A stretch of DNA of 33,694 bases from a virus, in IMG/VR virus record IMGVR_UViG_3300009183_000219, positions 1 to 33,694 of that record. One strand, given 5' to 3'. The translations under genes were made by a program, and so were the position numbers. This document shows, one piece after another, positions 1 to 33,694 of this stretch (the stretch's first letter is position 1; every line of letters starts with the position of its first letter). A model generated the notes under the pieces. It ran no database searches. It was not told the DNA's origin and saw only the letters and a program-made list of their open reading frames with translations.

Positions 1-1
1 C

Positions 2-598
2 AACCCCGTCACTAAACAGTTGACCTTCTCGCAATACTGGCCCGCATCAACTGCGGCTGGTGATGCAGTGGCTATTGTTGCTGACGATCCTGACCAAGTG
101 TTCAAGGGTGTTGTTTGCTCTGCTACTACCGCTGTTGCTTCTGGCGCTCGCGCTATGATTGGCCAAAATCTGGCTATGATTAACAACACAGGTAGTACTG
201 CAACTGGCAACTCCAAGAACGCTATCTTGGCTCCAAGTGATACTCCTGCCACCACTTCGTCTTTGCCCGTTCGCGTGCTTGGCTTGGTGACTGATACGGC
301 TGTTTCCCTTGGAACTGCTACCTATACCAGCATTTCTACTGCTACTGTAACTTGTTCGGCTCTGCCGTTCGCGTTGCCAGTTGGCACTGATGTTGGTTCG
401 TTGGACTCTTCTGGAAACTACGTTTCTGCGGGTTCGTTTGTTGACACCGCCGCTGCCGCCGGTGCTACCTCGTTTATTTTGAATCAAGCTCCTGTTGCTA
501 CTTTGAATACCACCATCGTGTTCATGCAGTATCCAGAGATTTTGGTCAAAATTAACTTTGGTCAGCATCAGTATTACGCTGGCACCAGCATTGCTTAA
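2..598 (+). CDS. capsid-associated structural protein, 5'-truncated
   Basis: The frame is already open at base 2 (N-P-V-T-K-Q before the TTG at 20), so the true start lies left of the window and the TTG should not be taken as a start. The visible 198 residues are rich in Ala, Thr, Ser and Val, with short beta-strand-like stretches and no Lys/Arg-rich segments, typical of a folded beta-rich virion protein. It sits 13 bases upstream of the major capsid gene and is followed by AAGGAG, so it belongs to the same head operon. Position and composition suggest a head decoration or capsid-stabilising protein. No catalytic motif is visible. The structural role is inferred from context, and the exact family is not recognised with certainty. 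Confidence 0.7.
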   Translation, partial: NPVTKQLTFSQYWPASTAAGDAVAIVADDPDQVFKGVVCSATTAVASGARAMIGQNLAMINNTGSTATGNSKNAILAPSDTPATTSSLPVRVLGLVTDTAVSLGTATYTSISTATVTCSALPFALPVGTDVGSLDSSGNYVSAGSFVDTAAAAGATSFILNQAPVATLNTTIVFMQYPEILVKINFGQHQYYAGTSIA

Positions 599-611
599 GG
601 AGTAACTTAAA

Positions 612-1523
612 ATGGCTATTTCACGCGCACAGCTACTTAAAGAGTTGCTCCCCGGATTGAACGCATTGTTTGGTCTGGAATATGCTCGCTACGGCGAAGA
701 GCACAAAGAACTTTACGAGACTGAAACCTCCGAGCGTTCTTTTGAAGAAGAGACGAAGCTGTCTGGCTTCTCTGCTGCACCTGTTAAGAACGAGGGCTCT
801 GCCATCGCTTATGACAATGCTCAAGAGGCATGGACTACCCGCTACAACCACGAAACCATTGCTTTGGGTTTCTCGATCACCGAAGAGGCGATTGAGGATA
901 ACCTGTACGACAGCCTGTCTGCTCGTTACACCAAAGGTCTGGCCCGTGCTATGGCGTATACCAAGCAGGTTAAAGCTGCTGCTGTTATCAACAACGGTTT
1001 CTCTGCCGCTTATGCGGGCGGTGATGGCGTGGCGTTGTTCAGCACTGCTCACCCGCTGGTTAACGGTGGCACCAATAGCAACCGCCCAACTACCGCCGCT
1101 GACCTGAACGAGACTTCTTTGGAAGCCGCCGTTATTCAGATCGCTGCGTGGACAGATGAGCGTGGCCTGTTGATCGCCGCTAAGCCTAAGAAGCTTATTG
1201 TTCCTCCGTCACTGATGTTCGTTGCTACCCGTCTGTTGGAAACCAGCCTGCGTGTTGGCACTACCGACAACGATATCAACGCGCTGAAGAACAACGGTTC
1301 GATCCCTGAAGGTTACACCGTTAACCACTTCTTGACCGACACCAATGGTTGGTATCTGACCACTGATGTACCTAACGGTCTGAAGCACTTTGTGCGTTCG
1401 CCTCTGGCTAATTCAATGGATGGAGACTTCGACACCGGAAACGTCCGTTACAAGGCCCGTGAGCGTTATTCGTTCGGCTGGTCTGATCCTCTGGGCGTGT
1501 TCGGTTCGCCGGGCTCGGCCTAA
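612..1523 (+). CDS. major capsid protein (Mu gpT-like)
   Basis: This 303-residue protein forms the icosahedral head shell. The N-terminal part (ISRAQLLKELLPGLNALFG, then ELYETETSERSFEEET and a KLSGF.AAPVKNEGSAI segment) and the central AHPLVNGG loop match what I know of the Mu gpT-like major head subunit family, which has the HK97 fold. The length of about 300 residues fits that family. The ATG at 612 is preceded by AAGGAG at 598-603. An intrinsic terminator directly follows, which is common after the most highly expressed phage gene. No protease-cleaved delta domain or scaffold is visible here. Family assignment is by recognition of sequence features, not by search. Confidence 0.88.
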   Translation: MAISRAQLLKELLPGLNALFGLEYARYGEEHKELYETETSERSFEEETKLSGFSAAPVKNEGSAIAYDNAQEAWTTRYNHETIALGFSITEEAIEDNLYDSLSARYTKGLARAMAYTKQVKAAAVINNGFSAAYAGGDGVALFSTAHPLVNGGTNSNRPTTAADLNETSLEAAVIQIAAWTDERGLLIAAKPKKLIVPPSLMFVATRLLETSLRVGTTDNDINALKNNGSIPEGYTVNHFLTDTNGWYLTTDVPNGLKHFVRSPLANSMDGDFDTGNVRYKARERYSFGWSDPLGVFGSPGSA

Positions 1524-1532
1524 AAAGGTGGA

Positions 1533-1562
1533 GAAAAGGGGCCTTGTGCCCCTTTTCTTTTT
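1533..1562 (+). terminator. intrinsic terminator after major capsid gene
   Basis: A 10-bp perfect stem, GAAAAGGGGC (1533-1542) with GCCCCTTTTC (1548-1557), has the loop CTTGT and is followed by a T-rich tract (TTTTT). It begins 10 bases after the capsid stop codon and is a textbook Rho-independent terminator on the plus strand. It probably gives partial termination, because all downstream genes share the strand and no strong promoter is obvious. Confidence 0.9.
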
Positions 1563-1581
1563 AGTGTATATTGCAGCTATT

Positions 1582-1638
1582 CCGGGCTTTCCGGTGCATC
1601 AAACTAGTCCCGGCTAGACGACATACCGATTGATGCAC
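1582..1638 (+). ncRNA. structured leader RNA, possible pseudoknot
   Basis: Between the capsid terminator and the next gene, GTGCATCAA (1594-1602) is perfectly complementary to TTGATGCAC (1630-1638). Inside it, CTAG (1604-1607) pairs with CTAG (1614-1617) around a six-base loop. That loop contains CCCGG (1609-1613), which is complementary to CCGGG at 1582-1586 just upstream of the outer helix, giving a possible pseudoknot. CCGG (1582-1585) could alternatively pair with CCGG (1591-1594). The Shine-Dalgarno TAAGGA for the next gene starts 13 bases after the outer helix. I do not recognise it as a known RNA family; a role as a cis-regulatory leader, an mRNA-stabilising 5' end or a processing site is inference. 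Confidence 0.5.
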
Positions 1639-1664
1639 TTCACTTGTATGTAAGGATATCTATC

Positions 1665-2198
1665 ATGGGATTCGCAACTCATCTCGGCCCTTGGCTGCTT
1701 GGCACTGTTAAAAACACCACCGGCACTACCGCTGGAACCATCCAAAATACTGGTACTACCCTAGTTTCCCAGACTAAAAAAGTAGTTTATACCGGAACTG
1801 TAGCCGCAGCTACTGCTACTACGACTCTGTTTACCATCCCTGCCGGTTCTCAGATTGTCAATATTTTTATTGATACCTTGGTAGCTTTCACGGGTTCTAC
1901 CGCAGCCAATGTGGTGGTTGGTACTTCGGCCTCTACTGCGCTGTTCTGGGCTTCTACAGACATCACCTCCCAAGGTCGTCTGGCTAACACCAACGCCGCT
2001 ACCAAATTGGCTAACTGGGCTGGTGCAGCTACTACAGCATCCCCTAACGGTGCTGGTGTTGGCGCAACTGACGTTATTATCCAAGCAGCGTTGACCCCCA
2101 CTGTTGCCGACGTGACGGCTGGTACGGTGCAATACACCATTGTGTATGCCGTTGCAAACTCGGACGGTTCGCAATCTCCTGCTCCTAACCAGCAGTAA
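1665..2198 (+). CDS. small capsid/structural protein (GFATHLGPWLLGTVKNTTG family)
   Basis: This 177-residue protein opens with MGFATHLGPWLLGTVKNTTG, an N-terminus I recall from many environmental phage structural proteins that follow the capsid gene. The rest is beta-rich and dominated by Thr, Ala, Val and Ser, with no charged coiled coil or membrane segment. The ATG at 1665 is chosen over the in-frame TTG at 1644 because TAAGGA (1651-1656) lies nine bases upstream of it and because the conserved N-terminus starts there. It is the first gene after the structured leader. A head-decoration or head-fibre role is plausible but unproven. Confidence 0.72.
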   Translation: MGFATHLGPWLLGTVKNTTGTTAGTIQNTGTTLVSQTKKVVYTGTVAAATATTTLFTIPAGSQIVNIFIDTLVAFTGSTAANVVVGTSASTALFWASTDITSQGRLANTNAATKLANWAGAATTASPNGAGVGATDVIIQAALTPTVADVTAGTVQYTIVYAVANSDGSQSPAPNQQ

Positions 2199-2207
2199 TT
2201 AGTCTCG

Positions 2208-2228
2208 GGGGCTACGGCCCCTGTTTTA
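2208..2228 (+). terminator. hairpin terminator with UACG tetraloop
   Basis: GGGGC (2208-2212) and GCCCC (2217-2221) form a five-pair GC stem closing a TACG loop, the exceptionally stable cUNCGg tetraloop class. It is followed by TGTTTTA. It lies between the genes ending at 2198 and starting at 2242. The short T tract suggests an attenuating rather than absolute terminator, or an mRNA 3' stabiliser. Confidence 0.65.
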
Positions 2229-2241
2229 TAGGAGATTAGTT

Positions 2242-2535
2242 ATGCAACAAACTGATGTTAAAAGTGCACACTTGAGTGCGGCGGGTTCTTATTACGTTGG
2301 GCGGGCGCGACTCAAAGGTTTTGTTGTTAGTCCTAAAGCAAGCACGGCAGCAACATTTGAAATTAGAGACGGCGGTTCTTCTGCTGCTGTTCTCTATACG
2401 ATGGATATAGCAAGCCTTGGAACCCCAAATACAATTAGTATATTTGTTCCCGGCGAGGGCATATTGGCATCTACTGGGCTGTATCTCACACTCAGTGTTG
2501 GTTCCGTCACAGGTATCACAATATTCTATGGCTAA
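2242..2535 (+). CDS. small structural protein, unknown family
   Basis: A 97-residue protein with alternating hydrophobic and polar residues (KGFVVSPKASTAATFEIRD.., VLYTMDI..) and almost no Cys or Trp. It reads as a compact beta-sandwich-type protein of the kind encoded next to phage capsid genes. AGGAG at 2230-2234 lies seven bases upstream of the ATG. Its last eight bases overlap the next gene, suggesting translational coupling. No catalytic motif is seen. A minor capsid or head-decoration protein is a guess from position only. Confidence 0.65.
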   Translation: MQQTDVKSAHLSAAGSYYVGRARLKGFVVSPKASTAATFEIRDGGSSAAVLYTMDIASLGTPNTISIFVPGEGILASTGLYLTLSVGSVTGITIFYG

Positions 2536-2782
2536 GAAGAACCCCTCCCTTGCAGTAGGACGTGGCGAGAAGCTACCCGTCTCCAAGGGGGCTGGGTTAA
2601 CAGCCAAAGGCCGTGCCAAGTACAACGCAGCAACAGGCAGTAATTTGAAAGCTCCCCAGCCTCAAGGTGGCGCACGCAAGAACTCATTTTGTGCGCGGAT
2701 GTCAGGTATGCCGGGGCCGATGAAAGACGAAAAAGGTAAGCCAACCCGCAAGGCGGCTTCTTTAGCTAGATGGAAATGTTGA
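2528..2782 (+). CDS. basic Cys-containing phage protein (HMG-like/DUF6321-type)
   Basis: This 84-residue very basic protein has recognisable blocks: KGAGLTAKGRAKYNAATG, LKAPQPQGGARKNSFCARMSG, MPGPMKDEKGKPTRKAASL and a C-terminal RWKC. I recall this arrangement as a widespread phage family sometimes labelled HMG-like or DUF6321; the label is from memory. The ATG at 2528 is chosen because the conserved basic protein begins there; the longer frame from 2417 is upstream read-through inside the previous gene. Its charge suggests binding to nucleic acid or acidic virion surfaces, but function is not established. It opens the cluster of small basic genes. Confidence 0.75.
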   Translation: MAKKNPSLAVGRGEKLPVSKGAGLTAKGRAKYNAATGSNLKAPQPQGGARKNSFCARMSGMPGPMKDEKGKPTRKAASLARWKC

Positions 2783-2789
2783 GGTATAT

Positions 2790-2984
2790 ATGAACGATGC
2801 ACATGACGCAAAAACAATGGCTGATGGCGCTGCCGTAGTAATGGGCCTTGGCGGTTTTTTAGGGTGGATGACTCCTGTGGTAACACTTATTGGCGGCGTT
2901 TTTACAATTATTTGGATGGGTATTCGCATCTGGGAAACTGATACCGTACAGCGGTGGTTTAAAGACGATGCCGACGACAAGTAA
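2790..2984 (+). CDS. small membrane protein, holin-like
   Basis: The product is 64 residues long with one clear hydrophobic stretch (about residues 15-46: AAVVMGLGGFLGWMTPVV and TLIGGVFTIIWMGIRIW), possibly a hairpin of two helices around a Pro. It ends in a charged tail, TDTVQRWFKDDADDK. This matches the layout of small phage holins, including a type I remember ending in IIWTGIRIWE. GAGG lies at 2780-2783 just before the ATG at 2790. It is placed far from the endolysin (12.6 kb away), so it could instead be a virion membrane protein. Two other holin candidates are present in the lysis cassette. Confidence 0.6.
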   Translation: MNDAHDAKTMADGAAVVMGLGGFLGWMTPVVTLIGGVFTIIWMGIRIWETDTVQRWFKDDADDK

Positions 2985-3360
2985 GAAGCAACACAAGTTC
3001 ATGGAAGCGGTGGCTCACAATCCATCGTTTGCCAAGAAAGTAGGAGTCCCACAGTCCGTGGGGCAAGACTTTTCAACTGCGGACAAGGGCCGCAAATTTT
3101 CTAAAGGTGGTGATACTATGGCTTCTAAAATGAACCCCGGCTTTATGGCAATGATGGCTAAAAAGAAGGGCGCACAAGAAGGCTCTAAAGCTGATATGGC
3201 TGCTGACAAAAAACAAATGATGGGCATGAAAAAAGGCGGCATGAAAAAGATGGCTGGCGGTGGTTTAGCTGCTGGACATAAATCCGCTGATGGAATTGCC
3301 TCTAAAGGTAAAACCAAAGGTAAAGATATTGTTATGAAACGTGGCGGCATGGCCTGCTAA
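2968..3360 (+). CDS. Lys/Gly/Met-rich basic protein with RADGIA-type tag
   Basis: A 130-residue protein. Residues 1-50 (SKKQHKFMEAVAHNPSFAKK, GVPQSVGQDFSTADKGRKFS) resemble a short phage domain I recall, followed by a Lys/Met/Gly-rich tail of low complexity. The C-terminus carries KSADGIASKGKTKG, a variant of the tag shared with the next two genes. The ATG at 2968 lies inside the 3' end of the membrane-protein gene (17-base overlap), so it is probably translationally coupled. A second in-frame ATG at 3118, preceded by AAAGGTGG, could give a shorter product starting MASKMNPGF. No enzymatic motif is visible. A packaged, DNA-binding or virion role is inference. Confidence 0.72.
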   Translation: MPTTSKKQHKFMEAVAHNPSFAKKVGVPQSVGQDFSTADKGRKFSKGGDTMASKMNPGFMAMMAKKKGAQEGSKADMAADKKQMMGMKKGGMKKMAGGGLAAGHKSADGIASKGKTKGKDIVMKRGGMAC

Positions 3361-3370
3361 GGACTAAATC

Positions 3371-3649
3371 ATGGCTTCAAATCCTCGTCTTCGTACATCA
3401 ATGCCGGGGCGTAGGCGCGCTAGTCCAAGGCAATTGCAAAGTGCTATGCAGGCAGGGGTAGACCCTCGCGCTGCCGCCGCTGCTGGTGCAGCTATGGCTA
3501 ATCCAGTACCTGATATGCAAGCGCCTATGGCAGCACCCATGCAAGCAGCTAGTGCTTCCCCCCAAATGGCTATGAAAAATGGCGGGTCTGCATCTTCTCG
3601 TGCCGACGGTATTGCCCAACGCGGTAAAACCAAAGGCACAATGTGCTAA
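3371..3649 (+). CDS. Ala/Pro/Met-rich basic protein with RADGIAQRGKTKG tag
   Basis: This 92-residue protein has an Arg-rich N-terminus (RLRTSMPGRRRASPRQ), an Ala/Met/Pro low-complexity middle and a C-terminal tag GGSASSRADGIAQRGKTKG followed by TMC. AAGGA at 3359-3363 precedes the ATG at 3371. It is one of three adjacent paralogues sharing the tag but with unrelated upstream parts, so the tag looks like the functional unit. The middle is probably disordered. I recall the tag from other phage genomes without assigned function. Confidence 0.72.
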   Translation: MASNPRLRTSMPGRRRASPRQLQSAMQAGVDPRAAAAAGAAMANPVPDMQAPMAAPMQAASASPQMAMKNGGSASSRADGIAQRGKTKGTMC

Positions 3650-3658
3650 GGAAAAATC

Positions 3659-3892
3659 ATGGCTGATTACAAATATACTGACTCTACTCCGGTAGACGAG
3701 CCTGTGGCTAAGAAGGCTAAGCCCGCGCCTAAGCCAGCACCCAAACCAATTTATCCTGATTCAGTCCCTGTGGACGAGCCAGTAAAGAAGGCTAAGGGTG
3801 GCACTGCTTCAAGCCGTGCAGACGGTTGTGCTGAGCGTGGTAAAACTCGTGGCACTATGATTATGTGTGGCGGCGGGATGGCTAAAAAATGA
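3659..3892 (+). CDS. Lys/Pro-rich basic protein with RADGCAERGKTRG tag
   Basis: A 77-residue protein with an internal duplication: YTDSTPVDEPVAKKAK and YPDSVPVDEPVKKAK flank an Ala-Pro-Lys linker (APKPAPKP). The C-terminus carries GGTASSRADGCAERGKTRG and then a Cys/Gly/Met tail ending MAKK. TAAGGA lies ten bases before the ATG. The stop overlaps the next start (ATGA at 3889-3892). The protein is probably extended in solution. Function is unknown; the shared tag and neighbours suggest a common partner, perhaps in the virion. Confidence 0.72.
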   Translation: MADYKYTDSTPVDEPVAKKAKPAPKPAPKPIYPDSVPVDEPVKKAKGGTASSRADGCAERGKTRGTMIMCGGGMAKK

Positions 3893-4164
3893 GGGCTTCA
3901 CGCGGCATGGGTGATATCAACCCGTCCAAGATGCCCGGTGCTAAGAAAAAAGCACGTAGGGATAATACTGACTTCACGCAATATGCTGAAGGTGGTAAGG
4001 TAAATGCTGCGGGAAACTATACTAAGCCAAGCCTTCGTAAACGCATTGTGGCCCAAGTGAAAGCTGCGGCTACCCAAGGTACTGGAGCAGGTCAGTGGTC
4101 AGCCCGTAAAGCACAGCTTGTAGCTAAAAAGTACAAGGCTTCTGGTGGGGGATATAGAGATTGA
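3889..4164 (+). CDS. small basic protein, QWSARKAQ family
   Basis: This 91-residue very basic protein starts at the ATG of an ATGA overlap with the preceding gene. Blocks include RGMGDINPSKMPGAKKKARR, GNYTKPSLRKRIVAQVKA, GAGQWSARKAQLVAKKYK and a C-terminal GGGYRD. I recall this order of blocks as a conserved small phage protein found next to the following gene type. The high Lys/Arg content suggests interaction with DNA or an acidic partner. No enzymatic residues are evident. The TTGA overlap with the next gene indicates coupled translation. Confidence 0.75.
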   Translation: MRASRGMGDINPSKMPGAKKKARRDNTDFTQYAEGGKVNAAGNYTKPSLRKRIVAQVKAAATQGTGAGQWSARKAQLVAKKYKASGGGYRD

Positions 4165-4394
4165 AAGCTCCGCAGCAATCCTTAAAAGCTTGGGGCGAAC
4201 AAAAATGGCGCACTAAGTCGGGAAAGCCGTCGTCAAAAACAGGTGAGCGATACTTACCTGAAGCAGCTATAAAATCTTTGTCACCGGCTGAGTACGCAGC
4301 CACTACTAGAGCAAAACGTGCAGGTAAAGCGGCGGGTAAGCAGTTTGTAAAGCAGCCATCTAAAGTGGCAGCAAAAACAGCAGGTTTTAGATAA
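4161..4394 (+). CDS. small basic protein (DUF5872-like), TTG start
   Basis: A 77-residue basic protein with blocks SLKAWGEQKWRTKSGKPSSK, TGERYLPEAAIKSLS and AGKQFVKQPSKVAAKTA. The block pattern is familiar from phage proteins that I believe are labelled DUF5872, though that label is uncertain. The start is TTG at 4161 in a TTGA overlap with the previous stop. No ATG is available before the conserved part, and GGGGGA lies about nine bases upstream, so the TTG is well supported. The gene ends in TAATG with the connector gene. Function is unknown, possibly nucleic-acid binding. Confidence 0.68.
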   Translation: MKAPQQSLKAWGEQKWRTKSGKPSSKTGERYLPEAAIKSLSPAEYAATTRAKRAGKAAGKQFVKQPSKVAAKTAGFR

Positions 4395-5320
4395 TGGCAA
4401 ATACTTCGGGTTCCACAGCTTTTAACCTTGACTTAAGTGAACTAGTCGAGGAAGCATTTGAACGCGCTGGCTCCGAGTTACGCACAGGTTATGACCTGCG
4501 TACGGCTCGTCGCAGCCTCAACATCATGTTTGCTGACTGGGCCAACCGAGGTATTAACCTGTGGACTATCGAACCGGGCACTATCAACTTAGTGCAAGGG
4601 CAAAATACATATGCTCTACCCACCGATACGATTGATTTACTTGAGCATGTTATACGTACTAACGCAAACAGTACAACTAATCAGGCGGACTTAACCATTA
4701 CCCGTATTAGTGTTTCTACCTACGCTACGATTCCTAATAAGTTGACTCAAGCTCGACCAATCCAGTTATGGATTCAACGGTATAACGGACAGACTTCAGT
4801 GGTAGGGTTAACCCTAAGTAGCACCATTACAAGCACAAGTACGGAAATTACCCTTAGTTCTACTGTGGGCCTGCCTGCTTCTGGGTTTATAAAAATAGAT
4901 GCAGAAACAATCAATTATGGATACATAGTAGGGAATACCCTATATAGCTGTTTCCGTGCACAGAACGACACTACGGCTGCTTCGCATACTTCTGGGGCTA
5001 CTGCTTACTGGCAGCAATTACCCGCCGTGACTGTGTGGCCCACACCCGATAATGCCCAGACGTACACAATGGCATATTGGAGACTGCGGCGTACCCAAGA
5101 TGCTGGCGGCGGGGTAAACATTATGGATGTGCCTTTTCGGTTTATACCTTGTATGGCAGCGGGTCTTGCCTACTACATAGCAGGGAAAATTCCTTCCGGT
5201 GTGGAGCGTATACCAATGCTTAAATCACAATACGATGAAGCTTGGGAGTTAGCAGCTTATGAGGATCACGAGAAGGCAGCGTTACGCTTAGTTCCGCGCC
5301 AGACGTATATTGGGCGGTAG
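4394..5320 (+). CDS. head-to-tail connector / tail structural protein
   Basis: This 308-residue protein has a helical N-terminal part (LDLSELVEEAFERAGSELRT then RRSLNIMFADWANRGINLW) like the head-to-tail adaptor and P22 gp4-type accessory proteins that plug under the portal. The segment after it (GQNTYALPTDTIDLLEHVI) is also typical of that group. Residues about 135-210 form a Thr/Ser-rich beta insert (ITSTSTEITLSS.., GFIKIDAETINYGY) interrupting the core, and the C-terminal third returns to helix (IPMLKSQYDEAWELAA). Translation is coupled by TAATG. The structural role is fairly sure; the exact connector position is inference. Confidence 0.65.
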   Translation: MANTSGSTAFNLDLSELVEEAFERAGSELRTGYDLRTARRSLNIMFADWANRGINLWTIEPGTINLVQGQNTYALPTDTIDLLEHVIRTNANSTTNQADLTITRISVSTYATIPNKLTQARPIQLWIQRYNGQTSVVGLTLSSTITSTSTEITLSSTVGLPASGFIKIDAETINYGYIVGNTLYSCFRAQNDTTAASHTSGATAYWQQLPAVTVWPTPDNAQTYTMAYWRLRRTQDAGGGVNIMDVPFRFIPCMAAGLAYYIAGKIPSGVERIPMLKSQYDEAWELAAYEDHEKAALRLVPRQTYIGR

Positions 5321-5322
5321 GC

Positions 5323-5712
5323 ATGAGCAATAGATTTGCTTCTGGTAAGAATGCAATTTCTGAATGTGACCGTTGTGGTCAAAGATTCAAGTTAAAGGTA
5401 TTACGCACGGAAATTATTAAGACAAAGAACTACAATCTTCTAGTATGTCCAGCTTGCTGGGATCCTGACCATCCGCAGTTACAACTAGGTATGTATCCTG
5501 TAGATGACCCACAAGCGATACGTAATCCTAGACCAGATCGTAGTTATGTAGTTTCTGGTTTGGATATTTTGGGTTATCCTGCTGGCGGTTCGCGGGACAT
5601 TCAATGGGGCTGGAACCCCGTAGGTGGGGCTAGTTTTTTTGATGTAGGTTTAACGCCCAACTATTTGGTTGGAGTTACAAGTGTTGGTACAGTAACGGTA
5701 ACGGTTTCATAG
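5323..5712 (+). CDS. zinc-ribbon virion-associated protein
   Basis: The 129-residue product has two CxxC knuckles, C15-x2-C18 (CDRCGQRFKLK) and C42-x2-C45 (VCPACWDPDHPQ), 23 residues apart, forming a probable zinc ribbon. It continues with DDPQAIRNPRPDRS, a block I recall from a common phage protein encoded just after connector genes. The C-terminal half is Gly/Val-rich beta. The ATG follows the previous stop by two bases. The zinc-binding fold is well supported by the Cys pattern; a structural role in the head-tail region is inferred from gene order. Confidence 0.75.
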   Translation: MSNRFASGKNAISECDRCGQRFKLKVLRTEIIKTKNYNLLVCPACWDPDHPQLQLGMYPVDDPQAIRNPRPDRSYVVSGLDILGYPAGGSRDIQWGWNPVGGASFFDVGLTPNYLVGVTSVGTVTVTVS

Positions 5713-5721
5713 GAGTCAATG

Positions 5722-5892
5722 ATGGACACGAAAAAAGTAAAGCAAATTGCGGATACCGAGGCCAAGAAAATGGTCAAAGGTCACGAAAGCCGCATGCATG
5801 CCAAAGGCATGAAAAAGGGTGGCCCTACCAGTGAAGACCGCATGCGCGTAGGGCGTAACCTGTCTCGTGCAGCTAACCAGAAAACGGGGTAA
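5722..5892 (+). CDS. 56-residue basic protein (KGHExRMH..KGGPTSED family)
   Basis: This short gene reads MDTKKVKQIADTEAKKMVKG and then HESRMHAKGMKKGGPTSEDR, ending RNLSRAANQKTG. I remember near-identical block order (KGHEKRMH..GGPTS..GRN.ARAANQ) from small phage proteins, which supports a real gene. AGGAG at 5711-5715 is six bases from the ATG at 5722; an in-frame ATG at 5719 is only three bases away and less likely. Residues 2-30 are helical and basic. It sits between two genes on the same strand with three bases to the next. Function is unknown. Confidence 0.75.
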   Translation: MDTKKVKQIADTEAKKMVKGHESRMHAKGMKKGGPTSEDRMRVGRNLSRAANQKTG

Positions 5893-5895
5893 ATT

Positions 5896-6156
5896 ATGGC
5901 TTACAGTATGAAAAAAGGCGGCAAAGAAGTTGGTTCTGCCGCTGTTTATGCGCCACCGCATAAGATGGACGGTAAGGCTATGAAAATTTCTAGCAATCCC
6001 GGCAAGGATTCTGAGCTATCTAGCACGGCTGATATGCGTATGAGCGTTGGTATGTACAACAATGGCCCGGACAAGACCACCAAAACCAGCGGCATTAAAA
6101 CCCGTGGCAATGGCTGTGCTACCAAAGGCGTGATGGCAAGAGGCCCGATGGCATGA
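5896..6156 (+). CDS. small Lys/Gly-rich protein with RGNGCATKGVMARGPM tail
   Basis: This 86-residue protein begins with MKKGGKEVGSAAVYAPPHKM and ends TSGIKTRGNGCATKGVMARG-PMA. The tail is a diverged version of the ADGxAxxGKTKG tag seen in the three genes at 2968-3892 (same spacing of basic, Gly, Cys/Ile-Ala, Lys-Gly). The middle is Ser/Asp/Met-rich. It lies immediately upstream of the adaptor gene, with an ATGA overlap at 6153. No catalytic residues are visible. Likely a minor virion or assembly factor; function unknown. Confidence 0.7.
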   Translation: MAYSMKKGGKEVGSAAVYAPPHKMDGKAMKISSNPGKDSELSSTADMRMSVGMYNNGPDKTTKTSGIKTRGNGCATKGVMARGPMA

Positions 6157-6851
6157 ACTATTCTGAGCTTTCGTCGGCAATACAGACCTATACGGAAAAT
6201 AACTTTCCGACGATTACCCTTGCGGATTCGTCTACTGTATCGTCTACGGCTCAGATTAACCGCTTCATTGAGCAAGCGGAGCAGCGCATCTATAACTCGG
6301 TACAGTTCCCCTCGTTGCGCAAAAACGTGACCGGTACAATTACTGCCAACAATAAGTACTTATCTTGCCCAGATGATTTCTTGGCTCCTTATTCGTTAGC
6401 AGTGTTCCCCTATGGTGGTGGTAGTTATACCTATCTTCTAAACAAAGATGTGAACTTCATGCGTGAGGCGTATCCTAGCCCCACTGATACCGGAACCCCT
6501 AAATACTATGCATTGTTTGGCCCAACAGTATCAGGCGCTATCATTTCTAATGAGTTAAGTTTTATCCTTGGCCCAACACCTGATACGGCGTATTCCGCAG
6601 AACTTCACTATTACTACTACCCAGAATCAATTACTACAGCCACGACAAGCTGGTTGGGCGATAATTTTGATACCGTGCTTCTGTATGGTTCATTGGTAGA
6701 GGCTTACACCTTCATGAAAGGTGAGCAGGATTTAATTGCGTTGTACAACCAAAAATACATGGAAGCATTGGCTTTGGCTAAACGTCTGGGTGATGGTATG
6801 GAGCGTCAAGACGCCTACCGCAGTGGTCAATTTAGGCAGGCGGTCACATGA
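6153..6851 (+). CDS. phage adaptor protein (SU10-type)
   Basis: This 232-residue protein has the layout of the SU10-type adaptor, which joins portal to tail. The helical N-terminus is MNYSELSSAIQTYTENNFPT, followed by INRFIEQAEQRIYNSVQFPS, a beta part with YLSCPDDFLAPYSLAV and a C-terminal helix (VEAYTFMKGEQDLIALYNQK). The length is right for the family. The start is fixed by the ATGA overlap with the previous gene, and the end overlaps the next start in the same way (6848-6851). This is one of the better anchors for a short-tailed morphology. Assignment is by recognised motifs. Confidence 0.77.
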   Translation: MNYSELSSAIQTYTENNFPTITLADSSTVSSTAQINRFIEQAEQRIYNSVQFPSLRKNVTGTITANNKYLSCPDDFLAPYSLAVFPYGGGSYTYLLNKDVNFMREAYPSPTDTGTPKYYALFGPTVSGAIISNELSFILGPTPDTAYSAELHYYYYPESITTATTSWLGDNFDTVLLYGSLVEAYTFMKGEQDLIALYNQKYMEALALAKRLGDGMERQDAYRSGQFRQAVT

Positions 6852-7264
6852 GCATAGTTCAGACCCAGACCACCAGCTTCAAGAAGGAGTTGTATCAAGC
6901 TATCCATGACTTGTCCACGGATACGATTAAAGTTGCTCTATATACAGGCAACGCTAGCCTTGATGCAAGCACGACGGTTTATAGCTCCTCTAATGAAGTT
7001 GTAGCTTCTGGGTATACGGCTGGTGGGCAGATTATGACTGGGGTTGCTATTAACTCAAGTGGCTATACAGCTTATGTAAATTGGAACAATGTGGTTTGGA
7101 CATCAGCTTTGACTGCCCGGTGTGCTTTGATTTACAACGCGTCTAAAGGTAATAAGTCAATTGCTATCCTTGACTTTGGCTCTGATAAAACGTCAACCAC
7201 CACGTTTACAATCACCATGCCAGCCAATACCTCAACTACTGCTCTTATTAGGAGTTCAAATTGA
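6848..7264 (+). CDS. beta-rich structural protein, paralogue A
   Basis: This 138-residue protein has a Thr/Ser-rich beta pattern: FKKELYQAIHDLSTDTIKVA near the start, then VYSSSNEVVASGYTAGGQIM, ALIYNASKGNKSIAILDFGS and a TFTITMPANTSTTALIR end. The same order of blocks recurs in the gene at 7462-7938, so the two are paralogues. I recall this family as a common phage head or tail structural protein of unknown exact position. ATGA overlaps link it to the adaptor upstream and TTGA links it to the gene downstream. Confidence 0.72.
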   Translation: MSIVQTQTTSFKKELYQAIHDLSTDTIKVALYTGNASLDASTTVYSSSNEVVASGYTAGGQIMTGVAINSSGYTAYVNWNNVVWTSALTARCALIYNASKGNKSIAILDFGSDKTSTTTFTITMPANTSTTALIRSSN

Positions 7265-7452
7265 TTGTTAATACCACCAAAGGCGAGATGGATGATTCTT
7301 TGTTGGAACATCGTTCTGGCGAAATTGACAACGACAATGAGTTAACAACGTGGGTTGAGTATTGGCTAGATGGTGAACTTGTACATCGTTCTGCACACGT
7401 TACGTTAAAGAAAATGCCCGTTTTTGCTGGCGGTGAAGCCGCATCTTTTTAA
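7261..7452 (+). CDS. conserved small acidic protein, TTG start
   Basis: A 63-residue acidic protein: GEMDDSLLEHRSGEIDNDNE followed by TTWVEYWLDGELVHRSAHV. I recall the EYWLDGELVHRSAHV block from small proteins lying next to similar structural genes in other phages. The TTG start is well supported: AGGAG at 7250-7254 sits six bases upstream and the TTG overlaps the previous stop (TTGA). A start at the ATG at 7288 would remove the conserved N-terminus. It separates the two paralogous structural genes. No function is known. Confidence 0.72.
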   Translation: MIVNTTKGEMDDSLLEHRSGEIDNDNELTTWVEYWLDGELVHRSAHVTLKKMPVFAGGEAASF

Positions 7453-7461
7453 GGAAATATC

Positions 7462-7938
7462 ATGGCAAACACCCAAAGTATGTGCACCTCCTTCATGGGA
7501 GAATTGCTGACCGCCACCCATAATTTTGGCACTGCACCTATTCGTGCGGCAACTACAGCCGATACGTTCAAAGGTGCGTTGTATTTGGCTTCGGCTACTG
7601 TTAACGCTAGTACTACTGTTTATTCAACGACAAACGAAGTAACAGGTACAGGATACACGGCTGGCGGCGTAACGGTAACCAATGCAACTGCCCCTATAGC
7701 AACCAATTCCTCGACTACGGCTGGTGTGGCTTACTGGACTCCTTCTGCCAGCTTGGTGTACACAACGGTTACGTTGACCACGGCGTTTGATACGGTGTTG
7801 ATCTATAACTCCACCCAGAGTAATAAAGCAGTTAGTGTTCACACGTTTGGTTCCCAGACAATTACGGCTGGCACGTTTACCCTGACGATGCCATCCAACA
7901 CTACGACTACTGCACTGTTGCGTTTGGCAACAACCTAA
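7462..7938 (+). CDS. beta-rich structural protein, paralogue B
   Basis: This 158-residue paralogue of the gene at 6848-7264 shares ELLTATHNF, VYSTTNEVTGTGYTAGGVTV, a LIYNSTQSNKAVSVHTFG block and the TFTLTMPSNTTTTALLR end. It has about 20 extra residues in the N-terminal third (APIRAATTADTFKGALYL), so the copies have diverged by insertion as well as substitution. AAGGA lies upstream of the ATG. It is probably a virion protein exposed on head or tail. Whether both copies are incorporated cannot be told from sequence. Confidence 0.74.
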   Translation: MANTQSMCTSFMGELLTATHNFGTAPIRAATTADTFKGALYLASATVNASTTVYSTTNEVTGTGYTAGGVTVTNATAPIATNSSTTAGVAYWTPSASLVYTTVTLTTAFDTVLIYNSTQSNKAVSVHTFGSQTITAGTFTLTMPSNTTTTALLRLATT

Positions 7939-7940
7939 GC

Positions 7941-7963
7941 GGAGGCGGCGCAGGCCGTAAGCC
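7941..7963 (+). promoter_or_regulatory. distant Shine-Dalgarno with intervening hairpin
   Basis: GGAGG (7941-7945) is 18 bases from the ATG at 7964, too far for normal initiation. The gap contains CGGC (7946-7949) and GCCG (7954-7957) around a GCAG loop. If folded, this leaves only six unpaired bases between helix and ATG, giving normal spacing. A comparable arrangement has been described for phage T4 gene 38, to my knowledge. The pairing is seen directly; its use is inference. Confidence 0.45.
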
Positions 7964-8635
7964 ATGTTTGGTATATCCGCATTTGCCCAGTCGCCATTTG
8001 CTAGTCTTGGCACTAGCGATATCACGATTGCTATTACCGGGGTATCCGCTTCGGGGGCTGTTGGTACGGTTGTTAGCTCTCAGTCTTGCGCTTTAACTTC
8101 TGTTTTAGCAAGCGGGGCTGTAGGCACTGTTACGGATAGTCGTTCTGTTGCGCTTACTGGGGTCACAGCTTCTGGTGCAGTTGGCACAATAACTCATGGC
8201 GGGGCGGTAAACGCAATTACCGGAGTTGAAGCCTCTGGCGCTGTAGGCACGGTTGTATACACAAAATTACAGCCAGAAACAGGCGACCAAGCAAATGGCT
8301 ATGTAGGTACGGTAGCCCCTAATATTTCTGTAGCGTTGACAGGAGTTGGCGCATCAGGCGCGGTTGGCACAATTACGCATGGCGGGTTGGTTATTGGGGT
8401 TACTGGGGTACAGGCTTCAGGTACTATTGGAACAGTTGGGCCAGTAATTTTGCCAGCAATAACCGGAGTGCAGGCAAGTGGCGCTGTTGGTACTGTTTTC
8501 CCTATATATTGGAAATTAATAGACGACAGCCAAGATGCAAACTGGCAAAATATTACAGATTCTCAAACAGCAGGATGGGCTTTAATTGATAACTCAGAAA
8601 GTGCTGGCTGGGTGTTAATCCCAACAACGGTATAG
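7964..8635 (+). CDS. tandem-repeat structural protein (ITGVxASGAVGTV repeats)
   Basis: The 223-residue product is built mainly from eight imperfect repeats of about 20 residues beginning at residue 24, with the core (I/L/V)TGVxASGAVGTV. Repeat 5 (ETGDQANGYVGTV) is the most diverged. Each repeat would supply two short beta strands, suggesting a beta-helix or beta-solenoid-like fibre. The C-terminus carries a second motif three times (IDDSQDANW, ITDSQTAGW, IDNSESAGW). I recall such GVxAxGxVGTV proteins from other phage tail or fibre regions. Translation may depend on a hairpin-shortened Shine-Dalgarno spacing. A surface appendage role is inferred. Confidence 0.75.
   Translation: MFGISAFAQSPFASLGTSDITIAITGVSASGAVGTVVSSQSCALTSVLASGAVGTVTDSRSVALTGVTASGAVGTITHGGAVNAITGVEASGAVGTVVYTKLQPETGDQANGYVGTVAPNISVALTGVGASGAVGTITHGGLVIGVTGVQASGTIGTVGPVILPAITGVQASGAVGTVFPIYWKLIDDSQDANWQNITDSQTAGWALIDNSESAGWVLIPTTV
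8033..8500 (+). repeat. eight in-frame ~60-bp repeats
   Basis: Degenerate tandem repeats encode the (I/L/V)TGVxASGAVGTV units of the protein at 7964-8635. Repeats are conserved at protein level but differ in codons (GCTTCGGGGGCT, GCAAGCGGGGCT, GCTTCTGGTGCA for Ala-Ser-Gly-Ala), so expansion is old or recombination between units is being avoided. Confidence 0.8.
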
Positions 8636-8643
8636 GATAAATT

Positions 8644-9144
8644 ATGGCACTTGTACTAGCAGATCGCGTTAAAGAGACTACCGCCACAACAGGTACAGGC
8701 ACAGTCACGCTTGCGGGCGCATCCACAGGGTATCAATCGTTTGCAGCAATTGGTAACGGGAACTCAACGTACTACACCATTGCAGGGCAAAGCGGGAACG
8801 AGTGGGAAGTTGGTATTGGCACATACACTTCCTCGGGCACTACGCTATCCCGTACCACGGTCTTGGCTTCCAGCAATTCGGGCAGCTTGGTTTCGTTCAG
8901 CGCGGGTAATAAGGATGTCTTTGTTACCTACCCAGCAGAGCGCTCGGTTAATGTTGACTCTACAAACGCCCAAGTATCCGTGCCGGTGCTTTTGGCTACA
9001 AACGGCTTAATCTTAAACAATACAACAGTATCAGCAAGTTACACTATTGGAACAGGATACAACGCAAGTTCAGTCGGGCCAGTAACCATAGCAAGCGGAC
9101 AATCGGTTACCGTGACTAGCGGACAACGCTGGCTCGTGTTCTAA
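8644..9144 (+). CDS. tail appendage/fibre-associated protein (MALVLADRVKETT family)
   Basis: This 166-residue protein starts MALVLADRVKETTATTGTGT, then GYQSFAAIGNGNSTYYTIAG, EWEVGIGTYTSSGTTLSRTT and DVFVTYPAERSV. This block order is one I know well from phage tail-fibre regions, where it occurs alone or as an N-terminal module. It is beta-rich without coiled coil. The Shine-Dalgarno is AGGATAA just before the ATG. The C-terminal 50 residues (ATNGLILNNTTVSASYTIGT) resemble a short trimeric beta stalk. It is probably a virion attachment or shaft protein for the fibres that follow. Confidence 0.77.
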   Translation: MALVLADRVKETTATTGTGTVTLAGASTGYQSFAAIGNGNSTYYTIAGQSGNEWEVGIGTYTSSGTTLSRTTVLASSNSGSLVSFSAGNKDVFVTYPAERSVNVDSTNAQVSVPVLLATNGLILNNTTVSASYTIGTGYNASSVGPVTIASGQSVTVTSGQRWLVF

Positions 9145-9155
9145 AAGGATAAATC

Positions 9156-10157
9156 ATGGCAAGCATAGTAAGTGCAGGAACGACAAGCGCAACGGCGCTG
9201 AACATGAGCGCAGACACCTCTGGTGTTTTGCAACTAGCGTCTAACAACGGCACGGTAGCGGTTACTGTAGATACAAGCCAGAACGTAGGGGTAGGGACGA
9301 GTTCGCCGGGGGCAAAGCTGGATGTAAACGGAACAATACGTTCAAAAACATCTACTGGTGGAATTATTAATATGGATAGTACCGCCGCCGGTACTACAAA
9401 TACGCTTGGTAGCTATGCAAACGCTGGGGCCGCTTTTGCTGATTTTAATTTATCCGCAAACAACACAATATTTTTGCAAGCTGGTACAGAGCGCGCCCGT
9501 ATTGACTCCAGTGGTAACTTTGGGATAGCAGTTACACCTTCGGGTTATTATGTTCTTGAAGTTGCCAGTGCAGGCGGCACTGCCGCAAAAAACGGTTCAA
9601 GCATTTGTACCGTAGCAATGGGGCGTTCTGGCGGTGACTATCCTTGGGTTGGGTACAACTTTAGGGCTACAACCACAAGCGGTTCTTATACATATAACGC
9701 TAATGACTACGCTAGTGCTTTAAATTTTTATCAAGGTGGCATTAGGACACAAACAGCAGTTTCTGGCTCTGCTGGTAATGCTATTACTTGGGTTTCTGGC
9801 CCATCTATATCACAAGGTTCGGCAAATTGGGCTGCTGGCGCATCTGATGTTCGTCAAAAGAAAAACTTTGAGCCATCTCAAGGTCTTGCAGAAGTATTGC
9901 AAATTGAACCCGTTAAATTCCACTTTAACTGGGAAGATGATAACAGCCCTAAAAAACTTGGGTTTAAAGCGCAAAATTTATTGCCACTAATTCCCGAAAT
10001 GGTGATCGAGAAAGATGAAAAAGCTGAAGACGGGACGCCTTATTTAACAATTACTCCAGACTTTATGTTGCCTGTACTTGTTAAAGCAATCCAAGAGCAG
10101 CAAGCCCTAATCACTCAACTACAAGCTGACGTAGCAGCATTGAAAGGCGCAGCATGA
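9156..10157 (+). CDS. tail fibre with C-terminal S74 intramolecular chaperone
   Basis: A 333-residue tail fibre. The N-terminus (SAGTTSATALNMSADTSGVL, then a GVGTSSPGAKLDVNG block) is an attachment and stalk module; the middle is beta-rich and receptor-facing. From about residue 225 the Peptidase S74 (endosialidase-type intramolecular chaperone) domain begins with GASDVRQKKNFEPSQGL. Ser230 and Lys235 have the spacing of the Ser-Lys dyad of that family, which cuts the chaperone off after trimerisation. The end, AIQEQQALITQLQADVAAL, is the usual short coiled coil. The mature fibre should therefore end near residue 229. AAGGAT precedes the ATG. Confidence 0.88.
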   Translation: MASIVSAGTTSATALNMSADTSGVLQLASNNGTVAVTVDTSQNVGVGTSSPGAKLDVNGTIRSKTSTGGIINMDSTAAGTTNTLGSYANAGAAFADFNLSANNTIFLQAGTERARIDSSGNFGIAVTPSGYYVLEVASAGGTAAKNGSSICTVAMGRSGGDYPWVGYNFRATTTSGSYTYNANDYASALNFYQGGIRTQTAVSGSAGNAITWVSGPSISQGSANWAAGASDVRQKKNFEPSQGLAEVLQIEPVKFHFNWEDDNSPKKLGFKAQNLLPLIPEMVIEKDEKAEDGTPYLTITPDFMLPVLVKAIQEQQALITQLQADVAALKGAA

Positions 10158-11281
10158 CATCAACAATCAACGCTTCAAGCACAGGCAGCGGCGGCATAGT
10201 CCAGACGGCAGACGCTTCGGGCGTGTTGGCGCTTCAAGCAAACGGTACAACCGCATTCACGGTCAACTCAGACGCAACGACTACCTTTGCCAACGCAGCA
10301 AACCTACCCAACACCTTTGGCTTTAAGAACCGCATCATCAATGGTGGCATGGTCATTGACCAGCGTAATGCTGGGGCTAGTGTTACTCAAGACACTAGTG
10401 GAACGCAGTATTGTTTAGACCGCTGGAATATTTACGGCACTGTAGCAAGTAAATTTACTGTTCAACAAACACCAAGTGCAACAGAAACTGGGTACGCAAC
10501 TCGTGTAGCGGCTGGGTTTACAAATTATTTAGCTATTACTTCAGCTTCCGCCTATTCTGTTTCTGCCAGTGATGTTTTTCAATTGCAGCAAATGATTGAA
10601 GGTTTTAATACTTCTGATCTTGCATGGGGAACGGCTAGCGCTAAAACGGTTACGCTTTCATTTTTAGTATATTCATCTTTAACGGGCACTTTTGGAGGCT
10701 CGCTTGTTAATAGCGCCGCCAATTATTCTTATCCTTTTACATACTCAATTCCAGTAGCAAACACTTGGACTTCCATTTCTGTAACTGTTGCAGGCCCCAC
10801 CGCAGGGACATGGATTGGTGCAACAAACGGAATTGGTATAAGGGTTTATTTTGGTCTTGGCGTTGGGTCAACAAATAGCGGAACTGCCGGGTCTTGGTCT
10901 GCAAATTTATATCGTTCAGCCACAGGCGCAGTCTCAGTAGTAGGCACAAGCGGCGCTACTTTCTACATCACAGGCGTACAGCTAGAGAAAGGCTCCACTG
11001 CAACGAGCTTTGACTACCGTCCTTATGCCACAGAATTTATATATTGCCAACGGTATTATGAGGTAGGTGAATCAACTTTTTATGGCCCAGCTGGGACTAA
11101 TTATTTTCCCATACCTTTTGCAGTTTATAAAGCAATTAGTCCTACTGTAACAAGGACAGGGGTTGGCAGTATTACCGGGGCTACTGCTGGTACAACAGTG
11201 TCTACGGTAGCCCAATATAGGTTTTATTTTACCAATAACACAGTTGTTGGCGGTAGCTGGGCAGCATTAGCGGAGCTTTAA
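10154..11281 (+). CDS. tail fibre / receptor-binding protein
   Basis: This 375-residue protein starts with a module related to the previous fibre ([20 protein letters not shown] compared with SADTSGVLQLASNNGTVAV). It continues with [20 protein letters not shown], typical of phage fibres, and has a carbohydrate-binding-module-like beta domain ending [25 protein letters not shown] and a [10 protein letters not shown] block. No S74 domain is present. The start is fixed by an ATGA overlap. The tip (residues about 300-375) may contact the host. Two fibres sharing an attachment module could occupy equivalent sites or be alternative receptor binders. Confidence 0.83.
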
Positions 11282-11283
11282 TT

Positions 11284-11460
11284 ATGTATCAACTCATTAA
11301 ACCCCCTCCAATTGGTGGCGAGGTCACTTGCGTTAGCCGTATTGCTGATGGAGCTTGCATTCCTTTTGACATTCTCAACCCAGATTACAGGGCTTACTTA
11401 GCTTGGCTTGCTGAAGGCAATACCCCTGAACCTGCTGACGAACCCGGTGCTCCCGCGTAA
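11284..11460 (+). CDS. 58-residue tail-fibre accessory protein
   Basis: This small gene follows the fibre stop by two bases and encodes [40 protein letters not shown], then [18 protein letters not shown]. The [21 protein letters not shown] block is frequent at the ends of phage fibre or fibre-assembly proteins in my recollection. Its acidic, Pro-rich tail and position right after a fibre suggest a fibre chaperone or cap. No strong Shine-Dalgarno is seen, so translation is probably by re-initiation. Function is inferred from context. Confidence 0.7.
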
Positions 11461-11490
11461 AATAAGCCATCCCTATCGTAAGGAATCCCC

Positions 11491-12285
11491 ATGACCGTAA
11501 ATTACACAACCAACCTGTCCCTTGGATTACCGGTTACCGGCACGGAGTCTGGTACTTGGGGTGATGACGTTAACAACTCCATCACGTCGTACTTGGACAT
11601 CGCCATTGCAGGCACGCTGTCGCTTACCTCGGCGTCCTTTACAGCCAATGCGCTTACCCTTGCCAACACGTTTGGTACAAGCTCTGCTACCAACATTGCA
11701 GCAACTACCGCGCAGTATTACGCCATCAAAGTAAGCAGCTTGGCGGCTAACGTAACTATCACAGCGCCCAGTCTAAGCAAAGGGTACGTCGTTGCTAATC
11801 TTGACTCTACCTACTCGGCAACCATTAAGGCATCTGGGCAAACAGGGGTTACGGTTATACCGGGCGAAAAAGCTGTTGTTTTTTACAATGGCACGGACTA
11901 CATCAAACTGTCCTCTACCATCCTAAGCAACTTCACGGTTGACGGAACGACTACCCCCGGATACCTAAGCATCCCCCAAAATGCCCAAACCGGAAGCTAC
12001 ACATTAGTTTTAGCTGATGCAGGCAAGCACATTTACCACGCATCCGGCGCAGGTGTTGCAACTTACACAATCCCAGCTAACGCTTCGGTAGCGTACCCAA
12101 TTGGTACGGCAGTATCTATTGTTAACATGTCCACTAATGCAGTGACAATATCCATCACTTCTGATACCCTTACATGGGCGCAAGGTGGTGGCACTGGAAG
12201 CAGAACATTGGCGCAGTATGGTGTAGCTAACTGCTTGAAGATTACTGCTACACAATGGATATTGACTGGAATTAACGTAACATGA
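11491..12285 (+). CDS. tail fibre protein (TTNLSLGLPVTGTESGTWGDDVN family)
   Basis: A 264-residue fibre protein whose N-terminus (TTNLSLGLPVTGTESGTWGD, then DVNNSITSYLDIAIAG) is a well-known phage tail-fibre attachment module. The rest is Thr/Ser/Ala-rich beta structure, including GYLSIPQNAQTGSYTLVLAD and a C-terminal jelly-roll-like segment (TIPANASVAYPIGTAVSIV). AAGGAA lies just before the ATG. The ATGA overlap with the glycine-rich adhesin that follows suggests that this protein carries or assembles with that adhesin at a fibre tip. Confidence 0.82.
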   Translation: MTVNYTTNLSLGLPVTGTESGTWGDDVNNSITSYLDIAIAGTLSLTSASFTANALTLANTFGTSSATNIAATTAQYYAIKVSSLAANVTITAPSLSKGYVVANLDSTYSATIKASGQTGVTVIPGEKAVVFYNGTDYIKLSSTILSNFTVDGTTTPGYLSIPQNAQTGSYTLVLADAGKHIYHASGAGVATYTIPANASVAYPIGTAVSIVNMSTNAVTISITSDTLTWAQGGGTGSRTLAQYGVANCLKITATQWILTGINVT

Positions 12286-13370
12286 GCGGCATCCTTAACG
12301 CATTTGTTGCAGGGGCTAGGGCTTTTGTGCCTTATGCACCCACTATTGGCACGGCTACAGTAACGGGGTATACAACTGCCTCGGTTACCTACACTGCTTC
12401 AACAAATACGGGCGGTTCACCTATTACTTCATATACGGCTGTATCTTCGCCCGGTGGTATTACAGGCACATTAGCAACATCCGGTTCCGGCACAATTAAT
12501 ATTTCTGGTTTGTCCCAAGGTACGGCTTATACCTTCACAGTATATGCAACTAATGCTGTTGGAAATAGCGCATCAAGTGCGGCTACCCGTGCAATAGCTT
12601 CTGTAGTTATTAGCTCAACTGTTACAAATTACACTGCGAATACCGCAAAAGTATCCGGGTATGTTACGGGGCTTACTGATGTTACGTTTACCGTTAACGC
12701 TGCAATAACCAGTCCTTCTACTGGGTCATACGCATTTACAGTAGATACGTCTTGGGCAGCGGGCGATACTGTGGCTGTTGTTAATAATAGTTATATTTTA
12801 GGTATGGGCGGCGCGGCAGGTGGCGGAGCCGGATATTATTATCCTTATGACGCAGTTGCTGGCGCTTCTGGGGGCCCTGCTATTTATGTTGGTCGCACCA
12901 TAACTTTTACAAATAATGGTATTGTTGGTAGCGGCGGTAGCGGTGGCGGCGGCGGCGGTTCTTGTTATATATATGGTTATAGTAAAAATACTATAGTTAT
13001 GGGTGCCGGAGGTGGCGGCGGCGGTAGGTCATCATCAAATTCTTACCCTAGTGCTGGCGGTGCTGGCGGTAGTGGTTGGACTGGTTCTAACCCGGGCAAT
13101 AACGGTCAGCCCGGTAGTGGGGGGACTTTCTCTGCCGCTGGTTTGGGCGCGGCTGGCTCATTGTTTAGCCCAACTTATTATGCCGGTGCTGGGGGCAATG
13201 GTGGTAGTTGGGGCAGCGCAGGGGTAACTGGAGATAATGGGACGCCAAGTGATAAGGGTTTTACCGTCTACGGCGCAGCGGGGGGAGCAGCACAATATTC
13301 TTTAATAGGTAAAGCCAACGTCAATAGTGGCGCTGGTATTAGTGGAACAGTTTATGGAGCACAAGGATGA
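12282..13370 (+). CDS. FN3 plus glycine-rich receptor-binding adhesin
   Basis: This 362-residue protein has three parts. Residues about 18-108 are a fibronectin type III domain (SVTYTASTNTGGSPITSYTA, SQGTAYTFTVYATNAVGNSA). Residues about 110-165 are a second beta domain. From about residue 168 the chain is extremely glycine-rich (GMGGAAGGGAGYYYPY, GSGGSGGGGGG, GAGGGGGGRS, GGAGGSGWTGSNPG). Runs of Gly separated by aromatic/Ser loops recall the polyglycine-II sandwich of the phage S16 gp38-type tip adhesin. In that family the loops bind host outer-membrane proteins. Location among fibres supports a receptor-binding role. Fold similarity is inference. Confidence 0.78.
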   Translation: MSGILNAFVAGARAFVPYAPTIGTATVTGYTTASVTYTASTNTGGSPITSYTAVSSPGGITGTLATSGSGTINISGLSQGTAYTFTVYATNAVGNSASSAATRAIASVVISSTVTNYTANTAKVSGYVTGLTDVTFTVNAAITSPSTGSYAFTVDTSWAAGDTVAVVNNSYILGMGGAAGGGAGYYYPYDAVAGASGGPAIYVGRTITFTNNGIVGSGGSGGGGGGSCYIYGYSKNTIVMGAGGGGGGRSSSNSYPSAGGAGGSGWTGSNPGNNGQPGSGGTFSAAGLGAAGSLFSPTYYAGAGGNGGSWGSAGVTGDNGTPSDKGFTVYGAAGGAAQYSLIGKANVNSGAGISGTVYGAQG

Positions 13371-13711
13371 TGGACTATCGAATTATTGCTGCTAACGCAG
13401 AAATTGGGCAAATTCAAGTAACGTACAGCGACTCTGGTACTGACATTGCTACGTATGCAATTGATGTTCCCGTGGTAGATGGCGCGTTTTTAACAGGGGA
13501 CGCACTTGTGGCTGAAATCCAAATGCGTGCTCCAGTATTTTTGGTTGAACGTAAGGCTGCTGTTGCTGTAGCTACAGGGTTTGATGAAATTCAAGCCTTA
13601 GTGCCAACCTTAGCGCCAACACCTGCTTCTGTGGCTATATCAGAAACGCAAACTTATCTCGGCAACGAAAAACGTAATGTAGATATCGTACCTAATACAC
13701 AGGTGTTGTAA
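13367..13711 (+). CDS. small fibre-region protein, possible fibre assembly factor
   Basis: This 114-residue protein starts at the ATG of an ATGA overlap (13367), with a second in-frame ATG at 13370. Its N-terminal half is beta (GQIQVTYSDSGTDIATYAID, VPVVDGAFLTGDALVAEI) and its C-terminal half is Ala/Val/Pro-rich with EIQALVPTLAPTPASVAISE. Short acidic proteins directly following receptor-binding genes are often fibre assembly chaperones. No recognised tail-fibre-assembly domain motif is present. It is tightly coupled on both sides (TAATG at its end). Confidence 0.62.
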   Translation: MMDYRIIAANAEIGQIQVTYSDSGTDIATYAIDVPVVDGAFLTGDALVAEIQMRAPVFLVERKAAVAVATGFDEIQALVPTLAPTPASVAISETQTYLGNEKRNVDIVPNTQVL

Positions 13712-14235
13712 TGATTAATTCTGGACGAGTAATCCCCTACCATGCCATTAATATGTCTATTAATTTAACGCATTATGAAACTGCGGGTGAATTTATTACT
13801 CGAAATTTAAATGGGGCGCCTGTAACTTCTGAAACTTATGTCCGTAGGCATTTAATCTTGACTGGAAGTTTTGATTTTGCTTTTCCAGAATTAGCCCCAG
13901 AAGCGGATCGTGTGGTTGTTGGGGATGTATGGCCTCCATTACAAGAACGTAATACTAAAACTTTTACGGTAACCGCATTAGAAGATGGTAGTGAATACAT
14001 GTGTGTTATCCCCCGTGCTGGCGGCCTTATTAAATCTGAACAATTAAATGTAATGAGTGGGGATAACCTAGATATTGCGCAAGGGTGTATTTTGGTTCCT
14101 ATGGGGCCATGCCAAATAGGTGGGGTTGACCGGGCTGCTAAAGATGTTGTAGTCTTATTAAACAATAGCGCAACTATTACTGCAACACAAGACGTAAAAG
14201 TTTGGCGTTTTTGGAATAGCCGAATCAATGCATAA
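13711..14235 (+). CDS. hypothetical protein of fibre region
   Basis: A 174-residue protein I do not recognise. It is soluble and beta-rich, with ITRNLNGAPVTSETYVRRHL, FDFAFPELAPEADRVVVGDV and IAQGCILVPMGPCQIGGVDR blocks and a VKVWRFWNSRINA end. There are no membrane segments or obvious catalytic motifs. It is coupled to the gene before by TAATG and to the one after by TAATG at 14233-14237. Position at the end of the fibre cluster suggests a virion or fibre-associated protein; a jelly-roll fold is possible but unsupported. Confidence 0.62.
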   Translation: MINSGRVIPYHAINMSINLTHYETAGEFITRNLNGAPVTSETYVRRHLILTGSFDFAFPELAPEADRVVVGDVWPPLQERNTKTFTVTALEDGSEYMCVIPRAGGLIKSEQLNVMSGDNLDIAQGCILVPMGPCQIGGVDRAAKDVVVLLNNSATITATQDVKVWRFWNSRINA

Positions 14236-14372
14236 TGCGCTGGCTTGTACTTATATTAGGGCTTGTAGTTCCGCAGGCTCCAGTAAAGTACATATGCGTA
14301 AAGTGGTACTGGACTGGGGACTCATTTAACCGGCAGGTTTATTGTTTAAGGTGGGAGAAGGTAGACAAGTGA
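14235..14372 (+). CDS. 45-residue conserved protein with hydrophobic N-terminus
   Basis: The gene encodes MRWLVLILGLVVPQAPVKYI, then CVKWYWTGDSFNRQVYCLRW and EKVDK. Residues 2-13 are hydrophobic, like a short signal or anchor, and two Cys (about 21 and 37) flank a WYWTGDxxNRxVYCLxW block that I recall from other small phage proteins placed between fibre and lysis genes. The start overlaps the previous stop (TAATG) and its stop abuts the next ATG (TGAATG). It could be a small periplasmic or membrane lysis accessory. Function is unknown. Confidence 0.72.
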   Translation: MRWLVLILGLVVPQAPVKYICVKWYWTGDSFNRQVYCLRWEKVDK

Positions 14373-14870
14373 ATGCTCGATCCGATTTCCATTACTGTGG
14401 CGATAGCTACGGCTCAGACCGTGGTGGATCAGATCAAGAAGGCGGTGGCGCTGGGCAAGGATGTCAAGTCATTGTATGGTCAGTTCAGCAGCTTTTACGC
14501 GGCGGCAGATCAGGTTCACGCGGCCTCAACCAAGGCGCGGATAGCAAACATCCAAAAGAGCGATTCGCAGATAAACGCAGAAGCCCTGAAGATAGCGTTA
14601 GCGTCTAAGGCACTACGAGATGATGAGCGGTACATAAAGGACTTACTTTTTATGACCGGCAATGCGCCAGTCTGGGAAGAGATGATGGCAGAGCGAGCGC
14701 GGATGCACAAAGAACGGGCCGATATGGAAAGGGTAATGGCAGAGCAGAAGCAAAAGGACAGGGAAGCGGCAGGTAATGCCCTAATGAACTTCCTGCTGTT
14801 TATTGCAGCCATTGCGATGATTGTGCCGATAGGCGGCTTAGCTTGGGAATTTTTGATTAAGAGGGGTTGA
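14373..14870 (+). CDS. coiled-coil protein with C-terminal membrane anchor
   Basis: This 165-residue protein begins MLDPISITVAIATAQTVVDQ, a helical start I recall in phage proteins upstream of lysis genes. The middle is alpha-helical with a strong charged coiled coil around residues 95-132 (EEMMAERARMHKERADMERV). A single membrane helix lies at about 139-160 (NFLLFIAAIAMIVPIGGLAW), followed by KRG. This C-terminal anchor is opposite to the N-terminal anchor of an Rz-type i-spanin, so a spanin call is not justified. It could be a lysis accessory or a virion protein. Upstream spacing is tight and the gene is co-transcribed with the holin-like genes. Confidence 0.68.
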   Translation: MLDPISITVAIATAQTVVDQIKKAVALGKDVKSLYGQFSSFYAAADQVHAASTKARIANIQKSDSQINAEALKIALASKALRDDERYIKDLLFMTGNAPVWEEMMAERARMHKERADMERVMAEQKQKDREAAGNALMNFLLFIAAIAMIVPIGGLAWEFLIKRG

Positions 14871-14871
14871 T

Positions 14872-15123
14872 GTGAACAGTACCATTAAGACAAAACTTAC
14901 GTTTGCCGTGACACTCATGGTCAGCTTTACCTTGTGCGTAGTTATCATTGGCATGGTAGCTGTGCTGATGGCGGGCTTGTTTGACCCGCTTGTAGACAAC
15001 GCAGAAATCTTTAAACTAATTAGCCCCGCATTCCAAACCATTGTCGGCGGCTTCATTGGGCTGTTGGCTGGTGTGAAATTATCCCATGATGAGGACTCTG
15101 CTCCTCCCTGCAAAAAGGACTGA
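14872..15123 (+). CDS. two-TM membrane protein, candidate holin/antiholin
   Basis: This 83-residue protein has two predicted membrane helices (about residues 9-36, LTFAVTLMVSFTLCVVIIGM, and 47-69, LISPAFQTIVGGFIGLLAGV) and a charged C-terminal tail (HDEDSAPPCKKD). The start is GTG at 14872, supported by GAGGGG at 14861-14866; no in-frame ATG lies before the first helix. Size and topology fit class II holins. It is next to another membrane protein and the endolysin. Which of the two is the effector holin and which modulates it cannot be decided from sequence. Confidence 0.68.
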   Translation: MNSTIKTKLTFAVTLMVSFTLCVVIIGMVAVLMAGLFDPLVDNAEIFKLISPAFQTIVGGFIGLLAGVKLSHDEDSAPPCKKD

Positions 15124-15124
15124 T

Positions 15125-15619
15125 ATGTTAGAACTACTAGGTGGCGGTATTTTTGGCTCCCTACTTGGGGGTGTGTTTCGTTTGGCTCCTGAAGTCCTCA
15201 AATGGATGGACAAAAAGAACGAGCGGGCGCATGAGTTAAAGATGTTTGAGCAGCAATGCCAACTAGAAACCCTGCGCGGTAATCAAAAGATGGCTGAGAT
15301 CGGGGCGCAGCGCGAAGCTACAGTAGACACTGGAGTCATGGATGCGTTTAACTCTGCAATTGAGCAGCAGACCGACATGGTTAAAGCTGCCGGTGGCTGG
15401 GCCGCAAGTCTGTCTGCCTCGGTACGTCCGGTAGCTACATACTGGATTTTGTTCTTGTGGAGCTTTGCCCATGTTTGGTTTGCTTGGACTGCTTGGCTGG
15501 CTGGTGCATCCCCAGAGGTGGTATTTAAACTCATCATGTCCGCAGACTTTGCCGCGCTGGTATCGGGTACTTTGAACTATTGGTTCCTTGATAGAACTCT
15601 GGCAAAGCGTGGACTATGA
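15125..15619 (+). CDS. holin-like protein (3TM, GTA-type)
   Basis: A 164-residue protein with MLELLGGGIFGSLLGGVFRL-APEVLKW at the start (a hydrophobic Gly-rich helix), a charged coiled-coil middle (KKNERAHELKMFEQQCQLET), and two hydrophobic helices at about 103-127 (VATYWILFLWSFAHVWFAW) and 130-152. This layout and the SASVRPVATYW block fit the family I know as holin of 3TMs. The ATG at 15125 is chosen because the conserved N-terminus starts there and AAAAAGGA lies upstream; the longer frame from 15086 overlaps the previous gene. The ATGA overlap with the endolysin supports a lysis role. Confidence 0.75.
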   Translation: MLELLGGGIFGSLLGGVFRLAPEVLKWMDKKNERAHELKMFEQQCQLETLRGNQKMAEIGAQREATVDTGVMDAFNSAIEQQTDMVKAAGGWAASLSASVRPVATYWILFLWSFAHVWFAWTAWLAGASPEVVFKLIMSADFAALVSGTLNYWFLDRTLAKRGL

Positions 15620-16059
15620 AGCTAGATATAGCCGCAGCACTGTGTAAACAGTTTGAGGGGTTTAGGGGTAAACCCTACCTCTGCCCTGCGGGTATTCCTA
15701 CGATTGGCTACGGCAGCACCTATTATGCTGACGGGCGCAAGGTAGCTTTAACCGATCCACCCATGTCAGAACCTGACGCAACGGCGCTGCTTCTTCAAGA
15801 GCTTCACCACACCTATCTTCCTGCCGTTTTGCGGCAATGCCCCATACTGCTGACTGACGAGAAAAAGTGCAACGCTATCGTGGATTTCGCCTACAATTTA
15901 GGCACGGGCCGTTTGCAAACTAGCACCCTCAAGCGCAAGATAAACGCGCAGGATTGGGAAGAGGCAAAGGAGCAGCTTATGCTTTGGACAAAAGGTGGTG
16001 GTAAAGTCTTGCCGGGGTTGTTTAAACGCAGAACTGCCGAATGCCGATTACTGGATTAA
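15616..16059 (+). CDS. endolysin, GH24 (T4-type) lysozyme
   Basis: This 147-residue muramidase cuts the glycan strands of host peptidoglycan at the end of infection. The GH24 signature is clear: FEGFRGKPYLCPAGIPTIGYG gives Glu14, Cys23 and Thr29, the E-(8)-D/C-(5)-T catalytic spacing, here with Cys in place of the Asp of T4 lysozyme. Later blocks CNAIVDFAYNLGTG and LPGLFKRRTAECRL are also characteristic. No signal peptide or SAR anchor is visible, so it depends on a holin for release. It overlaps the holin-like gene by ATGA. Length is typical for a single-domain phage lysozyme. Confidence 0.93.
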   Translation: MKLDIAAALCKQFEGFRGKPYLCPAGIPTIGYGSTYYADGRKVALTDPPMSEPDATALLLQELHHTYLPAVLRQCPILLTDEKKCNAIVDFAYNLGTGRLQTSTLKRKINAQDWEEAKEQLMLWTKGGGKVLPGLFKRRTAECRLLD

Positions 16060-16062
16060 CGT

Positions 16063-18675
16063 ATGCCCTTACAGAAACTGACGCTCAAGCCTGGGGTTAA
16101 CCGGGAAAACACTCGGTACACCAATGAAGGCGGCTGGTATGAGTCCGATAAGGTGCGGTTTCGCCAAGGCACGCCCGAGAAGATTGGTGGCTGGCAGCGC
16201 ATTTCCCAAAACACCTTTCTTGGCATTTGCCGTTCCTTGTGGAACTGGGTAACCTTAGCAGGGCAAAATTTGCTTGGGGTTGGTACAACAGCCAAGTTCT
16301 ACATAGAAAACGGAGGCGCGTACACCGATATTACCCCCATCCGTAAAGAAGATACATTAACCGACCCATTTGCCACTAGCACGGCTACAAATTCTGGTGG
16401 GTACACAACAGTAACAGTAACAGCGGCTCCGGGTTTTTCTAATGGAGATTACGTAATATTTTACCCCGTTATAACTTACCCGTCTAATGTTGCAATTACA
16501 GGAACAGCAGGGCAATTTTCATGCGATGCAACTACTTTGGCAGTGGGGCAGTCAGTAATAATCTCAGGAACTCTTAGCGGTACAGCGACTATTACAGGCT
16601 ATACAAGTCCAAAAATCTATTATATTATTGCTACCAACACAACCACTACGTTTACGTTGTCTGCTACGTCTGGGGGCACTGCAATTACCACAACTGCGGG
16701 TACTACCGCAGGGTTAACTTTTAAATTAACAACAACTGTTGGTGGGGTATTTGTTCAGGGGGAATACCAGCTTACCCTTATATCCTCTACAACCTATACC
16801 ATCCAAGTCTTAGGTACTGCTTCATCTTCTACAAGTGGCGGCGGCACTATCTATGCTGTTTATCCATTAAGTTCTGGTTCCGCTACGTATACCCCAACTG
16901 AAGGTTTTGGAGCAGGGGGATGGGGAACTCCACCAGCAGTCGCACCTCCTTCTACTATAGGAACTTGGGGTATTGGTGTAGTAGTAGCTGCCATAAACAC
17001 AGGTGTTCGTATTTGGAACCAAATGAATTGGGGCCAAAATTTACTTTATGCCCCTCGCGGATTTCCTTTGTATTATTGGGATGCTAATTTAGGAGTTTCA
17101 GATTCTGCGGTCACAATTACCATTGCTGGCCCCTGTGTTGTAACTACCAGTCTTACGTTATCTGATGGAACCCCTATTTCATTTGTTACAACTGGAAATC
17201 TACCAACTGGACTAACCCCGGGAATAACGTACTACACCAGATACATTAATACTGCTTCTTTTTGGTTGGCAGCAGCTTCTACCACTACTTCAGTCATAGC
17301 TTCATGCTCGGGCACGGGTGCTAATACACTAACTGTTACTTCCGTTATTTCCGGCACGATTGTGGCTGGGATGTCTATTTATTACCTATCTGGTAGTAAC
17401 AATGTCTCCCTTGGGACAATAACATTTACCGGTACTGGAGCAGGTGGCATAGGTACGTACACAGTTAGCGCAGGGGCATCGGTAGCGTCAACCACCATGA
17501 CCGCTGCTACTTTAATAGTGACCAGCGGAACTCAATCGGGGGTGCAGTCTATTTCCCCTCGGGGCACGCTACTTTCTTTGTTGCCCGGCGCAGATGCTTA
17601 CGTCCCGCTTTACCAAAACGCTTTTACCGTTTCTGACGCAAGTCGATTCCTGATTGTGTTTGGTACGAATGATTATGGCAGTACCGTGCTTGACCCTATG
17701 CTTATCCGCTGGTCGGATCAGGAATCTTTGACCACATGGTATCCAGCCGTTACCAATCAGGCAGGTAGCGCACGGCTATCGCACGGCTCCAAAATCGTAA
17801 CTACCCTGCAAAGCCGCCAAGAGATTGTGGTTTGGACTGACTCATCTCTGTACTCCCTCCAGTACCTTGGCCCTCCCTATGTGTGGGGTACGCAGCTTCT
17901 TGCTGACAACATTTCCATCATTGGCCCTAATGCGGCGGCTATGGCTTCCGGTATCAGCTATTGGATGGGTGTAGATAAGTTCTATAAATACGATGGTCGT
18001 GTGCAAACTCTTCGTTGCGATTTGCGCCAATACATTTACAGTGATATTAATCTTCAACAAGCAGACCAAGTATTTGCTAGTACCAACGAAGGTTTTAATG
18101 AAGTTTGGTTTTTCTACTGCTCGGCAAACAGTAATACGGTAGACCGGTATGTAGTTTACAACTACCTTGAAGATAACTGGTACTACGGCACAATGGCGCG
18201 TTCGGCTTGGTTGGATACCGGTCTACGTAATTACCCTATTGCAGCCACTTACAGCTACAACATTGTCCAGCATGAAGACGGTGTGGACGACAACGAAACC
18301 GGTACTACTCTGCCTATTGCAGCTTCCATTACATCTTCCCAGTACGACATTGGGGACGGGCATAACTTTGCGTTTGTGTACCGTATGATCCCTGACTTGA
18401 CCTTCCGTGGTTCTACCGCAGGGACTACGCCGCAAGTGACTATGTACCTGCAAGGTTTAAATAACTCAGGTTCAGGCATTACCCAATCAGGCAATGCGGC
18501 TGTAGTAAACACAGGTGCCATCACTTCCGCCGTTAACGTCGATCAATTTACAGGGCAGGTGTACATACGTGTCCGTGGTCGCCAAATGCAGATGCAGATT
18601 ACGTCCAATACTATTGGCACGCAGTGGCAGCTTGGTTCCCCCCGTATTGACCTCAGACCGGACGGCAGGCGCTAG
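16063..18675 (+). CDS. large tail hub/structural protein with beta-domain insertions
   Basis: An 870-residue structural protein. The N-terminus (LKPGVNRENTRYTNEGGWYE, SDKVRFRQGTPEKIGGW) is a common phage block that I associate with tail hub proteins analogous to P22 gp10. The C-terminal half has LIRWSDQESLTTWYPAVTNQ, VVWTDSSLYSLQYLGPPYVW and IYSDINLQQADQVFASTNEG, forming a probable beta-propeller-like core. Two Thr/Ser/Gly-rich beta insertions interrupt it at about residues 115-260 and 345-495 (ATLAVGQSVIISGTLSGTAT; SFVTTGNLPTGLTPGITYYT). It starts three bases after the endolysin stop. Tail function is well supported, exact location less so. Confidence 0.77.
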   Translation: MPLQKLTLKPGVNRENTRYTNEGGWYESDKVRFRQGTPEKIGGWQRISQNTFLGICRSLWNWVTLAGQNLLGVGTTAKFYIENGGAYTDITPIRKEDTLTDPFATSTATNSGGYTTVTVTAAPGFSNGDYVIFYPVITYPSNVAITGTAGQFSCDATTLAVGQSVIISGTLSGTATITGYTSPKIYYIIATNTTTTFTLSATSGGTAITTTAGTTAGLTFKLTTTVGGVFVQGEYQLTLISSTTYTIQVLGTASSSTSGGGTIYAVYPLSSGSATYTPTEGFGAGGWGTPPAVAPPSTIGTWGIGVVVAAINTGVRIWNQMNWGQNLLYAPRGFPLYYWDANLGVSDSAVTITIAGPCVVTTSLTLSDGTPISFVTTGNLPTGLTPGITYYTRYINTASFWLAAASTTTSVIASCSGTGANTLTVTSVISGTIVAGMSIYYLSGSNNVSLGTITFTGTGAGGIGTYTVSAGASVASTTMTAATLIVTSGTQSGVQSISPRGTLLSLLPGADAYVPLYQNAFTVSDASRFLIVFGTNDYGSTVLDPMLIRWSDQESLTTWYPAVTNQAGSARLSHGSKIVTTLQSRQEIVVWTDSSLYSLQYLGPPYVWGTQLLADNISIIGPNAAAMASGISYWMGVDKFYKYDGRVQTLRCDLRQYIYSDINLQQADQVFASTNEGFNEVWFFYCSANSNTVDRYVVYNYLEDNWYYGTMARSAWLDTGLRNYPIAATYSYNIVQHEDGVDDNETGTTLPIAASITSSQYDIGDGHNFAFVYRMIPDLTFRGSTAGTTPQVTMYLQGLNNSGSGITQSGNAAVVNTGAITSAVNVDQFTGQVYIRVRGRQMQMQITSNTIGTQWQLGSPRIDLRPDGRR

Positions 18676-18676
18676 C

Positions 18677-18979
18677 ATGGCACAAAAAAACGTAACTTCC
18701 CCTAAGCTACCTGCGGCAATAGGCGATAAATACGATCCTGCGCTCATAAACCAGATAACAAATATCTTACGGCTGTACTTTAACCAGCTAGATAATGCTG
18801 GGCCAATGGTTGCTAGTACCCAAAGAAATGGCACAGATATTGTTGCCGGGTTAAGTTTTTTCCCTACGGCGGGGACATCCACCCCCAGTTTACCCACCCA
18901 AGCAGATGTAGCCAATTTACGGGTAGGGGATATATACTACGATACCTCGGCTGGGAATGTCTTGAAAGTAAAAACATGA
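18677..18979 (+). CDS. small tail-associated protein
   Basis: This 100-residue protein starts MAQKNVTSPKLPAAIGDKYD-PALINQI followed by TNILRLYFNQLDNAGPMVAS, blocks I recall from small phage proteins next to the hub gene. The rest is Gly/Thr/Pro loops with VANLRVGDIYYDTSAGNVLK. The ATG at 18677 directly follows the hub stop (TAG, 18673-18675) and is chosen over the longer frame starting inside the hub gene at 18515. It ends with an ATGA overlap. Probable tail appendage or hub accessory. Confidence 0.72.
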   Translation: MAQKNVTSPKLPAAIGDKYDPALINQITNILRLYFNQLDNAGPMVASTQRNGTDIVAGLSFFPTAGTSTPSLPTQADVANLRVGDIYYDTSAGNVLKVKT

Positions 18980-20343
18980 GCCTACAACTTGCTGCCCAAC
19001 ATCTATCTGCGCATGGGCGTGGCCCGGACACTACGCTTGTCCATATGGCTCCCAAAGAAGTAGAAGGGCTGCAAGCTCTTGCTATGCGACATGGTGGCTC
19101 CCTTACCATCAACCCCCAAACTGGTTTACCCGAAGCTGGGTTTTTGTCTTCTATTTTGCCTATGCTTGGTGGTATGGCTTTAGCTGCTACAGGAATTGGC
19201 GCTCCCGCAGCCGCTTTACTAATGGGTGGTGGAACCGCGCTTGCAACTGGAGATTTGAAAAAAGGTTTGATGGCAGGATTGGGCGCATATGGCGGCGCTG
19301 GTTTAGGTGAATCTTTAATTAATTCCGGTGCAGCAGGATTGCTTCCCCAAGCCGCAGCAGGAGCAGAGGGAGTAGCTAGCGCAGTACCACAGGCAGCAGA
19401 AATTGCTGCTACAAATCAAGCAGGACTAACAATGCCTTCTGCTGTAGAGCCGTCTATTTCAGCTTCGCTACCTTCTGCAAATGCGGCTGATCCGTTTAGA
19501 CTTGGGTCTACTGCTTCACAAGAGACTTTAAAAGCAAGCACTCTAGGGGGCACTCCTGCTCCTGTTGGTGGCATAACTGCGCAAAGCCCAAATTACACAT
19601 CCCCGATTACAACTACTCCTTCGCCTTATTCAAACGTTAGTAACGCTACCGCTGGTGGCCCTATGGCAAAATTTGGGCCGAGTGTTGCAGAGTCTAGTTA
19701 TCCAGTGCAACCACCAAGCCCTGAAAATATGACAATGGGGCAACGTTTTGACGCATTAAAATCTGGTGCTACAGGGCAAAATTTGTTGAACTACGCTAAG
19801 GCTAATCCGTTACAAACTGCGGGGATGGTAGCTGGCCCTTTAATGTCCTTGAGTGAAAACAACAATCCTACTACCCCTACCGGTGATTCAGACCGTGGGG
19901 CAATGGCTAACGCTGGGTATCAATATGATCCCGGATGGGCTAATCCAATGCCTACGCCAGACCCATATGGGCGTGAACAAATTTATAACCGACCACGTTA
20001 TTACATCCCTAAAGCAGCAAATGGTGGTGAAGTAACTAAAATGGCTGAAGGTGGTTATACCCTTGGCTCCTACTCGGATGGCGGCAGACTCTTGCGTGGC
20101 CCCGGTGACGGTGTATCCGACTCTATCCCTGCGGTTATTGGGCAAAAACAACCTGCGCGTTTAGCCGACGGTGAATTTGTAGTACCGGCCCGCATAGTCT
20201 CTGAAATTGGTAATGGCTCAACGGAAGCTGGTGCGCGTAAGCTATATGCCATGATGGACAAGGTACAAAAAGCTCGTAGGGCTACGGTAGGCAAAGGTAA
20301 AGTAGCTAAAAATACTCGTGCGGATAGGTATTTGCCCGCATGA
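18976..20343 (+). CDS. putative ejection protein with Gly-rich hydrophobic domain
   Basis: A 455-residue protein with three recognisable regions. Residues 18-57 (PDTTLVHMAPKEVEGLQALA, GGSLTINPQTGLPEAGFL) are a highly conserved phage block in my recollection. Residues 56-91 and 97-118 are glycine-rich and hydrophobic (LPMLGGMALAATGIGAPAAA), like glycine-zipper membrane-active segments of ejection proteins. Residues about 220-350 are a Pro/Thr/Asn linker. Residues about 350-455 form a C-terminal domain: LLRGPGDGVSDSIPAVIGQ, ARLADGEFVVPARIVSEIGN and STEAGARKLYAMMDKV. ATGA overlaps couple it to both neighbours. Internal virion location is inferred from the neighbouring large proteins. Confidence 0.72.
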   Translation: MSLQLAAQHLSAHGRGPDTTLVHMAPKEVEGLQALAMRHGGSLTINPQTGLPEAGFLSSILPMLGGMALAATGIGAPAAALLMGGGTALATGDLKKGLMAGLGAYGGAGLGESLINSGAAGLLPQAAAGAEGVASAVPQAAEIAATNQAGLTMPSAVEPSISASLPSANAADPFRLGSTASQETLKASTLGGTPAPVGGITAQSPNYTSPITTTPSPYSNVSNATAGGPMAKFGPSVAESSYPVQPPSPENMTMGQRFDALKSGATGQNLLNYAKANPLQTAGMVAGPLMSLSENNNPTTPTGDSDRGAMANAGYQYDPGWANPMPTPDPYGREQIYNRPRYYIPKAANGGEVTKMAEGGYTLGSYSDGGRLLRGPGDGVSDSIPAVIGQKQPARLADGEFVVPARIVSEIGNGSTEAGARKLYAMMDKVQKARRATVGKGKVAKNTRADRYLPA

Positions 20344-20801
20344 ATTACGCCATCCAGCAGGAGAATTTCAAGGAAACTTATCTAGAACTTGAACCCCTGT
20401 ACCGGCAGCACTACGCTGAGATGATAGAAAGACTTGCTGGGCAGGGAGTGGACTACTCTCCTTATAACCCAAGACTGCATGAGTATGGGGAAGCATGTGA
20501 TAAAGGTAATTTGTTAACGTTTGTGCTTAGAGGTGATGGAGTTGCTTGTGGTTATATAAATGTGTACATTACTAATGACATGCATAACCAAGATTTAATA
20601 GCGCAAGAAGATACGATATTTGTAGTAAAAGAACACCGTAATGGTGTAGGTAAAAAGTTAGTCCAATTTGGACTTAATGAGTTAAAAAATCGCGGAGTAA
20701 AGCGGTTGCTTGTTTCAGCTATGACGGATTTACGAGTAGCTAAATTATGGGGTCGGATGGGTTTCAAAGAAGTTGCTACCCAAATGATGTATACATTTTA
20801 G
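20340..20801 (+). CDS. GNAT-family acetyltransferase
   Basis: This 153-residue protein has the GNAT fold features: the acyl-CoA binding motif A (IFVVKEHRNGVGKKLVQFGL, with R100-x2-G-x-G104), a preceding strand ending in acidic residues (QEDTIF) and the motif B end LLVSAMTDLRVAKLWGRMGF. It would transfer an acetyl group from acetyl-CoA to an amine; the substrate is unknown. It lies between two putative ejection-protein genes with an ATGA overlap, so it may act on a virion protein or be delivered with them. Alternatively it modifies a host target after injection. The family call is secure. Confidence 0.87.
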   Translation: MNYAIQQENFKETYLELEPLYRQHYAEMIERLAGQGVDYSPYNPRLHEYGEACDKGNLLTFVLRGDGVACGYINVYITNDMHNQDLIAQEDTIFVVKEHRNGVGKKLVQFGLNELKNRGVKRLLVSAMTDLRVAKLWGRMGFKEVATQMMYTF

Positions 20802-20810
20802 GATAGAAAT

Positions 20811-23438
20811 ATGTGCCAATCTTCATCTCCATCACCAACGCAGACTCAGACTAACATGACTGAGTTGCCCGAGTGGGCGCGAGGTTACGCTAAAGACACG
20901 TTGTATCAGGCTTCACAATTAACTGACGTTAACAAAAATCCATACAAAGCTTATGACCAAAATCGTATTGCTGGGTTTACTCCCATGCAAGAGCAGGCCC
21001 AACAGGGCGCTGCAAACATGCAGCCTAACGCAGCGTTGGGTACCGGTATGGATATGGCTAAAGCGGCTGGTATGGGCGCGCTGGGTACAAACTATCAAGC
21101 AGGACAGTTTGGGAATCAATTCCAAGCTCCCGGCGCGTATCAACCGGGTAGTTTTGGTTATCAGGGTGTAGGTACACAAAGTTTTACCCAACCCGGCGCG
21201 GCTGATGCGTATATGAATCCCTACATGCAGAATGTGGTGGATATCCAAAAACGTGAAGCTGGTCGGCAGTCTGGTATCCAAGGTACTCAACAACAAGCAC
21301 AGGCTACACAAGCGGGTGCTTTTGGTGGTGGACGCGATGCCATTATGCGGGCTGAACGTGAGCGTAATCTTGGTCAGCAAATGGGTGATATTCAAGCGCA
21401 AGGTTCAAATGCTGCGTTCCAACAAGCACAGCAGCAATTTAATGCTGAACAAGGTCGTGGTTTGCAAGCTCAAATGGCTAACCAACAGGCTGGGTTAAAT
21501 ACCCAACAAATGGGTGAGCAGTCTCGTCAGTTTGGTGCTGGTCAAGGTTTACAAGCAGCAGGTCTTGGCGCGCAATATGGTTTAGCTGGTCAACAATTAG
21601 GTGAGCAATCTCGGCAATATGGTGCTGGCCTTGGACTTCAAGGACTTCAGACTGGATTACAAGCCGCAGGTCAACTTGGTCAATTAGGGCAAGCTCAGTA
21701 TGGTCAACAGATGGGTATTAACCAACTGCAAAACCAATACGGTACACAGCAACAGCAGCAGAACCAGCGACCATTGGATCAGGCGTACCAAGATTTTCTT
21801 AACCAACAGAACTACCCTTATAAACAATTGGGTTTCATGTCTGACATGGTTCGTGGATTACCTTTGGGACAGCAGGGTACAGCCCAGATGTATCAAGCTC
21901 CTCCGTCAATGATGCAAAACGTAGCTGCTGCGGGTCTGGGCGCTTATGGCCTCAAACAGCTTGGTATGTTTGCCAAGGGCGGGCAAGTAAAGAGTTATGC
22001 TGGCGGTGGTGAACTTAATCCAATGGATGACCCCAACCGCATGACCGCTGCGGTCAGTAAACTTTCGGACGAACAGCTTAAACAGATTGTTCAACACCCA
22101 TCAAGCGAAGCGGAGAAACAAGCGGCTGAGACTGAATTAGCTACTCGTGCGTCTGAAAAGCAAGGTCTAGCTAGTGCATATAACGCTCTCCCTGCGGCTG
22201 CTGGTGGCGGCATGGTTGCCTTTGGTAGAGGCGGAATTATGCATTTTGCCGCCGGGACTAACCCTTACAATGTTGAGGATACAGAAGCAGGAGCAGGCCA
22301 AAACGATGAGGACGATCAAATACCTAACACAATGGGTAACGCTGCTTTACAAGCGCAGTTGAGTCCTTTAATACTTGCTAAAGCCAAACAAATAGTAGCT
22401 AGACAACCTTTTGCAGACAGTAATGAAACTGAAGAAGAGGGCGTAACCCGTAGCATGGACTTGGTAAACAAAATAGCCGGGCCTAGTCCTTACGGTGAAA
22501 TACAGTCACAACTTGCAGACTTAACTGCGCAGGGTAAAGATGCGTTAGAACAAGGTAAAGGCTTAGCTGCGCTAAGTGCAATGGGTGCAATAGTTCAGGG
22601 GCCTAATTTTATGCGTGCGCTAGGTGGTGCAGGTACTGCTTTTGCCGATTCCTACAAAGGTGCACTGGCTGCAAACCAATCCGCTAAGATGTCCATTGCT
22701 CAGATGAATATTAACCTAGCTAACGGTCAACGGGCAGAAAAACTTGGGCTTGTTAAAGACGCTATGGGCAGTTACCAAGCGGCTAGAAAGAACAAAGTTG
22801 ATGCTTATAAAGCGCAACAAGAAGCAGATTACAAAGCTCTCAGGGGTCTTTCGTATGCTGAACGTGCTGCCCAACCACCTAGACCTGCGGCGGCGCCTAA
22901 ACCTAGTGTTCAATCGGAAGGTGTAGCTATTTACGCCAAGTCTTTAAGGGCTAAAGACCCAACTCTGTCCGAAGACGATGCAAATGCATTAGCACTTACA
23001 CGGTACAACCAAGAAAGGGCTGCGGGCCTACCCGGTGTTACCGCTGCTGTTTCAGGTAGAACAGAAGTTGCTGCTGGTGCACAAAGTATAGACGTAGATA
23101 GACTAAGAGCAGATGCCGCAGAAAAAGCAGCGGTGAATGTAGAGAAGGGGCTGTTGTTAAATACTGAGTACCGAAATGCAATGCGTGGTAAAGACCCGAA
23201 AGGTAGAACCGCTGCGCAAGTTAGGGATGCTTTGGTAGAAGCCGAAACTCGACGAATATTAAAAGATACGCAACTTGCTCCCGCTGCTCCCGCTGCTCCC
23301 GCTACCCCTGCCGCCCCTAAAGCCGCAGGTGTTGCTACTGCTCCCCCAATTAACCTACTAAAAGAAGGTACAGTCACTACGTTTAAAAACGGACAAAAAT
23401 GGACAATTAAAGCCGGTAAACCTGTACAAGTGAACTAA
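20811..23438 (+). CDS. Gln/Gly-rich internal virion protein
   Basis: This 875-residue protein has a conserved-looking start (TELPEWARGYAKDTLYQASQ), Gln/Gly/Ala-rich helices from about residue 75 to 330 and a highly recognisable AGAFGGGRDAIMRAERERNL block near 168-190. A 29-residue repeat follows (GEQSRQFGAGQGLQAAGLGA at 235, GEQSRQYGAGLGLQG at 264). A middle region has KGGQVKSYAGGGELN and AAGGGMVAFGRGG, and the C-terminal half is helical with an Ala-Pro linker (23277-23320) and a small TFKNGQKWTIKAGKPVQVN end. I associate this type with internal ejection proteins of podoviruses. No enzyme motif is visible. GATAG/AGGATAG precedes the ATG. Confidence 0.72.
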   Translation: MCQSSSPSPTQTQTNMTELPEWARGYAKDTLYQASQLTDVNKNPYKAYDQNRIAGFTPMQEQAQQGAANMQPNAALGTGMDMAKAAGMGALGTNYQAGQFGNQFQAPGAYQPGSFGYQGVGTQSFTQPGAADAYMNPYMQNVVDIQKREAGRQSGIQGTQQQAQATQAGAFGGGRDAIMRAERERNLGQQMGDIQAQGSNAAFQQAQQQFNAEQGRGLQAQMANQQAGLNTQQMGEQSRQFGAGQGLQAAGLGAQYGLAGQQLGEQSRQYGAGLGLQGLQTGLQAAGQLGQLGQAQYGQQMGINQLQNQYGTQQQQQNQRPLDQAYQDFLNQQNYPYKQLGFMSDMVRGLPLGQQGTAQMYQAPPSMMQNVAAAGLGAYGLKQLGMFAKGGQVKSYAGGGELNPMDDPNRMTAAVSKLSDEQLKQIVQHPSSEAEKQAAETELATRASEKQGLASAYNALPAAAGGGMVAFGRGGIMHFAAGTNPYNVEDTEAGAGQNDEDDQIPNTMGNAALQAQLSPLILAKAKQIVARQPFADSNETEEEGVTRSMDLVNKIAGPSPYGEIQSQLADLTAQGKDALEQGKGLAALSAMGAIVQGPNFMRALGGAGTAFADSYKGALAANQSAKMSIAQMNINLANGQRAEKLGLVKDAMGSYQAARKNKVDAYKAQQEADYKALRGLSYAERAAQPPRPAAAPKPSVQSEGVAIYAKSLRAKDPTLSEDDANALALTRYNQERAAGLPGVTAAVSGRTEVAAGAQSIDVDRLRADAAEKAAVNVEKGLLLNTEYRNAMRGKDPKGRTAAQVRDALVEAETRRILKDTQLAPAAPAAPATPAAPKAAGVATAPPINLLKEGTVTTFKNGQKWTIKAGKPVQVN

Positions 23439-23439
23439 C

Positions 23440-26400
23440 ATGGCAAAAACTGATTGGGAAGTTGTTTCTGAAGCCCCTGCTGCTAAAACTGCAAATAGTG
23501 GTTGGGAAGTTGTTTCTGAAGCCCCTGCTGTACCAACTAAATGGTCAGGAGCAACCTTATCCGAAAAAGATTTACTAGAACTTGAAGCTAACGCCAATAA
23601 AGGGGATGTCCAAATCCAAGACATCCTACGTGCGTACAAGGAAGCCAACCCTACCGGCAAACGCATAACCCAAGCCGAGTTTGCTCCTTCTGCAAAAGCC
23701 CCGGCCCCAGTACAGAAACAAGCTCAGGCGCAACCTGCGGCTACTTCTATGTTAGATAGCGTTGGCAATGTAATGAATACTGTACGGGACTGGGCAACTG
23801 GAGTTCCTATAAATGCTGCGGATGCGGGTAGGTCAGTATTAGGAAGTGGAGCACCGTCACCTGTATCTTCAGAGCAAAACTTAGTTAACACAGGCGCTGT
23901 AAACCCACAATATGTAGCTGCCTTAGAAGCAAAACTTAACTCAATGCCTGCGGCGCAAAGAGGGGTTGCGCTACAACAAGCTATTGCATCAGCGCCTGAA
24001 AACTCAGCCCAAGGACGCGCATTAGCGTTAATTGCTACAAAGTATGCGTCACTAAACAAAGTAACAAGCCCTACGCTGCGTAAGTTAGACCCTCGGCTTG
24101 AAGCGCAAAAAGACCGACTCATTGAGCAAGGGTTAAACCCCGATATTGCTGAAAGTCTAGCTAAACAAAGCGCCGAAGTTGGTGCAATACGTCCTAATGA
24201 AGGGCAAGTAAAAGAATCTCCAGACGAATATGTTAAAGCAGAATCTTATCGCGTACAAGGTAATCTTACCGGCATAGCAAAAACTGGAGAAACGCTAACA
24301 CGAGGGGCGCTAAAAGCTGGGCTTTCCTATGAAAGAGGCGTGCGAGGTGTTAATTTGTTTGTGGGCGACATGCTTGGTTTTGATACGTCTACAAACAAAG
24401 CACGGTTAAATTCTATTGACCAATTTGTTCAAGGAATGGGTGAGCAAAGTTCTAAGCCCCTTAACCTGTTTGAAAGTGCTATTACTTCTATAGGCCAACA
24501 AGCCCCTACGCTTATTGGCGGGGCTTTAACGGGTTCAACACCTGCGGTGCTAAGTGCTATGTTTGCACAATCGTTTGGTCAAACCTACGATGAAGGTGCG
24601 CGTAAAGGACTTGATACTGTTAATAACGCGGCTCGTTCAGCTATGTACGCAGCATTAGAGGTGTTAGGAGAAATGCCGGGTCTTGGTGCCAATATTAAAG
24701 GGCTTAAAGCCGCAGCAAACGGCATGCCTTTAGACCAGATTGCTGGATTTTTTGCTAGAGCTTTAAAGAAAGATGCACCGGGAGAGTTGGTTACTTACGC
24801 TGGACAGTTTGCTGTAGACAAAGGTTACGGCATGAACCCAGAAGCTGGTATTGCCGACTTTATTTCAGGCGCGGCTGATACTGTACTTTCTACTGTTCTT
24901 CAAGCTGGAATAATGACTGGTAGTGGAATAGCAGTGGGTAAAGGGGTAAACAAACTTCGAGCCGTACAAGACAAAATTAAAAGCGGGCAGCGTCAAGCGT
25001 ATAAACAAGACACAAGCTACGAAGGGCTAGCCAGTCTTATTGCGCAGTCTAAAGGGTTTGACTTTAGAGAAAAACATGCGCTGGGTGACCAAGGGTATAA
25101 AGTTGGTGAGTTTTTACGAGCCGAGCGTGAAGGCCCAGCACTGGGCGAAGCTAAAGTTGATACGGGTGCTGAAGGCCCAACACTAGGTGAAGGTCAAATT
25201 AGTACTACTGGTACGCGAGTAGAACCTACGTTAGAAGGCGGTGCAGCTACAACTGCGGCTGCTCCTGTTGGCCCCACACCTGAGGAAATTGAAAAGACCG
25301 CTGCGGGGTTTATGGCTGCTGGAGTTCCAAGAGCCCTTGCGTTAAAGATGGCAGAAAAGCAGTTAGTTGAACAAACAACAAAGACTACCGCAGCAGCACC
25401 TATATCACAAGACTTTTCTAAATTAGCTGCGTGGCCTGATGTTCTGTTAGCGGAAACACTTAAGCTACAGCAAAGTAAGCCTGAGCCCAATCAACCTCTG
25501 GTCGATGCAATTCAAGTTGAAATACAACGCCGAGCGCAAACCCAAGGAGCCCCAAATGCTACAGGAACTGAGTCCGCACCAAGTGGAGGAAGCGCTGGCG
25601 TGGCTGGCGAATCCGTTGCCGGTCAACCCACCGGAGGATTTGAAACACCTACACGAAATGGAGTGGTTTCTTCTGAGCCGAATGCTGGAGTCACTACTAC
25701 AGGAGAAATTTCACAGCCCCCTACAGTAACCACAGGAGCCCCCACAAGTGTCATTACGCCCACTAAAACCAAGCAAACAGAAACGCAAGGACAACCAGCG
25801 CCCGTTACCAAAGTAAAGCACTCAATTGCGCAAAACGATGAAGGTAAGTGGGATTATTTGGTAGACGGTGAAGTAGTTGGAACCTACGATACCAAGCGTC
25901 AGGCTAATACCAAGGCCATACTTGAGCGTTCTATAGTTAAGGGCGATACGGATGTAATTGCTAAAAACCAGCAAGCGCACGATGCTGCAATGACAACAGC
26001 ACGGGGACGCCCGTTAAAGTTATTCCCAAAAGCTAAAGTTGATGTTGGTGAGACTGTTACTGAAGATACTGATACTGGAACTACTGATACTGAAACTACT
26101 GAGACGGCAGAGGGGGAACCTGCTGTTGGTGAGACTGCTAAACCCGAAGCACCAATTGTGCTGCAAGAAGCAAAGACGGTTAGGGGTGATGCGCTTACAG
26201 GGCCATCTACAAAAGTTAAGCTGTCCGATGGTAGTGAGCATGAAATTAACCGACTAGACTCTACTACCAGTATGGGGCTACCGGGGTGGCACGATGTAAA
26301 TGCCGATACGCAAAACAGCTATTTAGCGGACACCAAAGCTGAAGCTATTAAGGAACTAATCCGTCGACAGGAAGAAAAGCGCACGGCTGCTGCTAAAGCT

Positions 26401-29400
26401 CCAACCAAAGAAACCAAAGGTAAGAAAGCCCCGTCTGCTGCCGACGCGCTTGCTGTTGAAACTCAAGAAAAGCTCCAAGAGCTTGAAGACCTGCTTGGGA
26501 ACTACAACACCAACCCAGATGTTGCCGCTGCAAAAGCTTCGGCGCGAAATATCAACCGTATAGCTAATGACCCTGCGCAGCCTAAAGCAGTCAGGGAACG
26601 CGCCAAAAAAATACTGGTGGATGAGATTGATACTAAAGACCTTGTTGAGGGTTCAAGGTATCTTTCTTCTAAGTTTACGCAAAGCCCAGCCGACAAAGCT
26701 TTTGGTAAATTTACAACCGCGTCGCAAGCTATATCGCACATCCTAAGAACTGGTACAAAGTTTCAAAAAACTTTAGCAGCACGCCTACGTGGTTTTGTGC
26801 AGGGCGTTAATTTTGTAGTAGTGGAACAGGGCCAAGCACTGCCTGAAGGTTTGGCTAAGAAGAGCGCAGAGTGGAGCCGCTCCATTGCTATGTATGACAG
26901 AGCAAGCCGTACTATCTATGTGCGCGGTGAGTCATACGGCAATAAACAAGGCATTAACCACGTTACCGTACTGCACGAACTACTGCACGCAGCTACTGCT
27001 AGGAAAATAGACCTAGCTATGAAGGCTATCAAAGACGGGGTTAGTTTGGACTCCCCGTTGGTTCAAGCTGCCCTTACCTTACACCGCACAATGGAGAACG
27101 CCGACACTGCCCTCAGGGAGTTGGCGCGTCAAGGGAAGTTAACTGAAGACTTAGCCACCCTAGCTGTGCATGGTAAAGCCTTTAGCGATACGCATGAGTT
27201 CTTGGCCTACGGCATGACCGACAAGACCATGCAGGATTTCCTGCTTAAGACTAAAGGTGTTGAGGGTGATACGCACCTATTTAATCGGTTTGTTGATAGC
27301 ATGCGCCGTATGTTCGGCATGGGCAAAGACTCGATTAATGCGTTGTCTGACCTAATCTTGGCAACCGACCAACTCTTAAGCGCCCGTGAAATTGGCGGCA
27401 GCATCAAGGAAACTGGGACTCATGCGGCTACTAGTGAAACCAGAGTACAGCCCTCAGCAGACGTTGGGCGCTTAGCCAAGATGCTCGGGTCTAAGCTATA
27501 CGGCACTCCTGACAATATAGCTGCGGTATCCATAAAGGAACTGTTCCAGAATTCTTTTGACGCTATTAAGGGCGCAATAGAAAAGGGTACGCTAAAGTCA
27601 GGCGACATCAAAATAAAAATTGATTCTAGTACTCGCTCTATACAGATAATTGATAACGGCCTTGGCATGCCAACCAGCGTAATGGGTGGTCAATTTTTAA
27701 CCATTGCTGGAACAGTCAAAGAAACTAAACGTGCATCGGGTGGACTTGGCGTTGCCAAAATGTTGTTCCTATTTGAGAACAAAGAGCTAGAGGTAGTGTC
27801 ACTGCGTGATGGTGTTGTATCCCGCATGGTTACTACTGGGGATGACTTAAAAGCTGCATTAACTGACCCCAAGCGAGGACCTATGATCCAGACTACATCC
27901 GATGCAGATGTAGTAGCACGTTACACCAAAGAACTTTTTCCTGACGGGCATGGTACATCCGTACGTGTTCAAGTCCCAGAAACGTATATTAATGAGTCTA
28001 ATGGAGAAGAGTTAAAAATTCCTTTTAGTTCATATGAACTAGAAAGAGCCCCAGTATTACTTGATAGCCCTTTATTTGACAACATAAAAGTTTCTATTGA
28101 TACCGGATACGGCTTAGATACGTTGCCTATTGGTGCTAATTTCCCAGTTGATAAATTTACTCCGTTTGCTAATGTTAAATTTGCTTGGGGTACTGCGCGT
28201 ATATACGTTGGTAAGGATAAACTTTCTTTCGTTGGAAGTACTCGTGGAAATGCACACATACTATCTAATGGCTTATGGCAGTTTAATCTTGTATTAAAGG
28301 ATAAACCGGGTTTTGATGGTGAAGCCATTAAACGTGATTTTTATATAGACGTTACCCCCAATGAAAATGTAAAGCCTGAGGATGCCGGATATCCATTTGA
28401 CTTAAACCGCCAAAACTTTTCTAAAGTAGCTGATAAAGACTTTAAAAAAATATTTAATTACGTAACGGCTATTTACAGCCAACTTGATTTAGCCTCCAGC
28501 GTTAAAAACTTTGGCACAGCACAATACGTTAACAGCAATGGTACGTTGACTAAGGCCGAAACACTGGAACCAAAAGTACCTATATCCGATAACGCATTTA
28601 CGGTTATTAAACCCGACGATAAAGTAGAAGTGCGCGAAGGCGTGCTATACGTTAATAACCGAGCATTACCTGAATTAACCGAAGAAGACTTAAAGAAGAC
28701 TGGTATACGTCTTGAAGAGTTAACCATCCCTCAAGATGAGGTTGATCCTAACAAGGTAATGATCCACGACAATACAGTACTTAAATCTTCTAAATTACCA
28801 AAAGGGGAATTAATACCTATAGCCGAACTTGATGCTTTAGTTGATAAAAATCCGGGTAAATATAAATTAGAACTGTTGCCCGAACCTGATGTCAGGTTTA
28901 CGGTTGTCAATGACGACGGGTCTGTAATGGTGTTTGAAGACACAGCAGAAGAAATTTTTGCTGATCTACAAGGGCTTGGGTTTATACCTAAAGAAACGGA
29001 AAACAAAGAAAAGTCGTTATCTGATGCAGCGCGGGAAAAGTTTGGCGATAAAGCTTATAACAAATATATTTCCGTTATCGGTGAAACGTTCCACAAACTA
29101 CGTGATGCGCTAGTAAACGTAAATAGCGATTATGCTGGCCTTAGCACACAAGTTATTGGCGTTAGCTTAGATAAAAAATACTACGGCGTTAGTATTATGA
29201 TCCCGTTCAAGGGGATGTTTATTAACCCCGCGACTACGGAGTTACAGGGCACCCCTGCACAAATTGCAGTGTCTTTAATAGGCACAATGACCCATGAGCT
29301 TGCGCATTTTAAGCAAAGAAATCATGGTGCTAGCTTTGCAACTGAAATGCAAAAAGTAGTTACGTTACTTGACACCCACCCATCTTTTAGCTTACAACAG

Positions 29401-32400
29401 GTTAAGGCAGACTTAACCTTACACATTGCCGACAACATTGAAATATTTAATTATTTAAACAAGGAGTTCCAAGATGAAAATCTCGACGCTCGTGGAAACC
29501 GCTTCCAAGACGCTAGCTTCGAACAAATCGGAGATGAAGGCTCTGTTGAGCCAATGGAAAGCACTAGCGGAACAGGAAAAGGGCAACCCAGCGTACCCCA
29601 AGGCGCTGGGCAAAGCACTACAGGTGCTGGACAAGTCGGCGTCCCCAAAGGAGTTGGTGGAAAAACTCCGCGAACTGGAAAAGAATTAGACACAGACGTA
29701 TCCAAAGCTGTTAAAAAAGTTGCAGAGTCTAGGAAAGGCGTTGCGCTAGGTGATGCTCTAGCTGATCTATCTAAATGGCGTGACCCCCGTTATCTGTGGG
29801 GGGAAATTAATGGTGTATGGGACTCGCTTAGCGACTCGGCTAGAACTTTTGTTTCCCATTTCTACGATAGCGAAGCCCTTGCTTATGCTGGGCCGGGGGA
29901 CATCATTACTGGGCTAAAAGACGCGCATGAAGCAATTCAAAAAATGTCAGGCTCGGTGCAAACATATTTGCGTGGTGTAGCCAACGTAGCTGATGAAATT
30001 GTTGACTTCTACCGGGCTGAACCTAAAAAACGCCAAGCCTTTGAAGACCTTGTGCATGCGTCTACGCTTGCTAAATACGACCCAGCCAACCCAAATAACG
30101 TTCTGCGGAACAATGAATTAGACAATGATTACGCAGCATTAGGCGATAAAGGGCAAAAAGCTTACAAGCGCTTACGGGACTACTACAAGAGCATGAATGC
30201 TGTTAAGCAGCACTTGCTGGAGGAAAACCTTAGCAATCTAAAACTGTCTGCCGCTGCCCGTAAAAAACTATTGTCAGACGTTAGGGTGCTGTTTGAAGCC
30301 GACAAGGTAGAGCCTTACTTCCCATTAGCCCGCTTTGGGGATTTTGTCTTAGAGACAGGGAAAAAGGGTTCACACGCCACTTACAGGTTTGATACAAAAA
30401 AAGAACGTGACCGTGCAGCTAGAGAATTTGCAAGGCAGCAAGGTAAAAGTGTGGATGACCTTAGGAAAGATGGAGAGCTACGCATAACCGAAGATTTAAA
30501 CGGTGACGGCTTGCGGATTAATATTGAAGGGACTAGCAAGCTACTAAAGGCCGCATACGCTGCGGTAGATTCGGCTAGCGTAACCGACCCTAATATTAAG
30601 CAAAAGCTTAAAGATGACTTATACCAAGCGTACTTGGCGGCTATGCCAGAGAACAGTGTGCGCAAAATGTTTGTGCATCGCAAAGGCACACCGGGGTTTA
30701 GCTCCGATGTTCTTAGGGCAGTCAATGACTCTGGTTCACGAATGGCTCGGGCGTTTGCCAAACTTGAGCATGCCAATGCTATACGTCAAGCCATAGACTT
30801 ATCAAAACGGCAGCTTGAGGGCAATGAAAAATATACCGCGTTTTTTATGCGGATGAACGAAATTGCATCAGAAGCATTACAACCTAGGATTCCAACAGGC
30901 AAAGAAAAATGGCTAGACAACGTTGCAAATGTTATTGTTAAAGCGTCTTTCCTGCGCAACCTGACAAGCTGGTCTTCTGCAATTATGCAGCCAATGGATA
31001 TTTTGCTAAAAGGCGCTCCGGTATTGACGGGTAATCATGGGCCTAAAGCAATGGCTGAGCTATCTAAGATGATGAAGCTGCATAATCAATACGGGGTTTT
31101 GGAAAAAATGCCTAATGGCACTATGCGCTTCCGTGCTCCTAGTATTGAGTTTGCCAAAGGGCTTACCCCCCAAGAACGTTTAGCAGTTCGTGACATGGTA
31201 GATGTGTACGGTGTAACCAGAGACACACTAGCAAATGAAGTGTTCAGCCAAGCTAGGGAACCGGCTACTAAAATAAACAGTAAAGCATTTGAGTTAGGTA
31301 AAGACGCAGTACATAATTTAATACTCGGCGGGCTTATGCACCACGGGGAGCGGTTATCACGTGAGATTATTGCGCTTACTTCTTTCCGTCTAAACATGGC
31401 TGAGTTACAAAAAGCCAACCCCAATGACCCAACAAATTACGATGAAGCAGTAAAGGCAGCAATACGGGAAACAAATGAAGTACTAGGTAACTACAACGCT
31501 AACAATAAGCCTATGCTAATGCGTGGGGCTGGTGGGCGGCTTGTAACCATGTACAAGTTTTTCCCGCTTGTTACTACCAAACTATTGGTGACTAACTTCT
31601 CCAAAATGCTTCCTATGTTTAACAAGGAAGGTAAGGCAGCAGCAGCTACTAAGTTCTTTGGCGTATTAGGTACGCATACATTATTCGGTGGCCTTGTGGC
31701 ATTGCCTGCGTTTAGCTTAGTGATGGGGCTACTGCAAGCTGCTTGGGAAAAATGGCAAAAAGACCCCGATGCTCCCGATGAGATGCGGGACATTGACTAT
31801 GAAACTTGGTGGCGTACTGTGTGGTTGCCTGAAAACTTAGGCAGCACAGGGTTAGCTCAGTTAGCAGAATACGGTTTACTAAATAAGTTAACTGGGTTTG
31901 ATATATCCAGCCGTATATCCTTGAACGATATGTGGTTCCGTGATCCGCAGCCGGGTAAAAATGCAAAAGAAACAGCCTTAAACTGGGGGCAAGTAATGTT
32001 TGGCGCTGCTTGGACTACTGGGCTAAATGCGATTCAAGGTATTGACCTTATGACCCAAGGCGAGTACGAACGTGGGCTGGAAAAACTAACCCCTGCTTCT
32101 ATAAGCAAATTAATGGTAGCCCATAGGTACGCAACTGAAGGTGTGCAAACACCCCAAGGCGTGCAGTTAATAGAGAAGGGTAAAGTACCAAAGAGCGAGC
32201 TTGTCGGTCAAGCTATTGGCTATGCTCCAGCACGAGTAGCAGAAGCCCAAACTACGGCGTTTAAAGCGCAAGCTGCTGAAAAAGTCATTGTGCATGAACG
32301 GGAAACAATTATGGGTACGTTGAAAAACTCATTCCGTAAGTCCATCGACCCTAACAAAGATACTGAAATACATGAACGCTTTGACAAAATATTCCAAGAC

Positions 32401-32604
32401 ACCTTGGACAAGGCCACAGACTTTAGCCTACGTAACCCTGAACGCGAAATTAAAGGTGAGGAAATTACCAAGGCTCTAAACGATGAGTTGAAGAGGGTAG
32501 TTGAAACTGAAATGGGTAGCGGTATTAAGATGACTAAAGAAAACGCTAGGTTACTTTCACCTTCAATAGAAAAAGCAGAAAGAGCTTTGGCTCCCTACAA
32601 ATAA
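23440..32604 (+). CDS. 3054-residue polyvalent protein: two zincins plus GHKL ATPase
   Basis: Visible domains in order: a tandem N-terminal WEVVSEAPA motif (residues 5-30); helical virion-type region; low-complexity linker (about 560-790); small beta/alpha domain with KWDYLVDGEVVGTYDTK (about 800); zincin 1 with HELLH 1179-1183 and THEFLAYG (E1253 a possible third ligand); GHKL ATPase with N-box ELFQNSFDAI (E1367, N1371, D1374), DNGLGM 1405-1410 and GGLGVAK from 1434; zincin 2 with HELAH 1952-1956 and H1962 in NHGASF; linker (about 2010-2085); and a long helical C-terminus with a hydrophobic stretch near 2740-2775. It starts one base after the previous stop without a Shine-Dalgarno, so translation is likely coupled. 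Probable ejected internal protein acting in the host; activities are predicted, not shown. Confidence 0.88.
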   Translation: MAKTDWEVVSEAPAAKTANSGWEVVSEAPAVPTKWSGATLSEKDLLELEANANKGDVQIQDILRAYKEANPTGKRITQAEFAPSAKAPAPVQKQAQAQPAATSMLDSVGNVMNTVRDWATGVPINAADAGRSVLGSGAPSPVSSEQNLVNTGAVNPQYVAALEAKLNSMPAAQRGVALQQAIASAPENSAQGRALALIATKYASLNKVTSPTLRKLDPRLEAQKDRLIEQGLNPDIAESLAKQSAEVGAIRPNEGQVKESPDEYVKAESYRVQGNLTGIAKTGETLTRGALKAGLSYERGVRGVNLFVGDMLGFDTSTNKARLNSIDQFVQGMGEQSSKPLNLFESAITSIGQQAPTLIGGALTGSTPAVLSAMFAQSFGQTYDEGARKGLDTVNNAARSAMYAALEVLGEMPGLGANIKGLKAAANGMPLDQIAGFFARALKKDAPGELVTYAGQFAVDKGYGMNPEAGIADFISGAADTVLSTVLQAGIMTGSGIAVGKGVNKLRAVQDKIKSGQRQAYKQDTSYEGLASLIAQSKGFDFREKHALGDQGYKVGEFLRAEREGPALGEAKVDTGAEGPTLGEGQISTTGTRVEPTLEGGAATTAAAPVGPTPEEIEKTAAGFMAAGVPRALALKMAEKQLVEQTTKTTAAAPISQDFSKLAAWPDVLLAETLKLQQSKPEPNQPLVDAIQVEIQRRAQTQGAPNATGTESAPSGGSAGVAGESVAGQPTGGFETPTRNGVVSSEPNAGVTTTGEISQPPTVTTGAPTSVITPTKTKQTETQGQPAPVTKVKHSIAQNDEGKWDYLVDGEVVGTYDTKRQANTKAILERSIVKGDTDVIAKNQQAHDAAMTTARGRPLKLFPKAKVDVGETVTEDTDTGTTDTETTETAEGEPAVGETAKPEAPIVLQEAKTVRGDALTGPSTKVKLSDGSEHEINRLDSTTSMGLPGWHDVNADTQNSYLADTKAEAIKELIRRQEEKRTAAAKAPTKETKGKKAPSAADALAVETQEKLQELEDLLGNYNTNPDVAAAKASARNINRIANDPAQPKAVRERAKKILVDEIDTKDLVEGSRYLSSKFTQSPADKAFGKFTTASQAISHILRTGTKFQKTLAARLRGFVQGVNFVVVEQGQALPEGLAKKSAEWSRSIAMYDRASRTIYVRGESYGNKQGINHVTVLHELLHAATARKIDLAMKAIKDGVSLDSPLVQAALTLHRTMENADTALRELARQGKLTEDLATLAVHGKAFSDTHEFLAYGMTDKTMQDFLLKTKGVEGDTHLFNRFVDSMRRMFGMGKDSINALSDLILATDQLLSAREIGGSIKETGTHAATSETRVQPSADVGRLAKMLGSKLYGTPDNIAAVSIKELFQNSFDAIKGAIEKGTLKSGDIKIKIDSSTRSIQIIDNGLGMPTSVMGGQFLTIAGTVKETKRASGGLGVAKMLFLFENKELEVVSLRDGVVSRMVTTGDDLKAALTDPKRGPMIQTTSDADVVARYTKELFPDGHGTSVRVQVPETYINESNGEELKIPFSSYELERAPVLLDSPLFDNIKVSIDTGYGLDTLPIGANFPVDKFTPFANVKFAWGTARIYVGKDKLSFVGSTRGNAHILSNGLWQFNLVLKDKPGFDGEAIKRDFYIDVTPNENVKPEDAGYPFDLNRQNFSKVADKDFKKIFNYVTAIYSQLDLASSVKNFGTAQYVNSNGTLTKAETLEPKVPISDNAFTVIKPDDKVEVREGVLYVNNRALPELTEEDLKKTGIRLEELTIPQDEVDPNKVMIHDNTVLKSSKLPKGELIPIAELDALVDKNPGKYKLELLPEPDVRFTVVNDDGSVMVFEDTAEEIFADLQGLGFIPKETENKEKSLSDAAREKFGDKAYNKYISVIGETFHKLRDALVNVNSDYAGLSTQVIGVSLDKKYYGVSIMIPFKGMFINPATTELQGTPAQIAVSLIGTMTHELAHFKQRNHGASFATEMQKVVTLLDTHPSFSLQQVKADLTLHIADNIEIFNYLNKEFQDENLDARGNRFQDASFEQIGDEGSVEPMESTSGTGKGQPSVPQGAGQSTTGAGQVGVPKGVGGKTPRTGKELDTDVSKAVKKVAESRKGVALGDALADLSKWRDPRYLWGEINGVWDSLSDSARTFVSHFYDSEALAYAGPGDIITGLKDAHEAIQKMSGSVQTYLRGVANVADEIVDFYRAEPKKRQAFEDLVHASTLAKYDPANPNNVLRNNELDNDYAALGDKGQKAYKRLRDYYKSMNAVKQHLLEENLSNLKLSAAARKKLLSDVRVLFEADKVEPYFPLARFGDFVLETGKKGSHATYRFDTKKERDRAAREFARQQGKSVDDLRKDGELRITEDLNGDGLRINIEGTSKLLKAAYAAVDSASVTDPNIKQKLKDDLYQAYLAAMPENSVRKMFVHRKGTPGFSSDVLRAVNDSGSRMARAFAKLEHANAIRQAIDLSKRQLEGNEKYTAFFMRMNEIASEALQPRIPTGKEKWLDNVANVIVKASFLRNLTSWSSAIMQPMDILLKGAPVLTGNHGPKAMAELSKMMKLHNQYGVLEKMPNGTMRFRAPSIEFAKGLTPQERLAVRDMVDVYGVTRDTLANEVFSQAREPATKINSKAFELGKDAVHNLILGGLMHHGERLSREIIALTSFRLNMAELQKANPNDPTNYDEAVKAAIRETNEVLGNYNANNKPMLMRGAGGRLVTMYKFFPLVTTKLLVTNFSKMLPMFNKEGKAAAATKFFGVLGTHTLFGGLVALPAFSLVMGLLQAAWEKWQKDPDAPDEMRDIDYETWWRTVWLPENLGSTGLAQLAEYGLLNKLTGFDISSRISLNDMWFRDPQPGKNAKETALNWGQVMFGAAWTTGLNAIQGIDLMTQGEYERGLEKLTPASISKLMVAHRYATEGVQTPQGVQLIEKGKVPKSELVGQAIGYAPARVAEAQTTAFKAQAAEKVIVHERETIMGTLKNSFRKSIDPNKDTEIHERFDKIFQDTLDKATDFSLRNPEREIKGEEITKALNDELKRVVETEMGSGIKMTKENARLLSPSIEKAERALAPYK
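23454..23530 (+). repeat. 29-bp direct repeat, 48-bp period, encoding WEVVSEAPA twice
   Basis: A 29-base sequence at 23454-23482 (TTGGGAAGTTGTTTCTGAAG...) recurs without mismatch at 23502-23530, giving two copies of WEVVSEAPA 16 residues apart. Exact nucleotide identity means a recent duplication or ongoing slippage-type exchange. It lies at the extreme N-terminus of the giant protein, where it may act as a packaging or docking signal. Confidence 0.9.
25556..25729 (+). CDS. nested 57-residue gene in +1 frame of giant gene
   Basis: This ORF lies wholly inside the 3054-codon gene, one base out of frame. It starts at ATG 25556 with AAGGAG at 25544-25549, six bases upstream. The product, MLQELSPHQVEEALAWLANP then LPVNPPEDLKHLHEMEWFLL and SRMLESLLQEKFHSPLQ, is a well-composed helical protein, and codons such as CTG, GAG, GCG and CCG dominate. 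In contrast the giant gene's own frame here is a Gly/Ser/Thr/Pro linker. The ALAWLxNPxP..P..LKHL..xEW..L..LL..LLxEKxxSPL pattern resembles small phage proteins I remember, which I could not verify. Function unknown. Confidence 0.65.
   Translation: MLQELSPHQVEEALAWLANPLPVNPPEDLKHLHEMEWFLLSRMLESLLQEKFHSPLQ
29474..29689 (+). CDS. nested 71-residue gene in +1 frame of giant gene
   Basis: A second ORF within the giant gene, again in the +1 frame. AAGGAG at 29461-29466 is seven bases before ATG 29474. The product (MKISTLVETASKTLASNKSE, MKALLSQWKALAEQEKGNPA, YPKALGKALQVLDKSASPKE, LVEKLRELEKN) is a basic helical protein with a plausible two- or three-helix bundle. Third codon positions are rich in G/C. 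The overlapping giant-gene frame encodes a Gly/Gln/Thr/Ser/Pro linker (SGTGKGQPSVPQGAGQST) with the look of an out-of-frame reading. No family recognised. It ends at TAG 29687-29689. Confidence 0.65.
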   Translation: MKISTLVETASKTLASNKSEMKALLSQWKALAEQEKGNPAYPKALGKALQVLDKSASPKELVEKLRELEKN

Positions 32605-32630
32605 AAAACCCCCGGTGATTAGCCGGGGGC
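32601..32630 (-). terminator. intrinsic terminator of leftward operon
   Basis: CCCCCGG (32609-32615) pairs with CCGGGGG (32623-32629) around a seven-base loop. On the minus strand the stem is followed by six T (the A run 32603-32608), a textbook terminator for the leftward genes. On the plus strand no T tract follows the stem, so rightward termination of the giant-gene transcript would be weak. It abuts the giant gene's stop (32602-32604), where the two operons converge. Confidence 0.9.
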
Positions 32631-32633
32631 AAG

Positions 32634-32650
32634 GAGAGTAGCGTACTCTC
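32634..32650. repeat. 7-bp inverted repeat GAGAGTA-GCG-TACTCTC
   Basis: A perfect hairpin-forming inverted repeat with a 3-base spacer lies just downstream (in the leftward sense, after the last gene and before the terminator). It is flanked by AAGGAGA on both sides (about 32631 and 32651). It could be a second 3'-end hairpin or a protein-binding site; nothing recognisable beyond the symmetry. Confidence 0.6.
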
Positions 32651-32683
32651 AAGGAGAAGCAAGGAACACGTTGGCAGTGTAGC

Positions 32684-32878
32684 TCAAACCCGCCAGACTC
32701 GCAAGCCTTTGATACCGTCTACTATCTCTACCTTGGATATGGTGTCTATCTTTAGGCGTTTTGTAACAGTAGCCACCTCTGCCCGTGCAGCTTTGTGGTC
32801 AATGCAGGGTACAAAAAACGAATGGCCTTTGCGAAACTTAGACCAGTCAATCCTGTACGTCACCGTCTCTATTTTCAT
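32684..32878 (-). CDS. small conserved protein of replication operon
   Basis: A 64-residue basic protein on the minus strand: YRIDWSKFRKGHSFFVPCID, HKAARAEVATVTKRLKIDTI and VEIVDGIKGLRVWRV. I recall the pattern W.KF..G.SFFVPC...GI.GLRVWRV from small proteins of phage replication modules. Its start lies 32 bases inside the end of the upstream DUF927-type gene, so translation is probably coupled; no strong Shine-Dalgarno is seen. The beta-alpha-beta-like layout and basic charge are compatible with nucleic-acid or protein binding. It is the last gene before the leftward terminator. Confidence 0.75.
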   Translation of the reverse strand: MKIETVTYRIDWSKFRKGHSFFVPCIDHKAARAEVATVTKRLKIDTISKVEIVDGIKGLRVWRV

Positions 32879-33694
32879 TGGTGCCCAATATAGCTTCTAC
32901 TTGCAGGAACTCGTTATTGGAGGCGTCAAACTTCAGTACACGAACGGCGGGCGATACAACCTTCATACCCTTGGACATACGCTTATTGGTAGCCTCAACA
33001 AAAACTTGCAAGTCGGTGAGCTTCTTAAGTAACTCTTTGTAACCAATCTGCTGCTTGACGCAGAAGTCTTTGAACTGCTTAGCTGCAATGTACAGGTGCT
33101 TGGTATCGGGCTCGTAGCGTATCAATAGCTCATTGCGGGGTTCCAGTGAAGGCATAGAAATCAAGTTGCTTCGGGCATCTACTTCACCGTTAACCACCAG
33201 TGTGTTGAAGATGTGGGAATTAATAAACTCACCCAGTGCGGCTACGGGCGTGGAGTTTGGTGGCTTTACGTCATTACGCATCTCAGACAGCATGCCCTTG
33301 AGCCAGCTATACACCTTTGCCATATCGTAGTTGTGCAACTCTAAGCTCTTGGCGATAAGACCACCGGCAATGTTGCATGCAGCTACGGCTGACCAAAACC
33401 GCTCACGGGCTGTGAACTGTATTTCCTTGTCAATGCGGGCCTGAATCTTCTTAACTAGGGCTTTGGCCTCTTCAAGGTTGTTCACTAGCCAAGTGATATA
33501 GATTTCCCCCGCATGTCCGTAGTTCTCGTTAAGCTGGTGGTCAAACATCTCTTTACCATGCGCTACGCCGATTAGGTCGTTGGGCTCTATCTTGTACTCC
33601 AGTAACCGTACTGATTCACCATCCGGTGTATTCTTTGCTGTACCCAGCTTTTCGTAAAAGCTACAGTTAGCTGAGCATAGGGTCATGTTTTTCC
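32847..33694 (-). CDS. DUF927-type replication protein, C-terminal part
   Basis: The minus-strand frame is open to the right edge; the Met at 33686 is probably internal, because TLCSANCSFYEKLGTAKNTP corresponds to the interior of DUF927 proteins as I know them. Further blocks are GESVRLLEYKIEPNDLIGVA, LNENYGHAGEIYITWLVNN, FTARERFWSAVAACNIAGGL and IAKSLELHNYD. DUF927 proteins act in plasmid and phage replication, usually fused to or next to primase-helicase parts. About 282 residues are visible, so the N-terminal ATPase part lies outside the window. The C-terminal 110 residues (LGEFINSHIFNTLVVNG and following) are an extra domain. Replication role is inferred from family knowledge. Confidence 0.75.
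   Translation of the reverse strand, partial: KNMTLCSANCSFYEKLGTAKNTPDGESVRLLEYKIEPNDLIGVAHGKEMFDHQLNENYGHAGEIYITWLVNNLEEAKALVKKIQARIDKEIQFTARERFWSAVAACNIAGGLIAKSLELHNYDMAKVYSWLKGMLSEMRNDVKPPNSTPVAALGEFINSHIFNTLVVNGEVDARSNLISMPSLEPRNELLIRYEPDTKHLYIAAKQFKDFCVKQQIGYKELLKKLTDLQVFVEATNKRMSKGMKVVSPAVRVLKFDASNNEFLQVEAILGTNENRDGDVQD

Follow-up and report, generated by a model that had tools for sequence, protein, structure and literature searches.

Nested out-of-frame genes are already known in tailed phages, for example Rz1 in Rz. In the sections of PMC6139136 that describe the Rz/Rz1 spanins, one phage gene lies entirely inside the gene of its functional partner, in the +1 frame. Bacillus subtilis offers a further case, since comS lies within the very large gene srfAB and is read in a different frame to give a small protein; however, ComS is a competence protein, and the passages of PMC12915044 used here describe no link to an enzyme module. 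The polyvalent proteins encoded by phages and by conjugative elements (PMC5512222, main text) are giant and multidomain, combining zincin metallopeptidases with an LPD domain, and that main text contains no mention of GHKL, HSP90 or overlapping. RIIA is described in the relevant part of PMC7824862 as a GHKL domain followed by a variable C-terminus.

The locus described here resembles each of these systems in part. It encodes a polyvalent-type giant protein with putative zincin metallopeptidase regions, an LPD domain and a DarB-like C-terminal part, but it also contains a GHKL-zincin module with a nested gene. Two small ORFs, N1 and N2, lie wholly within the giant gene in its +1 frame. Rz1 is a small lipoprotein encoded in a small gene, whereas N1 and N2 lie in a giant multidomain gene, and neither contains a cysteine, so both are without a lipobox and the o-spanin lipoprotein signal is absent. 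RIIA and the phrog_6203 phage GHKL proteins resemble the GHKL ATPase part of the giant, but the similarity is confined to about 70–200 aa. Two RIIA proteins that we translated contained no HExxH, and assignment to the RIIA family was rejected because the alignment covers the GHKL part only. No published report of nested genes of the N1/N2 type was found in the literature searched, a statement that holds for that search alone.

Results

Organization of the giant gene and its two nested ORFs

The window, that is, the whole stretch of DNA analyzed, is an IMG/VR record of 33,694 bases with genes of head, tail-fibre and ejection type. N1 profile scans, from which the best 80 of 376, the best 80 of 213 and the best 80 of 167 relatives were taken, gave together with earlier loci 169 unique N1 contexts. 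The features of the locus are as follows.

23440–32604, plus strand: giant ORF, 3054 aa, ATG start; multidomain polyvalent-type protein
23677–25509, plus strand: N-terminal region (NT), residues 80–690; own HMM built from the data
25544–25549, plus strand: Shine-Dalgarno sequence of N1, AAGGAG; a Shine-Dalgarno-like 4-mer is present in 159 of the 169 contexts
25556–25729, plus strand: predicted nested gene N1, 57 aa, +1 frame of the giant
26437–27414, plus strand: zincin-1 region, residues 1000–1325
27442–28719, plus strand: predicted GHKL ATPase domain, residues 1335–1760
28837–29475, plus strand: predicted zincin-2 domain, with HELAH at about 29296–29310
29461–29466, plus strand: Shine-Dalgarno sequence of N2, AAGGAG, preceding the ATG at 29474
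29474–29689, plus strand: predicted nested gene N2, 71 aa, +1 frame of the giant
29707–32601, plus strand: C-terminal part (CT), residues 2090–3054; LPD39, DarB-like; a gene of its own in split relatives

The giant thus reads, in order, N-terminal region, zincin-1 region, GHKL ATPase, zincin-2 with HELAH, and C-terminal part. The 480 aa upstream of N1 form a single-linkage group common to all 116 hosts tested. For the GHKL domain, the window sequence scores below the Pfam cut-offs of HATPase_c and HATPase_c_3 (22.4 versus 26.4 bits and 23 versus 25 bits), and the match lies above the cut-off in five relatives; the motifs of the domain are conserved in the alignment. The HExxH of zincin-2 is invariant across the alignment, and its YgjP-like and WLM Pfam matches are both below the cut-off. 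LPD39 is detected at 33 bits against a Pfam cut-off of 27, and the DarB-like PHROG match spans the C-terminal third of the giant. The gene preceding the giant matches a DNA ejection protein PHROG (1.3e-07).

Several further observations were made on the same record and its relatives. Internal virion proteins from phiKMV-like Pseudomonas phages, which carry an endolysin-domain annotation, match the zincin-1 region (best E about 1e-13). Giants of three relatives (L020, L028 and L030) have about 180–225 additional residues compared with the window, located between zincin-1 and GHKL. At 9156–13370, adjacent genes match differing tail-fibre and tail PHROGs and perhaps form a receptor-binding cluster. 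A convergent gene on the minus strand near the window end (32847–33686) has a weak primase/helicase PHROG match and occurs in relatives in a form of roughly 950–995 aa.

The ATG of the giant lies one base past the stop codon of the preceding gene (TAAcATG), and no Shine-Dalgarno sequence is visible there. The earlier note had set this against the consensus Shine-Dalgarno sequences of both nested ORFs. Both of the latter are confirmed as AAGGAG ahead of the ATGs at 25556 and 29474, with the start six or seven bases past the motif. The missing site of the giant is a feature of the window and not a general one, since relatives often have a Shine-Dalgarno sequence ahead of the giant. For N1, the open frame is listed from 25505, and the supported start is the ATG at 25556; a Shine-Dalgarno sequence with ATG or GTG is found at this consensus start in 149 of the 169 contexts.

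Conservation of the nested reading frames

A scan with the zincin-1/GHKL/zincin-2 region gave 34 related loci, of which 32 carry N1 and 32 carry N2. The two loci without N1 (L002 and L034) begin downstream of its place, and the two without N2 (L033 and L034) are missing the GHKL-zincin module too. Wherever N1 or N2 was found among the relatives examined, the nested frame was +1 of the giant.

We compared amino-acid identity in the two frames after dropping seven near-duplicate loci and pairs with at least 95% nested identity, which kept 344 of 351 pairs for N1 and 321 of 325 for N2. The mean identity was 0.504 in the nested frame versus 0.343 in the giant frame for N1 (nested higher in 336 of the 344 pairs) and 0.628 versus 0.461 for N2 (317 of the 321), counts that are not independent because the sequences are related. 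Because the alignment of these pairs followed the nested frame, the comparison is biased toward that frame, and a screen of all clusters of alternative-frame ORFs was used as the control. This screen covered 119 giants (119 of the 169 contexts, after clustering at 85% and leaving out L289) and gave 80 clusters present in at least three loci; the difference was negative in 76 and positive in four, with N1 and N2 leading, followed by a low-complexity cluster and N3. When 174 hosts were screened in a second round, the only large groups with a better-conserved nested frame were again N1 and the N2/N3 family.

The nucleotide data agree with this pattern. Substitutions are commonest at nested codon position 3, which is position 1 of the giant, and rarest at nested position 2. 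Nucleotide identity peaks over N1 and N2, is lower beside both and falls behind N2. Bulky hydrophobic residues make up 0.156 and 0.149 of the giant frame across the two overlaps, compared with about 0.28 in whole giants. The proposal that the linkers are out-of-frame readings of well-formed small genes is supported, the giant frame being less conserved and disorder-rich there.

Codon resampling was carried out in both directions. With the nested residues fixed, the giant frame stays open with a median probability of 0.045 (N1) and 0.003 (N2), and with the giant residues fixed, the nested frame stays open with 0.203 (N1) and 0.075 (N2); these values cannot be multiplied as independent trials because the sequences are related. 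Both frames appear to be maintained. Judged from the sequences, selection acts on the product of each nested gene and at the same time preserves an open giant frame across it, and N1 and N2 are almost certainly real coding genes.

Other nested candidates were evaluated in the same giants. A lysine-rich low-complexity cluster was rejected as a gene candidate, as was a nested ORF common to L304 and L312, in which the giant frame is more conserved (0.57 versus 0.38). A possible third nested family, also in the +1 frame, occurs at host codons of about 790–1201 in five hosts without detected N1 (L303, L311, L316, L319 and L323); the nested frame has the higher identity in the four pairs with L303 (0.36 versus 0.23 with L319), and the other six pairs are mixed.

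Predicted products of N1 and N2

The AF2 model of N2 has four helices and is confident (pLDDT 90.7, pTM 0.74), and that of N1 has two helices at moderate confidence (pLDDT 78, pTM 0.55). Fold searches gave nothing significant for N1. For N2, the best Foldseek E was 1.9, and the best Z of 5.7 is in the range common to helical arrangements; comparison with the secretion chaperone folds of FliS and a type III gatekeeper gave E above 1 and Z of 3.1–5.5. The window N1 and N2 proteins had no significant match in Pfam, PHROG or NCBIfam (best E 0.0059).

Carriers of N1 or N2 in the collections searched were IMG/VR contigs only. Two different N1 queries had no match in the isolate-phage collection, N1 had no match in the genome-contig collection, and N2 had one match among isolate phages at E 8, which is the chance level. 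The small proteins behind GHKL-zincin differ greatly in sequence among loci. A direct profile comparison of N2 with N3 shows only faint similarity (hhalign probability 4%, E 0.0094), although intermediates bring both into one BLAST cluster.

N1 lies fully inside a same-phase long ORF in 168 of the 169 contexts of the best-80 scan sets, and the exception ends at a contig edge. The complete N1-bearing giants (n = 141) range from 1752 to 3270 aa, and many N1 hosts are without any other window domain at the thresholds used. Four giants (L304, L311, L333 and L360) have the NT region and no N1, so N1 is not indispensable to that region.

N2 accompanies the GHKL-zincin module

Among the 119 non-redundant N1 giants, GHKL, zincin-2 and a nested N2/N3 occur jointly in 24 and are jointly missing from 95, and no giant has only some of them, the N3 model for this count having been built from three of those loci. 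We also scanned with the GHKL-zincin enzyme sequence only. Taking the best 80 of 124 relatives gave 79 loci, 55 of them non-redundant, with identity down to about 27%. A further scan (best 80 of 116 relatives) gave 30 loci not within 85% of the first 79, some of which are contigs met before (L432, L436, L456 and L457).

A strict test required a +1 ORF of 55 codons or more, preceded by a Shine-Dalgarno sequence, to start 40–70 codons past the HExxH. It was passed by 50 of 55 loci in the first set (best 80 of 124; control elsewhere in the ORFs 4.5%, +2 frame 0 of 55) and by 28 of 30 in the second (best 80 of 116; control 4.8%, +2 frame 0 of 30), that is, by 78 of 85 in both best-80 sets, with a control rate of about 5% and none in the +2 frame. 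Four loci that missed the strict test (L312, L339, L340 and L342) have the nested ORF with ribosome sites outside the pattern, and in a fifth (L364) the ORF starts 83 codons away. A loose test was passed by 30 of 30 loci in the second set, with a control rate of 22%, and the ORF of L437 looks like a chance occurrence. On inspection, the nested ORF is present in 84 of the 85 loci of the best-80 sets, and one is doubtful. The distance from HExxH to the nested start in the 55 loci (best 80 of 124) is mostly 53–60 codons. A scan with N2 alone gave 40 loci, all within giant-type long ORFs and nested behind the cassette (nine new contigs were checked).

Comparison of individual giants shows mosaic relationships. 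The window and L003, L005 and L020 are 70–72% identical in GHKL and 68–70% in N2 versus 32–33% in CT. Beyond the near copy L001, the nearest relatives of the window CT are L033 (77%), L081 (65%), L158 (50%) and L106 (45%), all without GHKL and N2. L033 and L034 lack the segment spanning roughly residues 1330–2083, and homology restarts at about the N2 stop codon. From these comparisons, N2 very probably moves with the GHKL-zincin cassette and is gained or lost with it as a block. The association is no proof of interaction, because physical linkage alone would make the two travel together.

The GHKL-zincin combination was also searched for in other collections. No isolate phage had the window type or the L342 type, and the matches of the L349 and L344 types were restricted to the generic GHKL part, mostly in RIIA proteins. 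In the genome-contig collection, the matches listed, at least eight, were all weak, short GHKL matches. Phage Matisse has a gene for a 78-aa protein next to rIIA; this gene was considered as a free-standing N2 and rejected, since its translation looks like a membrane protein.

Split genomes place a joint behind N2

Continuous giants are the rule among relatives. In five of the 85 loci of the best-80 sets, the GHKL-zincin ORF ends 28–50 codons past the nested stop and a separate large gene follows; these are L346, L348, L349 and L361 among the 55 non-redundant loci and L444 among the 30 further ones. Two loci outside the 55, L350 and L363, are also split. In the first four, the ORF ends 28–38 codons past the nested stop and the next gene is about 960 aa, the copy in L361 ending at the contig edge. 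This downstream gene resembles the C-terminal part of the window giant in L348 (E 5e-10) and L361 (E 1e-8), and those of L346 and L349 had no match to it at the threshold. The existence of such split genomes marks the giant as a mosaic whose parts meet behind N2. On the tree, the four split rows form one clade and represent one change; the root is not fixed, so fusion and fission are not polarised.

L425 and L439, both fused, are relatives of L444 (61–64% identical over about 710–750 module residues), so that split and fused states occur within one close group, a suitable set for following changes at the joint. The gene downstream of the L444 host ORF, which ends at 10109, has no BLAST match to the fused part of L425 or L439.

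In the split genomes too, the tail of the upstream gene contains a nested N2-type ORF. Swallowing at the moment of fusion is thus not seen, as the small ORF is in the upstream tail even when the genes are split. No free-standing N1 or N2 between genes was found in the 169 N1 contexts and the 85 GHKL-zincin loci of the best-80 sets; as neither small gene is intergenic in any of these relatives, the overlap is old. These results bear on the fusion history that the earlier note had proposed. A joint exists behind N2, as seen in the split loci and in the block absent from L033 and L034, but the order of events is not polarised. In the split loci, the domains flanking N2 are indeed separate genes, but the N2-type gene sits in the upstream tail instead of between them, and the claim that intergenic small genes were swallowed found no genome with N1 or N2 in that position.

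Discussion

Origin of the overlap and alternative explanations

Two histories of the overlap were weighed. In the first, the small genes were once intergenic, the upstream gene lost its stop codon and was read through out of frame, and it then fused onward, leaving the linker as a by-product. Consistent with this are the split genomes, in which the joint directly follows the nested ORF, and a giant-frame linker low in hydrophobics; a comparable pathway is proposed for Rz/Rz1 in the relevant part of PMC6139136. Codon usage also favors it for N1: in 88 of 119 giants, the usage of the N1 frame is nearer than that of the linker frame to the giant's own, which suggests that the N1 frame is the older of the two. 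The N2-type frame, however, is nearer in 30 of 55, with no lean either way, and the absence of a free-standing copy from the contexts given above and a tree that does not polarise the events also count against it. We consider this history rather unlikely.

In the second, the nested ORFs were born de novo by overprinting in the linkers of a continuous giant and became essential later. They are always nested and always +1 in the best-80 sets, and no free-standing homologue was found in the phage or genome-contig collections, as this history would predict. Against it, the nested frame is the more conserved one and the codon usage of N1 is the more native. The codon usage is not decisive, because, according to the relevant part of PMC8227390, de novo genes can come to match native usage as they age. 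A de novo origin is, in our judgment, doubtful to about the same degree.

Another possibility, that these stretches persist chiefly because their DNA serves as anchors in homologous domain exchange, with coding being secondary, is quite improbable. The identity islands and the mosaic breakpoints at N1 and N2 fit such anchors, as does the pair of the window and L033, in which N1 is 98% identical but NT only 38%; yet substitutions track the nested codon positions, and the sequences are far diverged between clades. Programmed frameshifting into +1, giving the giant an alternative C-terminus and no separate protein, would explain the constant +1 phase, but it is highly improbable given the conserved Shine-Dalgarno sequence with ATG or GTG and a +1 frame that, in L339, L340 and L342, is open merely one to four codons before the start. 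That the ORFs are non-genes, open through composition or giant-frame conservation, has next to no likelihood: recurrent alternative-frame ORFs of that kind are common (the 76 of 80 clusters above), but N1 and N2 are the opposite case in identity, in both screens and in the nucleotide profile.

A proposed role for the nested genes

The reading we prefer is that N2 encodes a partner of the module behind which it lies. Ribosomes initiating inside the message of the giant would read each nested gene. N2, a small protein with four predicted helices, would be made where the giant-frame ribosome completes the zincin domain, and its anatomy suggests a co-translated cognate partner of the GHKL-zincin module, either a chaperone or an inhibitor. 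It may hold GHKL-zincin in a folded but inactive state inside the producing cell, up to the point at which the giant is delivered along with the DNA. N2 keeps its position right behind the zincin, is present or absent together with GHKL-zincin and has survived great divergence, all of which is more easily explained by a cognate partner than by an unrelated passenger. A partner function of N2, which we derive from sequence comparison, is nevertheless a tentative assignment. N1 might provide a similar service for the N-terminal half of the giant.

An overlap located in the linker at the module end would make the module and its partner one inheritable block during domain shuffling, and the overlap itself may be kept because the partner is welded to the module in this way. 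The whole chain, from nested genes to N2 as a co-inherited module partner welded by the overlap, is put forward with similar reserve. Overlap-nested module pairs persist across great divergence, on contigs whose lengths run from about 10 kb to more than 100 kb. It is conceivable, and we put it more cautiously still, that the giant proteins delivered by phages are built of modules carrying their own out-of-frame partner gene in the end linker.

What is new here is that one nested gene tracks one enzyme module through hosts with differing other domains, and that another nested gene occurs in giants of widely different make-up. These genes add small proteins missed by gene finders, beside enzymes of unassigned role. 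The idea that an overlap binds a protein to its partner in modular evolution is made testable by them. If the proposal is true, the overlap would keep enzyme and keeper inseparable while the domains around them are shuffled.

Follow-up and report, generated by a model that had tools for sequence, protein, structure and literature searches.

Sequence alignments and structural models reveal a mobile unit, some 760 residues long and inserted in large phage polyvalent proteins, that combines a GHKL/S5 ATPase of Hsp90-like shape and a zinc peptidase, both predicted to be intact. The conserved unit, as judged from sequence, is a GHKL ATPase with an Hsp90-type transducer together with a zincin (here the second zincin), while another, first zincin is optional. 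Energy-dependent proteolysis is normally carried out by AAA+ machines, and Hsp90-type ATPases are not generally known to be wired to a protease. The cassette resembles a weapon driven by ATP and directed at some host protein, of a kind that seems not to have been described. It was found (aa about 1326-2083) in the window, the whole 33,694-nucleotide stretch of viral DNA analysed here, in a single ORF for a 3054-aa protein (Table 1). The HELLH, GHKL-box and HELAH...NHGASF motifs (NHGASF at aa 1961-1966) reported in the initial annotation were all located at the residues given there. When this protein was shuffled 3000 times, at least two HExxH motifs arose by chance in 3 cases; the conservation of the residues, given below, says more.

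Table 1. Features of the cassette, its carrier protein and the adjoining gene (positions in the window).
Feature	Position	Strand	Basis
Adjoining predicted ejection protein, 875 aa	20811..23438	+	PHROG 4287 'DNA ejection protein', E 1.3e-7
Giant polyvalent, probably ejected protein, 3054 aa	23440..32604	+	single ORF, ATG to stop
First zincin, ejectosome/N4-vRNAP type, aa 1095-1300	26722..27339	+	conservation, model, VIA, sequence
HELLH, aa 1179-1183	26974..26988	+	motif; 33/33
E1253, predicted third zinc ligand of first zincin (EFxAYG)	27196..27198	+	invariant, 33/33 and 18/18
Cassette: stretch that L129 and L130, near relatives aligning on either side of it, lack	27396..29727	+	alignment gap
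GHKL ATPase, S5/transducer and following segment, aa 1339-1755	27454..28704	+	Hsp90 structural match; HATPase_c_3
N box ELFQNSFDA, aa 1367-1375 (E1367, N1371, D1374)	27538..27564	+	motif, conservation
G1 box DNGLGM, aa 1405-1410	27652..27669	+	motif, conservation
G2 box GGLGVAK, aa 1434-1440	27739..27759	+	motif, conservation
Transducer arginine R1657 (within YPFDLNRQ), counterpart of HtpG R336 in alignment	28408..28410	+	79/79; profile alignment
Conserved link segment, no known family, aa 1720-1784	28597..28791	+	80/80 loci
Second zincin, Wss1/YgjP-like, aa 1857-1979	29008..29376	+	model; Wss1p and YgjP matches
HELAH, aa 1952-1956	29293..29307	+	motif, conservation
H1962, predicted third zinc ligand of second zincin	29323..29325	+	79/79
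LPD39/PLxRFG C-terminal backbone, common to DarB-like giant proteins	29977..32529	+	Pfam, PHROG, NCBIfam

The 3054-aa carrier scored 33 bits for LPD39 (Pfam cut-off 27), contained the NCBIfam PLxRFG tail (E 2.9e-84) and matched the PHROG 'DarB-like antirestriction'. Considering these domains, the carrier is a polyvalent-type protein, probably injected with the phage DNA, in agreement with the initial annotation; we infer its ejection from the adjacent ejection-type gene and from the matches of the first zincin to an ejectosome protein of PhiM1 and to the virion RNA polymerase of N4. LPD39, the PLxRFG tail, a Glu-type first peptidase and giant size are all shared with polyvalent proteins carrying an MPTase (Iyer 2017). 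The third zinc ligand of that MPTase is Glu, whereas it is His in the second zincin, and the main text of an article on polyvalent proteins (PMC5512222) has no match to GHKL, HSP90 or Bergerat. The C-terminal backbone was found in 32 records of sequenced phages, often annotated as DarB-like antirestriction. The DarB-like giants of Bcep22-like phages share this backbone but have a methylase/helicase payload upstream: an Eco57I-type methylase and SNF2 helicase preceded LPD39 in two of the three backbone-sharing phage records inspected, and the GHKL-zincin cassette was absent from all three.

The cassette is exchangeable among related carriers. L129 and L130 are close relatives that lack the cassette alone, their matches to the window stopping at 27395 and restarting at 29728 (L129) or 29852 (L130). 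GC content was 0.417 in this stretch and 0.479 and 0.454 in its flanks. The distance from the first zincin to the C region was 62-98 aa without the cassette and 774-1019 aa with it. In a tree built from the backbones of 61 proteins, cassette presence switched at least four to five times. In an alignment of 19 dissimilar giant proteins, all invariant columns except M1, P156 and P170 fell within the cassette.

This distribution bears on the idea that the cassette serves the carrier itself, with the ATPase unfolding or refolding the giant polypeptide around ejection and the peptidase cutting it into working pieces. Polyvalent-protein zincins have been suggested to cut the chain that carries them, and P1 DdrB is cut before packaging (PMC5512222). 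The PhiM1 ejectosome has to traverse an opening of ~30 A (PMC11440229). However, the cassette is missing from 35 of the 61 same-backbone proteins, including the nearest, L129 and L130. Processing therefore cannot depend on it, and many backbones already have the first zincin. We consider such a self-processing or refolding aid unlikely.

The two enzymes of the cassette were consistently found together. The order GHKL, link, second zincin was the same in all 80 loci, and both enzymes lay in one ORF in 78 of the 80 distinct modules; in the other two, the end of a contig or a run of Ns interrupted the module. All 76 new loci fetched by the second zincin alone had the ATPase too. None of the 65 distinct complete ORFs was a stand-alone cassette, their lengths being 1895-3355 aa. 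The initial annotation placed the ATPase between two peptidases, which is correct here, but the order is not conserved: among the 65 complete ORFs, the first zincin lay before the cassette in 26, after it in 9 and was undetected in 30. It was also present without the ATPase in 47/80 loci. Since the first zincin varies independently of the cassette and the ATPase is obligately linked to the second zincin only, we rejected the protease-ATPase-protease sandwich as a unit. The ATP-driven remodeller of the initial annotation is still a sensible proposal, although it would feed one protease, not two.

The first zincin belongs to a clade apart from the second, namely the ejectosome peptidase of PhiM1 gp48 and the N4 vRNAP. 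H1179, E1180, H1183 and E1253 were identical in 33/33 rows, and the HExxH plus Glu in a later helix, a trait of the polyvalent-protein MPTase, is present. Its model (pLDDT 88.6) matched PhiM1 gp48 (VIA Z 9.9) and N4 gp50 (VIA Z 9.5 over 177 residues, chain 2138-2359, the peptidase region of the N4 vRNAP), and its sequence matched PDB 9sfn_G (E 1.4e-15). Foldseek against the PDB yielded 0/169 matches at E<=0.001, the kinship coming from VIA and sequence.

The ATPase contains all boxes of the GHKL class, with the E/N/D residues of the N box, DxGxG in G1 and the glycine-rich lid motif in G2. E1367, N1371, D1374, D1405, G1409, M1410, G1434, G1437 and K1440 were identical in all 79 aligned modules (window included), as was the transducer arginine R1657; G1435 in the lid motif differed in five of them. 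A Bergerat fold was predicted, as the initial annotation expected, and model residues 10-426 matched Hsp90 with a VIA Z of 19.0 (rmsd 3.7, 285 aligned), with the Z scores of Hsp90, topo VI-B and GyrB all within about 1. The model and profile alignment indicate that the fold is followed by an S5-type domain with a catalytic basic residue. Low-threshold local hhalign aligned the profiles over 353 columns (probability 93.7, E 1.9e-7) and paired R1657 with HtpG R336; global runs gave no meaningful alignment. Profiles agreed with the GHKL assignment in part: HATPase_c_3 was found in 31/31 relatives at E<=1, but the window scored under the Pfam cut-offs (HATPase_c_3 23 against 25, HATPase_c 22.4 against 26.4). 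The module model reached a pTM of 0.59, and its confidence was low around three stretches of the module (residues 20-24, 95-97 and 104-106), so that the domain arrangement and ATP lid are unsure. The VIA list for this whole-module model was filled by matches to the ATPase part, and the second zincin was folded only within the module.

Like Hsp90 and HtpG, the cassette thus has a predicted Bergerat fold, N, G1 and G2 boxes and an arginine at the HtpG R336 position. It differs in having a zincin where Hsp90 has its C-terminal domain, and its NCBIfam HSP90 scores of 22.9 and 14.5 lie below the cut-offs of 455 and 371.

Another phage GHKL protein with an extra C-terminal part is rIIA, whose orthologues consist of an N-terminal GHKL and a highly variable C-terminal domain (PMC7824862). 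The GHKL part could act like T4 rIIA against abortive infection, with the zincin as a variable C-terminal effector. RIIA PHROG 2979 weakly matched 5/31 modules, BFVD matches included RIIA structures, a Streptomyces phage rIIA-like protein matched at E 0.04, and a profile comparison with the rIIA-like protein of Streptomyces phage Jay2Jay was weak (E 0.0036). However, T4 rIIA was not recovered by profile (E 0.39, probability 0.2), HtpG was far closer, and local hhalign did not align the T4 rIIA SRE motif with R1657. Moreover, the cassette is embedded in giant proteins, with all 65 complete ORFs far above the 725 aa of stand-alone rIIA, and its C-terminal part is a conserved zincin and not variable. 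Given the empty T4 rIIA comparison, a simple rIIA homologue was discarded, and an rIIA-like protector is retained only as a rival of low probability.

In the second zincin, H1952, E1953, H1956 and H1962 of the HExxHx5H site were identical in 79/79 aligned modules (window included). Its model had a pLDDT mostly of 84-97, and DSSP assigned model residues 541-650 to a helix, three strands and a final pair of helices, the first of which contains HExxH. The conservation of catalytic residues in homologues that the initial annotation called for is seen at the ATP site and in both zincins. With all catalytic residues kept in 79/79 modules, and modules in the 31-row alignment ranging down to 36% identity to the window, a decayed or structural domain without catalysis is highly improbable. 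The closest solved peptidase was Wss1p (E 1.7e-4), and hhalign with YgjP gave E 3.9e-6. Wss1/WLM and YgjP are likewise short zincins with an HExxHx5H zinc site, but the likeness spans just 20-29 residues around the active site. The window scored under the curated Pfam cut-offs (YgjP 17.1 against 26, WLM 13.1 against 26), so we term this domain Wss1/YgjP-like and do not assign it as a member. The distant relative L212, outside the 79, has HEINHx5E, so its third zinc ligand would differ.

Wss1p clears chromatin-bound proteins with Cdc48 as its partner ATPase (PMC4559962); Wss1 recruits Cdc48, whereas the second zincin is fused to its own ATPase. This likeness suggests a DNA clamp, in which a GHKL-S5 dimer encircles or scans incoming DNA like MutL or MORC and the Wss1-like peptidase strips bound restriction or nucleoid proteins from it. 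The NCBIfam matches of one module included the BbrUII/HgiDII restriction enzymes (E 1.4e-7), and MORC/paraMORC ATPases operate with restriction systems (PMC2292703). The latter and BbrUII/HgiDII share the GHKL plus S5 ATPase and a conflict setting with the cassette, but they are bacterial defence genes, while the cassette is part of a probably injected phage protein; the main text of PMC2292703 has no match to peptidase or protease. Since the cassette showed no identifiable DNA-binding domain and MutL/MORC is no closer to it than Hsp90, we regard the DNA clamp as possible but not likely. A related and bolder reading, which we hold to be rather doubtful as a whole, is a single-chain, injected counterpart of the yeast Wss1-Cdc48 pair. 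Its ATP-driven Hsp90/MORC-like clamp would capture defence proteins of the host that are bound to the entering phage DNA and would pass them to its own Wss1-like protease. On the common ejection-protein backbone, it would be interchangeable with the DarB methylase-helicase payload.

The best explanation, which we give an even chance, is that the cassette is a swappable payload, delivered together with the DNA, whose ATP-driven clamp or remodeller hands a host protein over to the fused protease, most likely against host defence. Among ejection proteins, the carrier would take the position of T7 gp16 and would thereby bring the cassette into the cell with the DNA. ATP binding would shut the GHKL-S5 unit, probably a dimer, on a client, and ATP hydrolysis would remodel this client or hold it for the tethered second zincin, which would cleave it. 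Since the backbone functions when the cassette is missing, we take the client to be a host protein and not the phage polypeptide itself. The cassette would most likely act against host defence in the opening minutes of infection. An anti-defence role, also raised in the initial annotation, is favoured by how patchily the unit is distributed, in the manner of a cassette, and the frequent DarB-like antirestriction annotation of the backbone adds a conflict context. None of the neighbouring genes points to the target. PADLOC models gave nothing below E 0.005 against two modules.

If this is true, the conserved GHKL-zincin fusion, an exchangeable cassette on probable ejection proteins of many uncultured phages, would couple ATP to proteolysis in a new way and would represent a new class of counter-defence payload that is loaded in advance. 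It also raises a testable question, namely the role and host targets of cargo modules in giant ejected proteins. The view that the ATPase-peptidase combination is unusual held up, as no GHKL-zincin fusion in phages was recognised in the literature searched, which covered few subscription journals.

Finally, we looked at the distribution of the cassette beyond these loci. A tblastn search of 50,697 phage records with the window cassette returned just a Lactococcus phage gyrase (E 0.8), the L085 module had no match and the L123 module matched rIIA-like proteins only (E 0.04); these misses apply at tblastn sensitivity and do not prove absence. Among plasmids, the L085 module gave only short GHKL matches in nine records (best E 3e-5). 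A first scan of bacterial genomes detected no relative, and a second yielded three loci: L211 and L212, both with genes of phage-like appearance, and the short match L213. The scans thus revealed no cellular ancestor. The BFVD UniProt entry A0A516L4L2_1, which is given no name, contains the module at 31% identity (E 2.2e-53).

The initial annotation placed a GHKL ATPase between two HExxH zincin motifs in the giant protein of this virus record (IMG/VR, 33,694 bases), and re-reading the translation bore out every motif position. When the 3054-residue protein was shuffled 3000 times, at least two HExxH motifs arose by chance in 3 of the shuffles. The GHKL region (query 27430-28590) matched 42 virus loci at 40-100% identity. 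A module profile (aa 1330-2010) matched 112 stretches, and a profile built from divergent members matched 207 of 245 pattern-matching stretches; the best 80 of each were taken on. The order GHKL, conserved link, second zincin was found within one ORF in all of the best 80 of the 112 module-profile loci. Pooling several scans, including these best-80 lists, gave at least 80 distinct modules, and 78 of 80 had both enzymes in one ORF. The two exceptions were L043, which stops at a contig end, and L212, where an N-run splits the module and the zincin lies in the next ORF. Searching with just the second zincin returned 80 loci, four already known, and the ATPase was also present in the ORFs of all 76 new ones. 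Given this linkage across the module and second-zincin scans, the ATPase and second zincin are one unit.

Features of the window and its giant protein
Feature	Position	Strand	Description
Giant ORF	23440-32604	+	3054 residues encoded
First zincin	aa 1095-1300		HELLH at 1179-1183
Second zincin	aa 1857-1979		HELAH at 1952-1956
Linker	aa 2015-2085		Gly/Ser/Pro/Thr-rich, between cassette and C-terminal backbone
Convergent ORF at window edge	32847-33692	-	Resembles PHROG 25314 (unknown function); also weak similarity to phage primase/helicase

The unit is exchangeable. Among 80 first-zincin loci, 33 carry it between the first zincin and the C-terminal backbone, while 47, including 37 complete ORFs, run directly into the backbone without it. 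L129 and L130, both closely related to the window, share roughly 81-84% DNA identity with it up to base 27395; the alignment restarts at 29728 (L129) or 29852 (L130) and continues to the end, with the intervening stretch missing. A quick backbone tree of 61 distinct proteins (26 with the unit, 35 without; truncated and identical ones dropped), which carried a long-branch warning, implied five changes in presence, a count that does not separate gain from loss, at least four of them on well-supported branches. In this set the first zincin and backbone are 62-98 residues apart without the unit and 774-1019 with it. Across 19 dissimilar giant proteins, all invariant columns except M1, P156 and P170 fall inside the unit, whose GC is 0.417, with flanks at 0.479 and 0.454. 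Judged from these sequence comparisons, the GHKL-zincin unit is a cassette. All 65 distinct complete ORFs bearing it, excluding those cut by a contig end, are 1895-3355 residues long. The longest ORF seen with the cassette inside it, of 4891 residues, runs from position 3 at the edge of its contig stretch (L102).

Conservation of the catalytic residues held up. In an alignment of 79 modules, which takes in the window but not L043 or L212, where the full pair is not in one ORF, the ATP-site and second-zincin zinc residues were kept throughout. Invariant positions were K1366, E1367, N1371, D1374, D1405, G1409, M1410, G1434, G1437, K1440 and R1657 in the ATPase, and H1952, E1953, H1956, H1962 and F1966 in the zincin; G1407 varied in one row and G1435 in five. 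Local alignment of the profile with E. coli HtpG at a low threshold (353 columns, probability 93.7, E 1.9e-7) paired E1367-E34, N1371-N38, D1374-D41, D1405-D80, G1409-G84, G1437-G124 and R1657-R336, but set K1440 opposite a Phe. R336 lies within the HtpG NVSRE motif and is the Hsp90 middle-domain arginine acting in hydrolysis. Two further points speak against this picture. The corresponding SRE motif of T4 rIIA did not align with R1657 in a profile alignment. The distant cassette of L212 (33-2277, a Neisseriaceae MAG contig), with its N-run between domains, has a HEINHx5E zincin, with Glu replacing the third His.

The predicted structure likewise agreed with the proposed ATPase. In an AlphaFold2 module model from 31 sequences (mean pLDDT 82.5, pTM 0.59), residues 10-426 matched Hsp90 8eob_B (Z 19.0, rmsd 3.7, 285 aligned). 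Because topo VI-B and GyrB reached Z ~18, the fold does not decide the GHKL branch. The modelled second zincin consists of a helix, three strands, the HExxH helix and a further helix. Its profile best matched Wss1p among solved structures (5xbn_A, E 1.7e-4, 29 residues) and aligned with E. coli YgjP (probability 87, 20 columns). As it did not reach Pfam cut-offs, we call it Wss1/YgjP-like rather than a family member. Neither of the two enzyme folds, nor the polyvalent carrier, is new in kind. The literature searched contained no description of the fused unit or of its cassette behaviour; the module was not found among 50,697 phage records by tblastn and is present in one unnamed UniProt protein.

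The first zincin is distinct from the second. HExxH and an invariant Glu (E1253) were present in 33 of 33 rows. Its model (pLDDT 88.6) resembled 8vb2_A, the tetrameric ejection protein of PhiM1 (Z 9.9, 129 aligned), and residues 2138-2359 of N4 virion RNA polymerase (Z 9.5, 177 aligned), inside aa 2130-2448, which PMC5512222 assigns to a zincin-like metallopeptidase. Foldseek alone gave no significant match to this model, and the sequence matched 9sfn_G, an internal virion protein of a phage with known structure (E 1.4e-15). PhiM1 Asp268-Asp528 is annotated as endolysin/exotransglycosylase-like, a label also used in phiKMV-type ejection proteins (PMC11440229). The domain so labelled overlaps the zincin match (8vb2_A; L126 4915-8928, which is phikF77 gp41). 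HExxH letters can be read in phikF77 gp41 (HEAVH at 423) and YIMV22061_00031 (HELIH at 609), and the label may be wrong.

A predicted DNA ejection protein gene lies directly upstream of the giant ORF, and in phikF77 a relative of the first zincin sits in an internal virion protein. The giant protein probably stands in for an ejection protein of the T7 gp16 type and would pass into the cell. Its C-terminal backbone was matched in 32 sequenced phage records, many annotated as DarB-like antirestriction. In two of three records inspected, LPD39 is preceded by an Eco57I-type methylase and SNF2/helicase domains; the third has a weak methyltransferase-type match instead, and none has the cassette. 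Conversely, 19 giants with the cassette gave no Pfam match (E<=0.001) to a methylase or SNF2 domain. From this opposition across three records and 19 giants, the same carrier may bear the cassette as an alternative payload. One cassette ORF (L211 126-6245, Deltaproteobacteria MAG contig) ends in a C-terminal polypeptide deformylase domain (E 4e-36).

The analysis shows conserved residues, predicted folds, the obligate ATPase-zincin link and the exchange of the unit; injection, coupling, the substrate and an anti-defence role go beyond this as inference. We judge it most likely that, after injection, the GHKL-S5 unit would close on a client protein when ATP binds, and the tethered peptidase would then cut that client; such ATPase-peptidase coupling would probably serve an anti-defence role. 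More than half of the backbones sampled do without the cassette, which makes an essential part in ejection or self-processing less likely. A natural analogue of an ATPase-peptidase pair is found in yeast, where Wss1 and the ATPase Cdc48 together act on proteins bound to chromatin (PMC4559962). GHKL proteins have been tied to restriction systems (PMC2292703), and the NCBIfam matches of one module include the BbrUII/HgiDII restriction enzymes (E 1.4e-7). On the boldest reading, drawn from the Wss1-Cdc48 analogy and these restriction ties, the client would be DNA-bound. Weak similarity to the cassette was also seen in GHKL 'ATP-binding proteins' encoded on plasmids (L293 5052-6797, L292 and L294). 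Such genes adjoin HaeIII-type restriction genes on a Streptococcus agalactiae plasmid, and DGQHR, radical SAM and helicase genes in rhizobia.

Follow-up and report, generated by a model that had tools for sequence, protein, structure and literature searches.

Can the DNA for a flexible linker of a giant phage protein be, at the same time, a complete small gene? This question is raised by IMG/VR record IMGVR_UViG_3300009183_000219, of which positions 1 to 33,694 were analysed on one strand (this stretch of 33,694 nucleotides is the window). In the window, structural phage genes are located to the left of a giant gene, and a short ORF, nested gene 2, lies wholly within the main frame of this gene, which runs on at both sides (Table 1). 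An earlier reading, made from the sequence alone, described this ORF as a 71-codon +1-frame gene for a basic helical protein, with AAGGAG seven bases before its ATG and embedded in a low-complexity linker directly after a second zincin, and this description is borne out by the coordinates and by the predicted properties of the product. The linker is a Gly/Ser/Pro/Gln-rich stretch just 3' of the HELAH motif, the bases of AAGGAG double as K-E codons of the giant protein, and the product has a computed pI of 9.5 and a mass of 7.8 kDa and is predicted by AlphaFold2 (with 45 homologues) to be all-helical, consisting of four helices (pLDDT 92.6). As discussed below, the comparison of related loci suggests, with a probability of roughly 0.9, that nested gene 2 is a true, separately initiated protein-coding gene inside the giant gene.

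Table 1. Coordinates of the features in the window and of the third nested family in other loci.
Feature	Position	Strand	Description
Giant polyvalent (DarB-like) protein	23440..32604	+	3,054 aa, main frame
Nested gene 1	25556..25729	+	57-aa protein, +1 frame, AAGGAG before ATG
HATPase (GHKL-type) region	27472..27939	+	Residues about 1345-1500 by profile; Pfam hits weak
Zincin 2	29050..29472	+	HELAH, weak YgjP/WLM-like similarity; directly 5' of nested gene 2
Shine-Dalgarno AAGGAG	29461..29466	+	7 bases 5' of the nested gene 2 ATG
Main-frame low-complexity linker	29473..29688	+	Overlaps nested gene 2
Nested gene 2	29474..29689	+	71-aa basic four-helix protein (predicted), +1 frame of the giant ORF; ATG at 29474, 71 codons, stop at 29689
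Third family loci	L103:1979-2287, L104:2246-2563, L108, L110, L111, L112

The giant protein belongs to the polyvalent proteins (Iyer et al. 2017, PMC5512222), being large, multidomain, zincin-containing and phage-encoded. It matches the DarB-like family phrog_10089 (E=6.9e-52 over residues 2272-3030) and, towards its C-terminus, Pfam LPD39 (33 bits, cut-off 27), and it has two HExxH zincin-like segments. Zincin 2 has the HExxH motif and scores under the curated cut-offs (YgjP-like, 17.1 bits versus 26; WLM, 13.1 versus 26), and the HATPase region is borderline, also under the cut-offs (HATPase_c_3, 23.0 bits versus 25; HATPase_c, 22.4 versus 26.4). The HATPase-zincin segment takes in residues from about 1330 to 2012. 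Such zincins have been proposed to process polyvalent proteins; genes in another frame are not mentioned in the same paper, as far as a search of its text for the terms overlapping, nested and out of frame shows (Iyer et al. 2017, PMC5512222).

The length of the nested gene 2 ORF by itself is unremarkable. When synonymous codons are re-drawn with the giant protein kept fixed, its frame is still open in about 10% of the trials, and 47% of them yield, at one place or another in the giant gene, a +1 stretch of 77 codons or more between stops. The case made from a single sequence is therefore weak, and the earlier statement that the arrangement is unlikely by chance holds only once loci are compared; it is from this comparison, not from the single sequence, that the proof of nested gene 2 comes. 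The +1 identity relative to the synonymous-codon null was dropped as proof, because control ORFs exceed that null too.

A homology search with the 71-residue product, as suggested in the earlier reading, finds homologues in ten loci directly, and a search with the zincin finds 75 loci in IMG/VR that have the upstream HATPase-zincin block in common. When an iterated profile is used, a nested gene 2 homologue is found to be encoded in 65 of these 75, and in all 58 distinct loci that were checked it is in the +1 frame, right after the zincin. The remaining ten (L091-L100), which have a diverged HATPase-zincin block, have no detectable copy. Nested gene 2 was never found away from this block in the collections searched, and a stand-alone gene as the ancestral state was rejected, since searches of viral contigs, bacterial genomes and named phages turned up no copy standing by itself; a match in Aminobacter phage Erebus is a chance match, since the polyvalent gene is absent there. 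By this co-occurrence, nested gene 2, the HATPase domain and the second zincin of the giant protein form one cassette. The giant ORFs of the nested gene 2 loci run on downstream except in L076, where the giant ORF ends soon after nested gene 2. In L076 and L093 the giant ORF stops shortly 3' of zincin 2 and is followed by more long ORFs, as if split. L004-L006 have the giant gene and neither the HATPase-zincin 2 block nor nested gene 2; these are close relatives of the giant without the whole block, a case of modular gain or loss inside one ORF.

The selection acting on the two frames was assessed by a codon-constraint analysis of the overlap, also proposed in the earlier reading, for twelve non-overlapping (independent) pairs of loci. 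The differences at codon positions 1/2/3, numbered in the main frame, amount to 253/167/622 in the upstream flank, 460/286/848 in the downstream flank and 213/123/92 in the overlap, where the pattern is inverted, position 1 differing more often than position 3 in each of the 12 pairs. Along the alignment of the giant proteins, third-position change drops at residues 2001-2080 (nested gene 2) and at residues 681-760 (nested gene 1). The earlier reading had named free decay of the +1 frame under a conserved main frame as the outcome that would speak against it, and the opposite is seen: across 48 sequences, the +1 identity in the overlap (0.43) is higher than the main-frame identity (0.31), whereas for five control +1 ORFs the main frame is the better conserved one. 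The +1 frame is under purifying selection. It has no stop within nested gene 2 in any of the sequences, compared with at least 45 expected if the main frame alone mattered, and under this main-frame-only null the start codon is kept in at most 17 of 30 sequences. When, conversely, the nested protein is held fixed, at least 155 main-frame stops are expected in 30 sequences and none is observed, from which it follows that both frames are coding. The linker of the giant protein evidently tolerates many sequences, which makes the main frame the more permissive one across nested gene 2. On this comparison of sequences, nested gene 2 is a real gene overlooked by annotation.

The signals for its translation are conserved as well, in agreement with the earlier claim that the nested gene has its own ribosome site. 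In the 36 sequences with an alignable start, the start codon is always ATG or GTG and is always preceded, at a spacing of 4-10, by 4 or more bases that match a Shine-Dalgarno, the background rate for +1 ATG/GTG codons in the same giants being 14%; matches of at least 6 bases are present at 24 of the 36 starts, compared with a background of 0.8%. At distant loci the Shine-Dalgarno is made of other bases, with other main-frame residues. In the window, both nested starts have AAGGAG and the giant start has no clear Shine-Dalgarno. Because the giant start is without a recognisable site, it is plausible that the small nested proteins are more abundant than the giant protein.

The earlier reading also claimed that there are two nested cases with the same architecture, and nested gene 1 is indeed conserved too, although its conserved start with a Shine-Dalgarno is at 25556 and not at the ORF-list start, 25505. 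The retrieved ORFs include 72 homologues in the +1 frame, with redundant loci counted in, the codon-position pattern is again inverted (25875/23137/17567; 42 sequences, all pairs), and the AlphaFold2 model is helical (pLDDT 82.7). Nested gene 1 is found without zincin 2 in L004 and L006. Judged by its conservation, nested gene 1 is also a real gene, equally so.

A third +1 family (MNLNNW...HWKE...) is found inside DarB-like giants of cultured phages, in 21 matching records, and in none of these is it annotated as a separate gene. Its carriers include LASTA, Pavtok and Itty13, and they are Klebsiella, Erwinia, Pseudomonas, Vibrio and rhizobial phages. Atu_ph08 is a further cultured phage with a +1 gene in its DarB-like giant. 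Seven of the loci checked have an uninterrupted giant frame, and in all of these the family is +1 relative to it; purine-rich sites are present 5' of the family's start. Like nested gene 2, it is a +1-frame, unannotated ORF of a DarB-like giant; there is no detectable sequence relatedness among the third family, nested gene 1 and nested gene 2. In phage PBC5 (L107), the giant is split by a frameshift and orf33 ends in the +1 frame of the third family, which probably accounts for phrog_938 ending with third-family sequence; the split itself is probably an artefact of the record or its annotation. In the giant of Serratia phage Parlo there is also a 129-aa +1 ORF (L105:4244-4633), with homologues in ZX1, Skulduggery and Vibrio phages and with the frame checked in Parlo alone; it is a candidate for a fourth nested family. 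Descriptions of nested gene 2 or of the other nested families were not found among the open-access papers searched.

Two explanations do without a separately initiated gene. Nested gene 2 could be an open frame that arose by chance and persists because the giant protein is conserved: +1 frames that stay open over such a length are frequent in the giant gene, and a conserved main sequence by itself makes alternative frames look homologous. This is, however, contradicted by the inverted codon-position pattern in every pair and by the better conservation of the +1 frame, and it is considered extremely improbable. It could also be that programmed frameshifting from the zincin generates a shortened giant that ends in a different, helical C-terminus, and no free small protein. 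In most loci the +1 ORF opens 15 bases 5' of the start, leaving a short window for such a shift, and in PBC5 the frame that is open upstream leads on into the third family's +1 frame, for which a sequence error is the simpler reading. However, ATG or GTG and the Shine-Dalgarno are retained at a fixed spacing, there is no common shift-prone motif by eye, and L078, L082 and L089 have no shared open window: a +1-frame stop lies immediately 5' of the nested ATG, which excludes entry by frameshifting at these loci. Frameshifting is thus unlikely, if somewhat less so than a chance frame.

With nested gene 2 taken as a separately initiated gene, ribosomes would enter it on the message of the giant gene, at a Shine-Dalgarno and start codon that belong to nested gene 2, and the product would be a free four-helix protein more abundant than the giant. 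This small protein may bind or regulate the HATPase-zincin module, such that the peptidase or ATPase is held in check, or the giant chaperoned, until packaging or injection. A regulatory or accessory role is suggested by the exclusive occurrence of nested gene 2 with the HATPase-zincin block, and, with such zincins proposed to process polyvalent proteins (PMC5512222), a small partner that restrains or guides the processing is the tentatively favoured reading. A free, abundant partner or regulator of this module remains a tentative reading of the product. Its model has nothing significant in Foldseek searches against PDB and BFVD, its Pfam and PHROG matches are all weak or sub-cut-off and were rejected, and none of these four collections gives a fold or family match that hints at its role. 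It is about as likely, at close to even odds, that the product of a real gene acts elsewhere, on the host or on virion assembly, independently of the zincin and merely linked to the cassette. Unrelated nested families occupy other linkers of the same giants, nested families are also present in DarB-like giants of cultured phages that are not matched by the HATPase-zincin 2 profiles, and the pairwise distances of nested gene 2 track those of the zincin no better than those of other giant domains, so that the co-occurrence may be mere linkage; that nested gene 2 keeps to the HATPase-zincin block in the collections searched argues against this.

Nested, or overprinted, phage genes are known from E within D of phiX174 and from Rz1 within Rz. 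As in these cases, an entire small gene, nested gene 2, is read in a different frame of a larger one and has a ribosome site to itself. Unlike in these cases, the surrounding gene is a giant multidomain polyvalent gene, with two nested genes of unrelated sequence in its flexible linkers, and the families of the nested products match nothing curated in Pfam or PHROGs. The balance of the evidence leans slightly towards giant polyvalent phage genes being, in general, hidden polycistrons: their flexible linkers would also serve as small genes, each with a ribosome site, and several unrelated families of free companion proteins would be made along with the giant protein. Such genes escape standard annotation, since the place where they lie has already been assigned to another gene. 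Dozens of uncultured phages share two hidden families that are unrelated to each other, and a third family is present in cultured phages, which opens the claim to an immediate bench test, and the low-complexity linkers of giant phage proteins would be reread as coding space.
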